The notes under the pieces: generated by a model
Told to the model about the DNA's origin: nothing
The model's input: the letters and a program-made list of their open reading frames with translations, nothing else
Database searches by the model: none
Shown here: positions 1 to 64,000 of the stretch, one piece after another
How the letters are laid out: the number at the start of each line of letters is the position of its first letter
Numbering within the stretch: the stretch's first letter is position 1
From: Planctomycetota bacterium
GTDB lineage: Bacteria > Planctomycetota > UBA1135 > GCA-002686595
Length of the DNA stretch: 64,000 bases
Assembly (NCBI GenBank): GCA_023150475.1
Contig: JAKLKU010000012.1
Span: forward strand, 124,001 to 188,000
Reading direction: 5' to 3'
Position numbers and translations under genes: made by a program

Positions 1-577
1 CGACCATGCGATCGCCTTCCTCGCGCTCGACGAGCACTTTGCGGCACGCGCGCAACGCCTTGCCGATCATCGTCCCGCCGAACCAGTACGGCAGGTTGCG
101 CGGATGCATGAACGGCGGCGCGTGCAGGATCGCCGAGACGTCGGTCGTCAACGGCACCCAGTGCAGCACGTTGTTGCCGAAGAACGTCAGGCCGTACGCG
201 TCGCCTTGGCGCTCCTGCACGAAGCCCGAGATCGCCGACATCGCCGCGGCGTAGCGATCGCCGTCGCCGAAAGGCGCGGTCATGCTGCCCGACACGTCGA
301 CGCAGAACTCGATGTTGGTGAGCACGCGCTTCGACTTCGGTACGTCCCACTTCTGCGGGCCGGCGGCGAGCAGGATCGCCATCGCGAGCACCAGGGCGGG
401 CAACGTCTCCGCGCACTTCAACGTCGCGCCGAGCCATGCGCCTCGCCGCGTCCCGGCGTGGTCGAACGGCAACGCGACCGACAACCCGGCGCGCATCCAA
501 GTGCGCAGGACGAGCGCCGCGGGCACGACCAAGAAGGTCAGCACCCACGCGTGGCGGAACAGGTCGAGCGCTTCCAT
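1..577 (-). CDS. vWA-domain membrane protein, BatA-like (truncated by window edge)
   Basis: Minus-strand reading gives MEALDLFRHAWVLTFLVVP...VLTNIEFCVDVSGSMTAPFGDGDRY (MIDAS-like DVSGS) and continues off the left edge; adjacent to DUF58 and MoxR genes. Confidence 0.8.
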   Translation of the reverse strand, partial: MEALDLFRHAWVLTFLVVPAALVLRTWMRAGLSVALPFDHAGTRRGAWLGATLKCAETLPALVLAMAILLAAGPQKWDVPKSKRVLTNIEFCVDVSGSMTAPFGDGDRYAAAMSAISGFVQERQGDAYGLTFFGNNVLHWVPLTTDVSAILHAPPFMHPRNLPYWFGGTMIGKALRACRKVLVEREEGDRMV

Positions 578-622
578 GTTCGCGGCTTCCTCTGGACTCG
601 TCTCCGGTGTGCGCCTTCTCGC

Positions 623-1498
623 TCAGTGAGCCCGTGTACCGAGCTCGAGCGCATCGGCGGCGAGTTCGCGATACGGCGCGAGCAAGGCACCGACGTCGAT
701 CGCGTGCGGCCCGGGCGCGTGCAACCAAACTTCGAGGCCGCGCAGCAGCGGGCCCGAATCGGGGTGTGCGCGCAGCTTGGGCAGCACGGCTTCCGGGCGT
801 TCCGCGTCGAGACCGAGCCTGCGGCTCCAGTACTCGACGAGCCCGCGCTCGAGCGCCGCACGTTCCTCGCGGCCGAGTTCGCCCGCCGCCGCGCGGCGCA
901 CCAACGGCTCGAGCTTCTCCGCGAGCGTCGCGGGTCGCGCCGCCGCGGCTTCCGCGGCGCGTTTGCGTCGACCGAGCGCGAGCAGCAGGGCGAGCCCGAC
1001 GAGCCACGCCGCGCCGCCGAGCCACAGCGTGGTCGTGTAGCCGCCGAGCCGCGGGCTCTCGCGCGGTTCCGGCGAGTTCGGCGTGAGTCGACCCTCCGCG
1101 AGCGTCGCGACGGCCAGGAGCTTCGGCGCACCGAGTGCCGCGGGATCGCCGAGCGGACCGTTGTCCTTGCGCCGCAGGACGCTCGCGACGTCGTGGAGGC
1201 CCGGCTCGAGCGCGACGAGCTCGAAGTCGTAACGGAACGCGTCGCCGTGAGGCGCGCAACGCGTGATGCGCACGACGAGCGGCGCATCGGACGCGAGCGG
1301 CGCGACTTCGAGTTCGCTGCCCTCGAGCACGACGTCGCCGATGCGGGCGGAGAGTCCGACCGGGGCTTCGAGTTGCACGGAACGGCTCGCAGCTTGCGTC
1401 GCATTCGCAGCCCGCGCCGGATTCACGGCTTCCGCCGGATGAGCCGCTTCCGCGGGCTGCGACGCTTGCGCGCAGGCGAGGACCAGGCTCGCGAGCAT
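623..1498 (-). CDS. Bat operon membrane-anchored hypothetical protein (BatD-like position)
   Basis: Signal peptide MLASLVLACAQA, one central TM (AAWLVGLALLLALG); start overlaps DUF58 stop (TGATG). Confidence 0.6.
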   Translation of the reverse strand: MLASLVLACAQASQPAEAAHPAEAVNPARAANATQAASRSVQLEAPVGLSARIGDVVLEGSELEVAPLASDAPLVVRITRCAPHGDAFRYDFELVALEPGLHDVASVLRRKDNGPLGDPAALGAPKLLAVATLAEGRLTPNSPEPRESPRLGGYTTTLWLGGAAWLVGLALLLALGRRKRAAEAAAARPATLAEKLEPLVRRAAAGELGREERAALERGLVEYWSRRLGLDAERPEAVLPKLRAHPDSGPLLRGLEVWLHAPGPHAIDVGALLAPYRELAADALELGTRAH

Positions 1499-2388
1499 CA
1501 GCGCGTCCCCTTCCCGAACCACTCGCGATTGCGCAAGAGCTCGCGCAGCCGCGATTCGAACGGCTCACCTACGTGGATCAGGAGCTCGTCGATGCCGGCG
1601 CGACGGAAGTCGGCGCTCCACGCCGTCGGATCGCTCCACCGTGCGCGGCCGTGCGTGACGAACTCGCGGCCGGTCTCGGCTTCGCGCGCACGCAGGAGGC
1701 CCGCGCCGCGCAGCGTGCGTTCGGCCGGATCGACGAAACGCAACACGAGGCAGTCGTGACGTTGACCGAGACGTTTGATCGCTCCCACCGCGGCCGGCTC
1801 GTGGAGATCGGAGAGCACGACGACGAGCGAACGTTGCGCGAGGCTCGGCGCGAGCTCAGCGATGCGCGCGGCAAGCGACGTGCGTTCGTCGAAGCGGTAA
1901 CGGCGCAACTCGAGCAGCCACTGCATCACGCGATCGCGCGAAGGGCTGAGCCCCACGCGCACGGCCCGTTCGCCGACGCCGACGACGCCGACCGGGCTCG
2001 CGCGATCGAGCGCCGCGAACGCGAGACCGCCCGCGACGTGGAGCGCGAGCTCGTACTTGCTCGTCTCGCTCGACGCGACCGTCATCGACGCCGACGTGTC
2101 GATCAGCAAGTAACACGGCACGCTCTTCGGCGTCTCGTACTCGCGCACGAAGTGCTTGCCCGTGCGTGCCGTGACGCGCCAGTCGATCGCGCGGATCGAG
2201 TCACCTTCCTGGTAGGGCCGCGCTTGCGCGAACTCGAGGCCGGAACCGACGAACGGCGAACGATCGACGCCGTACGCGAGCCCGTCGGCGAGTTTCCTCA
2301 CCGCGAGCGCGAAACGCCGCGTGTCGAGCGTGGTCAACTGCTCGATCCAGCCTTCGCCGCTCCTCTCGACGCGCCGGAAGAAGGACAT
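1498..2388 (-). CDS. DUF58 domain-containing protein
   Basis: RPYQEGDSIRAIDWRVTARTGKHFVREYETPKSVPCYLLIDTSASM is typical of DUF58. Confidence 0.92.
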   Translation of the reverse strand: MSFFRRVERSGEGWIEQLTTLDTRRFALAVRKLADGLAYGVDRSPFVGSGLEFAQARPYQEGDSIRAIDWRVTARTGKHFVREYETPKSVPCYLLIDTSASMTVASSETSKYELALHVAGGLAFAALDRASPVGVVGVGERAVRVGLSPSRDRVMQWLLELRRYRFDERTSLAARIAELAPSLAQRSLVVVLSDLHEPAAVGAIKRLGQRHDCLVLRFVDPAERTLRGAGLLRAREAETGREFVTHGRARWSDPTAWSADFRRAGIDELLIHVGEPFESRLRELLRNREWFGKGTR

Positions 2389-2394
2389 CGTCGC

Positions 2395-3417
2395 TCAGCT
2401 CTCCGCTTCGACGCCGCCGAAACCGCGCAGCAGCTCCGCGAGCACGTCGCGGCCCGTCACTCCGTCGGCGATCGCTTCGTAGCGCAACCGCATGCGGTGG
2501 AGCATCACGTCCTCCGCGAGCGCGAAGAGGTCCTCGGGGATCACGTACGGCCGGCCGTGCATCAGCGCGCGAGCGCGCGACGCCTTGATCAACGAGATGC
2601 CGGCGCGCGGCGAGCACCCGAGCGCGACCGATCGATGGTGGCGCGAGCGCGTCACCAGGTCGACGACGTGCTCGACGAAGGTCTCGCTGACGTGCACGCG
2701 GTGCACGGCCTCCATCGCGCCGACGAGCTCCGCGCTCGAACCGACGGGTTCGTCCGCGAGCACGTCGAACTCCGTCTTGACCACGGCGCCCTTGTCCATG
2801 CGTTGGATGCCGAGCGCAGCGTTGCGCGCCAGGATCTCGCGCTCTTCGTCGCGGCCCGGATAGTCGAGCCTGTGCACGAGCATGAAGCGGTCGAGCTGCG
2901 CTTCGGGCAACTCGAACGTGCCCGCCTGCTCGATCGGGTTCTGCGTCGCGATCACCAGGAACGGCGCGGGCAGACGAAACGTCGTCGTGCCGATCGTCAC
3001 TTTGCGTTCCTGCATCGCTTCGAGCAGCGCGCTCTGCACCTTCGGCGCCGCGCGGTTGATCTCGTCCGCGAGCAGGAGGTTGGTGAAGATCGGGCCCTTG
3101 CGGACGCGGAACTCGTTCGAACGTTGGTCGAGCACTTCCGCGCCGATGATGTCCGACGGCAAGAGGTCGATCGTGAACTGCACGCGCGCGAACTCGAGGT
3201 CGATCGACTTCGAAAGCACGCTGACGAGCAGGGTCTTCGCGAGCCCCGGCACGCCTTGCAGCAGCAAGTGGCCGCCGGTGAAGAGCGCGATCAGCAACCG
3301 CTCGACGACGACGTCTTGGCCGACGACGACGGTGCCGACGCGCGCGCGCACCGCGTGGATGAAGGCCTCGGTCTTCTCGAAGTCGGCGGCGGAGAGCGGA
3401 GCTTGGGTTTCGAGCAT
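2395..3417 (-). CDS. MoxR-family AAA+ ATPase
   Basis: GHLLLQGVPGLAKTLL Walker A; ATQNPIEQAGTFELPEAQLDRFM. Confidence 0.95.
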   Translation of the reverse strand: MLETQAPLSAADFEKTEAFIHAVRARVGTVVVGQDVVVERLLIALFTGGHLLLQGVPGLAKTLLVSVLSKSIDLEFARVQFTIDLLPSDIIGAEVLDQRSNEFRVRKGPIFTNLLLADEINRAAPKVQSALLEAMQERKVTIGTTTFRLPAPFLVIATQNPIEQAGTFELPEAQLDRFMLVHRLDYPGRDEEREILARNAALGIQRMDKGAVVKTEFDVLADEPVGSSAELVGAMEAVHRVHVSETFVEHVVDLVTRSRHHRSVALGCSPRAGISLIKASRARALMHGRPYVIPEDLFALAEDVMLHRMRLRYEAIADGVTGRDVLAELLRGFGGVEAES

Positions 3418-4024
3418 GGCAGGTGGAGCTCGGGCAGGAGCGGACGCGCGTGCCGCGAAAGGCGCAGCACGCGGAAGCGAAGCGACGGCGGAGCAGGACG
3501 CTCCTCGGGGAAGGGCCGGGACGGACGTTCAGTGTGCCCGCGATCTTCCGCAGCGCCACTCGGCGGTGCACGGATCCGCTCGGAGCGCGCGTGTCTTGGA
3601 CGAGCGCCGCCCGCCGGCGCCTCGGGAGACCGGCGCACTCCGGGAGCGACCGACGCCGCCTCGAGTCCGGCGCTTCGGTCGGTTCCCACGACGTCGCGGA
3701 TGGCGGCCATTGGACCCTTTCGAACGCTCGCGACGGTCGTCGGCGACCTCGCGCGACGAGCGAATTGCGGCGTTCTCGACGCGCAGCGACGTCCGGGCAC
3801 GGCCCTTGTAAGTCCGCCCGCCGGGCTCGAGTCCCGCGACGCATGCCGACGACGACAGGCGTGGACGTGCGCTCCGGGGAATGGGGGCGGGAGTTGGACA
3901 TCGAGCGAGCGGACTGGCGCGCGAACTCGCACTTTCGAACCGTGCGGCGAGCAACCGAGGCGGACGCGGCCGTGCGTTCCTCGGGCCGCGCAGTGAACGG
4001 ATCGATAGTCGACGGCGCCGGCGG

Positions 4025-5752
4025 ATGACGAAGAAGCTAGTGGAGCAGGCAGGAGTGGTTTCGAAGATGCACGATCGGCAACGACCTGGATCCCGCGGTG
4101 CGGACGCACGACGTCGATCGCGCGGGCTCGCGAGCGCGCTCGGCACGGCGCTCGTCACGGCCCTCGCGTTCGCAGCGTGCGGAGGCAGCTCGTCGACATC
4201 GTCAGGTGCGAGCGGGGGTTCGGGTTCGGGCTCGGCCGCGGCGCACAACGTCGCGTGCACCTACTTCGGCGGCAAGACCGGCGGCGTCGGCAACGACCGA
4301 GCGCAGGGACTCTGCGTCATCCCGGGCACCGAGCGCGTCGTGATCTGCGGCAACACGACGGCGACGGATTTCGCGAGCCTCTACCCGGGTGTGCCCGGCT
4401 GGCGCAAGTCGCTCGTGGGCGCGAGCGATGCGTTCGTCGCGATCCTCTCGAAGGACCTGCATTCGATCGTCGCGTGGACCTACATCGGTGGTTCGAGCGA
4501 GGACCGCGCGTACGGTGTGCAAGTCGACGCACAAGGCAAGATCTGGGTCGTCGGCTTCACGGGCTCGACCGACTTCCCTCACGTCGGCGGACACGCGCAC
4601 ACGGGCGGCGCCGGCACGTGGGACGCGTTCGTCGCGCGTTTCTCGTCGAACCTGGGCTCGTGCGAGTTCTCGCGTTGCCTCGGCGGCACGCAGAACGAGT
4701 CGCCGCGCGCGGCGTTCGCGCTCGCGAGCGACGGTTCCGTCTACTTGTCGGGCATGACCGAGTCGAACGACTTCCCTGCGACCGCGGCCGTCGGACAGAC
4801 GCTCTTCGACGCGGACGCGAACGGCGACTGGGACGCGTGGGTCGCGAAGCTCGATCCGACCGGCGAGATCCTCTGGGCGACGTACTTCGGCGGCAGCGAC
4901 GTCGACGCGGGTTGGTCAGGCTTGCGGCTCGCGGCGGACGAGAACTCGCTCTACGTCGGCGGCTTCACGCGCTCCGACGAAGGCAGCGAAGGCTTCCCTG
5001 CGCAGAACGGCTTCGACGTCACGTACAACGGCGACGAAGGGCCGGCGGAGCCGAGCCTCGGCGACGGATTCGTCGCGCGGTTCTCGTCGACCGGCGGATT
5101 GCTCGCGTGCACGTACCTCGGTGGTGCAAAGAGCGACGCGATCTCACCCAACGAGGCCGTCTCGTTGTCGAGCTTCGGCGACGTCGTGGTCTGCGGACAG
5201 ACACGCTCGCCCGAGAGCGGTCCGAACGCCTTCCCCGTGACGCCGAACGCGCTCGACGGCTCGCACGCGGGCCCGGCGTCCGGGCCGGAGGGCTCCGACG
5301 GATTCGTCGCGGTGCTCGACGCGACGCTCGCGAACCTCGACTACTGCACCTACTTCGGCGGCAGCGACAACGACGATGCCGCGTCGGTGGTGATCGACGC
5401 ACAGGGACGCATCGTGTTCACCGGCAACTCGAGCTCGGCGGACGTGCCGACGACGTCGAACGCGTTCCGCAAGACCTACTCGGGCGCGATCGACGCGGTG
5501 CTCTGCGCGTTCACGTACGACTCGAACGGTTCGACGCTCGTCTACTCGACGTACTTCGGCGGCGACGCGGTCGTCGGCGCCGGCTTCGAAGGCGACCGCG
5601 GTCGAGCGCTCGCGCTGCGACCGAGCGACGGCAAGGTCTACTTCTCCGGCGACACCGACGTCACCGATCTGCCGACGACGAGCTTCGCGCTCGTGCCCGA
5701 CTACGCGGGTGGAGCGAGCGACGCGTTCGTCGCGTTGCACTCGCTCGACTGA
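4025..5752 (+). CDS. SBBP-repeat (beta-propeller) lipoprotein
   Basis: Lipobox-like LAFAACGG, repeated TYFGG...DAFVA...Y.GG..TDFP motifs. Confidence 0.85.
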   Translation: MTKKLVEQAGVVSKMHDRQRPGSRGADARRRSRGLASALGTALVTALAFAACGGSSSTSSGASGGSGSGSAAAHNVACTYFGGKTGGVGNDRAQGLCVIPGTERVVICGNTTATDFASLYPGVPGWRKSLVGASDAFVAILSKDLHSIVAWTYIGGSSEDRAYGVQVDAQGKIWVVGFTGSTDFPHVGGHAHTGGAGTWDAFVARFSSNLGSCEFSRCLGGTQNESPRAAFALASDGSVYLSGMTESNDFPATAAVGQTLFDADANGDWDAWVAKLDPTGEILWATYFGGSDVDAGWSGLRLAADENSLYVGGFTRSDEGSEGFPAQNGFDVTYNGDEGPAEPSLGDGFVARFSSTGGLLACTYLGGAKSDAISPNEAVSLSSFGDVVVCGQTRSPESGPNAFPVTPNALDGSHAGPASGPEGSDGFVAVLDATLANLDYCTYFGGSDNDDAASVVIDAQGRIVFTGNSSSADVPTTSNAFRKTYSGAIDAVLCAFTYDSNGSTLVYSTYFGGDAVVGAGFEGDRGRALALRPSDGKVYFSGDTDVTDLPTTSFALVPDYAGGASDAFVALHSLD

Positions 5753-5777
5753 GAGCAGACTTCACGGCGCCCGCGTC

Positions 5778-5792
5778 CGCCGCGGGGCGGCG
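5778..5792. terminator. GC-rich hairpin between convergent genes (cgccgc-ggg-gcggcg)
   Basis: 6-bp perfect stem between stops at 5752(+) and 5838(-). Confidence 0.3.
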
Positions 5793-5837
5793 ATCCACGA
5801 CCAACACGCGGCTCGACCGCTGGGGCCAATACGCGGT

Positions 5838-6263
5838 TCAGCCGCGGAGATGGTCGCTCGGGTCCCACTCACCCCAACGCCGAACGACACGGTCGCCCGA
5901 GACTTCGATGATCTCGATGCCGCGCATCGTGGTCAGCCGTCCCGTCGGTCCGACGTTCAAGTAGCGCTCGCGATTCGTGCCGCGCGAAGTCCAGCGTACG
6001 GCGACGCACGAGCGGTCGACGTCGACGACGATGTCGTCGACTTCGGAGCGCACGTCGGGGAACGCGTGCACGAAGCGCTCGATCCCCGCAGCGAAGCCCG
6101 CCTTCGTCGGCGGCCGACCGCCGCTCGAGACGTCTTCGAACTCCGGAGCGTGCAGTTCGTCGAAGAGCCGCCAATCGACCGGCGCGTTCCAGAGCGACAC
6201 CCAACGGCGCGCGAGCGCTTCGAGTTCGGCGCGGCGCTCGGCGCGCGTGTCCGTCGCGTTCAT
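5838..6263 (-). CDS. SnoaL-like / nuclear transport factor 2-like protein
   Basis: MNATDTRAERRAELEALARRWVSLWNAPVDWRLFDELHAPEFEDVSSGGRPPTKAGF...; ATGA overlap with upstream gene. Confidence 0.75.
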   Translation of the reverse strand: MNATDTRAERRAELEALARRWVSLWNAPVDWRLFDELHAPEFEDVSSGGRPPTKAGFAAGIERFVHAFPDVRSEVDDIVVDVDRSCVAVRWTSRGTNRERYLNVGPTGRLTTMRGIEIIEVSGDRVVRRWGEWDPSDHLRG

Positions 6264-8767
6264 GAAGCTCCTCCCGTGCGGTGGACGGTCGCCCAGACGT
6301 GCCGGTGCTCGTCGAGGTTCCGGGGAATCTGGCGTCCCAACTCGAGGTCGAACATCACGGTCGCGATTTCGTGGGGCCGCAGGGTCAGTCTCACGCGAGT
6401 CCAGGGTACGTCTTCGGGGCCGTACGGCGCCGCCGCGGCCTCGGGTTCGAGCAGCTCTTCGATCTCGCCGAGCAACGACGTGCGTGCCGCTTTCGCGACC
6501 GGGCCCGGGACGAGCACCGACACGGAGGCCGGCCGACCGTCGAACTCGACGAGTCGCAGCACGTAGGGGTCGCGCACGTCCGCGCCGAACGCGTGTCGCA
6601 CGCCGTCCGCCGCGCGCCTCGACTCGCGGTAGAACGCGGTCGGCAGGACGTGGTCGCACTCGACTTGCAGCGCACCGAACGACGGCGGCAGATCGCCTTC
6701 GCCGGTGGTCACCGCGGTGTCCGAGAAGCGCGGTGAGCCGGCGGTGAGCTCGAGCGCGATGCGCATGCGCTCGGTGTGCGTGAGCGCGCCGTGCGGCACG
6801 ATCCAGAGGTCGGCGCTGAAGGCGTCGTGGAAGTAGTCTTCGTCCCACGCGTCGTACATCGAGAGCAGCGCGTCGATGCCGTGATCGGTGCGGAAGAAGC
6901 TCTGCCCACCGTCGTGGACGACGAGCATCCCGGCGCCGCGCGCGCGTGCATCGAGCACGTCCACGAACGACAGCGCCGTGAACGGGCGTTTGACGTCCTC
7001 GAACCACTGTTTCGACGTCATCCAGTCGCCGCTCGGATACTTGCGGACGTGATTCTTGTCCGCGCGGATCTCGCTCGTGCCGTACGGGTGATCGTGGATC
7101 AGCGTGAAGTCCGTGAAGTTCGGCGCGAGCGGCGTGCGCAACCCCGAGTGCATGCCGGGGTCGGGCCGCGCAAGGCTCTCGCACTCGAAGTGGATGCCGA
7201 GCGCGTCGTAGAGCGGCGCGACGTGGTAGCTCACGCGCAAACGGCTGCCGTAGCGCCCTTCGCGCAGGAACGTGACTTCGGCGTAGTCCTCGTCGCCTTC
7301 GGCGATGCTGGTCGTGCGGAAGCGTTCCGGACGTCCGTCGCGCAGCATTTCGAGTTCGCCGAACGGCCGCCGCGGATGCAGCAGCCCTTGCGGGAAGTCG
7401 CGCGTCCAGATCTGCCGCACGAAACCGCTCTTCTTGTCGATCTCGACTTCGAAATCGCCGCGAGCGAGCAGCAGCGCGCCTTCCTGTTCTTCGATCTCGA
7501 CGGCTTCCGGCGGATCCTCGCCGTCGTCCTCGGGATCCACGACCTTGTAGCCGAAGGCCGGCACGCCGCGCGCGACCGTGCCGTCCTCGAGCGCGACGTC
7601 ACGCGTCCAACCGAGCGTGTTGAACACAAGCTGCGAGCCCGCTTCCGCCCGCACTCGATCGGCGAGGTGGTCGAGCGTGCGCGCGAAGACCTCGCTCGCG
7701 AGTCCGAGCGACCGCTCGAAGCTGCGCAGCCCGACGAATCCGCAGAGCCCTTCGCACTCGTGGTTGTCGTGATGCTGCGCGGAGAGCAACTCGCGCCACG
7801 CTTCTTCGAGTTCCCAGGTCGGATAGACGTCCCACGACGCGTAGGGCCGACCGAAGAGCCCGGCGAGGGCGGAGACCGATTCCGCGGCGAGCAACTGCTC
7901 TTCGCACGCGCGGCTCCAACGCGGCATGTTGTCGCCGTTCTTGCCGAGCGAGACGCCGTGGAAGACGTCGTCGAGGCCGTAGCGGCGCACCGGTGCCGGC
8001 GACTTCGCGAGTTCCGCGATCAACTCGCTCGCCGTGACCGGCACCAGTTCGAAGCGCGGGTCCGCGAAGAGCTCCTCGAGCTTCGGCAGCAACACGGCGC
8101 TCTTGCACATCCAGTCCGGCGACGGGAGCAACTCGACCCACTGGGCGATCGCCGGCTTCTCGAGCGACTTGATCAGCTTCGAATCGAGCCGGCCCGCGAA
8201 GTCCTCGGGCCACTGGTGCAGACAGAGCTCGTTCTTCGGCAGTGTCGGCAACTTCGCGCCGTCGTGGCCTTCCCACATCACGAGCGCGAGCGCTTCCTCA
8301 GGCACCGCCGGCGTGTGCCACGTCCACTGGAAGAAGAGCGACGCGCCGGAATAGCCGCAGCTCTTCAGGATCTGCGGGAGTTGCGGGAAGAAGTCGAACT
8401 CCTCTTCCCAGAACACGCGGGGTCGCACGCCGAACAGGCGCTCGACCGAGCGCACGCCGAAGACGTGTTGACGGACGTTCGACTCGCCGCCGTGGAAGAG
8501 CCCGTAGGGTTGGCCGTAGCTCGCACCGACGATCTCGAGCTTGCCGCTCTTCACCGCCGCTCGCAGTTCTTCGAACGCATCGGGGGCTTCGACGGCGAGC
8601 TTCTCGTAGCCGATCACGTCGAAGTTGACGTTGCCCTTCGCGCCGACCGCGTCGCACAGCCGCAGCATGTCGCGCACGGACGACGGCAGCACGTCGTACC
8701 CCCACAACCACTGCATGTCCGCCCAATGCATGTGGTTGGCGAAGGTGTAGAAGAGTCGCTTCTTCAT
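6260..8767 (-). CDS. glycoside hydrolase family 38-like protein (alpha-mannosidase-like)
   Basis: ANHMHWADMQWLW, GGESNVRQ, FPQLPQILKSCGY, SAQHHDNHE motifs resemble GH38. Confidence 0.75.
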   Translation of the reverse strand: MKKRLFYTFANHMHWADMQWLWGYDVLPSSVRDMLRLCDAVGAKGNVNFDVIGYEKLAVEAPDAFEELRAAVKSGKLEIVGASYGQPYGLFHGGESNVRQHVFGVRSVERLFGVRPRVFWEEEFDFFPQLPQILKSCGYSGASLFFQWTWHTPAVPEEALALVMWEGHDGAKLPTLPKNELCLHQWPEDFAGRLDSKLIKSLEKPAIAQWVELLPSPDWMCKSAVLLPKLEELFADPRFELVPVTASELIAELAKSPAPVRRYGLDDVFHGVSLGKNGDNMPRWSRACEEQLLAAESVSALAGLFGRPYASWDVYPTWELEEAWRELLSAQHHDNHECEGLCGFVGLRSFERSLGLASEVFARTLDHLADRVRAEAGSQLVFNTLGWTRDVALEDGTVARGVPAFGYKVVDPEDDGEDPPEAVEIEEQEGALLLARGDFEVEIDKKSGFVRQIWTRDFPQGLLHPRRPFGELEMLRDGRPERFRTTSIAEGDEDYAEVTFLREGRYGSRLRVSYHVAPLYDALGIHFECESLARPDPGMHSGLRTPLAPNFTDFTLIHDHPYGTSEIRADKNHVRKYPSGDWMTSKQWFEDVKRPFTALSFVDVLDARARGAGMLVVHDGGQSFFRTDHGIDALLSMYDAWDEDYFHDAFSADLWIVPHGALTHTERMRIALELTAGSPRFSDTAVTTGEGDLPPSFGALQVECDHVLPTAFYRESRRAADGVRHAFGADVRDPYVLRLVEFDGRPASVSVLVPGPVAKAARTSLLGEIEELLEPEAAAAPYGPEDVPWTRVRLTLRPHEIATVMFDLELGRQIPRNLDEHRHVWATVHRTGGAS

Positions 8768-8776
8768 CGACCGAGC

Positions 8777-8782
8777 ATCCTA
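8777..8782 (-). promoter_or_regulatory. putative -10 element TAGGAT, 9 nt upstream of ATG
   Basis: TANNNT match immediately upstream of the GH38-like start. Confidence 0.4.
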
Positions 8783-9012
8783 GCGGTCGAGGCACACGCG
8801 CATCGATCCTCACGGCGCGTGCGGGTTCTCGAGCGGTGCACCCGCGGCGACGCCCGAAAGTCCCCGCGGGCCCTCTCGGGGCCTCACGTTCCCACGCATT
8901 CTTCGATCGCGGCTTGGAAGCTCGGCCACCCCGGAGCTCGGGTTGGCGAGGAGCTCGGGTTGGCGCAGCTCTCGTCACGGCGGCGACCCACCCGCGTCCC
9001 GAGCTTCGAAAT

Positions 9013-9032
9013 ATGCAACTATTCGGTTGCAT
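9013..9032. promoter_or_regulatory. inverted repeat ATGCAAC-N6-GTTGCAT, putative ArsR operator 1
   Basis: Perfect 7-bp half-sites upstream of SRPBCC/ArsR operon. Confidence 0.55.
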
Positions 9033-9058
9033 GAACCCGAAGCCGGACCGATCATCAG

Positions 9059-9074
9059 GCAACCCAATGGTTGC
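9059..9074. promoter_or_regulatory. inverted repeat GCAAC-N6-GTTGC, putative ArsR operator 2
   Basis: Same core and spacing as operator 1, centres 44 bp apart. Confidence 0.55.
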
Positions 9075-9093
9075 TTTTCAACGGAGCCCCGCC

Positions 9094-9588
9094 ATGCAGC
9101 ACTACCACCGGCAGATTTCCTTGTCCGCGGACCGCCGCACCGTCTACCGAGCCCTCGCGACCGAGGCAGGCCTGCGTCGCTGGTGGACGCGGACCTGCGA
9201 CGTCGAGTCGCACGTCGGAGGCCACGCGACGTTCCACTTCGGTCCCCACGTCAAGGTCATGGAGATCGAGGCTCTCGTGCCGGAACGCGAAGTGCGTTGG
9301 CGCTGCATCGCCGCGCTCATCGACCTCCCCGAGCTCGGCAGGAAGGACGAATGGGTCGGAACCCGGATCGAGTTCCGGTTGTCCGACGCGGCAGGCGGCA
9401 GGACGCTGCTCGAGTTCCAACACGTCGGACTGACACCGGACCTCGAGTGCCACGCGCTCTGCACGCAAGGTTGGGAGCGTTTCCTCGCGAGCTTGCAGGC
9501 GGAAGTCGAGCTCGGGCTCGGCACGCCGTTCAGCCCGGGAGCGACCGTCGGCTGCGGAAGCTCGGCTGCACCGGAGGTGCGCTCGTGA
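9094..9588 (+). CDS. SRPBCC (AHSA1-like) family protein
   Basis: MQHYHRQISLSADRRTVYRALATEAGLRRWWTRTCDVESHVGGHATFHFG... Confidence 0.85.
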   Translation: MQHYHRQISLSADRRTVYRALATEAGLRRWWTRTCDVESHVGGHATFHFGPHVKVMEIEALVPEREVRWRCIAALIDLPELGRKDEWVGTRIEFRLSDAAGGRTLLEFQHVGLTPDLECHALCTQGWERFLASLQAEVELGLGTPFSPGATVGCGSSAAPEVRS

Positions 9589-10058
9589 GTCGCGCACCGG
9601 CCTCGACCGACCGAGTCGAACGTTCGATCGTGATCCGCGCGCCGCGCACGAAGGTCTGGCGCGCACTGACCGACGCCGAGGAGTTCGGCCGTTGGTTCGG
9701 CGCCGATCTCCGCGGACAGCGCTTCGAGGTTGCGCGCACGGTGCGCGGCCGGATGACGATCCCCGGTTGCGAGCACGTCGGGTTCGACGCGCTGGTCGAG
9801 CGCATCGAACCGGAACGCACGTTCGCGTTCCGTTGGCATCCGTACGCCGTCGATCCGGCGATCGACTACTCCAAGGAAGAGCGGACTCTGGTCACCTTCA
9901 CGCTCGACGAGTCCGCCGGCGTGACCACGGTGCACGTCGTGGAGTCCGGCTTCGACAAGGTGCCGGCGTCGCGCCGCGCCGAAGCGTTCCGGATGCATGG
10001 AGAAGGCTGGGACATCCAACTGGGGAACGTGAAGCGCCATGCGGAATCGCACGGATAA
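9585..10058 (+). CDS. SRPBCC (AHSA1-like) family protein
   Basis: GTG start overlaps previous stop (GTGA); VERSIVIRAPRTKVWRALTDAEEFGRWFGADLRG. Confidence 0.88.
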   Translation: MSRAPASTDRVERSIVIRAPRTKVWRALTDAEEFGRWFGADLRGQRFEVARTVRGRMTIPGCEHVGFDALVERIEPERTFAFRWHPYAVDPAIDYSKEERTLVTFTLDESAGVTTVHVVESGFDKVPASRRAEAFRMHGEGWDIQLGNVKRHAESHG

Positions 10059-10389
10059 GAGCGCTCGTGGGCCCGACCTCACGGAGCTCGGGCCGGTCTT
10101 CTTCGCGCTCGGCGACCGCACTCGCCTGCGGCTCGTCACGCTGCTCTGTGCCGGCGGCGCGTTGTCGATCACGGCGTTGACTGCGAGCACGCGTTTGACG
10201 CGACAGGCAGTCACGAAGCACCTTCACGTGCTCGAATCGGCCGGCGTCGCGACCGCGACGAAGATCGGCCGCGAGCGGCTGTGGGAGCTCAATCCCGAGC
10301 CGCTCGACGAAGCTCGGGCCTCGCTCGAGCTGATCGGGCGGCAGTGGGAAGACGCACTGGGCCGCTTGAAGAAGGCCGTGGAAGGCTGA
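10039..10389 (+). CDS. ArsR-family winged-helix transcriptional regulator
   Basis: LGDRTRLRLVTLLCAGGALSITALTASTRLTRQAVTKHLHVLESAGV. Confidence 0.93.
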   Translation: MRNRTDKSARGPDLTELGPVFFALGDRTRLRLVTLLCAGGALSITALTASTRLTRQAVTKHLHVLESAGVATATKIGRERLWELNPEPLDEARASLELIGRQWEDALGRLKKAVEG

Positions 10390-10395
10390 ACTCGT

Positions 10396-10423
10396 GCTCG
10401 GTCGTCGCTGCGGACGACCGAGC
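10396..10423. terminator. 11-bp perfect hairpin between convergent genes
   Basis: gctcggtcgtc-gctgcg-gacgaccgagc. Confidence 0.6.
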
Positions 10424-10437
10424 GCGTCGATGCTCGC

Positions 10438-11574
10438 TCAACGCGCTTTCGGCTCGGACGAGTAGTTCGCGGCGAGCCACTCGTGCCACGCGCGTTCGAA
10501 CTCGAGCGCGGACGAGCCCGAGATCGCTTGGACCGCTTCGCCGAACGGGCGTTTCTCCTTGGCGGCCTTGGCGAAAGCGCCGTAACGCGGCGTCGGGCCG
10601 CGCAAGCAGAAATCGACGAGCGCCCACGCGAACATGCGTTGCTCGGGCGTCATCTCGGTCGTGTTGAGCGACGTGAAGGCGAAGATCGACGGCAGCTTCC
10701 CGGCGTCGAGCGCGCGGCGCACGGTCGCCTCCCACTTGCCGAACTTGAAGTCGACCAGGGTGTCCGCCTCGACGTAGCAGTAGTGCCGTACGCCGTCGAA
10801 GAGCGCGTTCTCGTACCAGTGCGCGAGCCCTTCGTCGACCCAGCCGCCCTTGATGTTGCCCGACCACACGCCGTTCCAGACGTTCGAGAGCAGGCAATGC
10901 GTCGCTTGGTGCACGAGCGCTTGGTGCAGCTCGTACTCCTCGTGCATGTGGCCCTTGTCGTAGAACACCGAGAACACCGGCGCGCGCCCCATCAGCTTCG
11001 ATTCCGTGTTCGACGGCTGCAGCGTCCACTTCGGCGAAGCCTTCTCTTGGTCGGCTTCGCGCGCCCACACCATCGCGACCGTCTTCGCGCTGAAGTCCTT
11101 GTCGTTCGCGCCGACGTCGGCCGCGAAACGCGCGTGGAACTCCTCGAGGCGGTCGAGGTAGAGGTGCAGAGCCGCGTGCAAGGTCGCACCGCGTTTGTGG
11201 TCGACCTTCGGCACGTCCCACACGAGCACGAAGTGCGGCGCCTCGGCAACCGCGACCTCGCGCCCCATGAACTCCGCGACTTCCGCGGGGAACTTGGTGC
11301 GCCACGCGTCGAGCGCCGCAAGTTTCGCGGCGAGATCCTCCTTCGGCGCGACGGAGCACTTGCACTCGCTGCGCTGCGTGCCACCGCAGCTCTTGCAGCG
11401 CGCGAGCGAGCAGAACGTGAGCTCGCGTTGGTTCGTGCAACGCTGCTTCGCGCACACGGGACACGCGACGAGCCCGGTGTCGTCGCAGGCCTTGCAGACT
11501 TGCTGCGCGAGTGCGAAGCCGGCGCTCAGCACGCAGACGGTGCACGCGAGGACGAACCAACGGAAAAGCGGCAT
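10438..11574 (-). CDS. secreted Cys-cluster / gluzincin-like protein with degenerate HExxH (HQATH), paralog A
   Basis: Signal peptide MPLFRWFVLACTVCVLSAGFALAQ; CKACDDTGLVACPVC...CKSCGGTQRSECKC; LVHQATH...GGWVDEGLAHWYE. Confidence 0.75.
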   Translation of the reverse strand: MPLFRWFVLACTVCVLSAGFALAQQVCKACDDTGLVACPVCAKQRCTNQRELTFCSLARCKSCGGTQRSECKCSVAPKEDLAAKLAALDAWRTKFPAEVAEFMGREVAVAEAPHFVLVWDVPKVDHKRGATLHAALHLYLDRLEEFHARFAADVGANDKDFSAKTVAMVWAREADQEKASPKWTLQPSNTESKLMGRAPVFSVFYDKGHMHEEYELHQALVHQATHCLLSNVWNGVWSGNIKGGWVDEGLAHWYENALFDGVRHYCYVEADTLVDFKFGKWEATVRRALDAGKLPSIFAFTSLNTTEMTPEQRMFAWALVDFCLRGPTPRYGAFAKAAKEKRPFGEAVQAISGSSALEFERAWHEWLAANYSSEPKAR

Positions 11575-11636
11575 GCCGCGCGTGAGCCTAGCGCCACGAT
11601 GCTGCGGCCGCGTTCCGCGTGACGCGCGGACGGCGC

Positions 11637-11684
11637 TCAAGTTTGCGTTCACTTTTGCGCTCACAACTGCGCTCACTTCTGCGC
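11637..11684. repeat. four tandem 12-bp repeats at the stop of the membrane-protein gene
   Basis: Minus strand: GCGCAGAAGTGA GCGCAGTTGTGA GCGCAAAAGTGA ACGCAAACTTGA. Confidence 0.8.
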
Positions 11685-13502
11685 GCGCAGCGTCGCGCCG
11701 CCGTTCGTCGCCGCTCCTCGTGCGGGGCGGATCGAGCCGAAGTGGACCAGCCGCGCACCGCCCGTCGTCGACTCGCTGACGAGCGTCAACCCGGCCGGGA
11801 GCTCACGTGCGGAAAGCGCGGCGAACACGTCGGGCGGCGGCGCGTCGAGGTCGCGACGCGGCCCGCCGACGCGGTAGCCGACGAACGCCGCGCTCGCGCC
11901 GGACGTCGCGACGCGCGCGACGAGCCCGTCGCTCGGCCCCGAAAGCAGTGCGCGCACCGCGCGAACGGATTCGTCGCCGCGCTCGCCGGGTCCGCATGCC
12001 GCGAGCGGCGCGCGCCGGGCGTGGTAAGCGAGCGCAGGTCCGAGTTCGGGCTCGCAGAGGATGCGCTCGTCGGGCTTCGCATTCGGGTGGTTCCACGGCC
12101 CGACCGACGGCGTGCTCGTGCGCAGGCCGCGCAGCCATGCGACGTCGCTCGGCGAGACGGACCTCGGCTCGACGCTCCGAGCGAGCACGAGCACGGCGGC
12201 GAACGACGAACCCCACGCGAGCTGTTGCAGCAATCCGCGTCGAGTCGTCCGAGCGTCCGTCGTGCGAGGTGTGAGGCTCGTCAGCGCGCAGGCGATGGCG
12301 ACGATCCACACGAGCGTGCTCGCTCCGGAGGCCGCGAGCGGCGCGCCGGCGAGGAACGTCGACCAGCAGACGGCGCGAGCTTCGTGGTCGACGTCGCGCA
12401 CGAGCGCCAGCGCGAAGACGGACACGATCGCGACGCCCGCCGCGATCACGAAGCCGAGACGCGTGGCGCCGGCGGAAACGTCCCAACGCGTCCACGCCCA
12501 CGCGCACCAGGCCAGCACGGGCGCGAACGAAACGAGCCACGGGCCGAATCCGCCGCGGAAGAGCCACGCCGGACGCCGTGAGCTCGCGAATCGCCGCAAC
12601 GCGAAACACGCGACCGCGGTGGCGAGCACGCCTTGCGCCAGATGCGCGCGCGCCAAACCGTCGAGCGTCGAGTACGACGCGAGTTCGAGCAGTCCGACGA
12701 CGCTCGCGACGGCGAACGCCACGAGACCGACGTCGAACGCGGGCTCGGCGCGCTCGCGCGGCCCGAGGAAGCCCGCCGCGAGCAGCGCGCTCGCTGCCGC
12801 GGCGACCCACGCGCCCGATTCCGACGCCGTCGCGAGCGCGACCCCGAAGAGCACGCCGGCGAGAGCGCCGCCGGCGAGACGATCGAAGCGGTCGCGCGCA
12901 CTCACGCAGGCCAGCGCGAGCGCACAGCCGGCGCTTGCCGCGGCGCAAGCGAGCAACCGCGGATCGACCGCAGCGGCGCCGAAGCTGCACATCATCCCCA
13001 ACAACGGGCTCGTTCCGAGCAAGACCCGCGGTCGTCGTGCGACGTCCACGAACCGGCTCGCGAGCAGTCCGAGCGCGAGCGCGGCGAGCACCGCCGACAC
13101 CGTCGTCGCGTGGAAGGCGAAGAGTTCGAGCTCCGCTTCGTCGACGCCGCGCAGCGCGGGATCGCCGGACGGCGTCGCGAGCCAACGCTGCGCCGCGCCG
13201 GCGACGAGCCGCGCGAAGAAGAGCGGCGGCGCGGTTTCGCCGAGCCATTGGTCGTGCTCGTACGCAGTCGACGTCGCGAGCAAGAGCTCGATCCGCCGCA
13301 GCTCGCGCGTGCTCGTCGCGTCGAGGAACGGATCGCCGACGTCCGCGCGGCGCCCGAGCCACGCACCGAGGACGGCGAACACGCACGCGAGCGCCGCGAG
13401 CCCCCAAGTTCGGCTCGCCGAGCGCGGTGCAGGCGCCGGCTCGGACGCGACGTCCGGCTCGCGCCGTGCCGTCACTGAGTCGGATAGGTCGCGAGCACCC
13501 AT
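11673..13502 (-). CDS. polytopic membrane protein of unknown function
   Basis: Many hydrophobic segments (WGLAALACVFAVLGAWLG, VLAALALGLLASRF, ...); start inferred. Confidence 0.65.
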   Translation of the reverse strand: MGARDLSDSVTARREPDVASEPAPAPRSASRTWGLAALACVFAVLGAWLGRRADVGDPFLDATSTRELRRIELLLATSTAYEHDQWLGETAPPLFFARLVAGAAQRWLATPSGDPALRGVDEAELELFAFHATTVSAVLAALALGLLASRFVDVARRPRVLLGTSPLLGMMCSFGAAAVDPRLLACAAASAGCALALACVSARDRFDRLAGGALAGVLFGVALATASESGAWVAAAASALLAAGFLGPRERAEPAFDVGLVAFAVASVVGLLELASYSTLDGLARAHLAQGVLATAVACFALRRFASSRRPAWLFRGGFGPWLVSFAPVLAWCAWAWTRWDVSAGATRLGFVIAAGVAIVSVFALALVRDVDHEARAVCWSTFLAGAPLAASGASTLVWIVAIACALTSLTPRTTDARTTRRGLLQQLAWGSSFAAVLVLARSVEPRSVSPSDVAWLRGLRTSTPSVGPWNHPNAKPDERILCEPELGPALAYHARRAPLAACGPGERGDESVRAVRALLSGPSDGLVARVATSGASAAFVGYRVGGPRRDLDAPPPDVFAALSARELPAGLTLVSESTTGGARLVHFGSIRPARGAATNGGATLRAQK

Positions 13503-14596
13503 TCCTTCCACCTGCGTTCGAGTTCGAGCGGAGTGACGGCGAAGTGCTTCTGCAGCGCGTCGCGCGTCGCCATCTTGCGCCGCAGGTCGGCGCAGAGCGC
13601 GCCGAACTTCTTCGAGTCGAGCGAGAGCAAGTAATCGACGCACGAGAACGCGACGACGTGCTCGTTGCGCGAAAGTGTGTCGCTGTTGCGCTCGAACGCG
13701 GCGGCGAACGGCGGCGCGTCGCCGCCGGCGACCAGCTTGCGGCACATCACTTTGTAGTCGCCGCCCTTGTAGTCGTTCGAGAGATCCTGCTCCTGGAAGC
13801 AGTAGTTGTCGCAACGGCGGAAGGTCGCGTACTCGAACCAGTGGCCGAGGCCCTCCTCGGCCCAGCCGCCCTTTTGGTTGCCGATCCACTCCGCAGGCGT
13901 CTCGTGCGAGAGGATCAGGTGCGACACCATGTGCAGCAGGTTGCGGTGCAGTTGCTCGTCGGTGGTGAACCACTTCTTGTTCGCCGCCGTCGAGTAGCGC
14001 ACTTGGTTGCCCATCAACTTGACGCCCGCCGGAGCCGCTTGCGCGCAGAACGCGAGCGACGCCTTCATCTGATCGGGATCGAGGTACCAGACGAACACTT
14101 GGAAACGCTCGCGGAAGTCGGCGTCCGACGCGTCGAGCATCGCGCAGTAGTCCGCGTAGAGCTTCTCGAGCCGCCGCAAGTAGAGGTGCAGGAGCTCGTG
14201 GTTCTGCGCGTTGCGCTTCTCGACCTTCAGACTGTCGAGCTCGAACACCAACGTGAAGTGGTCGCTCGCGACCTTGCGCAGCGGCCGGCCCATCGTCTCG
14301 TCGTAGCTCGCGAGCTTCTCGCGCTCGAGCGCCACGCGTTCACGCTTCTTGGCGAGTGCGTTCTGCGTGTCCTCGCTCGCGCACTTCTTGCACGGCAGGA
14401 AGCCCGCGCCGCCGCACACCGTGCACGCCGCGGCGACGCTGCAGTAACGGACTTCGTCCTCCCACGCGCACTCCGCCTTGACGTGTTTCGCGCACGGCTC
14501 CCGTCCACTGCCGCCGCACGTCTTGCAGTTCGCGACTTGCGCCGCGGCGCCGCCGGCGACCAAGAGGAGCGCGAAGAGCACGCGGACGAGCGGCAT
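13472..14596 (-). CDS. secreted Cys-cluster / gluzincin-like protein with degenerate HExxH (HMVSH), paralog B
   Basis: Signal peptide MPLVRVLFALLLVAGGAAAQ; CKTCGGSGREPC...CTVCGGAGFLPCKKC; LLHMVSH...GGWAEEGLGHWFE. Confidence 0.78.
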   Translation of the reverse strand: MPLVRVLFALLLVAGGAAAQVANCKTCGGSGREPCAKHVKAECAWEDEVRYCSVAAACTVCGGAGFLPCKKCASEDTQNALAKKRERVALEREKLASYDETMGRPLRKVASDHFTLVFELDSLKVEKRNAQNHELLHLYLRRLEKLYADYCAMLDASDADFRERFQVFVWYLDPDQMKASLAFCAQAAPAGVKLMGNQVRYSTAANKKWFTTDEQLHRNLLHMVSHLILSHETPAEWIGNQKGGWAEEGLGHWFEYATFRRCDNYCFQEQDLSNDYKGGDYKVMCRKLVAGGDAPPFAAAFERNSDTLSRNEHVVAFSCVDYLLSLDSKKFGALCADLRRKMATRDALQKHFAVTPLELERRWKEWVLATYPTQ

Positions 14597-14620
14597 GCGC
14601 TCCTTTCTACCGCGCCGGCG

Positions 14621-15517
14621 TCAGAGCAGCGACTCGATGATCTGCTTCGTCGGATCGAAGCCGCGCAGCTTGACGTGCGACGCGGTCTGGGTGCCGAGCG
14701 CCGCTCGCGGCGCGAGCCCGACGAGTTCGCTCTCGTGCACCTCGACGCCTTTCGCCGCCGCGAGCTTCGCGATCTCGTCGTAGACGCGCTCGAGCCCGGT
14801 CGCCCGGAAATCGCAGACGTTCATGCTGACTTGGGCGAGCTTCAGGTCGTCGAGGAAGAAGCCCATCGCCTTGATCCCGGGCAAGCCGCCATCCTTCTCG
14901 CGGATCTTCTTCGCGATTTCCTTCGCGAGCGCGACGTCCTGCGTCGCCAGGTTGACGTTGAACGCGATCAGGAATGGGCGCGCGCCGATCACGGTCGCAC
15001 CGGCGGTCGGATGGAGCGCGGCTTTCGGCCCTTCGTCGGGCGTGCGGCTCGCATCGCTTTGCACTGCGTCGCGCAGCTTCTCGTAGCCGATGTTGCGCAC
15101 GTCGGGCAGGTTGCGGCGCGCGGGCGAGAGCGCGGCCTGTTCGTAGAAGTAGACCGGGATTCCGAGCTCGCGGCCGACGCGCTCGCCGAGGCGGTGCGCG
15201 AGGCGGATGCAGTAGCCCATCGTCGCGCCTTCGAGCGGTACGAACGGCACGACGTCGGTCGCGCCGATGCGCGGGTGCTCGCCCTGGTGCTGGTTCAGGT
15301 CGATCTCACGGCTCGCCTTCTCGATCGCGCGGAACGCGGCCTCGGCGACGCGTTCGCCCTCGCCGACGAGCGTCACCACGGCACGGTTGTGGCTCGCGTC
15401 CATGGAGCGGTCGATCGCCTTGACGCCGGCGACCGCCTCGGCGGCCGCGACGATTCGATCGACGACCTCCTTGCGGCGGCCTTCACTGAAGTTCGGAACG
15501 CATTCGACGAGCGGCAT
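14621..15517 (-). CDS. ftcD: glutamate formimidoyltransferase
   Basis: MPLVECVPNFSEGRRKEVVDRI...DASHNRAVVTLVG; single FT domain (~298 aa). Confidence 0.93.
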   Translation of the reverse strand: MPLVECVPNFSEGRRKEVVDRIVAAAEAVAGVKAIDRSMDASHNRAVVTLVGEGERVAEAAFRAIEKASREIDLNQHQGEHPRIGATDVVPFVPLEGATMGYCIRLAHRLGERVGRELGIPVYFYEQAALSPARRNLPDVRNIGYEKLRDAVQSDASRTPDEGPKAALHPTAGATVIGARPFLIAFNVNLATQDVALAKEIAKKIREKDGGLPGIKAMGFFLDDLKLAQVSMNVCDFRATGLERVYDEIAKLAAAKGVEVHESELVGLAPRAALGTQTASHVKLRGFDPTKQIIESLL

Positions 15518-15737
15518 CGGTGGACTTCTTCGGATCGGGGTTCGACGAGCGGCGGGATTCTATGCGCGCTCGAGCTCGGAAAGCACTTCGCCAGCCGTGA
15601 ACTCGGACGTGCGGCGGGTGCGGGTCACACCGAGGGCTTCGTGCGGCGCGAGAGCCCACGCCGACGCACGAGAGGTCCGTTCCTCGACGCGTTCGAACGG
15701 CTGCCCCGCTCGCACTCCCCTGCTACGCTCGCGCGGC

Positions 15738-17489
15738 ATGGATGGCACGCACGGCGCAGCGGGCATGGTCGCTCCCCAAGGTCGCGAACTCTCGCTGCGC
15801 GCCGTGCTCGTCGCGTTCGGCGTCGCCGTGATCATCGGCGCGTCGTACCCGTACGTGGTGCTGAAGCTCGGCTTCGGACCGAACATCGCCGTCGTCTCCG
15901 CGTTCTTCGGCTGGCTCGCGCTGTCGGTCGTCGCGCGCGGCGCGAGCGTGAAGCGCGAAGCCAACCTCGCGCAGTCCGCGGGCACGATCGCCGGTCAGAC
16001 GGCGTTCCTCTGCACGGTCCTCGCCGCGTTCGACATGCTCTCGCAGGATCCGGCGGTCGGAGTCGATCTGCGTTTGACGAAGATGCAGACGTTCCTCTGG
16101 CTCTCGACGGCCGGCGTGCTCGGCGTGCTGCTCGCGGTGCCGCTGCGTCGGCACTACGTGGTCGACGAGAAGCTGCCGTACGCCGACGGACTCGCCGCGG
16201 GTGAGACGTTGCTCGTGCTCGACGCGCGCGGCGCGGAAGCGAGGCTCGCGGTGCGCGCGCTGGTCGCCGGACTCTTCGCGTCGGCAGCGCTCGCGCTCGC
16301 GACGATGCGCAAGTGGATGACCGACGAGCTCCCCATCAAGGTCAACGCGTGGTCGCAGGTCACCGGCGTCGGTCTGTCGCTGAGTCTCCTGAGCCTCGGC
16401 TCCGGCATGATCATCGGCCTGCGCATCTGCACGAACATGTTCGCCGGGCTCGTGCTGTCGTGGATCGTCGCGCCGGTGTTCCTCGCCGACGCCGGGATCC
16501 TCGCGGCGGGCGCGAAGAAGACCGACGTCTTGCTCTGGGTGATGTGGCCGGCGACCGGAATGATGATCGCCGGTGGCTTGACCGCGCTCTTCCTCAAGTG
16601 GAGCACGCTCGTCGCGACGTTCCGGCAACTCTCCGGGCGGAGCGTGAGCTCCGAGGACTTCCCGCTGCGTTGGGTGGTCGTCGGTTCACTCGTCTCCGCG
16701 CTCGCGCTCGTGCTCGTGCAACACTTCAGCCTTGGCCTCCCGATGTGGGAGACCACGCTCGCGATCCTGTTCACGATCCCGTTGATGCTCGTCGGCCTGC
16801 GCGTCTTCGGCGAGACGAACTGGGGGCCGATCAGTGCGCTCTCGAACGTGATGCAAGGCGTGTTCGGCCTGATCTCGCCGGGCAGCATCCAGTCGAACAT
16901 GCTCGCGAGCGGCGTCACCGGCTCGATCGCCGCCGAATCCGAAGGACTGATGCAGTGTTACAAGACCGGCGACATGGTCGGGTCGACGCCGCGCACGATC
17001 ACGTGGATCCAACTCCTCGCGGTGCCGATCGGCGCGATCGCGCTCGCGTTCACGTATCCGCTCCTGCGCGACACCTACGGCGTCGGCACCGGCGAGCCCG
17101 GCGCATTGTCGAGCCCGATCTCGCAGAAGTGGGTCGGCTTCGCGAAGCTCCTGTCGCAAGGCACGAGCGCGTTGCACCCGAGCGCGCTCTGGGCGCTCGG
17201 CATCGCGGTGGTGCTCGGCATCGTGTTCACCGTGCTCGAGCAGAGACGCGAGTGGCGTACGTGGGTGCCGTCTCCGACCGGTATCGGCATCGGCATGCTC
17301 GTGCCCGCGAGCGCCGTCGCGACGATGTTCCTCGGCGCACTGCTCGATTTCGGCGCGCGCAAACTCTCGGCGAAGAACCCGGACGGCTGGATCCTGCCGC
17401 TCGCGTCGGGACTGATCGCGGGCGAAGCGTTGATCGCGATCCTCTTGCCGCTCTTGATCGCGCTCGGCGTGCTCGGCATGGCGAGCTGA
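15738..17489 (+). CDS. OPT-family oligopeptide transporter
   Basis: ASYPYVVLKLGFGPNIAVVSAFFGW..., ~580 aa with many TMs, NVMQGVFGLISPGSIQSNMLASGVTG. Confidence 0.85.
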   Translation: MDGTHGAAGMVAPQGRELSLRAVLVAFGVAVIIGASYPYVVLKLGFGPNIAVVSAFFGWLALSVVARGASVKREANLAQSAGTIAGQTAFLCTVLAAFDMLSQDPAVGVDLRLTKMQTFLWLSTAGVLGVLLAVPLRRHYVVDEKLPYADGLAAGETLLVLDARGAEARLAVRALVAGLFASAALALATMRKWMTDELPIKVNAWSQVTGVGLSLSLLSLGSGMIIGLRICTNMFAGLVLSWIVAPVFLADAGILAAGAKKTDVLLWVMWPATGMMIAGGLTALFLKWSTLVATFRQLSGRSVSSEDFPLRWVVVGSLVSALALVLVQHFSLGLPMWETTLAILFTIPLMLVGLRVFGETNWGPISALSNVMQGVFGLISPGSIQSNMLASGVTGSIAAESEGLMQCYKTGDMVGSTPRTITWIQLLAVPIGAIALAFTYPLLRDTYGVGTGEPGALSSPISQKWVGFAKLLSQGTSALHPSALWALGIAVVLGIVFTVLEQRREWRTWVPSPTGIGIGMLVPASAVATMFLGALLDFGARKLSAKNPDGWILPLASGLIAGEALIAILLPLLIALGVLGMAS

Positions 17490-17535
17490 CCGCCACGTGG
17501 CCGGCGCGCGCCGTCGCGACGCGCCCGAGATCGCG

Positions 17536-18822
17536 TCACCGCGCGTACGCGAGTCGACCGCGCACGAACACGGCGCGCACCGGGCTGCGGCCGAGTTCGT
17601 ACACCAAGTGCCGGTGGTTCGGCACGTCGAGCACGCAGACGTCCGCGCGTTTGCCGACGTCGAGCGAACCGATCTCGGCCGAGCGACCGAGCGAAGCCGC
17701 TGCGTTCAACGTCGCGGCCGTCAGGCACTCCGCCGCGTTCATCCGGTAGCGCAGCGCCGCCCAACTCATCGTCTCAGGCAAGCTCTGCAGGTTGCACGAA
17801 CCCGGGTTGAAGTCGGTGGAGATCGCGACCGCGAGGCCAGCGTCGATCAACTTGCGACCCGGCGCTTCGCGCTCCTGGCGCAGGAAGAGCGGCACCACCG
17901 GGCACAACACCGGCACGACGTGCGCTTCGCGCAGCGCGGCGATCCCCCGCTCGCTGACGTGCTCGAGGTGATCGGCGCTCGCCGCACCGAGCTCCGCCGC
18001 GAGTTCCGCTCCACCGAGCGGCGTCAGTTGGTCGACGTGCAAACGCAGCCCGAGCCCGAGCTCCCGCGCGCGCTCGAGGATGCGCCGGGATTCGTCGAGC
18101 GAGAACGCGATCTGCTCGGTGAACACGTCGCAATACTCGGCGAGGCCGCGTTCCGCGACGCGCGGCAACATCGCGCGACAGACGAGCTCGACGTACTCAC
18201 GCTTGCGCTCGCGGTACTCGGCTGGGAAGTCGTGCGCGCCGAGGAAGGTCGGAACGAGTTCGAGCGGCTGGCGCCGGCGCGCTTCCGCGATCACTTCGAG
18301 ACACTTCAGCTCGTCCTCGAGCGAAAGGCCGTAGCCGGTCTTGCACTCGACGGTCGTGGTGCCGAGCGCGAGGAAACGCTCGAGGTGCACGAGCAGGCGC
18401 TCGAGCAACGTTTCGCGCGACGCGGCGCGCACGCCTTGGACCGTCGACAGGATCCCGCCGCCCGCCGCGGCGATCTCCACGTACGCCGCGCCGCGGGTGC
18501 GTAGCTCGAACTCGTGCTCGCGCGTCGTCGCGAACACGGGGTGCGTGTGCGCGTCGACGAAACCGGGCACCAACGTGCCGCCGCGCGCATCGAATTCCTC
18601 GCGAGGCGCGTAGCGCTCGCGCAGTTCGCGCTCGGGTCCGACCGCGACGATGCGCTCGCCGTGGATCGCGAGCGCGCCTCGCTCGATCACGCGCAGCAAC
18701 CCCATCGCACCGCCGGAACGCGGGTGCGGACCGATCGGCGTCGCGAGTTCGTTCGCACCGACGATCAGCCGGTCGATCGTTTCCTTCGTCGCGCCGCCGC
18801 GAGATTCCTGCGAGGGACTCAA
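17536..18822 (-). CDS. hutI: imidazolonepropionase
   Basis: RLIVGANELATPIGP..., LVPGFVDAHTHPVF, ISTDFNPGSC; TTG start supported by TACACT box 8 nt upstream. Confidence 0.93.
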   Translation of the reverse strand: MSPSQESRGGATKETIDRLIVGANELATPIGPHPRSGGAMGLLRVIERGALAIHGERIVAVGPERELRERYAPREEFDARGGTLVPGFVDAHTHPVFATTREHEFELRTRGAAYVEIAAAGGGILSTVQGVRAASRETLLERLLVHLERFLALGTTTVECKTGYGLSLEDELKCLEVIAEARRRQPLELVPTFLGAHDFPAEYRERKREYVELVCRAMLPRVAERGLAEYCDVFTEQIAFSLDESRRILERARELGLGLRLHVDQLTPLGGAELAAELGAASADHLEHVSERGIAALREAHVVPVLCPVVPLFLRQEREAPGRKLIDAGLAVAISTDFNPGSCNLQSLPETMSWAALRYRMNAAECLTAATLNAAASLGRSAEIGSLDVGKRADVCVLDVPNHRHLVYELGRSPVRAVFVRGRLAYAR

Positions 18823-18908
18823 GCGCGCCGAGTGTAGCGGCGCACCATCGACGCCGAAGTCGCTCGACCGTCGGACTCGTGCGGCTCCCGGCGCCTCGCG
18901 TCTTGGAC

Positions 18909-19736
18909 TCAACCCACGGCGCGGAGTCCGGCCGTGCGCGGTTCGACGAGCTCGGTCCCGCGGACCAACTGGCCCGCCGGCGCGGTCTTCACACGCTGTT
19001 CAGCGGCGTTCACGGCATCGACCGCCATCGACGCGCGCATCCGCGCTTGGATGCGACCGCGGGCACGGAAGAGGATCATCTTCATGTTCGAGCGCCCGAC
19101 GACCAGGACCCGCGCCGCTTCCTCGTACGAAAGTCCCTCGACTTCGACCAAGTGCAGCGCGCGCCGGTCGCGCGGCGAGAGCTCGGCGTATGCGCGAGCG
19201 TAGTGGTCGAGGAAGATGATCCAGGACTGAGCGAGTTGCCGGACGTCCTCGCGCTCGACGATGCCTCGCGCGGGGAGTTGACGCTCGTCGGCGGGCTCCT
19301 GCGCGCCTTCGGGAAGGCTCTGCAGCGAACGCATCCTCCGCCGAGTCGCCGCGCGATAGACGGTGTGTTGCGCGATCGTGCGGGCCCACGCCCGGAACGA
19401 CCCCGCGTGCTCGTCCCGGAAGCCCTTCGCGTAGCGATAGACGTTGATGAACGTGTCCTGGACGAGCTCCAGCGGGTCGAACGGCAGCCCCCGCTCGCCG
19501 GTCAGGCGCCGGACCAGGTCGAAAATCCCCCCGCGGGCGCGCTGGTACAGGACCTCGAACGCCTCGGGCGCCCGACGGTCGCGAAACAGCGCCATCAACG
19601 TGGTGTCGATCCGGTCCGAGAACGTGAGGTCGGGCTCACCGGCTTCGGGTGCGAGTTCGATCCCGAACGAGGCAAGCACCTCGAGCGCCGTGCGGTGCGC
19701 GGGGTGGGACGATGCGGCGAGTTGTAGGGAGCGCAT
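18909..19736 (-). CDS. ECF-type RNA polymerase sigma factor
   Basis: FDPLELVQDTFINVYRYAKGFR (region 2) and LSPRDRRALHLVEVEGLSYEEAARVL (region 4). Confidence 0.9.
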   Translation of the reverse strand: MRSLQLAASSHPAHRTALEVLASFGIELAPEAGEPDLTFSDRIDTTLMALFRDRRAPEAFEVLYQRARGGIFDLVRRLTGERGLPFDPLELVQDTFINVYRYAKGFRDEHAGSFRAWARTIAQHTVYRAATRRRMRSLQSLPEGAQEPADERQLPARGIVEREDVRQLAQSWIIFLDHYARAYAELSPRDRRALHLVEVEGLSYEEAARVLVVGRSNMKMILFRARGRIQARMRASMAVDAVNAAEQRVKTAPAGQLVRGTELVEPRTAGLRAVG

Positions 19737-19788
19737 GGCGACGCCCCAGGGCACCCGGCGTGCCGCGCGTATCGTCGTCGTGATTTGA

Positions 19789-19869
19789 TCGTAACTAATT
19801 ATTCAACAAAATGTTACGACGTACCCAACGACCAGGGCCAGTACCCTCCCGCGGACTGGTTCGTTACGA
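19789..19869. promoter_or_regulatory. three heptamers TCGTAAC (19789-19795), GTTACGA (19813-19819), GTTACGA (19863-19869): putative operator array
   Basis: AT-rich island in divergent intergenic region; first two sites form an inverted repeat with 17-nt spacer. Confidence 0.5.
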
Positions 19870-19992
19870 ACTCGTAGCGAAGTCCGGCGCCGGGAACATC
19901 GGTCCCGTGCCGCGCAACGCGCGCGAGCCGTGGCCGATAGAATGCCGCCGACGTTCCCCGCCTCCGCGTTCCGCCGCGGAGCGACGGCAACC

Positions 19993-21330
19993 ATGCCAAC
20001 CCCCTTCTGGGCCTCTCTCACCCCGCTCGCCGCGATCGGCCCAGCCGCGTACGAGCGGCTTGGCGCGCTCCAGACGCCGGCGGTGCTCGCCGCGTTCCTG
20101 GCGCTCGGTGCAGCCTGGTTCTTCGCATGCCTGCGCCAGAGTTTCGCCCAGGCGATCGTCTCGCGGGTGCTCGAGCGCGCGCGGACCGACAAGCGCCGGT
20201 CGAAGCTCCGGCCCTACCTAGAGAAGCTGCCGGCGCTGACGGAGAGCGCCGCGCTCTTCGAAAGCGCGGCCGGACTGCTCTTCGCGCTGCTCGTGCTCCT
20301 CGTCGTCGCCGAGAACCGCGAGCTCGGCTTCGAGGCGATCGTGATCGCGCTCGGCGTCGCGGTGCCGTCGCTCTGGATCGCGAGCCGCGGTCTCGCCCAG
20401 GCCGTGTCCCTGCGTTATGGCGACACGTGGGTCGCGCTGTTCCTGCCGGCCTTCCGGCTGTTGCAGGTGCCGCTCGCCTGGCTCGTCTACCTGTTCAGCG
20501 CGCTGCGCCGCGGCTTCCTCCGCGCGCTCGGTCTGCCGGACGACGCCGAGCAGAAACGGGAGATCGTCGCAGGGCTGCGCGAAGTGATCGCCGACGCCGA
20601 CGTCAAGGGCAAGCTCGACGAGACCGAGCGCGAGATCATCGGCAACGTCATGGAGTTCCGCGACGTCGACACGGCCGCGGTCATGACGCCGCGTACCGAG
20701 ATCGCCGCGGTCGACGTCGAGACGAGTATCCGCGAAGCCGCGCGCGCCGCGACCGACGCGCAGAAGAGCCGCGTGCCGGTCTACGAAGGCACGTTGGACA
20801 CCGTCATCGGCACGGTGTCGGTCAAGGACCTGCTCGCGGCCCTCGCGGAGGGTCGCGACACCACGCCGCTGCGGTCGCTGCTCCAACCGCCGTACTTCGT
20901 GCCCGAGACGAAACGCGTGTCGGAGCTGCTCACGGAGTTCCGGCGCGAGAAGGTCGGCATGGCGATCGTGCTCGACGAATACGGCGGCACGGCGGGACTC
21001 GTGACCTTGCGCGACGTGCTCGCCGAGTTGGTCGGCGAGATCCCGAGCGAGGACGAAAGCGAAGGCGCTCTGCCGGTGCGATTCCTCGCCGGCGGCGAAG
21101 CGGAAGTCGACGCGTCGACCCACGTGTCCGAAGTCAACAAGGTGCTCGACCTCGAACTGCCGGAGAGCTCCGACTTCCAGACGCTCGCGGGGTTCGTCCT
21201 GGCCGAGTTCGGCCGTTTCCCGGAACGCGGCGAGTCGTTCATCCACGGCAACCGCGAGTTCCAAGTGATCGAAGCGAACGACCGTCGCGTCTACCGCGTG
21301 CGAGTCAAACCCGTCGCGCTCGCCGGGTGA
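19993..21330 (+). CDS. CNNM/CorC/HlyC-type membrane protein with CBS pair
   Basis: VMTPRTEIAAVDVE, SRVPVYEGTLDTVIGTVSVKDLL, IVLDEYGGTAGLVTLRDVLAELVGEI; C-terminal CorC_HlyC domain. Confidence 0.93.
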   Translation: MPTPFWASLTPLAAIGPAAYERLGALQTPAVLAAFLALGAAWFFACLRQSFAQAIVSRVLERARTDKRRSKLRPYLEKLPALTESAALFESAAGLLFALLVLLVVAENRELGFEAIVIALGVAVPSLWIASRGLAQAVSLRYGDTWVALFLPAFRLLQVPLAWLVYLFSALRRGFLRALGLPDDAEQKREIVAGLREVIADADVKGKLDETEREIIGNVMEFRDVDTAAVMTPRTEIAAVDVETSIREAARAATDAQKSRVPVYEGTLDTVIGTVSVKDLLAALAEGRDTTPLRSLLQPPYFVPETKRVSELLTEFRREKVGMAIVLDEYGGTAGLVTLRDVLAELVGEIPSEDESEGALPVRFLAGGEAEVDASTHVSEVNKVLDLELPESSDFQTLAGFVLAEFGRFPERGESFIHGNREFQVIEANDRRVYRVRVKPVALAG

Positions 21331-21403
21331 GCCGGCGCGCGACGCGACGGTCGAGCGGCTCTGGGCTACATTCGCGGCGCGTCCGCGGACGCGCACCGAA
21401 GCG

Positions 21404-22201
21404 ATGCAGCGAACCGACCGAGCCCTGATCCTGCGCCGCTTCGCGTACGGTGAGACGTCGCTCGTCGTGCACGTGCTTTCGCCGAGCTTCGGCCGCGTGC
21501 ACTTGCTCGCCAAGGGCGCGTACCGACCGAGTTCGCGGTACTACGCCGTGCTCGACCTCTTCGACACGCTCGAGCTCGAGTGGTCGCACGCGCCGGGCCG
21601 CGAACTCGACACGCTGCGCGCCGGCGATCTCGTGCGCCGCCGGCGCGGGATCACCGACGACCTCGCGCGGTACCGCGCCGCGCTCGCCGCGCTCGAGCTC
21701 GCGGCCCTCGCCGCGCAGGAGGGGCAACCGTTGCGTGGGCTCTTCGCGGCGCTCGAACTCGCGCTCGACCGCTTGGCGGCGGGAGCGTTCCCGCCGAGTC
21801 TGGTGCTCGGCGGCTTCGAACTCGAGTTCCTCGCCGAGTTGGGGCTCGCGCCCGCGCTCGATCGTTGCGCCGCGTGCGGACGGAGCGCGCCGCCGGCGAC
21901 GTCGCCGCGGGCGTCGAGCGTCTTCTCGCCGGGCGCGGGCGGCCGCTTGTGCCGCCGGTGCGCGGAGGCGGCGCGGGCGTCCGGCCGGCGCATGTTCGGC
22001 GTGCCGACGAGGACCCTGGAGCTTGCGGCGGAACTCGCGCGCGGCGGCCCGACGGCGCTCGTCGAGCGGATCTCCGCCCAGGATCTGGAAAAGGTGCGCG
22101 CCTTTGTGGTTCGCTTCCTCGAATACCACTTGGAGAGCCGCCCGAAGAGCTACCGCCACGCGGTCGGCCTCGCGCGCTCCGCCGGGTACGCCACGCCATG
22201 A
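21404..22201 (+). CDS. recO: DNA repair protein RecO
   Basis: MQRTDRALILRRFAYGETSLVVHVLSPSFGRVHLLAKGAYRPSSRYYAVLDLF; Cys cluster C-A-A-C...C-R-R-C. Confidence 0.93.
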   Translation: MQRTDRALILRRFAYGETSLVVHVLSPSFGRVHLLAKGAYRPSSRYYAVLDLFDTLELEWSHAPGRELDTLRAGDLVRRRRGITDDLARYRAALAALELAALAAQEGQPLRGLFAALELALDRLAAGAFPPSLVLGGFELEFLAELGLAPALDRCAACGRSAPPATSPRASSVFSPGAGGRLCRRCAEAARASGRRMFGVPTRTLELAAELARGGPTALVERISAQDLEKVRAFVVRFLEYHLESRPKSYRHAVGLARSAGYATP

Positions 22202-23289
22202 TCGTCCGCCTGCTCCTCGCTCTGCTCGTCTGCCTCTCGACCGGTTGCGCGTCGTTCAACCGGCCTTTCGGCTCGCTCACGGGCTTCAGCACGCCGAAGG
22301 ACGAAGCCGGCGTGCGCGAAGCGCTCGGACTCGCCGCGGAGGACTTCACGGCGGGACGCACGGCGCGAGCGCTCGAGCGTGCGCTCGCCTGCCGCGACGC
22401 GACCGGGCTCTCGAGCGAGCTCAAGAACGACGTCGAGATCCGCGTCGAGGAGTACGCCGACCGCCGCATCGTCGAACTCGCGACGCAGGAACAGGACCCG
22501 GACGAACTCGAGGACCTGATCGAGCTCAACTTGCCGCGCCAACTCGCGGTGCGCGCCGGCGTCGCGGCCGCGGAGCTCTTGCTCGCCGACGACGAGCCCT
22601 TCGACGCGTACGAAGTGCTGAAGAAGCTCGACACGAAGTTCCCGAACCACCACGAACGCCAACGCGCGGGAGAACTGCTCGTCGACGCCGGGCTCGAGCT
22701 CGCGAACGACGACTGGAGCTTCTTCGGGTGGTTCAAGACGAGCGACGACGGCGCGACCGTGCTCGAGTACCTCGTCGTCAACTACCCGAGCCAGAAACGC
22801 TGCGACGAAGCGTACGCGAAGCTCGCCGAGCTCTACGCCGCCGATCGGGAGTGGCAACTCGCGCGCGAGCGCTGCGAGGACCTCCTGCTCTACCATCCGG
22901 AGAGTCCGCTCGCGCTCGAGGCCGAGGCGGACGTGCCGCACTATCGCTTGCGCGGCCTGAAGAGCCCGGAATACGACCGCCGCGAGCTCCTGCTCGCGCG
23001 CGGCGAACTCGAGAATTGGATCGAGCGCCACGCGGACCCGTCGGGTACGCCGGGCGAGCTCGAACGGAACGTGCGCATCGACTACGCGGACTGTCTGACG
23101 CGACTGACGCGCTCCGATCTCTCGATCGCGCACTTCTACACGCGGATCGGCGAGCGCTACGGCGCCGTGCTGCACGCCGAACGCGCGCTCGAAGAAGCTC
23201 GCGCGACCGACGCCGCGAAACTGATCGCCGAAGCCTCCGCGGCCGCCGACCGAGCGCGGGCGCTCGCGACCGAGAACGAGCGCGAATGA
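22198..23289 (+). CDS. BamD-like/TPR outer-membrane lipoprotein
   Basis: Lipobox LSTGCAS; helical repeats; ATG overlaps recO stop. Confidence 0.6.
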   Translation: MIVRLLLALLVCLSTGCASFNRPFGSLTGFSTPKDEAGVREALGLAAEDFTAGRTARALERALACRDATGLSSELKNDVEIRVEEYADRRIVELATQEQDPDELEDLIELNLPRQLAVRAGVAAAELLLADDEPFDAYEVLKKLDTKFPNHHERQRAGELLVDAGLELANDDWSFFGWFKTSDDGATVLEYLVVNYPSQKRCDEAYAKLAELYAADREWQLARERCEDLLLYHPESPLALEAEADVPHYRLRGLKSPEYDRRELLLARGELENWIERHADPSGTPGELERNVRIDYADCLTRLTRSDLSIAHFYTRIGERYGAVLHAERALEEARATDAAKLIAEASAAADRARALATENERE

Positions 23290-23828
23290 GACGCGCGCTG
23301 CTCGAGTTCGTCGTGCTGCCGCTCGCGTTCTGCGGCGCGCTCGCCGCCTGCGGCTACCGCACCGGCTTCCTCGTGCCGGAGCACATCGGTTCGATCGGCG
23401 TCGAGATCTTCGACAACGTCTCGAAGGTCCGCGACTTGGAAGCCGAAGTGCACGACTACGTGACCGAATCGTTGCGTTCGCGGACCGAAGCGCACCTCGT
23501 ACCGCCGTCGCTCGCGGAGCTCGTGATCCGCGGCCGCGTGCTCGACTACTCACGCCGTTCCGGCATCCGCAATCGCGACAACCAACTGCTCGAGACCGGC
23601 GTCGAGATCACCGTCGAAGCGGAGCTGGTCCGTCGCCGCAGCGATCCCGAGGCGCGCGAAGAGGTGCTGCGCCGGATCACGGTCGACGAAGAGAGCGGCT
23701 ACCGCCTGCAGGAGCCGAACGGCGAGTTCGACGCCAAGGACCGGGTCCTACGCCGCCTCGCCGACCGAATCGTGCTCGAACTCCTGGCCGAGTTCACCCA
23801 AGAGGGCGACTCGCCGTCCCAGAACTGA
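23286..23828 (+). CDS. LptE-like lipoprotein
   Basis: LAACGYRTGFLVPEHIGSIGVEIFDN...; typical LptE start and order. Confidence 0.75.
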   Translation: MRRALLEFVVLPLAFCGALAACGYRTGFLVPEHIGSIGVEIFDNVSKVRDLEAEVHDYVTESLRSRTEAHLVPPSLAELVIRGRVLDYSRRSGIRNRDNQLLETGVEITVEAELVRRRSDPEAREEVLRRITVDEESGYRLQEPNGEFDAKDRVLRRLADRIVLELLAEFTQEGDSPSQN

Positions 23829-23937
23829 CGACAGGCCCCAGGGCCGGCGCGCCTGACTCCGGCTCCCACGTCGATTAGAATCCGCGGCCCCGCCCTCGAC
23901 CCTGGAGGCCGGGCCCCGACCCGCCGATAGAGCGCCC

Positions 23938-26376
<2,439 letters not shown>

Positions 26377-26412
26377 TCGCCCAGGCGCGCGCCGGCGGGA
26401 TCAGTCGCTCGC

Positions 26413-27519
26413 ATGTTCGATTGGAACGCGGCGCTCGGACCCGACGCCAAGCGCCTCGCGCCCCGGCTCGCCCGGGTCACGCCGGCGCCGGAGCGCGGTT
26501 TCGCGTTCCTGACCGTCCACGTCGACGCCGACGCGTTGACGGAGGACGAAGCGTCCTGGATCGCGGCGCGCGAAACGCGTCGCGACGGCGCGAGTGTCTG
26601 GCGCCTTCCGCGCGAAATCGCGCTCGGGTTTGCGAGCGGCGCCGCGTGGCTCGCGGACGAACTCCCGCTCGCACGCGCGTTGCGAGCGCTCGCGGCGATC
26701 GCCGACCGTCCGCGCGCCGCGCCGAAGCTCTTCGGCATCGTCAACGTGACGCCGGACAGCTTCTCCGACGGCGGCAAGTTCCTCGATCCCGAGCGCGCGG
26801 TCGAACACGGGCTCGCGCTCGTCGCCGATGGTGCGGACGTGCTCGACGTCGGCGGCGAATCGACGCGGCCGGGCGCGGATCCGGTGAACGAGAAGGACGA
26901 GCTCGCGCGCGTGATCCCGGTGATCGCGGCGCTCTCGCGGCGGACGACGGTGCCGATCAGCGTCGACACGACGAAGAGCTCGGTCGCCCGCGCCGCGCTC
27001 GACGCCGGCGCGCGCATCGTCAACGACATCTCGGCGGGACGGTTCGACTCGGCGATGCTGTCGCTGGTCGCGGAACGCGGAGCGGGCTTCGTGCTGATGC
27101 ACATGCAGGGCACGCCGCGCGACATGCAGCATGCGCCGAGCTACACGGACGTCGTACGCGAAGTCGTCGGGTTCCTCCGCGAGCGTGCGGCCGTCTGCGT
27201 CGCCGCAGGGATCGCGCCCGAACGCCTCGTCGTCGATCCGGGGATCGGCTTCGGCAAGGCGCTCGAGCACAACGTCGAGCTCCTGCGGCGCACCTCGGAG
27301 CTGCGCTCGCTCGGTTGCCCGGTGCTCGTCGGCGCGTCACGCAAGTCGTTCGTGGCGCGCATCGACGCCGCCGCCGGCGTCACAGCCGGAAGCGACGAGC
27401 GGCTCGGCGGTTCGATCGCCGCGGCATGCGTCGCGGCGCGCGGCGGAGCGGACTTCCTGCGCGTCCACGACGTGCGCGAGACCGCGCAAGCCGTGCGCGT
27501 GCAGTTCGCGATCGGTTGA
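26413..27519 (+). CDS. folP: dihydropteroate synthase with ~95-aa N-terminal extension
   Basis: LFGIVNVTPDSFSDGGKFLD..., VDPGIGFGKALEHNVELLR, PVLVGASRKSFV. Confidence 0.95.
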   Translation: MFDWNAALGPDAKRLAPRLARVTPAPERGFAFLTVHVDADALTEDEASWIAARETRRDGASVWRLPREIALGFASGAAWLADELPLARALRALAAIADRPRAAPKLFGIVNVTPDSFSDGGKFLDPERAVEHGLALVADGADVLDVGGESTRPGADPVNEKDELARVIPVIAALSRRTTVPISVDTTKSSVARAALDAGARIVNDISAGRFDSAMLSLVAERGAGFVLMHMQGTPRDMQHAPSYTDVVREVVGFLRERAAVCVAAGIAPERLVVDPGIGFGKALEHNVELLRRTSELRSLGCPVLVGASRKSFVARIDAAAGVTAGSDERLGGSIAAACVAARGGADFLRVHDVRETAQAVRVQFAIG

Positions 27520-27811
27520 GGCGCGCTTCGACGACCTTCGCCCGCGGCACGGCGACTGGCGTGGCTCGGAGCGTGCGCGCAACCGCGCGGTTCTCCGGAG
27601 CCCGATGTCCTCGCGTCCCGAGGCGGGCCCTCCGCCATGGCGCGCGCACTGATCCACTCGCACTCGGCAGTCTCTCGATCGAAAGTCTGGCCGGCCGCTG
27701 CTCGCGCCGCGATCCCGATGACACGCGGACGCTCGACCTCGGACTGCCGGGCGCGGTGCAGTTCACCGTGCTGCCGTGATCGTTCGCCGCTCGTGAGACG
27801 ATCACGAGCGC

Positions 27812-29254
27812 TTGCTCCTCGCGCGCGACGCGGCACAATCGCCGACCGCGTCGCGCGTCGACGACACCAGGAAGCAGGCAAAGCGTTTGGGCGAATCGAG
27901 GATCTTCGGAACGGACGGCATCCGCGGCCGCGCGGGGGAAGGCTGGCTTTCGGCGGCAGGCGCGTCGGCGGTCGGACGCACCGTGGCGCTGGTGCTGAAA
28001 CGGCGCGGCAAGCTCGGTGTCGATCGCAGCCGCGGTGGCCACGTGTTGCTCGGCCACGACGGACGGCGCTCCGGACGAGAGCTCGAGGCCGCTCTAGCGC
28101 GGGGGCTCGCCGCCGAGGGGCTCGCGTCGACCAGCGCGGGACTGATCACGACGCCGGGGCTCGCGTTGCTCGCGAAGATCGAAGGCTACGAGCTCGCGAT
28201 CATGGTCTCGGCGTCGCACAACCCCGCCGAGGACAACGGCATCAAGATCTTCACGGGCGCCGGGGAGAAGCTCTCCGACGAGCTCGAGCTCGAGATCGAA
28301 GCCGGCCTGCGCGCCGATCCGACACCGGTGACTTCGGGCCCCGTGCCGACGCTCGATTCGTCGCTCGAACAGGACTACGTGGCGTACCTGGTCGAACGCG
28401 CGGGCGCCGGGCTCGAGCTTTTCGGACTGTCGCTGGTCGTCGACTGCGCGAACGGCGGTGCGAGCCGCGTCGCCGAACGGGTGTTCGGCCGGCTCGGCGC
28501 GCAAGCGACCACGATCGCGGCAGAGCCCGACGGCGACAACATCAACAAGAACTGCGGGGCGACGCACATCGCGACGTTGCAGACGGAAGTGCGCCGCGTC
28601 GGCGCGCGGATCGGCATCGCGCTCGACGGCGACGGCGACCGCTGCATCCTGGTCGACGAACACGGCGCAGTGGTCCACGGCGACGGGATCCTGACGCTCG
28701 TGGCGCGCCAACTGCGCGCCAAAGGCGAACTCTCGACGCCGAAGATCGTCGCGACCGTGATGGCGAATCGCGGCCTGCACCGCGCGTTGCGCGACGTCGG
28801 CGTGTCGGTCGAAACCGTCGACGTCGGCGACAAGAACGTGGTCGACGCGCTCAAACGCTTCGGGCTGCAGCTCGGTGGCGAACAATCCGGTCACATCGTC
28901 TTCGGCGCGGACCATCACTACATCGGTGACGGGCTGTACACGGCGTTGCGCGTGCTGCGCGTGCTGCAGGAGACGAAGAAGCCGCTCTCCGAGCTCGCTG
29001 CGCCGTACCGTCCGTTCCCGCAGGTGCTGATCAACGTCCCGGTCGCTCGCAAACCGGCGTGGGAGAGCATCCCGAAGGTCGCCGAGGCGGTCCGCCGTGT
29101 CGAAGACGAGCTCGCGGGTGACGGCCGCGTACTCTTGCGTTACTCCGGCACCGAGCCGCTCGCACGCTTGATGATCGAGGGCCCGGACGCGACGTTCATC
29201 CAAACTCGCGCGAAGGAGCTCGCTCAACTGCTCGCCGCCGAACTGGGCGCGTGA
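27812..29254 (+). CDS. glmM: phosphoglucosamine mutase (start uncertain, possibly TTG near 27887)
   Basis: IFGTDGIRGRAGEG, MVSASHNPAEDNGIKIF, LDGDGDR, GEQSGHIVF. Confidence 0.95.
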   Translation: MLLARDAAQSPTASRVDDTRKQAKRLGESRIFGTDGIRGRAGEGWLSAAGASAVGRTVALVLKRRGKLGVDRSRGGHVLLGHDGRRSGRELEAALARGLAAEGLASTSAGLITTPGLALLAKIEGYELAIMVSASHNPAEDNGIKIFTGAGEKLSDELELEIEAGLRADPTPVTSGPVPTLDSSLEQDYVAYLVERAGAGLELFGLSLVVDCANGGASRVAERVFGRLGAQATTIAAEPDGDNINKNCGATHIATLQTEVRRVGARIGIALDGDGDRCILVDEHGAVVHGDGILTLVARQLRAKGELSTPKIVATVMANRGLHRALRDVGVSVETVDVGDKNVVDALKRFGLQLGGEQSGHIVFGADHHYIGDGLYTALRVLRVLQETKKPLSELAAPYRPFPQVLINVPVARKPAWESIPKVAEAVRRVEDELAGDGRVLLRYSGTEPLARLMIEGPDATFIQTRAKELAQLLAAELGA

Positions 29255-29450
29255 GGCACTCACTGGGACGCGCGCCATGGCACGCACCGGGGCGAACACC
29301 GGGGCGAACAGCCTCGCGATCCCCCTCGCGATCCCCCCTGGCGATCACCGCGGCTCCGCACGCACCGCGGCTCTCGCAACCGAGAGTGAACTGCGCGGCA
29401 CGCGGGAGGCGCGCGTCGGTTCGTCCGCGGCTCCCGCTTCCGCACTCAAG

Positions 29451-29460
29451 GTAACGTTAC
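29451..29460. promoter_or_regulatory. perfect palindrome GTAACGTTAC upstream of tsaB
   Basis: 10-bp palindrome in GC-rich intergenic DNA. Confidence 0.3.
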
Positions 29461-29500
29461 TGGCTCGGAGCCTCCGCGTCGGCGATCGTCTTTGCCCCTC

Positions 29501-30154
29501 ATGACCGTCATTGCCATCGAAAGTTCGACGCTCCGGCCGTCGGTTGCCGCCTGGCACCGAGGGCGCTGCATTCAAGCGTGGCTCTCGTCGGAGAAGAGCC
29601 ACGCCGCGGACCTGCTCCCCACCGTCGCATCGCTGTTGACGCAACTCGACCGCCAGCCCGGCGACATCGAACGCGTCGTCGTCGGACGTGGACCGGGAAG
29701 TTACACCGGTTTGCGGGTCGCGGCGGCGACCGCGATCGGCGTCGCGCGTGGCACGTCGGCGAGCATCGCCGGCATTTCGTCGTTCGAGGCGCTCGCGTGG
29801 CGCGAGCTCGCGCCCGGCGAACGTTGCGTCGTCTTGGTCGACGCCCGCGCGCACGAAGCGTACTGGGCGATCCTCGCGCGCGGTGCGAACGACGTCCTGG
29901 TCGAGACGGCGCCGTCGGTCGCGCACGTCGAGGACGTACCGGCGCTGCTGCCGCGCAACCTGCCGATCTTCTCGCACGCGGGCATCGAGTTGTCGGTGCC
30001 GCTCGACGACGCGCAGCGCCGAATGGTGCGCATCGATGCGGTCCCTCAAGCGAGCGCGTTGCTCGAGCTCTCGCTCGAGCGCGGCGAACGCTGCGATCCG
30101 GACATCGAGCCGCTCTACCTGCGCGCGTTCGCTGCCAAGCCGCGGCGCGCCTGA
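29501..30154 (+). CDS. tsaB: tRNA threonylcarbamoyladenosine biosynthesis protein TsaB
   Basis: MTVIAIESSTLRPSVA..., VVVGRGPGSYTGLRVAAATAIG. Confidence 0.95.
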   Translation: MTVIAIESSTLRPSVAAWHRGRCIQAWLSSEKSHAADLLPTVASLLTQLDRQPGDIERVVVGRGPGSYTGLRVAAATAIGVARGTSASIAGISSFEALAWRELAPGERCVVLVDARAHEAYWAILARGANDVLVETAPSVAHVEDVPALLPRNLPIFSHAGIELSVPLDDAQRRMVRIDAVPQASALLELSLERGERCDPDIEPLYLRAFAAKPRRA

Positions 30155-30224
30155 GCGCCGCAACGCGTCCTTTTGGCCGATTGGCGCTCGAACTCGAGCG
30201 TTCCGGGCACGCGCCACGAAAGGC

Positions 30225-30260
30225 GAACGCCTCCGGAGGTGCGAACCTCCGAAGGCGTTC
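30225..30260. terminator. long hairpin (15/16-bp stem) between convergent tsaB and histone-like gene
   Basis: gaacgcctccggaggt-gcga-acctccgaaggcgttc. Confidence 0.7.
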
Positions 30261-30312
30261 CATTCGAGCCGCGACGAGACGCGCGAGCTGCGCACCTCGT
30301 CTTCCGAGCGGC

Positions 30313-30522
30313 TTACAGGTCTTGCGGGCGCAGCGTCTTGCGGCCGTTCGACATCGCGCGCTTCTCGGCGCAGGCGATCATGCCGCGCACGGCTTCGTCG
30401 AGCGCGCTGTAGAAGTCGCCGGAGACGTTGATCTTCGCGCACGCCTTGGTGCGGCTCTTGGAGATGATCAGGTCGCCCGCAGCCTTCTTCGCCTTGCCGG
30501 GCTTCGCAGCTTTCTTGGCCAT
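30313..30522 (-). CDS. bacterial histone-fold protein (69 aa, Lys-rich N-terminus)
   Basis: MAKKAAKPGKAKKAAGDLIISKSRTKACAKINVSGDFYSALDEAVRGMIACAEKRAMSNGRKTLRPQDL; pattern A..R...NGRKT(L/V)RP.D(L) of histone-fold alpha2-L2-alpha3. Confidence 0.75.
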   Translation of the reverse strand: MAKKAAKPGKAKKAAGDLIISKSRTKACAKINVSGDFYSALDEAVRGMIACAEKRAMSNGRKTLRPQDL

Positions 30523-30832
30523 GTGATGGTTTGCCTTCTCCCCGTAGGGGATCGGTTCTCGTGTGGGATGTTCGGCGCCGCTCGCGAGCCTGTTGGACAT
30601 CGAGAAACGCGCCAATCTGGCGAAAGAATGGCGAGCACGGGGGGGGTCGTCAAGGACCGGGGCGAACGGAATCCGGCGAATCGAGCGCGATTTCGAGGTC
30701 CTTTCGACGCTCGACAGACACTCGTCGGACGGGTGCGCCGAGCTCCCGCGAACCACCCTCGGAACCGCGACGTCGGTGGCGGACGACGCGAGGAACGCTG
30801 CGACGCACGCCGCACGCCGCGCACGTCGACCA

Positions 30833-30860
30833 TTGAACCGCGCGGCGCGAGGAGTAGTCT
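30833..30860 (+). promoter_or_regulatory. promoter TTGAAC-N16-TAGTCT, 7 nt upstream of GTG of alr
   Basis: -35/-10-like elements at canonical spacing. Confidence 0.55.
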
Positions 30861-30867
30861 CCAAGCC

Positions 30868-32061
30868 GTGGAGGCCTATCGGGTCTGGGCGGAGATCGAC
30901 CTCGACGCACTGGCGTGGAACTTGGCGTCGATTCGCAGGCGCATCGGCGCGAATCGCGCCGTGATGCTGGTCGTCAAGGCGGATGCGTACGGCCACGGAG
31001 CCGTCGCCGTCGCCCATCACGCGCTGCGGCACGGCGTCGACGCGTTCGGCGTAGGCACTTCGGCGGAGGCGCTCGAACTGCGCAAAGCCGGCGTCCGGGC
31101 GCGGATTCTCGTGCTCGGCACGATCGTCGAGGACGAAGCTCCGGCGTGCGTCCGCCACGGTGTCGAGATCGCCATCCATTCCGCGGATCGCTGCCGACGC
31201 CTGCAGGCGCTCGCGCGGCGCATGGACACGCGCGCGCGCGTGCACTTGAAGGTCGACACGGGGATGGGCCGGCTCGGTGTGCTGCCGGAACGCGCGATGG
31301 CGCTGCTCGAGCTCGTCCACGCGTCGCCCAATCTCGAGCTCGCCGGGGTCATGACGCACGTCAGCGCTCCGGCGGGCGCGCTCGATCCGCACACGCACGG
31401 CCAGATGGGTCAGTTCGAGCGCGTGCTCGCGGCGGCCCGTGAACGCGGCCTCCTGAAAGGTCCGGTGCACGCGGCGAACTCGGCGTGCATCTTCACCGGC
31501 CTCGATCCGCTGTACGACATGGTGCGTCCGGGAATCAGCGCCTATGGAGTGCTGCCCGGCAACCTGCCCGGCGCGGAAGAGCTCGAGCCGGTGATGTCGC
31601 TGCACACGCAGATCGTTTTCCTGAAGGACCTGCCCGCGGGCGCGCCGGTCGGCTACGGCGGCACGTTCGTCGCCAAACGCGCGACGCGGATCGCGATCCT
31701 GCCGATCGGCTACCACGACGGGATGAGCTGGCGGCTCGGCAACCGCGGCGCGGCGTTGGTGCGCGGCGCCCGCGCACCGATCGTCGGCCGCGTCTCGATG
31801 GACTACACGACGCTCGACGTCACGGCGATTCCGCAGGTGCGCGTCGGCGATCGAGTCACGTTGATCGGCCGCCAAGGCGAACGTGCGATCCGCCTCGAGG
31901 AACTCGCGCACGCCGCCGACACGATCGCGTACGAGATCAGTTGTGCCGTCGGTCAGCGCGTCGAGCGCGTGTACGTCGGCGGCGAAGACGTCTTGCCGCG
32001 CCGGCGCGCGCAGAGCACGCTCCAGCGCTCGCCCGAACCGCAGCCGTCGGCGGGAACTTGA
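30868..32061 (+). CDS. alr: alanine racemase
   Basis: GTG start; VWAEIDLDALAWNLASIRRRIGANRAVMLVVKADAYGHGAVAVA; GRVSMDYTTLDVT. Confidence 0.95.
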   Translation: MEAYRVWAEIDLDALAWNLASIRRRIGANRAVMLVVKADAYGHGAVAVAHHALRHGVDAFGVGTSAEALELRKAGVRARILVLGTIVEDEAPACVRHGVEIAIHSADRCRRLQALARRMDTRARVHLKVDTGMGRLGVLPERAMALLELVHASPNLELAGVMTHVSAPAGALDPHTHGQMGQFERVLAAARERGLLKGPVHAANSACIFTGLDPLYDMVRPGISAYGVLPGNLPGAEELEPVMSLHTQIVFLKDLPAGAPVGYGGTFVAKRATRIAILPIGYHDGMSWRLGNRGAALVRGARAPIVGRVSMDYTTLDVTAIPQVRVGDRVTLIGRQGERAIRLEELAHAADTIAYEISCAVGQRVERVYVGGEDVLPRRRAQSTLQRSPEPQPSAGT

Positions 32062-32094
32062 ACGTCGCGCGTCGGCGCCCGACGCGCGTTCGCC

Positions 32095-35000
32095 ATGCAG
32101 CGTCCTCTCTCGTTCGCGCGCTGGGTCGCCTTCGGGCTCGCGCTGGTCGTGCTCGCGGTGCTCGCGCTGCTCTTCGCGTACGAGAAGAGCGGCGTGCTCG
32201 CCGAACGCGTGCGACACGAACTCGGCGCGCGCCTCGGTGACGGGACGACGCCGATCACGATCGGCGCGGCACGGCTGCGGTGGTTCGACGGGCGGCTCGA
32301 ACTCGACGAGCTCCGCATCGGCGACGTCGTCGAGTTCGAGCGACTCGAAGCGGACTTCGACGTGTTCGCGCCGGAAGGGCCCGCGCTGCGCGCCGCGCGT
32401 GCGGCTGGCGGACGCGTGACGCTCGGCGCGCGCCTCGGAGCGCTCGCCCGTGGCGCCCCGAGCGCCGAGTCCGCGACGGATACGCAGCCGAAGATCCTGC
32501 CGGAGCTCGAGCTCGCGGGCGTCGCGCTCGAGTACGAGACCACGACGGGTGCGCGGGTGCCGCTCGGCCGTGTCGACGCGCGCGCCGCCGTGCGCGACGC
32601 GCTCGCCCGGCCGGCGTACGACCTCGAGGGGCTCCTGCGCGTCGCCGCCGAAGACGACCCGCGTGGTGCGCTGCATCTCCAGGCGCGAGCGACCGATCCG
32701 GAGCGCTACGAGTTCGTCGCGTGGAGCGACGACCTCGCGTTCGGACCGGACGCCGTGCCTTCGCTCGCGGCGTCGAAGACACTCGCGGAACTCGCGCCGA
32801 GAGGCTCGCTGAAGCTCGTCGCGCGCTGCATCTTCGACGTGGCGGCGGTGCGACCGGTGCGCGGCTACGTCCGCGCCTCGCTCGCGAACGGCACGGTCGA
32901 CGCGCCGGGCGGACTGCGCTCGATCACCGGCGTCGACGCGGAGCTCGAGCTCCATTGCACGCCGCGCGACGGCGAAGCGTGGACCGCGCCCGCGGCTTGG
33001 CGTGGCGCATTGACCGCGAACGCGAAGTTCGGCGATGCGCGCGCCCGTTTGTTCACCGATCTCGGCGGCGCCGCGGGAGCGGAGCACTACGCGAAGGGGT
33101 TCGTCGAGCTGCGCTCCGCCGACGTCGTGCTCGCCGACCTCGCCGCATTCCACATGCCGGTCGAAGCGCTGAACGCGCTCGAGGCGTACGGCGTCGGAGG
33201 ACGCGCCGATGCGTTCCTCGGCATCGCCTGGCGCGCGAACCACGAAGTCGCGTTCGCGCTCGAATGCGAGACCCGCGGCGAGGGCCGCGTCGACTTCGTC
33301 GGCTTCGCGAACGAACGCGGCGAACGCCGCGGTTTCTCCTGGCCGATCGATCGCGCCAGCGGTCGCGCGCTCGTGCTCTACGAGCCGCGCAACGTGCACC
33401 GCACGCACGTCGCGATCGTCGGTGCCTACGGTCACGGCCGGGACGGCGCGTCGCGCGTCGCCTGCGAAGGCATCGCCCGCACCCACGCGCATGGCGAGCA
33501 CCGCGTCGACTACGACTTCGCGCTGATCGGCAACGACGTGCCGGTCGACGACACGTTGCGCCGCGGCGTCGCTTCGTCCTCGGGCTCCGACGCGATCTGG
33601 CAACGCTTCGCGCCGAGCGGCGGCACGGTCGACGTGCGCGGAAGGATCCAGCAACGCGCGGAGGACCCTGGGTCGGCTTCGACGTTCGAAGTCGAGCTCC
33701 GCGACGTCGCGGCGACGTGGTCGGAACTGCCGGTCCCGTGTGAAGCGCTCCGTGGCTCGCTCGTGCTCGCGTTCGACGCGCGCGGGATCGCGGCGACGAG
33801 CTTCGACCTCGCGGGCCGGCCGGTGTCGAGCGACGGCGCGACGATCCGCGGCCGCTGGCAGGACGATCCCGCGGCGTCGGAACGCATCGCCGCGGAACGC
33901 GCGATCGAGGCGCTGGAGATCCGCGTCGACAACTTGGCGCTCAAGGGCACGCAACGCGACGCGATCGTCGAGCGCTTCCCCGGCGTCGGCGGCGTGCTCG
34001 ACGAGTTCGGGGCGAGTGGCCGCGTCGACGTCGCGCTGCAAGCGACTCTGGCCCGGGCGGGCGGACCGCGGCGCTTCGATTTCGAGATCACGCCGCGCTT
34101 GGTCCAGCTCGCGCCGCGTGCGTTCCAAGTGCAGACGCGCAACGTGCGCGGCCGCGTGCTGGTCGGCGTGCGCGAAGTGCCGCCGACGACGCCGACCGGC
34201 AGTCCGGGAGCCGACGTGACGACGGCGGTCGCACCGCTCGTCGGCGATTGGTCCGGCACGACGCGCGTCGCGTTCCACGCGGAGTTCCCCCCGCGCGGTC
34301 CGGCCGAACTCGCGCTCGCCGGCGCCGGACTCAACCTCGAGAACCGCGCGTTGGTCGGTGCGTTCCGCCAAGCGACGGCGGACGAGCGCGGCGGCGGACT
34401 CGACCTCGAGGCGCTCTCGCTCGAAGGACGAATCGACTTCCGCGGCGCGTTGTCGCTGCCCGACGACCGTTCGCCGCCGAAGACCCGATACGAGGTCTAC
34501 CTGCGCGAGAACGACTTCCAGATCGGCGGCGGGATGAGCTTCGGGCTCCAGCGGCTCTCCGGGTTGCTGGTGCAGAGCGACGGGAAGCTCTCGGGGGACT
34601 CGCTCTCCGCGCGCATCGGTCGCACGCCGATCGCTCTACGCAACGCGCGCTTCGAACAACAGGACGGCGAGTACCTGCTCGCCGCCGAGCCGGAGGCCTT
34701 CGGATTGCCGCTCGATCGCGAGCACATGCGCTTCTTCCTCGACGACGACACGTTGAAGGCGCTCGAGGAGCAACTGCGTTGGCAAGGCGCGATCGACATC
34801 TACGACGCCCAACTGACGCTGCGCGGCCGTTCGGCGAGCGAATCGACGGTGCGTTTCTCGGGTTCCGTCGTGCCGCACGGGATGTTCGTCGACATCGGTC
34901 TGCCGCTGCAGATCGACGAAGCGCGCGCGAAGATCCGCGAACTCGTGCTCGAACACGGCGCCGTGCGTGCGTGGGCCGAGATCGACGGACTCTCGGGGCG

Positions 35001-35754
35001 CATCGCGGACCGCGAGCTCGAGCGCGCGCGGATGCTCGTGACGTACGTCGAGCCCCACTTGTCGATCCTCGACCTCGACGGTCGGCTCGAAGGTGGACGC
35101 ATCGCTGCGCTCGGTTCGGGCGACGAAGCCAACGGCGCCGCGTTCGCGATCGACTTGAGCGAGCCGTACGCGTTCGAGCTCGGCCTCGAACTCGAGCGTG
35201 TGCAAGTCGCCGGCCTCTTGCGTGGGCTCTTCGAGTCGGACTTCGCGAACTCCGGCGAGCTCTCCGGCGATCTGCGCCTCGCGGGGCAGCTCGATCGGAT
35301 CCTCGGCATCCAGGGCCGCGGGCGCGTCGACATCGTCGATTCGCGGCTCTGGTCGATCCCGGTCGTGCGCGATCTCTTCGCGCAGCTCGGCTACGACAAA
35401 CCGGCCGTGTTCCGACGCGTGCGCAGCCGGTTCGAAGTCGCGGACGGCAAGATCGACATGCAGAGCCTCTACGTCGAGAGTCCGCTCGCGCAGCTCGTCG
35501 GCAAGGGCTTGCTCGACCTCGACGGCCGGCTCGCGCACGACTTGGAAGTGAAGTACGCGTTCGTCGACAACCTGGGGCCGGTCACGCGCTTCCTCTACTG
35601 GGTCCAGAACAACTTGCTGCGCGTCGAAGTGCGCGGCGACATGTCGCGGCCGAAGATCCTGTTGCGCGGCATGCTCTCGTTCCTCCAGGGGTCGAAGAGC
35701 ACGCGGCGCGACCTGCCCGTGCCCGCGTTCACGCCGATCCCCGAGCGCTTCTGA
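32095..35754 (+). CDS. AsmA/YhdP-like large membrane-anchored envelope protein
   Basis: N-terminal TM, ~1219 aa with repeated beta-rich segments and AsmA-like C-terminus (GELSGDLRLAGQLDRILGIQGRGRVDIVDSRLWSIPVVRDLF). Confidence 0.7.
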   Translation: MQRPLSFARWVAFGLALVVLAVLALLFAYEKSGVLAERVRHELGARLGDGTTPITIGAARLRWFDGRLELDELRIGDVVEFERLEADFDVFAPEGPALRAARAAGGRVTLGARLGALARGAPSAESATDTQPKILPELELAGVALEYETTTGARVPLGRVDARAAVRDALARPAYDLEGLLRVAAEDDPRGALHLQARATDPERYEFVAWSDDLAFGPDAVPSLAASKTLAELAPRGSLKLVARCIFDVAAVRPVRGYVRASLANGTVDAPGGLRSITGVDAELELHCTPRDGEAWTAPAAWRGALTANAKFGDARARLFTDLGGAAGAEHYAKGFVELRSADVVLADLAAFHMPVEALNALEAYGVGGRADAFLGIAWRANHEVAFALECETRGEGRVDFVGFANERGERRGFSWPIDRASGRALVLYEPRNVHRTHVAIVGAYGHGRDGASRVACEGIARTHAHGEHRVDYDFALIGNDVPVDDTLRRGVASSSGSDAIWQRFAPSGGTVDVRGRIQQRAEDPGSASTFEVELRDVAATWSELPVPCEALRGSLVLAFDARGIAATSFDLAGRPVSSDGATIRGRWQDDPAASERIAAERAIEALEIRVDNLALKGTQRDAIVERFPGVGGVLDEFGASGRVDVALQATLARAGGPRRFDFEITPRLVQLAPRAFQVQTRNVRGRVLVGVREVPPTTPTGSPGADVTTAVAPLVGDWSGTTRVAFHAEFPPRGPAELALAGAGLNLENRALVGAFRQATADERGGGLDLEALSLEGRIDFRGALSLPDDRSPPKTRYEVYLRENDFQIGGGMSFGLQRLSGLLVQSDGKLSGDSLSARIGRTPIALRNARFEQQDGEYLLAAEPEAFGLPLDREHMRFFLDDDTLKALEEQLRWQGAIDIYDAQLTLRGRSASESTVRFSGSVVPHGMFVDIGLPLQIDEARAKIRELVLEHGAVRAWAEIDGLSGRIADRELERARMLVTYVEPHLSILDLDGRLEGGRIAALGSGDEANGAAFAIDLSEPYAFELGLELERVQVAGLLRGLFESDFANSGELSGDLRLAGQLDRILGIQGRGRVDIVDSRLWSIPVVRDLFAQLGYDKPAVFRRVRSRFEVADGKIDMQSLYVESPLAQLVGKGLLDLDGRLAHDLEVKYAFVDNLGPVTRFLYWVQNNLLRVEVRGDMSRPKILLRGMLSFLQGSKSTRRDLPVPAFTPIPERF

Positions 35755-35783
35755 CGCGCCGCGACGCCGCGCGCCGGACACCG

Positions 35784-35789
35784 TAAGAT
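35784..35789 (+). promoter_or_regulatory. putative -10 element TAAGAT, 8 nt upstream of manC ATG
   Basis: TANNNT match. Confidence 0.4.
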
Positions 35790-35797
35790 CGCCGCGC

Positions 35798-36862
35798 ATG
35801 TCCGAGCTCTTCGCAGTGATCATGGCCGGCGGCTCCGGCACGCGCTTCTGGCCGGCGAGCCGCCGCGCGAAGCCCAAACAGTTCCTCGCGATCGCCGGCG
35901 AGCGCTCGTTGATCGCCCAGACGTGGGCGCGGCTCGACGGACTCGTGCCGGTCGAACGCCGGCTCGTCGTCACCGCCGCGTCGCAAGCGGAGCTCGTGCG
36001 CCGCGAGCTCCCCGAGCTGCCCGCGCAGAATCTCGTGCTCGAGCCGCTCGGCCGCAACACCGGACCGTGCATCGCACTCGCGTCGGCGACGATCGCGCGC
36101 CGTGCGCCGGACTCGGTGCAAGTCGTGCTCGCCGCCGACCACGTGATCCGACCCGACGAAGCGTTCCGCGCGACACTCGCGGCCGCGGCGGAAGAAGCGC
36201 GGGCGAGCGGCGCATTGATCACGCTCGGTATCCGCCCGACGTTCCCCGCGACCGGCTTCGGCTACATCGAAGCGGACGAAGAAGTCGCGCGCCGCGCCGG
36301 CCAACCGGTGCGCCGCGTCGCGCGGTTCGTCGAGAAACCGCCGCGGGCGCAAGCCGAGCAGTTCGTCGCGAGCGGCCGCTTCTTCTGGAACTCGGGGCTC
36401 TTCGTCTGGCGCACGGACGTGATCGAACGCGCCGTCGGCGAGTTCATGCCCGACGTCCGCGCCGCACTCGAACGAGCCGCGCGCGGCGAGGCCCTCGACG
36501 GTCTCTATCGCGCGCTCCGCCCGGTCGCGATCGACGTCGCGGTGCTGGAGCGAGCGCCCGAACGGCGCATGCTCGCGATCGATTACGAGTGGAACGACGT
36601 CGGCTCGTGGGACGCGCTCGCCGCGGTCAATGCGCCCGACGCGGCGCGCAACGTCGCGACGGGCGGCGCGACGCTGGTCGCCGAGGATGCGACCGGCTGC
36701 ATCGTTCACGGCGCGGCGGGAGAGCTCGTCGCGCTCGTCGGGGTGAAGGATCTCGTCGTCGTGCACGCGCACGGTGCGACCTTGGTGCTGCCCAAGGATC
36801 GCGCGCAAGACGTCAAGAAGATCGTCGAGCGGCTCGAACGCGAGCGCCCCGAGTGTCTGTGA
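35798..36862 (+). CDS. manC: mannose-1-phosphate guanylyltransferase
   Basis: IMAGGSGTRFWPASRRAKPKQFLAI; FGYIEADEE; WNDVGSWDAL. Confidence 0.92.
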   Translation: MSELFAVIMAGGSGTRFWPASRRAKPKQFLAIAGERSLIAQTWARLDGLVPVERRLVVTAASQAELVRRELPELPAQNLVLEPLGRNTGPCIALASATIARRAPDSVQVVLAADHVIRPDEAFRATLAAAAEEARASGALITLGIRPTFPATGFGYIEADEEVARRAGQPVRRVARFVEKPPRAQAEQFVASGRFFWNSGLFVWRTDVIERAVGEFMPDVRAALERAARGEALDGLYRALRPVAIDVAVLERAPERRMLAIDYEWNDVGSWDALAAVNAPDAARNVATGGATLVAEDATGCIVHGAAGELVALVGVKDLVVVHAHGATLVLPKDRAQDVKKIVERLERERPECL

Positions 36863-37308
36863 ATCCCGAGCGTCGAAGTCCGCGCACGCGCGGCGTGCTC
36901 GCGATCGACCACGGCACGCAGAAGTTCGGTTTCGCCGTCGCCGATCCGCTGCGCATCGCGACGCAGCCGCTCGAGAGCCTGCGCGGCGACGAATCGGACG
37001 CGTTCGCCCGGATCGCGAAGTTGCTCGACGAGCGCGACGTCGACACGTTGCTCGTCGGTCTGCCGCTCCACATGGACGGCGGCGTCGGAGCGCGCGCGGA
37101 GGACGTCCGCGGTTTCTGCGCGCGGCTCGCGGCGCGTTTCCCGGAGCTCGCCGTCGTCGCCTTCGACGAACGGCTGACCAGCAAGGCCGCCGACGAGCTC
37201 GCGCGCGAGCTCGACCTCTCGCGCGACGAACGCAAGCGTTGGAAGGACAGCCTCGCCGCGCTCGCGCTGTTGCGCGACTGGCTCGCGTCCGGCGAGCCGC
37301 GACCTTGA
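36859..37308 (+). CDS. ruvX: Holliday junction resolvase-like protein RuvX/YqgF
   Basis: GTG start overlapping manC stop; VLAIDHGTQKFGFAVADPL; VGLPLHMDG; FDERLTSKAA. Confidence 0.92.
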   Translation: MNPERRSPRTRGVLAIDHGTQKFGFAVADPLRIATQPLESLRGDESDAFARIAKLLDERDVDTLLVGLPLHMDGGVGARAEDVRGFCARLAARFPELAVVAFDERLTSKAADELARELDLSRDERKRWKDSLAALALLRDWLASGEPRP

Positions 37309-37343
37309 CGGTCGCGGATCGTTCGCTCACGCTGCTCCGCCCG

Positions 37344-38741
37344 ATGACGCACCTTCGTCCTGCCGCCGCGCTCGCGTTCCTGCTCCTCGCCACTTTGGCC
37401 TGCGCGCCGTCGGAGCCCGACGCGCGCTCGTCCAGCGGCTCCACGCAGACGCCGGCCACGCTTCCGGCGCACGGCTCGCAGCCCGGCGACGAGAGCCGCG
37501 ACAAGACGGGCGGAAACGGCGGCGCTCCGACGGAACCCACCGACGACGCGACCGACGGAACCGGGTTGCCCGCCGAAGTGCGCGCCGCGATCGATGCGAG
37601 CCTCGCCGAGCTCTTCGGCACGTTCGAGAATCCGCGCTACGAGCGACTCGACTCGTGGGGCGAGATCGGTTTCGACCCGTCGATCGATGCCTATTCCAGC
37701 GCAGGCGCGGCCAGCAGCGGCGACGCGACGGCGGCGCGCGAGGAATTCGCGCGTTCCGCGTCGACGCGATGGATGACGGAGCTCGAGCACGTGCGTCGCG
37801 GCGACTTCCAGAGCGTGCACTTGCCGGAGTACGCGCTCGCGCTCCTGATCGAGATCCACGAGCTCGGCCGCAAGACGCCGCTCGCGGAACGCGACGAAGC
37901 GTTGCGTGGGTTCGTCGAAGCGAAGATCGTCGATTGGTATCCGACGCTCGCCGAAGCACGCTCGATCTACCACGTGCATTGCGAGTCGTGCCACGGCGCG
38001 CAAGGCCGCGGCGACGGACCGACGTCGTTCGGTCACGATCCGCGCCCGCGCGACTTCACGTCGGGCACCTTCAAGTTCACGTCGCGAGTGTCGCGCGCCA
38101 AGCCGACGCGCGCGGATCTCCTGCGCACGCTCTCCGAAGGCCTCGCCGGCACCGGCATGGCCTCGTACGGTGGCCTTTCGCGCGCCGAGCTCGAAGGTGC
38201 GATCGACTGGGTCCGTTGGCTCGCCTTGCGTGCGGCGGTCGAGCGTGAGCTCCTCGCGACGTACGAAATCGACGGCGAGATCTCGGAGGACGCAGCGCAC
38301 GAGGCCTACGCGTCCGCGTGGGACGCGTGGCTCTCCGCCGAATCACGCGCGGTCCCGGTGCCGACGCCGACGCCCACGGTGACCCCCGAACGCGTCGCGC
38401 GCGGACGCGAGCTCTTCCTCGATCCGAAGAAGGGCAACTGCGCGCAGTGCCACGGCGAGAGCGGCCGGGGCGACGGGCCCGCGTCGTACACGCTCGAACC
38501 CGGGGGCGTGAAGCAGTCGATCGTCGACGACTGGGGCCATCCGATACGGCCGCGCGACCTCGTCGAAGGCAAGTTCCGCGGCGGGCGCAAACCCGAAGAC
38601 GTCTACCGGCGGATCTACGCCGGCATCAACGGCACGCCGATGCCCGCGCTCGGCGACTCGAAGGACGCGAACGGCGCGCCGCTGCTCTCGGAAGACGAGC
38701 TCTGGGACCTCGCCTTCTTCGCGCTCTCGCTGAAGCCCTGA
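37344..38741 (+). CDS. diheme c-type cytochrome lipoprotein
   Basis: Lipobox LLATLACAP; CESCHGAQGRGDGP and CAQCHGESGRGDGP. Confidence 0.88.
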   Translation: MTHLRPAAALAFLLLATLACAPSEPDARSSSGSTQTPATLPAHGSQPGDESRDKTGGNGGAPTEPTDDATDGTGLPAEVRAAIDASLAELFGTFENPRYERLDSWGEIGFDPSIDAYSSAGAASSGDATAAREEFARSASTRWMTELEHVRRGDFQSVHLPEYALALLIEIHELGRKTPLAERDEALRGFVEAKIVDWYPTLAEARSIYHVHCESCHGAQGRGDGPTSFGHDPRPRDFTSGTFKFTSRVSRAKPTRADLLRTLSEGLAGTGMASYGGLSRAELEGAIDWVRWLALRAAVERELLATYEIDGEISEDAAHEAYASAWDAWLSAESRAVPVPTPTPTVTPERVARGRELFLDPKKGNCAQCHGESGRGDGPASYTLEPGGVKQSIVDDWGHPIRPRDLVEGKFRGGRKPEDVYRRIYAGINGTPMPALGDSKDANGAPLLSEDELWDLAFFALSLKP

Positions 38742-38742
38742 A

Positions 38743-39624
38743 TCACGAACGCTGCGCGAGCCAGTCGCGCAGGTCGTTCGCCGCACGTTCCGCCGCGGCG
38801 CCGTGGAACAACGCGTGGTCGCCGCCGGGATAGACGCGCACGTTGGCTTTCGCGCCGGCGAGACGCTGCGAGTCGGCCGCCGCGCTCACTTGGTCCGCAT
38901 CGCCGTGCAGCACGAGGACCGGCACGTCGAGTTCGGCGAGCCGCGAGCTCGCGCGCGCCGCGACTTCGAGCGCTTGTTCGCCGGCGCGCAACGTGATCAC
39001 GTCGTGCACCGCGGAGTCGCTCTTCAGCGCCGCCTGCGCAGCCGGGTCGCGCGTCCACTTCGACGGCTCCTCGCCGATACGGCCGGGCGCGTCGGGCCCG
39101 AGCTTCTTGAACATCTTGAAGAGCCCGCCGGCTTGCTTCGGCAGCTCGAACTTCGGCTGCCAGCGCGGCGCGACGAGCACGAGGCCCGCGAGCGAGCCCG
39201 GTTTCTCGAGTGCGTACGCGAGCGCCCAGATCGCGCCGAGACCGATGCCGCCGAGCACCTTCGGCGCCGACGGCAGCCGGTACGCGAGGTGATCCTGGAC
39301 CGCCGCGAGGTCGCGCACGATCTCCGCGAGCCCGTTCGAGTGGCCCCGCGCGCCTTCCGACTTGCCGTGGCCGCGCAGATCGGGCAGCGCGACGGCCCAG
39401 TTCGCGCGCGTCAGGCCGCGGGCGAGCCCGACGTAACGCGCGCCGTGGTCGCCGGCGTCGTGGACGAACGTGAAGCCGCCCTTCGGCTCCCCCCACGCCG
39501 CGAGTTCGAGCACGTGGAGCAGGAAGAGCCCCTCCGATTTGTGCGAGAGGCCGGCCTTCTCGTTCCCGTGCTCGTCGGACTCGCGCAGTTCGAGGTAGGT
39601 CGTCAGCGGTTCGGCTTCGGTCAT
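38743..39624 (-). CDS. alpha/beta-fold hydrolase (monoacylglycerol lipase-like)
   Basis: FVHDAGDHGARYVGLARGLTRANWAVALPDLRGHGKSEG; GGIGLGAIWALAYA; VLHGDADQV; YPGGDHALFHG. Confidence 0.85.
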   Translation of the reverse strand: MTEAEPLTTYLELRESDEHGNEKAGLSHKSEGLFLLHVLELAAWGEPKGGFTFVHDAGDHGARYVGLARGLTRANWAVALPDLRGHGKSEGARGHSNGLAEIVRDLAAVQDHLAYRLPSAPKVLGGIGLGAIWALAYALEKPGSLAGLVLVAPRWQPKFELPKQAGGLFKMFKKLGPDAPGRIGEEPSKWTRDPAAQAALKSDSAVHDVITLRAGEQALEVAARASSRLAELDVPVLVLHGDADQVSAAADSQRLAGAKANVRVYPGGDHALFHGAAAERAANDLRDWLAQRS

Positions 39625-39684
39625 GGCGGGCGCGGAGGATAGCGCGCGTCGCTCGGCCCCGCTGCGAACGCGCGCGAGTTGGGC

Positions 39685-39690
39685 TAAGCT
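39685..39690 (+). promoter_or_regulatory. putative -10 element TAAGCT of rnpB
   Basis: TANNNT 4-6 nt before RNase P RNA 5' end. Confidence 0.5.
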
Positions 39691-39694
39691 CGCC

Positions 39695-40086
<392 letters not shown>

Positions 40087-40192
40087 TCTCTCGACTCGGC
40101 ATGGACGCGTCGAAAGCGTTCCTCGCGGCGGTACCGGCGTGACGGCTCGGCCACAATCCCTTGGGGTCGGTGGCTCACTCCTGTGCAAGCCC

Positions 40193-40221
40193 TTGACAGA
40201 ATTCGCCAGTGCGCGGAGACT
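40193..40221 (+). promoter_or_regulatory. TTGACA -35-like element with weak -10 17 nt downstream
   Basis: ccTTGACAgaattcgccagtgcgcgGAGACT. Confidence 0.3.
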
Positions 40222-40428
40222 CCCTCGCGTTCCAAAGTCGACCCGCAGGGCCAGCGCGGTGTCGCTCCCCCGCCCCGCCGGCGGGCAGAGGCCCCCGGTC
40301 AGCCGGGTCGCCCGAGCCCTCGAGTGGCGCGCCGGGGCCCCTTCCGTCCGCTCGGAGACGCGAGGGCCGGCCCGAGGAACATCCGAGTGTCCGCGCCTCT
40401 CGTCCACCCGCTTCTCGTCCCCCCGTCC

Positions 40429-41103
40429 ATGGAATTCGTGTTCGTCGTCCGCCGCTCGGAGCTCTTCCCCGAGTTCTACCCGCACGGGCTCGTCCCGTTC
40501 GGGCCCGAGCTCGCGCGCGCGGACTTCGAGCGTGTGATCGAGGAACGCGGGTTCTTCGTCGAGCGCGAGCACGCCGAGCGTGATCCGTCGCTGAAGCAAG
40601 TGATCCCGTACGCGGTGATCGTGCGCCGCGGCGAAGTGCTCCTGCTCAAGCGCTCGAAGAAGGGCGGCGACGCGCGGCTCTTCGACAAACTCTCGATCGG
40701 CGTCGGCGGTCACGTCAATCCGGTGGACGCCCTGGTCGACGGTCGGCGCGTGAGGAACCCGCTGGTCGCAGGAACACGGCGCGAGCTCGAGGAAGAGCTC
40801 GTGATCGACGGCGCGTGGAGCGTGCGATCGCTCGGGCTCTTGAACGACGACTCCAACGCGGTCGGCGCGGTGCACGTAGGCCTCGTCCAAGTGGTGCACG
40901 TCGAGGGTTCGGTCGAAATTCGCGAGAAGGACGTGCTCCACGGCGAATTCACGACCCTCGCAGAACTGTCACGTCTCCGCCGCGAAGGCGCGAACTACGA
41001 GACGTGGTCGGCGAAGCTCGTCGAGCTCTTCGAGCTCGGTCCGCACGAACTCCTTGCCAACGCAACCCAAACCCAAACCCGTACTTCGGTCGCCGCCCAC
41101 TGA
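40429..41103 (+). CDS. NUDIX-domain-like protein
   Basis: VGGHVNPVD...AGTRRELEEELVID (Nudix-like box G..R.L.EEL). Confidence 0.75.
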   Translation: MEFVFVVRRSELFPEFYPHGLVPFGPELARADFERVIEERGFFVEREHAERDPSLKQVIPYAVIVRRGEVLLLKRSKKGGDARLFDKLSIGVGGHVNPVDALVDGRRVRNPLVAGTRRELEEELVIDGAWSVRSLGLLNDDSNAVGAVHVGLVQVVHVEGSVEIREKDVLHGEFTTLAELSRLRREGANYETWSAKLVELFELGPHELLANATQTQTRTSVAAH

Positions 41104-41153
41104 GTCGATGCTCCGCCAAGGAGCGCCGAGCCGGCGATCGACGGAATCGAACC

Positions 41154-41384
41154 ATGACCACCAAAACCTCACGCAGTCGGGTGACCGACTCCCAACGCAT
41201 CTACGACCTGTTGCTCGGTGCGCGCACCGCCGACATGGTCACGCTGCACTTCCGCGACGGCCGCGTCGTCCAAGGCGCGCTCATCTTCAACCAGTTCAAG
41301 GGCACCGGTCGTGTGATCAACATCGATCAGGAGCTCAGCATCGACTTCACGATCGACGACGTTCGTGATCTGAAGCTCGCCTGA
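41154..41384 (+). CDS. small (76 aa) conserved-looking protein, possible Sm/SH3-like beta barrel
   Basis: MTTKTSRSRVTDSQRIYDLLLGARTADMVTLHFRDGRVVQGALIFNQFKGTGRVINIDQELSIDFTIDDVRDLKLA. Confidence 0.6.
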   Translation: MTTKTSRSRVTDSQRIYDLLLGARTADMVTLHFRDGRVVQGALIFNQFKGTGRVINIDQELSIDFTIDDVRDLKLA

Positions 41385-41415
41385 GCCCGCGCTCGCCGCG
41401 CGCGTCGCGGCGGCC

Positions 41416-41462
41416 CGAACCCCGCCCCCCAACTCCCGCTCGGGAAACGGTGGCGGGGTTCG
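41416..41462. terminator. 11-bp stem terminator-like structure followed by tcgttttc
   Basis: cgaaccccgcc ... ggcggggttcg with inner cccg-ct-cggg hairpin. Confidence 0.65.
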
Positions 41463-41564
41463 TCGTTTTCACGGCGCGAGTTCGAGCCAGGCACCCGCGG
41501 ACGAATGGACTCCGACGCGGCGCGGGCTCGCGCCGAAGCGCGCGCCGCCAAGCGTTCGCCGCGC

Positions 41565-42140
41565 CTAACGCCGAGGCGGCGCCGGCATGTCGGGCTCGAG
41601 GTCGACGTGCACGCCTTCGGCGATGCGATTGATGTAGTTGAAGTACGCGATCACTTGGATCGCATCGTGGATCGCGGCGTCGGAGAGCCCTTGGGCGCGC
41701 AGCGGCGCGAGATCGAGCTCGCTCATCGCTTGCGGGACGAGCGTGAGCTTCTCGGCGTACTCCGCGAGCGCGCGCCAGCGAGGCGAGAGCTCGGCCTGTT
41801 GCCAATCGACCACGATCGCGGCGAGCAACGCATCGCGCGCGACTTCGGTGAGGTCCCCGATCTCGGCACGGAGATCGGCCGCGTGGGCGTGCGTTCAGTA
41901 ATGGCAGCGGTTCGCGCGGCTCGTGATCACCGCGAGGAACTCGCGCTCGGCTCGCGAGAGCTCGCTCGGCCCGAACATCAGCGCGCGGTAGAGCCCCATC
42001 GAACTCTCGAGCGCGTGCGGCGCGGGGCTCATCGTCTGCACGATCTGGAACACCTTGCCCGCGCGTCGCACGGCGGCCGCGTAGAGCTCCGCGAGCTTGC
42101 CCGTGGCTTCGTGCGGACGGATCAGTCGGATCCAACTCAT
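41565..42140 (-). CDS. AhpD/carboxymuconolactone decarboxylase-like peroxidase-related protein; probable selenoprotein (UGA at 41895-41897 read as Sec)
   Basis: Two listed ORFs are in the same frame (42140-41828 = 312 nt) separated only by TGA; joined: ...SRAEREFLAVITSRANRCHY-U-THAHAADLRAEIGDLTEVARDALLAAIVVDWQQAELSPRWRALAEYAEKLT...VIAYFNYINRIAEGVHVDLEP. Confidence 0.8.
41857..41878 (-). promoter_or_regulatory. candidate bacterial SECIS stem-loop
   Basis: CCGAUCUC-CGUGCC-GAGAUCGG, perfect 8-bp stem, 6-nt loop with G at loop position 2; loop begins 24 nt after UGA. Confidence 0.65.
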
Positions 42141-42159
42141 CGCGAGCGCATGGTAGCCG

Positions 42160-42621
42160 CTACTTCGGCAAGTGCTCGACCCACGCTTGCAGCGCTTGCG
42201 CGTGGCGCAGCTTGACGAGTTGGAGCTCGCCGCACGTGGCTGCGCGCACGGGTTGTCCGAGCGACTGGAAGTAGAGCTGGAAGTGGCCGTACCAACGTGC
42301 GCGCGTCTCTTCGGCGTCCGCCGAGACGCGCAACGGCAGACGCACGCTGAACGGCCACGCCCACAGCGCGAGCAGGTTCGCGAGCGCGACGCGGCGCAGG
42401 CTCTTGCGCTTCGGCCGCGCGCCGAGGTCGCGCAGGAGCGCCTGCACGCTCGCGATGATCTCGTCCTGCTCCTGGCGGAGCTTGCCGAGCATGTCGATCA
42501 ACGCACGATCGTGGGTGTAGCGCGGGATGGCGCCGTAGATCGCGCGGGCGCCGAACTCGGCGAGCAGCGCGCCTTCGAGCTCGAAGAGCAGCGCCGCGTG
42601 ACTCGGTTGGTGCTCACCCAC
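42160..42621 (-). CDS. predicted helical ferritin-like protein (function unknown)
   Basis: LFELEGALLAEFGARAIYGAIPRYTHDRALIDMLGKLRQEQDEIIASVQALLRDLG; GTG start overlaps M1 peptidase stop. Confidence 0.5.
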   Translation of the reverse strand: MGEHQPSHAALLFELEGALLAEFGARAIYGAIPRYTHDRALIDMLGKLRQEQDEIIASVQALLRDLGARPKRKSLRRVALANLLALWAWPFSVRLPLRVSADAEETRARWYGHFQLYFQSLGQPVRAATCGELQLVKLRHAQALQAWVEHLPK

Positions 42622-45220
42622 CCGTCGCGTTGCTGGCCCAGTTGGCCGAAAGGATGCGTTCGCACGCTCGGCGCTGGCGCGCATCGAGCGGCTGCTCGGC
42701 GAAACGCCGCACCGCCGGGATCGACGCCGCGTCGCCCAACTGGAAGAGCGCGTCGAGCACGGCGCCGGTCCGCTGGAACTCGTGTGCGTCGAGGTGTCGC
42801 TCGAGGACGATCCGCGTCGTCTTCACGGCGCGCCCGTGGGCGCCGAGCGCGCGTGCGGCGGCTTGACGCGCCTGGTCGGGCGCACGCTCGTCGTCGAGCC
42901 AACGTTGGAAGACGTCGAGCGCGCGCTCGCCTTCGAGTTCGCCCAGCACACCGAGGATGCCGGCTTGGAACTCGCCGTGCGGCGAGGGAATCGCAAGACA
43001 CTGCCCGAGCCACGCGCGCGCGTGCTCGGCACCGCGCTTGGCTTCGGCGAGCGCGACGAGCCGCGCGGCTTGGATGCGCGTCTGCCAACTGAAGCCTGCT
43101 TCCAGGACCTCGCGCTTGGCGCGGTCGACGAGTTCGGTGCTCGGCGGAAACGCGGCGAGCGCTTCCCACGCAGCGGCTCGCACGGACGCCTCTGGATCGA
43201 GCACCGTGAGCTCGCGCAGGACCTCGAGTTCCGCTGCACCGGACTCGACTTCTGCGCCGGTCGTCTGCCGCACCAGGGCTTCCGTGCGCCGCGCGACATC
43301 GGGATCCGTGGAGACGACCGCCGCGAGCGCGGAGATGCGCCGCACAGCGGCGCTCGCGTGTCGGCTGCCGTACGAGGTCAACCTCACCAATGCATAGGCG
43401 CGATCGTCGAGCGCTGCGGACGTGTCCCTGGCGATGCGCGCGAGCTCACGCGCGCCGAGCTCCGCGACGCTGGCCTCGGCACTCGCCATCAACCACCCTG
43501 CTTCGTCGGGTTCGTACTCGACGTCGGCGCGGCGTGGCAAGCAGAGGCGCGGATCGAACGCGAGCCAATTCGGCTGGACGTCCGCGCCGATGCGGAACGT
43601 CTCCTGGCGTTTCGTGACCTGCAAGCGTTTCGTCTGGACGTCCTTGCCCGCGCCGAAGAGCACTTCGACCGGCGCGCGGAACACGGCGGGCGTGCCGTCG
43701 GCGCTGTCTTGGACTTGTTCGACGTCGACGACGAGCTCCTTCGCGTCTTCGTCCCACTTCCACGAGACCGAGAACTCCGGGTAACCCTTGGAGTGGAACC
43801 ACTGCTGGAAGAACGCCTCCAGATCCTGGCCGCTCGCGCGCTCCATCGCGCGTTGGAAGTCCTCGGTGACGACGCTGCGGCCGGCGTTCGACCACACGTA
43901 CTCGCGCAGGCCCTTGAAGAAGAGCTCGTCGCCGAGCACGAAGCGCAAGTGATGCAAGCGCAGCGCGCCGCCGGGATACGTCTGTCCGTCGAAGAACAGG
44001 TCGAACGGCTCGCGATAGACGTTCCACACCGTCGGCCGCCGTCGCGCGCCGACGTCGCCGCCGAGGTAGCTCTCGAGCGTGCCGCGCAGTCGCTCGTGGA
44101 AGACGTCGGCGCTTCGAGTCGCTTCGACGTACAGCAGGTCCATGTACGTCGCGAAGCCCTCGTTCAACCAGATGTGCGACCAGTCGGCGCACGTCAGCAG
44201 ATCGCCGAACCACTGGTGCGCCGCTTCGTGCGCGATCAGGCTCGTCGTCGTGCCGTCGCGCAAGCCGAGCTCGTCGCGCAGACAATCGTCGGTCAACGTC
44301 GTCGCCGAGATGTTCTCCATGCCGCCGAAGCGGAAGTCGTCGACGCACGTCTGCGCGTACTTCGGATACGGATAGCGGAAGCCGGTCACGTCCGAGAGGA
44401 ACGTCAAGACCTCGTCGGTCTCCTCGAACGTCCGCTCCGCGAGCGGCGCGAGCTTCGGCGGCACGGCGAAGAGCAGCGGCACGTTCTGCCAGCGCGCTTC
44501 GGTGACAGTGAACTCGCCGGCGCACAACGTGACGAGGTACGTCGGGTGCGGCGTGTTCATCGACCAGTGCTCACGCGCGCGGCCGCCGTCGAGCTCGCGC
44601 CGGTCGATGCGCGTGCCCGCCGCGATCGACGTCCACTTCGGCGGCAGCGTGACGGCGATCTCGCTCGTCGCGCGGTCGTTCGGGAAGTCGTAGCAGGGGA
44701 ACCAGTAGCGCGCGTCCTCGCATTCGCCCTGCGTGTAGACGTGCGTCGGGCCCTCGCCTTCGTCGCCGACGAAGTAGAGGCCACGCGCGGGCGAACCGGA
44801 GTAGTCGATCGAGACCCGAGCGAACTCGTCGGGCGACAACGACCGCGCGAGCTCGATCGCGATCGAATCCTCGTCCTGTTCGAACTCGAGCGCGCGGCCG
44901 TCGGCGTCGCGCACCGCGGAGACGTCGAGACCGACGAGATCGAGCTCGAACTGGCCGAGCCTTTCGATCCGCGGCCAGAGCCGCACGGTGCACGTGCCGG
45001 CGATCGACCGCGTCGCCGGATCGAGCGTGAGCTCGAGCGCGTAGTGTTCGACGTCGAAGTCGGCGATTCGCGGCTCGTGCGCGACGAGCGGCGGCACGGC
45101 GAGCGCCGCGTGCCGCGCTGCGCGCGTCGCGCCCGGCGCGCCGGACGCGGCGGGAGCAGCGGTTTTCGAAGTCGAACACGCGCCGGCGGCGACGAGACAC
45201 AGGACGAGGCGGAGCTTCAT
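42614..45220 (-). CDS. M1-family zinc metallopeptidase, lipoprotein, with helical C-terminal region
   Basis: Lipobox VAAGACST; GGMENISA; HEAAHQWFGDLLTCADWSHIWLNEGFATYMD. Confidence 0.93.
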   Translation of the reverse strand: MKLRLVLCLVAAGACSTSKTAAPAASGAPGATRAARHAALAVPPLVAHEPRIADFDVEHYALELTLDPATRSIAGTCTVRLWPRIERLGQFELDLVGLDVSAVRDADGRALEFEQDEDSIAIELARSLSPDEFARVSIDYSGSPARGLYFVGDEGEGPTHVYTQGECEDARYWFPCYDFPNDRATSEIAVTLPPKWTSIAAGTRIDRRELDGGRAREHWSMNTPHPTYLVTLCAGEFTVTEARWQNVPLLFAVPPKLAPLAERTFEETDEVLTFLSDVTGFRYPYPKYAQTCVDDFRFGGMENISATTLTDDCLRDELGLRDGTTTSLIAHEAAHQWFGDLLTCADWSHIWLNEGFATYMDLLYVEATRSADVFHERLRGTLESYLGGDVGARRRPTVWNVYREPFDLFFDGQTYPGGALRLHHLRFVLGDELFFKGLREYVWSNAGRSVVTEDFQRAMERASGQDLEAFFQQWFHSKGYPEFSVSWKWDEDAKELVVDVEQVQDSADGTPAVFRAPVEVLFGAGKDVQTKRLQVTKRQETFRIGADVQPNWLAFDPRLCLPRRADVEYEPDEAGWLMASAEASVAELGARELARIARDTSAALDDRAYALVRLTSYGSRHASAAVRRISALAAVVSTDPDVARRTEALVRQTTGAEVESGAAELEVLRELTVLDPEASVRAAAWEALAAFPPSTELVDRAKREVLEAGFSWQTRIQAARLVALAEAKRGAEHARAWLGQCLAIPSPHGEFQAGILGVLGELEGERALDVFQRWLDDERAPDQARQAAARALGAHGRAVKTTRIVLERHLDAHEFQRTGAVLDALFQLGDAASIPAVRRFAEQPLDARQRRACERILSANWASNATGG

Positions 45221-45496
45221 CGGATCGCGGTCGGAGCATAGCGGCAACGTTTCGGACCGCGACCCGTGCGGAGCGGCGTCGTGCGTCGACCGCCGAGAGG
45301 CCGAACCGTCGCGCCGCCGGCGGTACGTGGAACGAGCCGAACCGTGCCGCGTTGCACGCATCCGGCTCGCGGCGAGAGCCGCAGCGCTGGCCCCGAATCC
45401 GAGCGCGGGCGCCGGGGCGCGCGCGAGTCGGCCCGCGCACCGCGGACGGGATTCGCGCGCCGTAGCCGCACCGCTCGGGCTCGGTAGGATCGTGCC

Positions 45497-46330
45497 GTGG
45501 ACTTCCTGCTCGAGTGCATCGGGTTCCCGCCCGATCACGACTTCGACGAGCTCGCTCGGCGCGCGCGTGCGCACGCCGAGCCGGTCGCGTGGCGCGGGCC
45601 GGAAGGCGAGCATCTGCGCATGCCGCTCGGTCAAGGACTCGAGCTGCGCATGGACCGCGAGAGCGGCGCGCCGAACTGGTCGCTCTACCCGCACTTCCAA
45701 TCGCAGCACCGGCTGCGGATCGCCGTGACCGACCTCGTCGGCATCCCCGACTCGCCGTACGACGTGATCCTGCAGGGTTGGGCGAACCCGCCGGTCGACG
45801 GCGATCCGCGCGAGTCGCCCGACAGCTATCCGCTCGCCGCGGTGATCACCGACGCGCGCCGCTTGCCGCGCCGCATCGAGATCGGGCACGTGCTCGCCGT
45901 GACGCTCGCAGGCTTCGCGCTCGACGTCGAGTACGTCGGGCCGTTCGACGCGAAGCGGCGCGTGCGCGGCAGGCGACTCGACGGCGGCGCGTGGATCGGG
46001 CCGCTCGGCGGCTTCGCCCCGGGTGACGGCCACGGCTCGGGCGACGGCTCGGGCCTCGGCGATTCACCGGGCGGATGCGTCGAGCTCTCGCTTCCGGTCA
46101 GCGCGCGCCGCACGCTCGCGAACCCGGTGACGGGGTCGGCGGTCGAGTTGCTCGAAGTCGATCTGCCGGGCCGGCCGCTCGCGCTCTTCGCGAGCCCGTG
46201 GCAGCTCGAATGCGACGGACTCGCCGCGCCGAACGTCGGCTCGCGGATCGAAGGCACGTTCCTGTTGACCGGCCGCGTCGCGGGCGGCCTGTCGAGTCCG
46301 ACCGAACGACTCGGACCGCAGTTCGGCTGA
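45497..46330 (+). CDS. hypothetical protein with Gly-rich insert
   Basis: GTG start; TAGGAT box 6 nt upstream; coherent 277-aa ORF. Confidence 0.6.
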   Translation: MDFLLECIGFPPDHDFDELARRARAHAEPVAWRGPEGEHLRMPLGQGLELRMDRESGAPNWSLYPHFQSQHRLRIAVTDLVGIPDSPYDVILQGWANPPVDGDPRESPDSYPLAAVITDARRLPRRIEIGHVLAVTLAGFALDVEYVGPFDAKRRVRGRRLDGGAWIGPLGGFAPGDGHGSGDGSGLGDSPGGCVELSLPVSARRTLANPVTGSAVELLEVDLPGRPLALFASPWQLECDGLAAPNVGSRIEGTFLLTGRVAGGLSSPTERLGPQFG

Positions 46331-46358
46331 GCGCGCCGGGCTCGCGCACGCGGCGCGC
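46331..46358. terminator. 8-bp hairpin between convergent genes
   Basis: gcgcgccg-N12-cggcgcgc immediately after stop. Confidence 0.4.
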
Positions 46359-46396
46359 AACTGGCGCACGCGTGGCACGCGGCCGCTCGCGACGCG

Positions 46397-47857
46397 CTAC
46401 TTCGGGTCGAACGAGACGCCGAGGCGCTTCTCGATCATCCTGCGATCACGCGCCGGCACGCGCGACCAGATCGACAGCGTCACGACCGCGTCTTCCTTGC
46501 CGTACTCGACTTCCGCGCCGCTCTCGAGCTTGGCATCGGCCTCGTCCGCGCTCGGCGCGCCCGCGAGCTCGGCGAAAGCCTTCGCCGAACGTTCGAGATC
46601 GGGCACGAGCATCGTCATCGCACCGAAGAACTCCGCCGCGTCGCGCGGCGTGTCCCAACGCGTGACGACGCGCAGATAACGCGCCTTGTCCTTGCCGAGC
46701 AACGCGACGCGATCGCCTCCCCAGCCGCGGCCGACGTCGTTCGTGAACTTCATGCCGAGCAGCGCCATCGGGTTGGTGAGGTCCGGGCTCGTGCGCTGCG
46801 CCGGCGGCGTCGCGAGGATCGCGAGGAAGAACTCGCCGAGCGTGTCCTCGCGGTGCACCGACCAACCGTCCTCGAGCTTCGACGCGTCGAACGCGACGTG
46901 GAGCGGTTCGTCGCGTTTCTCGTCGTTCCAGTACTTCTCCGGGTGGAGCACCTGCTCCATCGAACGCGGCGGATTCTTGAAGGCCGCATCGATGTCCTCG
47001 TTCTTCGCGCCGCCCGACTGACCGGCCATCAAGCTCGACGAACGGGCGAGGAACGACGCGCCTTGCAGATACACGGCGATCAACGGCTTCCAGAGCCACA
47101 TCGGCGCCTTGGCCATCGACTCGTTCGCGTCCTCCTGCATCTCCGCGAGGCCCGCCATGTCCGCGCCGACCTCCGACATGTGCGCGAGCGTCCACCGCGT
47201 CATGACCGCGGTCCCGGAGCCTTCGACGACGGCCGCGTACGCGAACGACGCGTCGGAGTTCTTCGCGAGCTCGGTCATGCGCGCGTCGAGCGAGTAGAGC
47301 TGGTCGTCGAGCGCGTGCCCGAGTTCGTGCGCGAGCACGATCTTCGCGACGCCTTTCGGGCACTGGTCCATCAGCGAGAACGAGTTGCTCGCCGGGTCGT
47401 AGAAACCGCCGACCTGGTCCTTCAGGAACTCCATCGTCGTCGCCATGAGATCGAGCTCCGGCGGGAACGCGCCGAGCAGCTTCGCGATCGTCTCGTCGGC
47501 AGCGATCTTCTCCGGCGTCTCGGTCAGCGACTGGCGCTCCTTCGCGTACGCGAAGAACTGGTCCTTGTCGGCGAGGCGCACCGCGACCGGGCCGTCGAAC
47601 GCAGCGCCGCGCAGGTCGGCGACTTGCGCTTGGATCGTGCGCGAGAGCTCTTCGAGCTCGGCCTGCGTCCATTCGACTTTCGGCGCCTTGCCCGCGCGTT
47701 GCGCGTCCGACCGCGCGTCGGATTTCTGGGCCGGCGCGGTCGAGGTCGGCGTCGCGGTGGCACCCGTCGCTGACGTCGCGGCCGGCGACGCGGAGCACGC
47801 GCAAACGAGCGGACTCGAAACGGCGATGAACGCGGCAATCTGGAGCGTGTGCTTCAT
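46397..47857 (-). CDS. secreted gluzincin-like metallopeptidase lipoprotein
   Basis: MKHTLQIAAFIAVSSPLVCACSAS lipobox; VLAHELGHALDDQLYSL...AAVVEGSGTAVMTRW. Confidence 0.75.
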   Translation of the reverse strand: MKHTLQIAAFIAVSSPLVCACSASPAATSATGATATPTSTAPAQKSDARSDAQRAGKAPKVEWTQAELEELSRTIQAQVADLRGAAFDGPVAVRLADKDQFFAYAKERQSLTETPEKIAADETIAKLLGAFPPELDLMATTMEFLKDQVGGFYDPASNSFSLMDQCPKGVAKIVLAHELGHALDDQLYSLDARMTELAKNSDASFAYAAVVEGSGTAVMTRWTLAHMSEVGADMAGLAEMQEDANESMAKAPMWLWKPLIAVYLQGASFLARSSSLMAGQSGGAKNEDIDAAFKNPPRSMEQVLHPEKYWNDEKRDEPLHVAFDASKLEDGWSVHREDTLGEFFLAILATPPAQRTSPDLTNPMALLGMKFTNDVGRGWGGDRVALLGKDKARYLRVVTRWDTPRDAAEFFGAMTMLVPDLERSAKAFAELAGAPSADEADAKLESGAEVEYGKEDAVVTLSIWSRVPARDRRMIEKRLGVSFDPK

Positions 47858-48048
47858 GGTCGGTGTCCTCGAGGCGGAGAGCATAGGACTCGCGCGGCGA
47901 CCGCGCAGTCAGCTTCGTGTAGGGAAGCGAGGCGCGCAGTCGGCGCGGTTGCCCGCCTCCGGACGCACCGGTACGCTCAGCCGGCTCGCGGAGTGCACGC
48001 GAGCGATCGACTCGCGTCCCCCCTCCTCCCGATGGAGCAGCCCCCGCG

Positions 48049-49554
48049 ATGAGCCACACGCTGTTCGCCACGAAACGGATCGACCAACTGCAGGCGGACG
48101 CCGAGCACGCGGGCGGACTGAAGCGCGAGCTCGGCGCGTGGGATCTCACGCTGCTCGGCATCGGCGCGATCATCGGCACCGGCATCTTCGTGCTGACCGG
48201 ACTCGCGGCGGCGAACAACGCCGGGCCCGCGGTCACGCTGTCGTTCGTGATCGCCGGCATCGCGTCCGCGTTCGCGGGGCTCTGCTACTCCGAGATGGCG
48301 TCGATGATCCCGATCGCGGGCTCGGCGTACACCTACTCGTACGCGACGATGGGCGAGCTCGTCGCGTGGATCATCGGCTGGGACCTGATCCTCGAATACC
48401 TGGTCGGCGCGGCGACGGTCAGCGTCGGATGGTCGGGCTACGTCTGTCAGTTCCTGAAGAACGCACTGCACCTCGACATACCCGAGAGTTGGACGACCTC
48501 ACCATTCGTCTGGTACGAGGCCGGGAAGACACTGCCGACCGACGCGATCTCGACCGGGCAGTTCTTCCACAACGAAGGCGCGATCATCAACCTGCCCGCG
48601 GTCCTGATCACGCTCTTCGTGACCTGGATCCTGATCCGCGGCGTGAAGGAATCGGCGCGCTTCAACGCGGTCGTCGTGTTCGTCAAGGTCGCGGTGGTGC
48701 TGCTCTTCATCGCGTTCGTCGGGCCGAAGGTCGTGCCCGAGAACTGGCAGCCGTTCGTGCCCGAACCGTTGAAGGACCCCGCGAGCGGCGAGCCGATCTT
48801 CGGCAAGTTCGGCCTGAGCGGCGTGTTCCAAGGCGCGACGACCGTGTTCTTCGCGTACATCGGCTTCGACGCGGTCTCGACGGCCGCGCAGGAAGCCAAA
48901 CGACCGCAACGCGACTTGCCGATCGGCATCCTGGGCTCGCTCGCGGTCTGCACGGTGCTCTACATCGCCGTCTCGGGGATCCTGACCGGCGTCGTGCCGT
49001 ACCAAGAGCTCAACGTCGCGCACCCGGTGTCGCTCGGCGCCGAACGCGCGGGGATCGGCTGGCTCGAGACGTTGATCGAGATCGGCGCGATCGCCGGGCT
49101 CTCGTCGGTGATGCTCGTGATGTTGATGGGCCAGCCGCGGATCTTCTACTCGATGGCGCGCGACGGACTGCTCCCGTCGGTGGCGGCGAAGATCCACCCG
49201 AAGTACGGCACGCCGCACATCACGACCGCGATCACCGGCGTCGTCTGCGCGATCGCGGGCGGGCTCCTGCCGATCGACATCCTCGGCGAACTCTGCTCGA
49301 TCGGGACGCTCTTCGCGTTCGTGCTGGTCAGCCTCGGCGTGATGATCCTGCGCTTCAAGCGCCCCGACATCGAACGCAAGTTCAAGGTGCCCGGCGGTCC
49401 GGTGCTCGTGCCGATGCTCGGCGTGATCACGAGCGGCGTCTTGATGTACACCGCGACCACCGCGACGATCGTGCGGCTCTTCGTCTGGATGGCGATCGGG
49501 CTCGTGATCTACTTCGCGTACGGCATGCATCACTCGAAGATGCGCCGCGCCTGA
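48049..49554 (+). CDS. APC-family amino acid permease
   Basis: LGAWDLTLLGIGAIIGTGIFVLTGLAAANNAGPAVTLSFVIAGIASAFAGLCYSEMASMIP. Confidence 0.95.
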   Translation: MSHTLFATKRIDQLQADAEHAGGLKRELGAWDLTLLGIGAIIGTGIFVLTGLAAANNAGPAVTLSFVIAGIASAFAGLCYSEMASMIPIAGSAYTYSYATMGELVAWIIGWDLILEYLVGAATVSVGWSGYVCQFLKNALHLDIPESWTTSPFVWYEAGKTLPTDAISTGQFFHNEGAIINLPAVLITLFVTWILIRGVKESARFNAVVVFVKVAVVLLFIAFVGPKVVPENWQPFVPEPLKDPASGEPIFGKFGLSGVFQGATTVFFAYIGFDAVSTAAQEAKRPQRDLPIGILGSLAVCTVLYIAVSGILTGVVPYQELNVAHPVSLGAERAGIGWLETLIEIGAIAGLSSVMLVMLMGQPRIFYSMARDGLLPSVAAKIHPKYGTPHITTAITGVVCAIAGGLLPIDILGELCSIGTLFAFVLVSLGVMILRFKRPDIERKFKVPGGPVLVPMLGVITSGVLMYTATTATIVRLFVWMAIGLVIYFAYGMHHSKMRRA

Positions 49555-49576
49555 TCCTCGACTCAGCGAATCCACG

Positions 49577-51214
49577 ATGAGCACGAAACACGCTTGGGGC
49601 AGTCGATTGGGCGTGATCCTCGCCGTCGCGGGGTCCGCGGTCGGGCTCGGGAACTTCCTCAGGTTCCCCGGCAACGCGGCGCAGAACGGCGGCGGCGCGT
49701 TCATGATCCCGTACTTCTGCGCGCTGCTCCTGCTCGGCATCCCGATCGGGTGGGCCGAGTGGACGATGGGCCGGTACGGCGGCCGCAAGGGCTTCCACTC
49801 CGCGCCGGCGATCATGGGCGTGTGGGGCAAAGGCTCGATCGCGCGCTACTTCGGCGGCATCGGCATCCTGATCCCGGTCGCGGTGTACTTCTGGTACGTG
49901 CTCGTCGAGAGCTGGTGCCTCGCGTACTGCTGGGACTACCTCGTCCACGGCGGCATCGGGCTCAGTCCGACGCAGTCGATTCCCGAGCAAGTGCAGACGT
50001 CGAGCGCGCACTTCGCCGAGTTCACGGGACAAGGCGCGAACGGCGCCAACTTCACGCACGGCGTCTCCGAGCAACTCGTCTTCTGGATCGTCACGACGGT
50101 CGCGAACGTCTACTTGATCTATCGCGGCCTCTCGAAAGGCATCGAGAGCTTCTGCAAGTGGGCGATGCCGGCGATGGCCGTGTGCGGCTTGATCGTGCTC
50201 GGCCGCGTGTTGACGCTGGGCACGCCCGATCCGACGCAGCCCGACCAGAACGTGATGTCCGGCCTCGGGTACATGTGGAACCCGGACTTCTCGAAGCTCA
50301 ACGACGCAGGCACCTGGATCGCCGCCGCCGGTCAGATCTTCTTCAGTCTGTCGGTCGGCTTCGGCGTGATCATCAACTACGCGTCGTACATGCGCCGCAA
50401 GGACGACGTCGTGCTCTCCGGTCTGACTTCGTCGGCGACCAACGAGTTCTTCGAAGTCGCGCTGGGCGGTTTGATCACGCTGACCGCCGCCGTCGCGTTC
50501 ATGGGCGTCGCGATGACGACCGCGAACACCGGAGGCACGTTCTCGACCGGGTTCAACGCGTTGCCAGTCGTGTTCGCGCACATGGACGGCGGACGCTTCT
50601 TCGGCGCGATCTGGTTCTTCATGTTGTGGCTCGCGGCGATCACGAGCTCGCTCTCGATGCTCCAGCCCGCGCAAGCGTTCCTGGAAGAAGCGCTCGGGCT
50701 CGCGAAGAACACGGCGACCACGTTGTTGATGGTCGTGTGCCTCGCGGGCAACGTCTTCGTGCTCTGGTACAGCAAGGGACTCGTCGCGCTCGACACGATC
50801 GACTTCTGGGTCGGCACGGTGTTGATCTTCGTGCTCGCCGGCGTGCAGATCGTCTGCTTCGGCTGGGTCGTCGGCATGGACCGCGGGATGAAAGAAGCGC
50901 ACGAAGGCGCGCGGATGAAGATCCCGGGCTTCTATCGCTTCATCATCCAGTGGGTCGCGCCGCTCTACCTGATCGTCGTGTTCGGCGCGTTCTGCTGGCA
51001 GAAGATGCCCGGGTACATCGACCACATCTTCGGCAACGAAGCGAAGGGCATCGCGGGCGACCGTGACGTGCAGATGTCGTGGCTCGTGATCCTCGTCGTC
51101 GCGGCGGGGATCGCCGCGGCGATCGCGATCGGCACGAAACGTTGGCGAGCCCAAGGACTCGATGTCGACGGCACGCGCCCGCCCGACGACGAAACGGCTC
51201 CGGCGAAACGCTGA
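49577..51214 (+). CDS. sodium-dependent NSS/SNF-family transporter
   Basis: WGSRLGVILAVAGSAVGLGNFLRFPGNAAQNGGGAFMIPYF. Confidence 0.95.
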   Translation: MSTKHAWGSRLGVILAVAGSAVGLGNFLRFPGNAAQNGGGAFMIPYFCALLLLGIPIGWAEWTMGRYGGRKGFHSAPAIMGVWGKGSIARYFGGIGILIPVAVYFWYVLVESWCLAYCWDYLVHGGIGLSPTQSIPEQVQTSSAHFAEFTGQGANGANFTHGVSEQLVFWIVTTVANVYLIYRGLSKGIESFCKWAMPAMAVCGLIVLGRVLTLGTPDPTQPDQNVMSGLGYMWNPDFSKLNDAGTWIAAAGQIFFSLSVGFGVIINYASYMRRKDDVVLSGLTSSATNEFFEVALGGLITLTAAVAFMGVAMTTANTGGTFSTGFNALPVVFAHMDGGRFFGAIWFFMLWLAAITSSLSMLQPAQAFLEEALGLAKNTATTLLMVVCLAGNVFVLWYSKGLVALDTIDFWVGTVLIFVLAGVQIVCFGWVVGMDRGMKEAHEGARMKIPGFYRFIIQWVAPLYLIVVFGAFCWQKMPGYIDHIFGNEAKGIAGDRDVQMSWLVILVVAAGIAAAIAIGTKRWRAQGLDVDGTRPPDDETAPAKR

Positions 51215-51282
51215 ACCATCGCGACCCGACCGCACGTTCCGACCAAGCCTCCACGACCGACGACGTCCCTCGAGCCTCTCCC

Positions 51283-51450
51283 ATGGACCACCTCGCCCTG
51301 CTTGCGCTCGCACAGACCGAGACCGCTGCGACTTCGACCGGATTGCAGCCCGCTGGGTGGGTCTTCATGATCCTCTCGGTATCCTTCGTGACGTCGCTCG
51401 TCGGCTGGTGCTTCTACAAGGTCCTCACCGCGCCCGAGCACGAAAGCTAG
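51283..51450 (+). CDS. small single-TM protein, MetS-like NSS transporter subunit
   Basis: MDHLALLALAQTETAATSTGLQPAGWVFMILSVSFVTSLVGWCFYKVLTAPEHES directly after NSS transporter. Confidence 0.65.
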   Translation: MDHLALLALAQTETAATSTGLQPAGWVFMILSVSFVTSLVGWCFYKVLTAPEHES

Positions 51451-51468
51451 TTCCTCCGCGAGACCACC

Positions 51469-52605
51469 ATGCAGACCGCGACCGTCCAGAAGAAGCCCAT
51501 CGCCCCCGTCGACCTCGCCGCCGAACGCGCGGAGCTCGGACCCGCGCTCGAAGAAGCGGTGCTGCGCGTGCTGCGGAGCGGCACCTACATCCTCGGGCCG
51601 GAGGTCGAGAAGCTCGAGAAGGACTTCGCGGCGTACTGCAACGTGCCGCACGGCATCGCGGTCGCGACGGGGACCGACGCACTGATCCTCGGTCTGCTCG
51701 CGGTCGGAGTGCAGCGCGGCGACTCGGTGGTCACCTCGCCCTTCACGTTCTTCGCGAGCGCGTCATGCATCGCGTGGATCGGCGCGACGCCGAGGCTCGC
51801 CGACGTCGACCCCGACACGGCGCTGCTCGACCCGAAGAAGGCCGAAGCCGCGATCGACGGGAAGACTTCGTGCATCCTGCCGGTGCACCTCTACGGTCAC
51901 CTCGCCGACATGCGGGCGCTGCGCGCGCTCGCCGACAAACGCGGCTTGAAGATCCTCGAGGACGGCGCGCAGTGCCACGGCGCGAAACGCGACGGCGTTT
52001 CCTGCGGTGAGCTCGGCGACGCCGGGACCTACTCGTTCTATCCGACGAAGAACCTCGGGGCGTGCGGCGAAGGCGGCTTGATCGTCACCAAGAACGCCGA
52101 CATCGCGACGCGCGCGAAGCGTCTGCGCGACCACGGCAGCCCGCAGAAGTACGTGCACGCCGAGCTTGGCACCAACTCGCGGCTCCAGGCGTTCCAAGGC
52201 GCGGTGCTGAACGTCAAGTTCCCCCACCTCGAGCGTTGGAACGTGCGCCGTCGTGCGCTCGCGGCACGCTACGACAAGAACTTCGCCGGGTCGAAGACGG
52301 TGTTGCCGCTGAAGCTCGCCGCGAACTCGACGCACGTCTACCACCAGTACACGGTGCGCATCCGCGCCTCGCGGTCGCGCGACGAAGTGCTGAAGAAGCT
52401 CGGCGAGCAACAGATCTTCTGCGGCGTGCACTACCCGACGCCGGTGCACCTGCAGCCGGTCGCGAAGGACTGGGGTTACGGTCCGGGGGATTTCCCGGTC
52501 GCCGAGGCGCTCGCCCGCGAAGTGCTGTGCCTGCCGGTCCACCCGTTCCTCACCGACGCCGAGATCGACCGCGTCAGCGAAGCGCTGCTCGCGCTCGCGA
52601 CCTGA
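51469..52605 (+). CDS. DegT/DnrJ/EryC1/StrS-family aminotransferase
   Basis: GVATGTDALILGLLA-type motif, ILEDGAQCHGAK, SFYPTKNLGACGEGG. Confidence 0.93.
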   Translation: MQTATVQKKPIAPVDLAAERAELGPALEEAVLRVLRSGTYILGPEVEKLEKDFAAYCNVPHGIAVATGTDALILGLLAVGVQRGDSVVTSPFTFFASASCIAWIGATPRLADVDPDTALLDPKKAEAAIDGKTSCILPVHLYGHLADMRALRALADKRGLKILEDGAQCHGAKRDGVSCGELGDAGTYSFYPTKNLGACGEGGLIVTKNADIATRAKRLRDHGSPQKYVHAELGTNSRLQAFQGAVLNVKFPHLERWNVRRRALAARYDKNFAGSKTVLPLKLAANSTHVYHQYTVRIRASRSRDEVLKKLGEQQIFCGVHYPTPVHLQPVAKDWGYGPGDFPVAEALAREVLCLPVHPFLTDAEIDRVSEALLALAT

Positions 52606-52790
52606 GGGCGCGCGGCGCGCGGTCGGCGTTCGACCCGCGCCGCCCCAACGCTACTGCCACGCTTCGCTGCGCAGGAAATCTCGAGCGCGGCGCAACCGCG
52701 GCCGTTCGGCGAAGTCCATTCAGGAAGCCCCGCGGTGTCGCGTCCGCCTCGTGGACCCGACGAACCGCTCCGCGGCGGGCCGGAGCCCTC

Positions 52791-52839
52791 GGCGCCGTTC
52801 GCTCGGCGCCGTTCGCTCGGCGCCGTTCGCTCGGCGCCT
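52791..52839. repeat. 14-bp tandem repeat GGCGCCGTTCGCTC, 3 full copies plus partial
   Basis: Copies at 52791, 52805, 52819, partial at 52833. Confidence 0.85.
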
Positions 52840-53183
52840 GTCGTTTGGCGTCGGTTCGGCCGCACGCTCCGCGTACTTCGCGCCGCTCGGCGAACTGGCG
52901 CCGATGCCGACGACGCGGCCTTGGACCCTCCGAGGCGCTGACGGCGCGGGGAACGCCGCGGCCGCGAGCGCCGTTTTCGTGACCCACTTCCCGAGGCCTC
53001 TTTCGCGCGAGGGCGCCGCTCGACGCGTGGCTCGAGCGCCTCCGTGGTGCCTCCGCAACGGTTTCGCGGAGTTCAAGCCCAACGGTCGGCAACTTCTTCC
53101 GGGCGCCGCGGTCTAGGACGACTTGGGAAGAACCTCCGCCGTCCCATGAGTCGATACACCCGCCACCCCGCCTGCGATCGCCG

Positions 53184-55625
53184 ATGAACTCCGAACCGAG
53201 ACTGCCGCTGCTCTTGGTCCGCTCGAGCGTGGTCTTCCCCCACGCCGTCGCCACGTTGCACATCTCCCGCGATGAGAATCTCGCGGCCCTGAACGCGATC
53301 GACGGCCGTGGCGGTCTCGGCAGCCTCGTGCTCGCCGTGCCGCTCGCGGACCCGACGCGCGAGCCGACGGTCGACGGACTCGCGACGGTCGGGTGCCTCG
53401 CGCGCGTGATGGATCGCGTGCCGCTCGACGACGGCTCCGAACGCGTGACGCTCGAAGGTCAGCGCCGCGTCGGGCTGCTCGGCGTGCGACGTTCGAAAGG
53501 CGCGTTCACGGCGCGCGGCATGCCGCTCTCCGACGGCGGTGCGGACGCCGCGGACCGCGAGCGCGTCCGGCCGAAGGTCGACCAACTCGTCGAACGCGTC
53601 CGCGCGCTCTCCGAACGCGATCCGCGCACCTCGTCCGAGCTCGCGCGCCTGCTCGCGCGCAACGCCGGCGAAGCCTCGCGCTGCGCGGACCTCGCCGCGG
53701 CGCGGCTGCACTTGCCGTACGCGGCGGCCGCAGCGCTGCTCGCCGAACACGACGTCGAGCGACGGCTCGACCACTTGCTCGAAGCGGTCGACACCGAGCT
53801 CGCGAAACACGAGCTCGCCGGCGACTTGCGCGACAAGGTGCACGAGAAGTTGCGCCGCGACTTCCTCGAGCAGCAGCTCGCCGTGATCCAGACCGAGCTC
53901 GGTCAAGCCGACCCCGTCGAGACCGACGCGCGCGAGTTCGAAGAGAAGCTCACCAAGCTCAAGCTCCCCGCCGCGGCTCGCGAACGGGTGCGACGCGAGA
54001 TCGCGCACTTCCGCCGCGCCGCACCGGGATCGACCGAAGCGGCGCGCGTGCGGCAGTGGCTCGAATGGGCGCTCGAACTGCCGTGGACGCGCGAACGCGC
54101 GACGCCGGCCGACGTGTCGTTCGCCCGCGTCGCGGAGATCCTCGCGAAGAGCCACACGAGCCTCGCGGACGTCAAGAACCGCGTCGGCGAGTTCCTGGCG
54201 GTGCGTTCGCTCGACGGCGGCGCGCGCGGGACGGTGCTCTGCTTCGTCGGCCCGCCCGGCACCGGCAAGACGTCGATGGCGCGGGCCGTCGCCGAAGCGC
54301 TCGGCCGCGACTTCGTGCACGTGCCGCTCGGCGGCGTGACGCACGAGAGCGAACTCGTCGGTGCGCCGTGGGGCCAAGCCGGCGCCGTCGCCGGTCGGAT
54401 CCTCCAAGGCATCCACCGCGCGAAGAGCGCGAACCCGGTCGTGTTGCTCGACGAGATCGACAAGGCACAACTCGGCAACAAGGAAGGCACGGGCGGCGTG
54501 CTGCTCGCGATCCTCGATCCCGAGCAGAACCGGCAGTTCTACGACCACTACTTGGGCGTGCCGTTCGATCTGTCGCGCTGCGTGTTCCTCGCGACGGCGA
54601 ACGACTTCACCGGCATGTCGGAGGCGCTCGCCGACCGGCTCGAGCTGATCCGCTTCGAGAGTTACACGGAGAGCGAGAAGCTCGCGATCGCACGCGATCA
54701 CCTGCTCGACCGAGCTCGCGAGAACGCGGGCCTGACGCGCCACCAATTCCGCGTCAGTCCGGCCGCGCTGGTGGAGATCGTGCGCAAGTACACCGACGAA
54801 GCGGGCGTGCGCCAGTTGCAGCGGACGCTCGACTCGCTCGCGCGCAAAGCGGCGGTGCGCGTCGTGCAAGGGCTCTCCGGCCTCGAAGTGAAGAAGGAGC
54901 ACCTGCTCGAACTGCTCGGCCCCGCGAACCTCGATCAGGAGCTGCGCTTCGAACGTCCGCGGATCGGCGTGACCACCGGTCTCGCCTGGACGTCGGTCGG
55001 CGGCTCGACGCTGCCGATCGAAGCGCTCGCGATGCCCGGCGGCGGACGCACGATCCTGACGGGCTCGATCGGCGACGTGATGCGCGAATCGGTCGCGACT
55101 GCGATGTCGTGGACACGTTCGCAACTCGCGGCGCTCGGCATCGCGGCAGACGCGCTCGAGTCGATCGACATCCACGTGCACTTCCCGAGCGGCGCGACGC
55201 CGAAGGACGGACCGTCGGCCGGGTTGGCCGTCGCGACGTCGCTGGTGTCGCTGCTCACGCGCATTCCGGTGCGCCACGACGTCGCGTTGACCGGCGAGAT
55301 GTCGCTGCTCGGCGCGGTGCTGCCGATCGGCGGCCTGCGCGAGAAACTGCTCGCCGCGGCGCGCGCCGGGCTGCGCAGCGTCGTCGTGCCCGCGAAGAAC
55401 AGCGAAGAAGTGCTGCGGCTCTCGCCCGAGATCCGCCAAAGGCTCGAGATCCACTTGGTCGAGCACGTCCACGAAGCGTTGGCCTTGGCGCTCGCGTTCC
55501 AGGGCCGCTCGCGGACGCGCACCGCCTTGCACGCGCTCACGAAACACCGACTTTCGGCGGGGACGGGCGCCGGCGCGAGCCGCGCTCGCCTCGGCAAGGC
55601 CCGCCGCACGCGCAGGACCGCGTGA
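53184..55625 (+). CDS. lon: ATP-dependent Lon protease
   Basis: CFVGPPGTGKTSMARAVAEALGRDFVHVPLGGV; DGPSAGLAVATSLVSLL Ser and REKLLAA Lys dyad. Confidence 0.96.
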   Translation: MNSEPRLPLLLVRSSVVFPHAVATLHISRDENLAALNAIDGRGGLGSLVLAVPLADPTREPTVDGLATVGCLARVMDRVPLDDGSERVTLEGQRRVGLLGVRRSKGAFTARGMPLSDGGADAADRERVRPKVDQLVERVRALSERDPRTSSELARLLARNAGEASRCADLAAARLHLPYAAAAALLAEHDVERRLDHLLEAVDTELAKHELAGDLRDKVHEKLRRDFLEQQLAVIQTELGQADPVETDAREFEEKLTKLKLPAAARERVRREIAHFRRAAPGSTEAARVRQWLEWALELPWTRERATPADVSFARVAEILAKSHTSLADVKNRVGEFLAVRSLDGGARGTVLCFVGPPGTGKTSMARAVAEALGRDFVHVPLGGVTHESELVGAPWGQAGAVAGRILQGIHRAKSANPVVLLDEIDKAQLGNKEGTGGVLLAILDPEQNRQFYDHYLGVPFDLSRCVFLATANDFTGMSEALADRLELIRFESYTESEKLAIARDHLLDRARENAGLTRHQFRVSPAALVEIVRKYTDEAGVRQLQRTLDSLARKAAVRVVQGLSGLEVKKEHLLELLGPANLDQELRFERPRIGVTTGLAWTSVGGSTLPIEALAMPGGGRTILTGSIGDVMRESVATAMSWTRSQLAALGIAADALESIDIHVHFPSGATPKDGPSAGLAVATSLVSLLTRIPVRHDVALTGEMSLLGAVLPIGGLREKLLAAARAGLRSVVVPAKNSEEVLRLSPEIRQRLEIHLVEHVHEALALALAFQGRSRTRTALHALTKHRLSAGTGAGASRARLGKARRTRRTA

Positions 55626-55686
55626 TTCCCGCCCGCCCCTTGCGAACGCAACGCTCGTCGCCGATCCTCGTTCCCCACTTTTCCCG

Positions 55687-56709
55687 ATGAAGCTCCTTCC
55701 GTCGCTCTTCGCCGCCGCATCGAAGCTCGCTGCGTTTGCGGCCGTCGCCGCAGCCGCGACCGTGCTCCTCGCGACTTCCGCGGACGCCGCGCCGCAAGGC
55801 CGTGGGAAACCCAAGCCCAAACCGAAACCCGCGAAGTCGGCGCCCAAGTCGCCGGGCGGGAAACGCGACGCTGCACCCGCGCCGTCGCCGGTGGTGCCGG
55901 CGCCGAAGAAGAAGAAACGCGCCGAGAAGGATCCGCTCGAGGCCGAACTCGCCGACGACCAACCGACGACCTACTTCGAAGCGTGCGACTACGACCAGAA
56001 CGGGTGGATCTCGTTCCGTGAAGGCTCGGAGGCGCTGTCGTTGGATCGCACCGGCTACTCGATCTACGACACCGACCACGACGGCAGGATCACGCCCGAG
56101 GAGTTCGAGGTCCGCTTCAAGGAAGTGCGCGAGAAGACCGGCGGCTTCAAACCGCCGCGGATGAAGACCGCGGAGAAGCTCGTCCCGACGCGCAACGCCG
56201 AGCAGTTGCGCAACGCGTACGACCTCTCCGGCGACACGGCGCTCGACCTCGAGGAGCTCACGCGGCTCTTGAACGACTACGAACGCACGCAAGTGCCGCC
56301 CGACGTCGTGCTCGAGAAGCTCGATCGCGACGCGACCGGCGAACTCGAAGGTCAGGAGCTCGTGCTCTTCGCGCAATTGCTCTCGGCGACGTACACGCCG
56401 GAGCAAGCGATCCTCGACCCGGAGACCGCGCCGAAGTCGATCGATGCGTTGTTCGGGCAGGTGACCACTCGCGACCAGGGCTTCGCGACGCTGCCGCAGC
56501 CGCCGTTGATCCAAGGTCCGGTGCCGACGTTCCGCCGGCTCGACCTCGACAACGACGGCGGCATCACGCTCGACGACCTCGAAGCGTTGCGTTCGGCCGC
56601 GCAGTTCACCGTGCGCACCACGGCCGTCTTCGCGGCGCTCGACCGCGACCAGGACGGGCGCCTCTCCGAGGCCGAACTCTACGGTTCGATGCGCACGCTC
56701 GACCGCTGA
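55687..56709 (+). CDS. secreted EF-hand protein with about six EF-hand-like loops
   Basis: DYDQNGWISFRE, DTDHDGRITPEE, DLSGDTALDLEE, DRDATGELEGQE, DLDNDGGITLDD, DRDQDGRLSEAE; signal peptide. Confidence 0.85.
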   Translation: MKLLPSLFAAASKLAAFAAVAAAATVLLATSADAAPQGRGKPKPKPKPAKSAPKSPGGKRDAAPAPSPVVPAPKKKKRAEKDPLEAELADDQPTTYFEACDYDQNGWISFREGSEALSLDRTGYSIYDTDHDGRITPEEFEVRFKEVREKTGGFKPPRMKTAEKLVPTRNAEQLRNAYDLSGDTALDLEELTRLLNDYERTQVPPDVVLEKLDRDATGELEGQELVLFAQLLSATYTPEQAILDPETAPKSIDALFGQVTTRDQGFATLPQPPLIQGPVPTFRRLDLDNDGGITLDDLEALRSAAQFTVRTTAVFAALDRDQDGRLSEAELYGSMRTLDR

Positions 56710-56718
56710 GCGTCCGCC

Positions 56719-56748
56719 CCGGCGCCGTACCGACCAAAGTGGCGCCGG
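56719..56748. terminator. 8-bp hairpin between convergent genes
   Basis: ccggcgcc-N14-ggcgccgg. Confidence 0.45.
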
Positions 56749-56770
56749 AGCGAATGCGCGGCCCGCGAGC

Positions 56771-57922
56771 TCACGCGCCGAGCACGTCGGTTTCCTCGAG
56801 CCGCGGCCCGCGCTCCGGATCGGCGACCGCGAACTTGCCGCCCTTCAGCGAGACGCCGGCGAAACGGCCCTGCAGGTCGAGCACGTAGAAGTGCAAGTTG
56901 AAGCTCGGGCGGCCGTCGGCTTCGACGAGTTCGGGCTGCCACTTCGAGAGCCGCTGCGCTTGGCGCGCCACGCGGCGCAGCGCTTCGCGTCCGGCCTCGA
57001 GCGGCGCGACGCCGCGGCGGAGGAGCTCGACGATCGCGAAGCTGCCGTTCGCGAGGATCGACGCTTCGCCGCGGCCCGTCGCGCCGGCGCTCCCGCATTC
57101 CTGATCGCAGTAGAGCCCCGCGCCGATGATCGGCGAGTCGCCGACGCGGCCCGGGATCTTGAACGCGAGGCCCGACGTCGTCGTGCAACACGCGACCTCG
57201 CCGCGGCTCGACAGCGCCGACACGTGGATCGTCCCGGTCGGCCGTTTCCAAGGCGAGCGCGACGCGACGTGCTCCCACTCCGGCCCGAGCAACGCAGCGT
57301 TCTGCTGCTGCGCTGCGGCGGGCGGTGCGAGCCAGTCGTCTTCCTTGCTCAAGTTCTCCTTCCACGCGAGCCACGCGCGCCGCGACGCTTCGGTCAGGAG
57401 CTCGACGTGCGGGAACCCGTGCGCGCGGGCGAACTCGTACGCGCCTTTGCCGACGATCAGACAGTGGTCGGTGCGCTTCATCACGAGCTTCGCGACTTCG
57501 CTCGGATGCAGGATGTTCTCGATGCACGCGACGGCGCCCGACTTGTGCGTCGGACCGTACATGACCGCAGCGTCGAGCTGCACGACACCGTCTTCGTTCG
57601 GCAAGCCGCCGAGTCCGACCGATTGGTCCTCGGGGTCCGCCTCCTGCACCTTGCAGACGTCGACGGCGACGTCGAGCGGATCGGCTCCGTCCGCCAAACG
57701 CGCGTAGTGCCGTTGCATGCCGACGAACGCGTTGGCGCTGCCCACGAGCACCGGGAATCCGGTGCGTGCGCCGGCGGGCGTCGCACGCGGCTCGGCGCCG
57801 GGCTCGCTCGCGCGCTCGGGCGTCGCGCCCTGCGGCGAGGAACAGGCGAGCGCGAAAGCGGCTCCCCCACCGAGGAGTTGGCGACGATCGAAGGAGGACG
57901 ACGGACGGCTCGGTTCGTTCAT
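56771..57922 (-). CDS. Ntn hydrolase, isoaspartyl peptidase/N4-(GlcNAc)-asparaginase family, Tat-type signal
   Basis: FDRRQLLGGGAAFALACSS; GTIHVSALSSRGEVACCTTTSGLAFKIPGRVGDSPIIGAGLYCDQECGSAGATGRGE. Confidence 0.9.
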   Translation of the reverse strand: MNEPSRPSSSFDRRQLLGGGAAFALACSSPQGATPERASEPGAEPRATPAGARTGFPVLVGSANAFVGMQRHYARLADGADPLDVAVDVCKVQEADPEDQSVGLGGLPNEDGVVQLDAAVMYGPTHKSGAVACIENILHPSEVAKLVMKRTDHCLIVGKGAYEFARAHGFPHVELLTEASRRAWLAWKENLSKEDDWLAPPAAAQQQNAALLGPEWEHVASRSPWKRPTGTIHVSALSSRGEVACCTTTSGLAFKIPGRVGDSPIIGAGLYCDQECGSAGATGRGEASILANGSFAIVELLRRGVAPLEAGREALRRVARQAQRLSKWQPELVEADGRPSFNLHFYVLDLQGRFAGVSLKGGKFAVADPERGPRLEETDVLGA

Positions 57923-59694
57923 GGTTTCGTGGAGGATTCGGGCGGGAGTCGCAGACACTCGGTGCGCAGCCAGTGCCGCGCGCCGACGAACCATTCGCGC
58001 CACTCGCGCGCGAGCTCTTCGTCGCTCGCCGTGCGCGCGGCGCCGGTGCGCACGTGGAGCTCTTCGTTCAACGAGTCGAGGTAACGCTGGAGATCCTCTG
58101 GGCGCGGATCCGCGAGCGCCGACGCCGTCGAGAGGATCGCGACCGCCATGCGCTTCAGCTCGGCGGGATCGACGTGGTCGAGCCGGTCGAGGCTCGTGTG
58201 GTACGCGAAGTCGGTGAAGTGCCAGAAGAGCGCCGCCGGGATGCCGCGCTCGATCAGGATGTCGTGGTCCGAGCCGCCTTCGTACGGGTGCTCGGCCGTC
58301 TTCCACGGACGTGCGTCGGTCGTGCCCGCGTTCGCGGCGGCGTCGAGCGCCGCGACGTCGAAGAGCGCACACCGCGCGACGATCGCGAGCCCGTTGGGCC
58401 GCAGCGCGCTCGCTTCGACGGCACGAGCGCCCCACGGCGTGTGCTCGTCGGGCGGCAACGTTTCGAGCGCGGCCGGATCGGGCATGCGTTCGAGCAACGC
58501 GACTGCGCCGGTCTTCTCGGCCGACTCGCCGGTCATGTCGGACGAGAGCCCGGCGATCGGCTTCATCGTCGTCTGCGCGAGCCACGTCGACGTCTGGCGG
58601 AATTCGTCGCCCCACAGGAAGACGAGCGTGCGCGACGGCCGCTCGATCTCGCCTGCTTCGATCGCCGCGGCGAGCGCGAGCGCCGATTCCACGAGTCCCG
58701 CGACGCCGCTCGCGTTGTCGCACGCGCCGGGTTCCTGCACGTGGCTCGCGATCACGATCGCTTCGTCCGGACGGTCGCGTCCGGTCACGCGGGCGCACAC
58801 CGTGCGCAGCGGGCGTTCGTCGAGTTTCACTCTCGTCTCGATCACGAGTTCGACCCCTGGATCGCGGCCGTGGCCGTTCTTGATCTCGAGGTACGAGAGC
58901 GGCGAGATGCGCACGACCGGAATCGGCACGCCGTAGGGCACGGTCCCGAATTGGATGGCGGAGAGCTCGCGCCATTCGCCGCGTGCGTCGACGTTGTAGG
59001 GCTCGAGGTAACTCGAGGCGACGGCGACGGCGCCGAGTTCGTGGGCGCGGCTCAACACGCTGCTCGTCGGCGCCGACGCAGTGACCAGCACTTCACCGGG
59101 ATCGAGGTGCTCGAGCCCGAGCGCGATCGGCGCGCGAACGCTCGCCGACGGAGTGTTGACCGGGAGCATGACACGGTCGACGGCGCTTTCGTCGTCGAAC
59201 GCGTGCAAGACGAGTTCGAAACCGCCGGGACCGGCGAGCGCGAGCTTGCCTCCGAGAGGCGTCCACGCGAGCGCCGGGATCCGCCCGTCGGAATGCCAAC
59301 CGCGCGCCTCGAGCGGTGCTTCGAGGACTTCGAGTTCGAAGCCTGACTTCGTGCCGAAACCGCCCGCCGCCAGACGCGCTTCGATCCGCGCGAGCACGGC
59401 TTCGTAGCCGTCGTTCGCCGGCGCGCGGTAGAAACGATCGATGAAGCGCACGTCCTCGAACGCGCGCTCGGCGTCGAAGCGCGCGTGCAACGCCGCGGCG
59501 TAGCGCGCGGGTCCGGTCGTGCCGACGGTGACCGCCGGTCCCACGTGATGGCCCTCCATCACCGTCGGCCCCGGTGGAATCGACCGAAGGAACTCCTCCG
59601 GGATCTTGGGCGTCGAGTCGCAGGCCGAGAGCAACCCGGGGACGAGCCACACGGACGCGCCGAAGGCGCGCCGGCGCAGAATCGGCTCCTTCAT
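57919..59694 (-). CDS. M28-family metallopeptidase, lipoprotein
   Basis: LLSACDS lipobox; VIASHVQEPGACDNASGVAGLVESALAL; ATGA overlap with next gene. Confidence 0.85.
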   Translation of the reverse strand: MKEPILRRRAFGASVWLVPGLLSACDSTPKIPEEFLRSIPPGPTVMEGHHVGPAVTVGTTGPARYAAALHARFDAERAFEDVRFIDRFYRAPANDGYEAVLARIEARLAAGGFGTKSGFELEVLEAPLEARGWHSDGRIPALAWTPLGGKLALAGPGGFELVLHAFDDESAVDRVMLPVNTPSASVRAPIALGLEHLDPGEVLVTASAPTSSVLSRAHELGAVAVASSYLEPYNVDARGEWRELSAIQFGTVPYGVPIPVVRISPLSYLEIKNGHGRDPGVELVIETRVKLDERPLRTVCARVTGRDRPDEAIVIASHVQEPGACDNASGVAGLVESALALAAAIEAGEIERPSRTLVFLWGDEFRQTSTWLAQTTMKPIAGLSSDMTGESAEKTGAVALLERMPDPAALETLPPDEHTPWGARAVEASALRPNGLAIVARCALFDVAALDAAANAGTTDARPWKTAEHPYEGGSDHDILIERGIPAALFWHFTDFAYHTSLDRLDHVDPAELKRMAVAILSTASALADPRPEDLQRYLDSLNEELHVRTGAARTASDEELAREWREWFVGARHWLRTECLRLPPESSTKP

Positions 59695-59704
59695 CCTCTC
59701 CTCC

Positions 59705-59725
59705 TGCCGCCCGCTCGTCGGGCGG
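59705..59725. terminator. 8-bp hairpin between mtnP stop and M28 gene start
   Basis: gccgcccg-ctcgt-cgggcggc. Confidence 0.5.
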
Positions 59726-59731
59726 CCGAAC

Positions 59732-60598
59732 CTAGGAAACGTACTTGTCGATCAAGAGCCCGAGTCGCTGGCGCGCTTCGGGCGAGATGCGGTCCTTCGC
59801 GGTCATGATCGCGAACTTCAGCGCGCTCGAACAACCACACGTGCGCTGCTTCGCGAAGAGCGGCACCGCCGCTTTGATCACGCTGCGCGCGTTGCCGATG
59901 TTCTTGTGCATCACGGCGAGGATCGCTTCGACGGTGACGTCGTCGTGGCTCTCGTGCCAGCAGTCGTAGTCGGTCGCCATCGCGAGCGTCGCGTAGCAGA
60001 TCTCCGCTTCGCGAGCGAGCTTCGCTTCCTGCAGGTTGGTCATGCCGATCACGTCGACGCCCCACGTGCGGTAGAGCTTCGATTCGGCGCGCGTCGAGAA
60101 CTGCGGACCTTCCATGTTCACGTACGTGCCGCCGTCGTGCGCCTTGACGCCGACCTTCGCCGCCGCGCCGAGGAACACCTTGCGGACTTCGTGGCACACC
60201 GGATCGGCGAACATCACGTGCGCGACGACGCCGCCCTCGAAGAACGTGTCCGGACGATGGCGCGTGCGATCGATGAACTGATCGATCACGACGAAATCGC
60301 CGGGGTGCACGTCCTCGCGCATCGAGCCGACCGCGGAGATCGAGAGGATGCGCGTGACGCCGAGCTTCCTGAGGCCCCAGATGTTCGCGCGGAAGTTGAT
60401 CTCGGACGGCGAGATGCGGTGACCGCGGCCGTGGCGCGGCAGGAACACCATCTTCACGCCGCCGAGCGTGCCCGTGATGTACGCGTCGCTCGGCGCGCCG
60501 AACGGCGTCGAGAGTTGCACTTCGCGGACTTCGGTGAGTCCGTCGATCTCGTACAGGCCCGAACCACCGATCACGCCTACGACCAATTCTTCGCTCAT
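59732..60598 (-). CDS. mtnP: S-methyl-5'-thioadenosine phosphorylase
   Basis: VGVIGGSGLYEIDGLTEVREVQLSTPFGAPSD; FLPRHGRGHRISPSEINFRAN; EGPQFSTRAES. Confidence 0.95.
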   Translation of the reverse strand: MSEELVVGVIGGSGLYEIDGLTEVREVQLSTPFGAPSDAYITGTLGGVKMVFLPRHGRGHRISPSEINFRANIWGLRKLGVTRILSISAVGSMREDVHPGDFVVIDQFIDRTRHRPDTFFEGGVVAHVMFADPVCHEVRKVFLGAAAKVGVKAHDGGTYVNMEGPQFSTRAESKLYRTWGVDVIGMTNLQEAKLAREAEICYATLAMATDYDCWHESHDDVTVEAILAVMHKNIGNARSVIKAAVPLFAKQRTCGCSSALKFAIMTAKDRISPEARQRLGLLIDKYVS

Positions 60599-60668
60599 CG
60601 TTCGCTGCTCGTCCTCTGCCGTTCGTGCTCGCGCGCGACTCGAGTTCGCGCGCCGTGGGCGCGACATG

Positions 60669-62525
60669 TTAGCGGCTCGAATCGCGACGACCGCCGCCGA
60701 AGCGCTTGCCTCGGAATCCGCCGCGCGCCGGCCGATCGCCGTGGTCGGCGCGGCCGCGCCCGTACGGACGATCCGGACCGGGACCGCGGCGCGGGCCGCG
60801 GTCGTCGTCGCGGTCGGAACCACGAGGCCCGTAGCCGCGCGAACCGCCGCCTCGAGAATCGCCGCCTCGCGAACCGCCACCTCCCGCGCCGCCACCACGA
60901 GAGCCGTCGTCTCGCGCGGGGCTGCTCGGGAAGCCGAATCCGCGGCGTTCGCCGGCGCCATGCGCGTCGCGAGGGCCTCGCGCGAAGTCGCGACTCGCGT
61001 CACCGTCGCGCGGGCGCCACGAACCGCCGCGGCCGCCTCCACCGCCTCCTCGAGGTCCGTAGCTTCGACCTTCGCCGCCGCCCCGGCGTTCGCCGGAGCC
61101 TCCGCGCTCGTAGCGCGGCGGGCGTTCGCCGGAAGTCGATGCGCCGCGGAAGTCGTCGCGCGGCCCGCGCCGGTCGCTCGGACGCCACGCTCGATCGCGG
61201 GGTTCGCCGCGACCGAACGAGCGCTCGCGGCGCGCATCGTCGCGGTCACGCGCATCGCGCGGTCCTCGCTCGGGCCGCGCCCCGAAGCGCGGCGCACGTT
61301 CGTCGTCCCGGCCGGCGGGCGCGTCGCGACCTTCCGCGTGCTCTTCGCGCTCGTCGAGAGCGCGCGCGAGCAACCGGCGCACCACCAGCGTCGCGTAGGC
61401 CCCGCGCGGAAGCTCGAAACGCAGCTTCACCGACGAGAACGGCGGATTCTCCTGGTCGGGCTCGGCGGGTCGCACGCGCAGGTGCGCAGGCGTGACCCAC
61501 AACTCGCGATCCTCGCCCTTCAACTGGAAGCCGCTGACGCCGCGGATGTCGAAGTCCTCGGCCGCGACCTTGTCGCGCGAGAGAACTTCTTCGAGCGCGC
61601 GTCGCTGGTCGGCGTTCGTGACGTCCTCGAGCCGCGGTCCGGGCAGTCGGAAGCGCTCGCCGAGGTCGGCGAGCTTCGCGCGCTCGAGCGGATAGACGAG
61701 CGGGCCTTCCTCGGACTCGACGACGACGCGTTCGGCGCGTCCGGCGCGCGCGCGGACGAGGTTCGCGACGGCTCGATTCCAAAGGTGCGATTGGTACGCG
61801 TAGAGATGGATCAGCCGCACACGCGACGCGACGTGGAAGAACGCGCCGGCGAAGTCGCCCGGGTTCTTCTTCAGGTGTTCGAACACCGAGTGGTACTGGC
61901 CGAAACGACCGGCGACGTCGCGGCACTCCGCCCAATCGCCCCACGCGTGGTTCAGCGCCGTCTTGAAGGCCTTCGACTGCGGATCGTCGGCGACCGACGG
62001 CGACGCGACGAGTTGCCGCAGCGCTTGCTCTTGGCGGCCGTGGAGCAGTTCGAGCGCGATCCAACCTTGGCCGTGGCGCAGGTTGCCGAAGCGCTGTTCG
62101 TCGAAGTAGTTGAGCACTCCGTGTTCGCGGACCGCGGTCAGGTTCGCGCGCAGCGTCGTGAGATCGTTGCCGTCGAGCCCGCGCACGACGATCTCGAACG
62201 CGTTGCCGTCGCTGTCCCGACTCGAGAGCTCGCTCGCGGCGAAACCGATGCTCTCGATCTTCAAGTCGCGCTCGGCGACGAGCACTTCGCGACCGCGGTG
62301 CAGCGCCATGTGCTGCACCGTGACGCCTTGCCGGTCCTTGAACCCGGCCATCGTGACGTCGCCCGCCGGCACGCCCGCTTCGCGCGCGAGCACCGCCGCG
62401 GCGTCGAGCGACGTCAACTTCTTCTTGGTGACGCGGTACACGCGCCACTCGCCCGACGCGACGACGTAGTCGGGTCGCAGGAGCTCGCGCACGCGGAAAT
62501 CTTCGAGGCGCTGTTTGATCTTCAT
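60669..62525 (-). CDS. truD: tRNA pseudouridine synthase TruD with ~220-aa RGG/RD-rich C-terminal tail
   Basis: EDFRVRELL..., AGFKDRQGVTVQ, FEIVVRGLDGN, NYFDEQRFGNLRHGQGWIA; tail SRGGGAGGGGSRGGDSRGGGSRGYGPRG... Confidence 0.93.
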   Translation of the reverse strand: MKIKQRLEDFRVRELLRPDYVVASGEWRVYRVTKKKLTSLDAAAVLAREAGVPAGDVTMAGFKDRQGVTVQHMALHRGREVLVAERDLKIESIGFAASELSSRDSDGNAFEIVVRGLDGNDLTTLRANLTAVREHGVLNYFDEQRFGNLRHGQGWIALELLHGRQEQALRQLVASPSVADDPQSKAFKTALNHAWGDWAECRDVAGRFGQYHSVFEHLKKNPGDFAGAFFHVASRVRLIHLYAYQSHLWNRAVANLVRARAGRAERVVVESEEGPLVYPLERAKLADLGERFRLPGPRLEDVTNADQRRALEEVLSRDKVAAEDFDIRGVSGFQLKGEDRELWVTPAHLRVRPAEPDQENPPFSSVKLRFELPRGAYATLVVRRLLARALDEREEHAEGRDAPAGRDDERAPRFGARPERGPRDARDRDDARRERSFGRGEPRDRAWRPSDRRGPRDDFRGASTSGERPPRYERGGSGERRGGGEGRSYGPRGGGGGGRGGSWRPRDGDASRDFARGPRDAHGAGERRGFGFPSSPARDDGSRGGGAGGGGSRGGDSRGGGSRGYGPRGSDRDDDRGPRRGPGPDRPYGRGRADHGDRPARGGFRGKRFGGGRRDSSR

Positions 62526-63526
62526 CGGCGGGGCGGACGGACCTTGGCGAGCTGCTTCAGCGCGCGAGCGAAATCCTTCGGCAGCGGCGCCTCGACGCGC
62601 ACACGCGCACCGTCGACACCGGTGTATTCGATCGAAGCCGCGTGGAGCGTCGCGCGCTCGATCAACGGCCGTTCGGCTTCACCGCGCTTCTTGCGGTAGT
62701 CGTTCTTGAGCTCGGAGAGCAACAGGGCACGGCGCCGGCCGTAGAGCGGATCGACGACGAGCGGGAAACCCTCGTGCGCGAGATGCACGCGGATCTGGTG
62801 CGTCCGGCCGGTCAGCGGGCGTGCGCGCAACAACGTGAAGCCGCGGAACCGCTCGGCGACCGCGATCTCCGTGCGCGACTCCTTGCCGTCGTGCGCGACG
62901 CACACGAGCCCGCTCTTGCGCCGGTCGGTGCCGAGCGGCAAGTCGATCACGGCGACTTCGCCGTCGGCGAGCGGGTGCTCGCCTTCGACGAGAGCGAGGT
63001 ACTCCTTCTGGATCGAACCCGTGTCGAAGCCGTCGCGCAGCGCCTGCTCGGCTTCGAGCGTCTTCGCGAACAGCACGACGCCGCTCGTTTCCTTGTCGAG
63101 ACGGTGCACGAGGCGCGGTCGGAACTCGCCGCGGCCGGCCGGACCTGGACCACGTTCGCGCGAGACGTCGACGAGCGCGCCGAGCACGTTGGGCCGAAAC
63201 GGATCGCGTTCGGGCTCGACCGTGAGCCCAGCCGGTTTGTCGACCGCGATGACGTGCTCGTCCTCGCGCAGGATCACGAGCGGTTCGTCGAGCTCGATCG
63301 TCGAGCGTTCGTGCTCCGCGATCTCGTCATCCGAGAGCTCGACACCGACGACGTCGTTCGGATGCAGACGATGGGACGCGTACACCTGCGTGCCGTTGAT
63401 CGTCACTCGCCCGTCGCGCACGATCCCGCGCAGGAAGCTCTTCTTCACTTCGGGGAAGGCGCGGGCCAAGAACTCGTCGAGCTGCATGCCCGCTTGTTCG
63501 AGTTCGACGGCGATGTGCTGGACCAC
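62522..63526 (-). CDS. RluA-family pseudouridine synthase (S4 domain)
   Basis: RPRLVHRLDKETSGVVLFAKT; RPLTGRTHQIRVHLAHEGFPLVVDPLYG. Confidence 0.95.
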   Translation of the reverse strand: MVQHIAVELEQAGMQLDEFLARAFPEVKKSFLRGIVRDGRVTINGTQVYASHRLHPNDVVGVELSDDEIAEHERSTIELDEPLVILREDEHVIAVDKPAGLTVEPERDPFRPNVLGALVDVSRERGPGPAGRGEFRPRLVHRLDKETSGVVLFAKTLEAEQALRDGFDTGSIQKEYLALVEGEHPLADGEVAVIDLPLGTDRRKSGLVCVAHDGKESRTEIAVAERFRGFTLLRARPLTGRTHQIRVHLAHEGFPLVVDPLYGRRRALLLSELKNDYRKKRGEAERPLIERATLHAASIEYTGVDGARVRVEAPLPKDFARALKQLAKVRPPRR

Positions 63527-63568
63527 GGCAAAGATCGGAGAACGGGACGGGACGACGTCGAGACGCGT

Positions 63569-64000
63569 TCAGCGCGCGGTCGAAGCGGAGCGCTCGTAGC
63601 ACTCCTTCTTCAGCGCGCCGACGAACGGCAGGTTCCGGTAGCGGCCGGCGAAGTCGAGGCCGTAACCGACGACGAAGAGGTCGGCGACTTCGAACACGCG
63701 GAAGTCCGCGCGGAAGTCGACCGCGCGCCGGGCCGGCTTGTCGAGGAAGACGCAGGTGCGCACTTCCGCGGCGCCGCGGCGGCGGAGTTCGTCGACGAGC
63801 CGCGCGAGCGTGCGACCCGTGTCGAGGATGTCGTCGACGAGCAACAGGTTGCGGCCGGAGATCTCGCTCTCGGCAGGAAAGAAGTTGAGCGCGAGGTCGC
63901 CGCTCTCGGTTCCGGCGCCGTAGCTCGACGCACTGACGAACGCGAGCTCGAGCGGGATCGGGATGCGGCGGATCAGGTCCGACGCGAAGACGCACGAACC
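63569..64000 (-). CDS. hpt: hypoxanthine phosphoribosyltransferase (truncated by window edge)
   Basis: NLLLVDDILDTGRTLARLVDELRRRGAAEVRTCVFLDKPARRAVDFRADFRVFEVADLFVVGYGLDFAGRYRNLPFVG. Confidence 0.93.
   Translation of the reverse strand, partial: GSCVFASDLIRRIPIPLELAFVSASSYGAGTESGDLALNFFPAESEISGRNLLLVDDILDTGRTLARLVDELRRRGAAEVRTCVFLDKPARRAVDFRADFRVFEVADLFVVGYGLDFAGRYRNLPFVGALKKECYERSASTAR

Follow-up and report, generated by a model that had tools for sequence, protein, structure and literature searches.

The locus described here lies in a stretch of 64,000 nucleotides from a Planctomycetota bacterium, which is called the window in the following. It contains a small gene on the minus strand (30313..30522), which runs from an ATG at 30522..30520 to a TAA at 30315..30313 and is located between two co-directional plus-strand genes, tsaB (29492..30154; tRNA threonylcarbamoyladenosine protein, PF00814 with an E-value of 4e-20) and alr (30868..32061; alanine racemase, PF01168 and PF00842). 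These are the flanking genes already named in the original prediction for this DNA, and both are conserved neighbours that stand outside the unit formed by the small gene. An operon of the latter with tsaB or alr was rejected, because it is encoded on the opposite strand. Translation of 30522..30313 yields exactly the 69 amino acids quoted in the original prediction, followed by the stop codon. The ATG is preceded by a ribosome-binding site, GGGAGAAGG (30534..30542, minus strand), which shows no difference among four genomes of the genus. The gene is present as a single copy in its own genome, and the encoded protein is basic, with a pI of 10.2 and a net charge of about +9.

A hairpin with a 16-bp stem (30225..30260, minus strand) is located past the stop codon, between the small gene and the convergent tsaB. 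It had been described as strong, which agrees with a z-score of -4.8 for the folded stretch against shuffled sequences and with its recurrence in two relatives from the same genus (L004 and L006). The U run following the hairpin is weak in the window and clear in L006, and a scan of the locus for consensus promoters and terminators reported nothing, the hairpin included. It probably represents a transcription terminator, with tsaB converging on it from the other side. An Rfam scan gave no match at the locus.

The 69 codons also constitute the final, in-phase part of an open frame of 1352 amino acids (34371..30313, minus strand). The suspicion that this frame is spurious and hides the true gene at its end is well founded, since it runs antisense to alr, is reduced to an open frame of just 160 amino acids in two genomes of the same genus, and shows protein similarity only from MAKK onward. 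The in-phase overlap and the lack of a Pfam match or a credible NCBIfam match for the single sequence might be taken as signs of a chance open frame, or of a small basic protein other than a histone. This explanation carries a practically negligible probability and is refuted by the retention of the gene in 90 of 110 genomes of the class, by dN/dS values of 0.15-0.29 between the window gene and its genus relatives, by the invariant histone residues, and by fold and profile matches to solved histones. An alignment of 34 homologues contains 16 invariant columns, which is beyond chance, and the gene is under purifying selection.

Scans of the single sequence against Pfam, NCBIfam and PHROGs did not return a histone family, nor did NCBIfam give any credible match, and the remark in the original prediction that such histones are frequently missed appears fair. 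Searches of the PDB recovered histones of known structure, most clearly with a profile built from the alignment of the 34 homologues. Whereas phmmer with the single sequence matched 9f2c at 2.6e-4 and 9qt0 at 1.1e-3, the 34-homologue profile identified HTkC (9f2c) with an E-value of 2.5e-11 and HLp (9qt0) with 8.6e-8, followed by HBb (1.5e-3 for 8cmp and 1.8e-3) and the archaeal HmvA (0.025), and it matched no non-histone protein under an E-value of 0.3. Structure prediction likewise shows a histone fold: the AlphaFold model of the monomer, made with the same alignment, has a mean pLDDT of 79.9, with means of 87-94 for blocks of 10 residues from residue 21 onward, and consists of helix 1 (residues 22-28), helix 2 (residues 35-58, 24 residues) and a one-turn helix 3 of three residues (66-68). 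As judged from this model and the invariant residues R55, N59, R61, T63 and D68, the histone-fold core comprises residues 18-69 (30316..30471, minus strand). The top nine Foldseek matches are all chains of HTkC, HLp and HBb with a probability of 1.00, HTkC and HLp ranking first and HBb after them, in agreement with the profile search against the PDB. The match to HLp shows an rmsd of 1.1 Å and a TM score of 0.86 (normalised to the target); the Foldseek E-values are modest (best value 2.9e-3) because of the short chain of 69 residues. Profile search, predicted structure and fold search thus support the assignment of the 69-aa protein as a histone-fold protein.

The histones with a truncated third helix, known as alpha3 histones, are characterized by a helix 3 that spans just 3-4 residues and by a shorter helix 2 than in nucleosomal histones; they are divided into tetramers of the face-to-face (FtF) type and a remainder to which the bacterial dimers belong (Schwab et al., PMC11390915). 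The three-residue helix 3 of the model conforms to the alpha3 type, and the window protein ends one residue beyond the Asp of the RxTxxxxD motif; a nucleosomal histone of archaeal or eukaryotic kind was rejected, as helix 3 comprises about 10 residues in that class. A DUF1931 pseudodimer, which contains two folds per chain, was also rejected in view of the single fold in 69 amino acids, although DUF1931 is the commonest Pfam match among the homologues (11 of 34, all weak, with a best E-value of 0.0096).

Within the alpha3 histones, tetrameric bacterial FtF proteins conserve residues corresponding to R49, N53 and R55 of HLp, together with a clamp formed by R55 and D62 (Hu et al., PMC12701072), while two residues of the tetramer, R48 and N52 in the numbering of the FtF profile, are missing from the dimer histones (PMC11390915). 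The counterparts of the three HLp residues in the window protein, R55, N59 and R61, do not vary among the 34 aligned sequences. The same applies to R61, T63 and D68 of the RxTxxxxD motif with its RD clamp, and to K26, which HMMER aligns with K17 of HLp, the equivalent of the conserved DNA-binding Lys on helix 1 of FtF histones (K16 in the profile). Both R and N are kept in 34 of the 35 rows of the class group, the exception being a divergent extra copy (L015). In addition, HTkC and HLp are placed above HBb by both profile and Foldseek, and a tree of 78 sequences, used only as supporting evidence on FtF versus dimer type as it is based on about 60 columns with few resolved forks and modest support, groups the window protein with the FtF proteins and leaves HBb and three further sequences (L122, L124 and L127) outside. 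The features of an HBb-type dimer, absence of R and N and clustering with HBb, were not found. Every feature tested speaks for the FtF type, and we consider the protein to be an FtF-type alpha3 histone of a Planctomycetota lineage with a probability of roughly 80%; the tetramer itself is predicted by analogy with HLp. FtF histones as such have already been published, including their occurrence in Planctomycetota and the basic tails they carry (PMC11390915, PMC12701072).

The original prediction had likened the protein to the small histones of bacteria such as Bdellovibrio, which holds for its being a histone, while its nearest relatives are the FtF proteins HTkC and HLp rather than the dimer HBb. 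A histone of the HBb/Bd0055 type, staying dimeric and bending DNA instead of wrapping it, would be consistent with the matches to HBb by profile (1.5e-3) and Foldseek, with the RKTxxxxD motif common to dimers, and with a shortened helix 1/loop 1, which could change DNA wrapping. Nevertheless, this appears improbable, because in HBb, L122, L124 and L127 at least one of the two tetramer residues R and N is missing, and these sequences are separated in the tree, albeit with modest support, from the FtF group containing the window protein, whereas R and N are invariant throughout the class save for the divergent extra copy. The sequences L127 (genome G091), L124 (G148) and L122 (G188) represent dimer-type, HBb-like histones in Planctomycetota, and G091 and G148 each encode a dimer-type together with an FtF-type histone. 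The divergent copy (L015:1255-1734, minus strand; genome G011, contig 424) is a second histone with K and G in place of the tetramer residues R and N, and is extended at the C-terminus by about 82 residues; this extension was found nowhere else among 111 class genomes in a search run without a positive control. A coiled-coil-like ORF of 118 amino acids (1255..899) begins at its stop codon in the style of a two-gene operon.

A comparison with the characterized histones shows which features are shared and which are peculiar to the window protein. HLp from Leptospira perolatii (PDB 9QT0/9QT1/9QT2; PMC12701072) has the same alpha3-truncated fold, the R/N/R tetramer residues, an RD clamp equivalent to R61-D68, and K17, T57 and R59 (the latter two in l2) as equivalents of K26, T63 and R65. 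It differs in its helix 1/loop 1, which is about three residues longer and contains K21 as a residue without counterpart in the window protein, in carrying K54 at the position of G60, in its tail, as the Lys/Ala tail is longer in the window family, and in its neighbouring genes, which are smc and map instead of tsaB and alr. HTkC from Thermococcus kodakarensis (PDB 9F2C; PMC11390915), the best match by both profile and Foldseek, shares the VS-xxFY-AL start of helix 2 and the GRKTL loop, but is archaeal, tailless in the solved chain, longer in helix 1/loop 1, and has E at the position of N59; neither the fold nor the tetramer therefore strictly requires this residue. HBb/Bd0055 from Bdellovibrio bacteriovorus (PDB 8CMP, 8FVX; PMC11317129, PMC10627809) has the alpha3-truncated fold and RKTxxxxD in common with the window protein, yet shows S and D at the positions of R55 and N59, forms only dimers, bends DNA, and again contains about three more residues in helix 1/loop 1. 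The other FtF histones of Planctomycetota (e.g., L089, L098, L104 and L126) share the basic N-terminal tail, the R and N residues and RxTxxxxD; they read SKVKAYIK..xMxSGD at helix 1/loop 1, whereas the class of the window protein reads SKSRTKAxA--xNVSGDFY, about three residues shorter than the SKVKAYIKxKGxMxSGD of other FtF histones. It follows from this deletion that the class has no counterpart of the DNA-contact residue K21 of HLp, although the counterparts K26, R61, T63 and R65 are kept. As judged from these sequence features, the path of the DNA may differ from that on HLp.

The second variable region is the Lys/Ala-rich N-terminal tail, which comprises residues 1-18 up to the IISK core (30469..30522, minus strand) and shows pLDDT values below 50 at residues 1-3, 5-9 and 11-13. 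Its description as Lys-rich was correct, but the enrichment is modest, with six Lys in 18 residues. Among 33 class members the tails extend over 13-51 residues (median 33) with net charges of +3 to +25, and those of the window genus, at 17-18 residues, are among the shortest. Basic tails are common in bacterial FtF histones (PMC11390915).

By analogy with HLp, which wraps about 60 bp, two chains would pair in a head-to-tail histone handshake along helix 2, and two such dimers would close face to face via R55, N59, R61 and the tips of helix 3, giving a tetramer in the shape of a ring. Around this tetramer, DNA would be wrapped over a length of about 60 bp irrespective of its sequence, with K26, R61-K62-T63 and R65 holding it in place and additional electrostatic contacts from the disordered Lys-rich tail. 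Tetrameric, nonspecific wrapping is on balance the likely mechanism, the points against it being the absent K21 counterpart and the replacement of K54 of HLp by G60.

In the cell, the protein would act as a nucleoid organizer beside HU, not as the sole one, and one that can be lost. A role as the only nucleoid protein was rejected, because four genes of the HU/IHF family (PF00216) are present in the same genome. They include one for a protein of 139 amino acids with a Pro-rich, Lys-containing C-terminal extension (L084:1471-1890, plus strand, contig 9) and one for a standard HU of 89 amino acids (L085:1501-1770, contig 10). HU has been reported absent from the two histone-bearing Leptospira species discussed in the literature, unlike in the genome studied here. 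The HU-family genes and the apparent repeated loss of the histone gene would also fit a histone-fold protein of low abundance with a regulatory or locus-specific task and no general chromatin role, and prokaryotic histones need not all be global organizers (PMC11390915). We regard this as unlikely, since the basic tail and the DNA-contact residues are retained, two bacterial relatives, Bd0055 and the histone of Leptospira, are abundant proteins (PMC10627809), and the codon usage is nearer to that of ribosomal genes than to that of the neighbours. The codon score of the histone gene (0.029) compares with means of 0.038 for ribosomal genes and -0.045 for the background, based on ten genes of the ribosomal operon and six window genes; as 10% of the background chunks score as high, codon usage is suggestive but too weak as a proxy for abundance.

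Of 293 genomes sampled from the phylum, 135 contain a match to the profile. The named relatives are mostly metagenome-assembled genomes of Planctomycetota, with a few unclassified bacterial ones and a single archaeon, Candidatus Woesearchaeota, whose FtF-like histone (L042:3980-4168, plus strand) is 41-45% identical to the window protein and contains NVTADFYSALDEKV, which corresponds to the start of helix 2 in the window class. The histone gene is flanked by tsaB and alr in most members of the family and still adjoins tsaB in other families of the order. In all 14 histone-less genomes examined (L128-L141), tsaB directly adjoins alr; the aligned ends of the two genes are 40-151 nt apart, compared to 716 nt in the window, and the junctions contain no convincing histone motif. 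On a tree of alr, the pattern of presence and absence needs seven changes, of which strongly supported branches force just two. Repeated loss is the simplest reading, because the histone gene occupies the same place in several families, and the data suggest repeated clean loss from one fixed site, although transfer of alr and poor resolution of the tree may also lie behind the pattern.

New here are the occurrence of the gene in 90 of the 110 genomes of the class, the class-specific deletion of about three residues and the clean tsaB-alr junctions in 14 of 14 genomes. Taken further, they might describe a distinct FtF subtype with a short helix 1/loop 1, a lineage-variable H1-like Lys/Ala tail and a DNA path different from that of HLp, encoded by a dispensable and repeatedly deleted chromatin module; this is a tentative reading, to which we assign less than even odds.

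Histones have been reported from fewer than 2% of bacterial genomes (PMC12701072), yet the one described here is found almost throughout an entire class of Planctomycetota. Attempts to delete the Bdellovibrio histone failed (PMC10627809), and the Leptospira histone has been described as essential (PMC11390915, PMC12701072). Direct experiments are limited by the fact that the named relatives identified here are known from metagenome assemblies. For specialists, the points of interest are the presence/absence pattern at tsaB-alr and the shortening of helix 1. The occurrence of close relatives that either carry or lack the histone gene at one fixed locus opens a comparative approach to the function of a bacterial histone in the presence of HU, and if the reading as a subtype and deletable module were true, the class would offer natural histone-plus and histone-minus sister species in HU-bearing bacteria.
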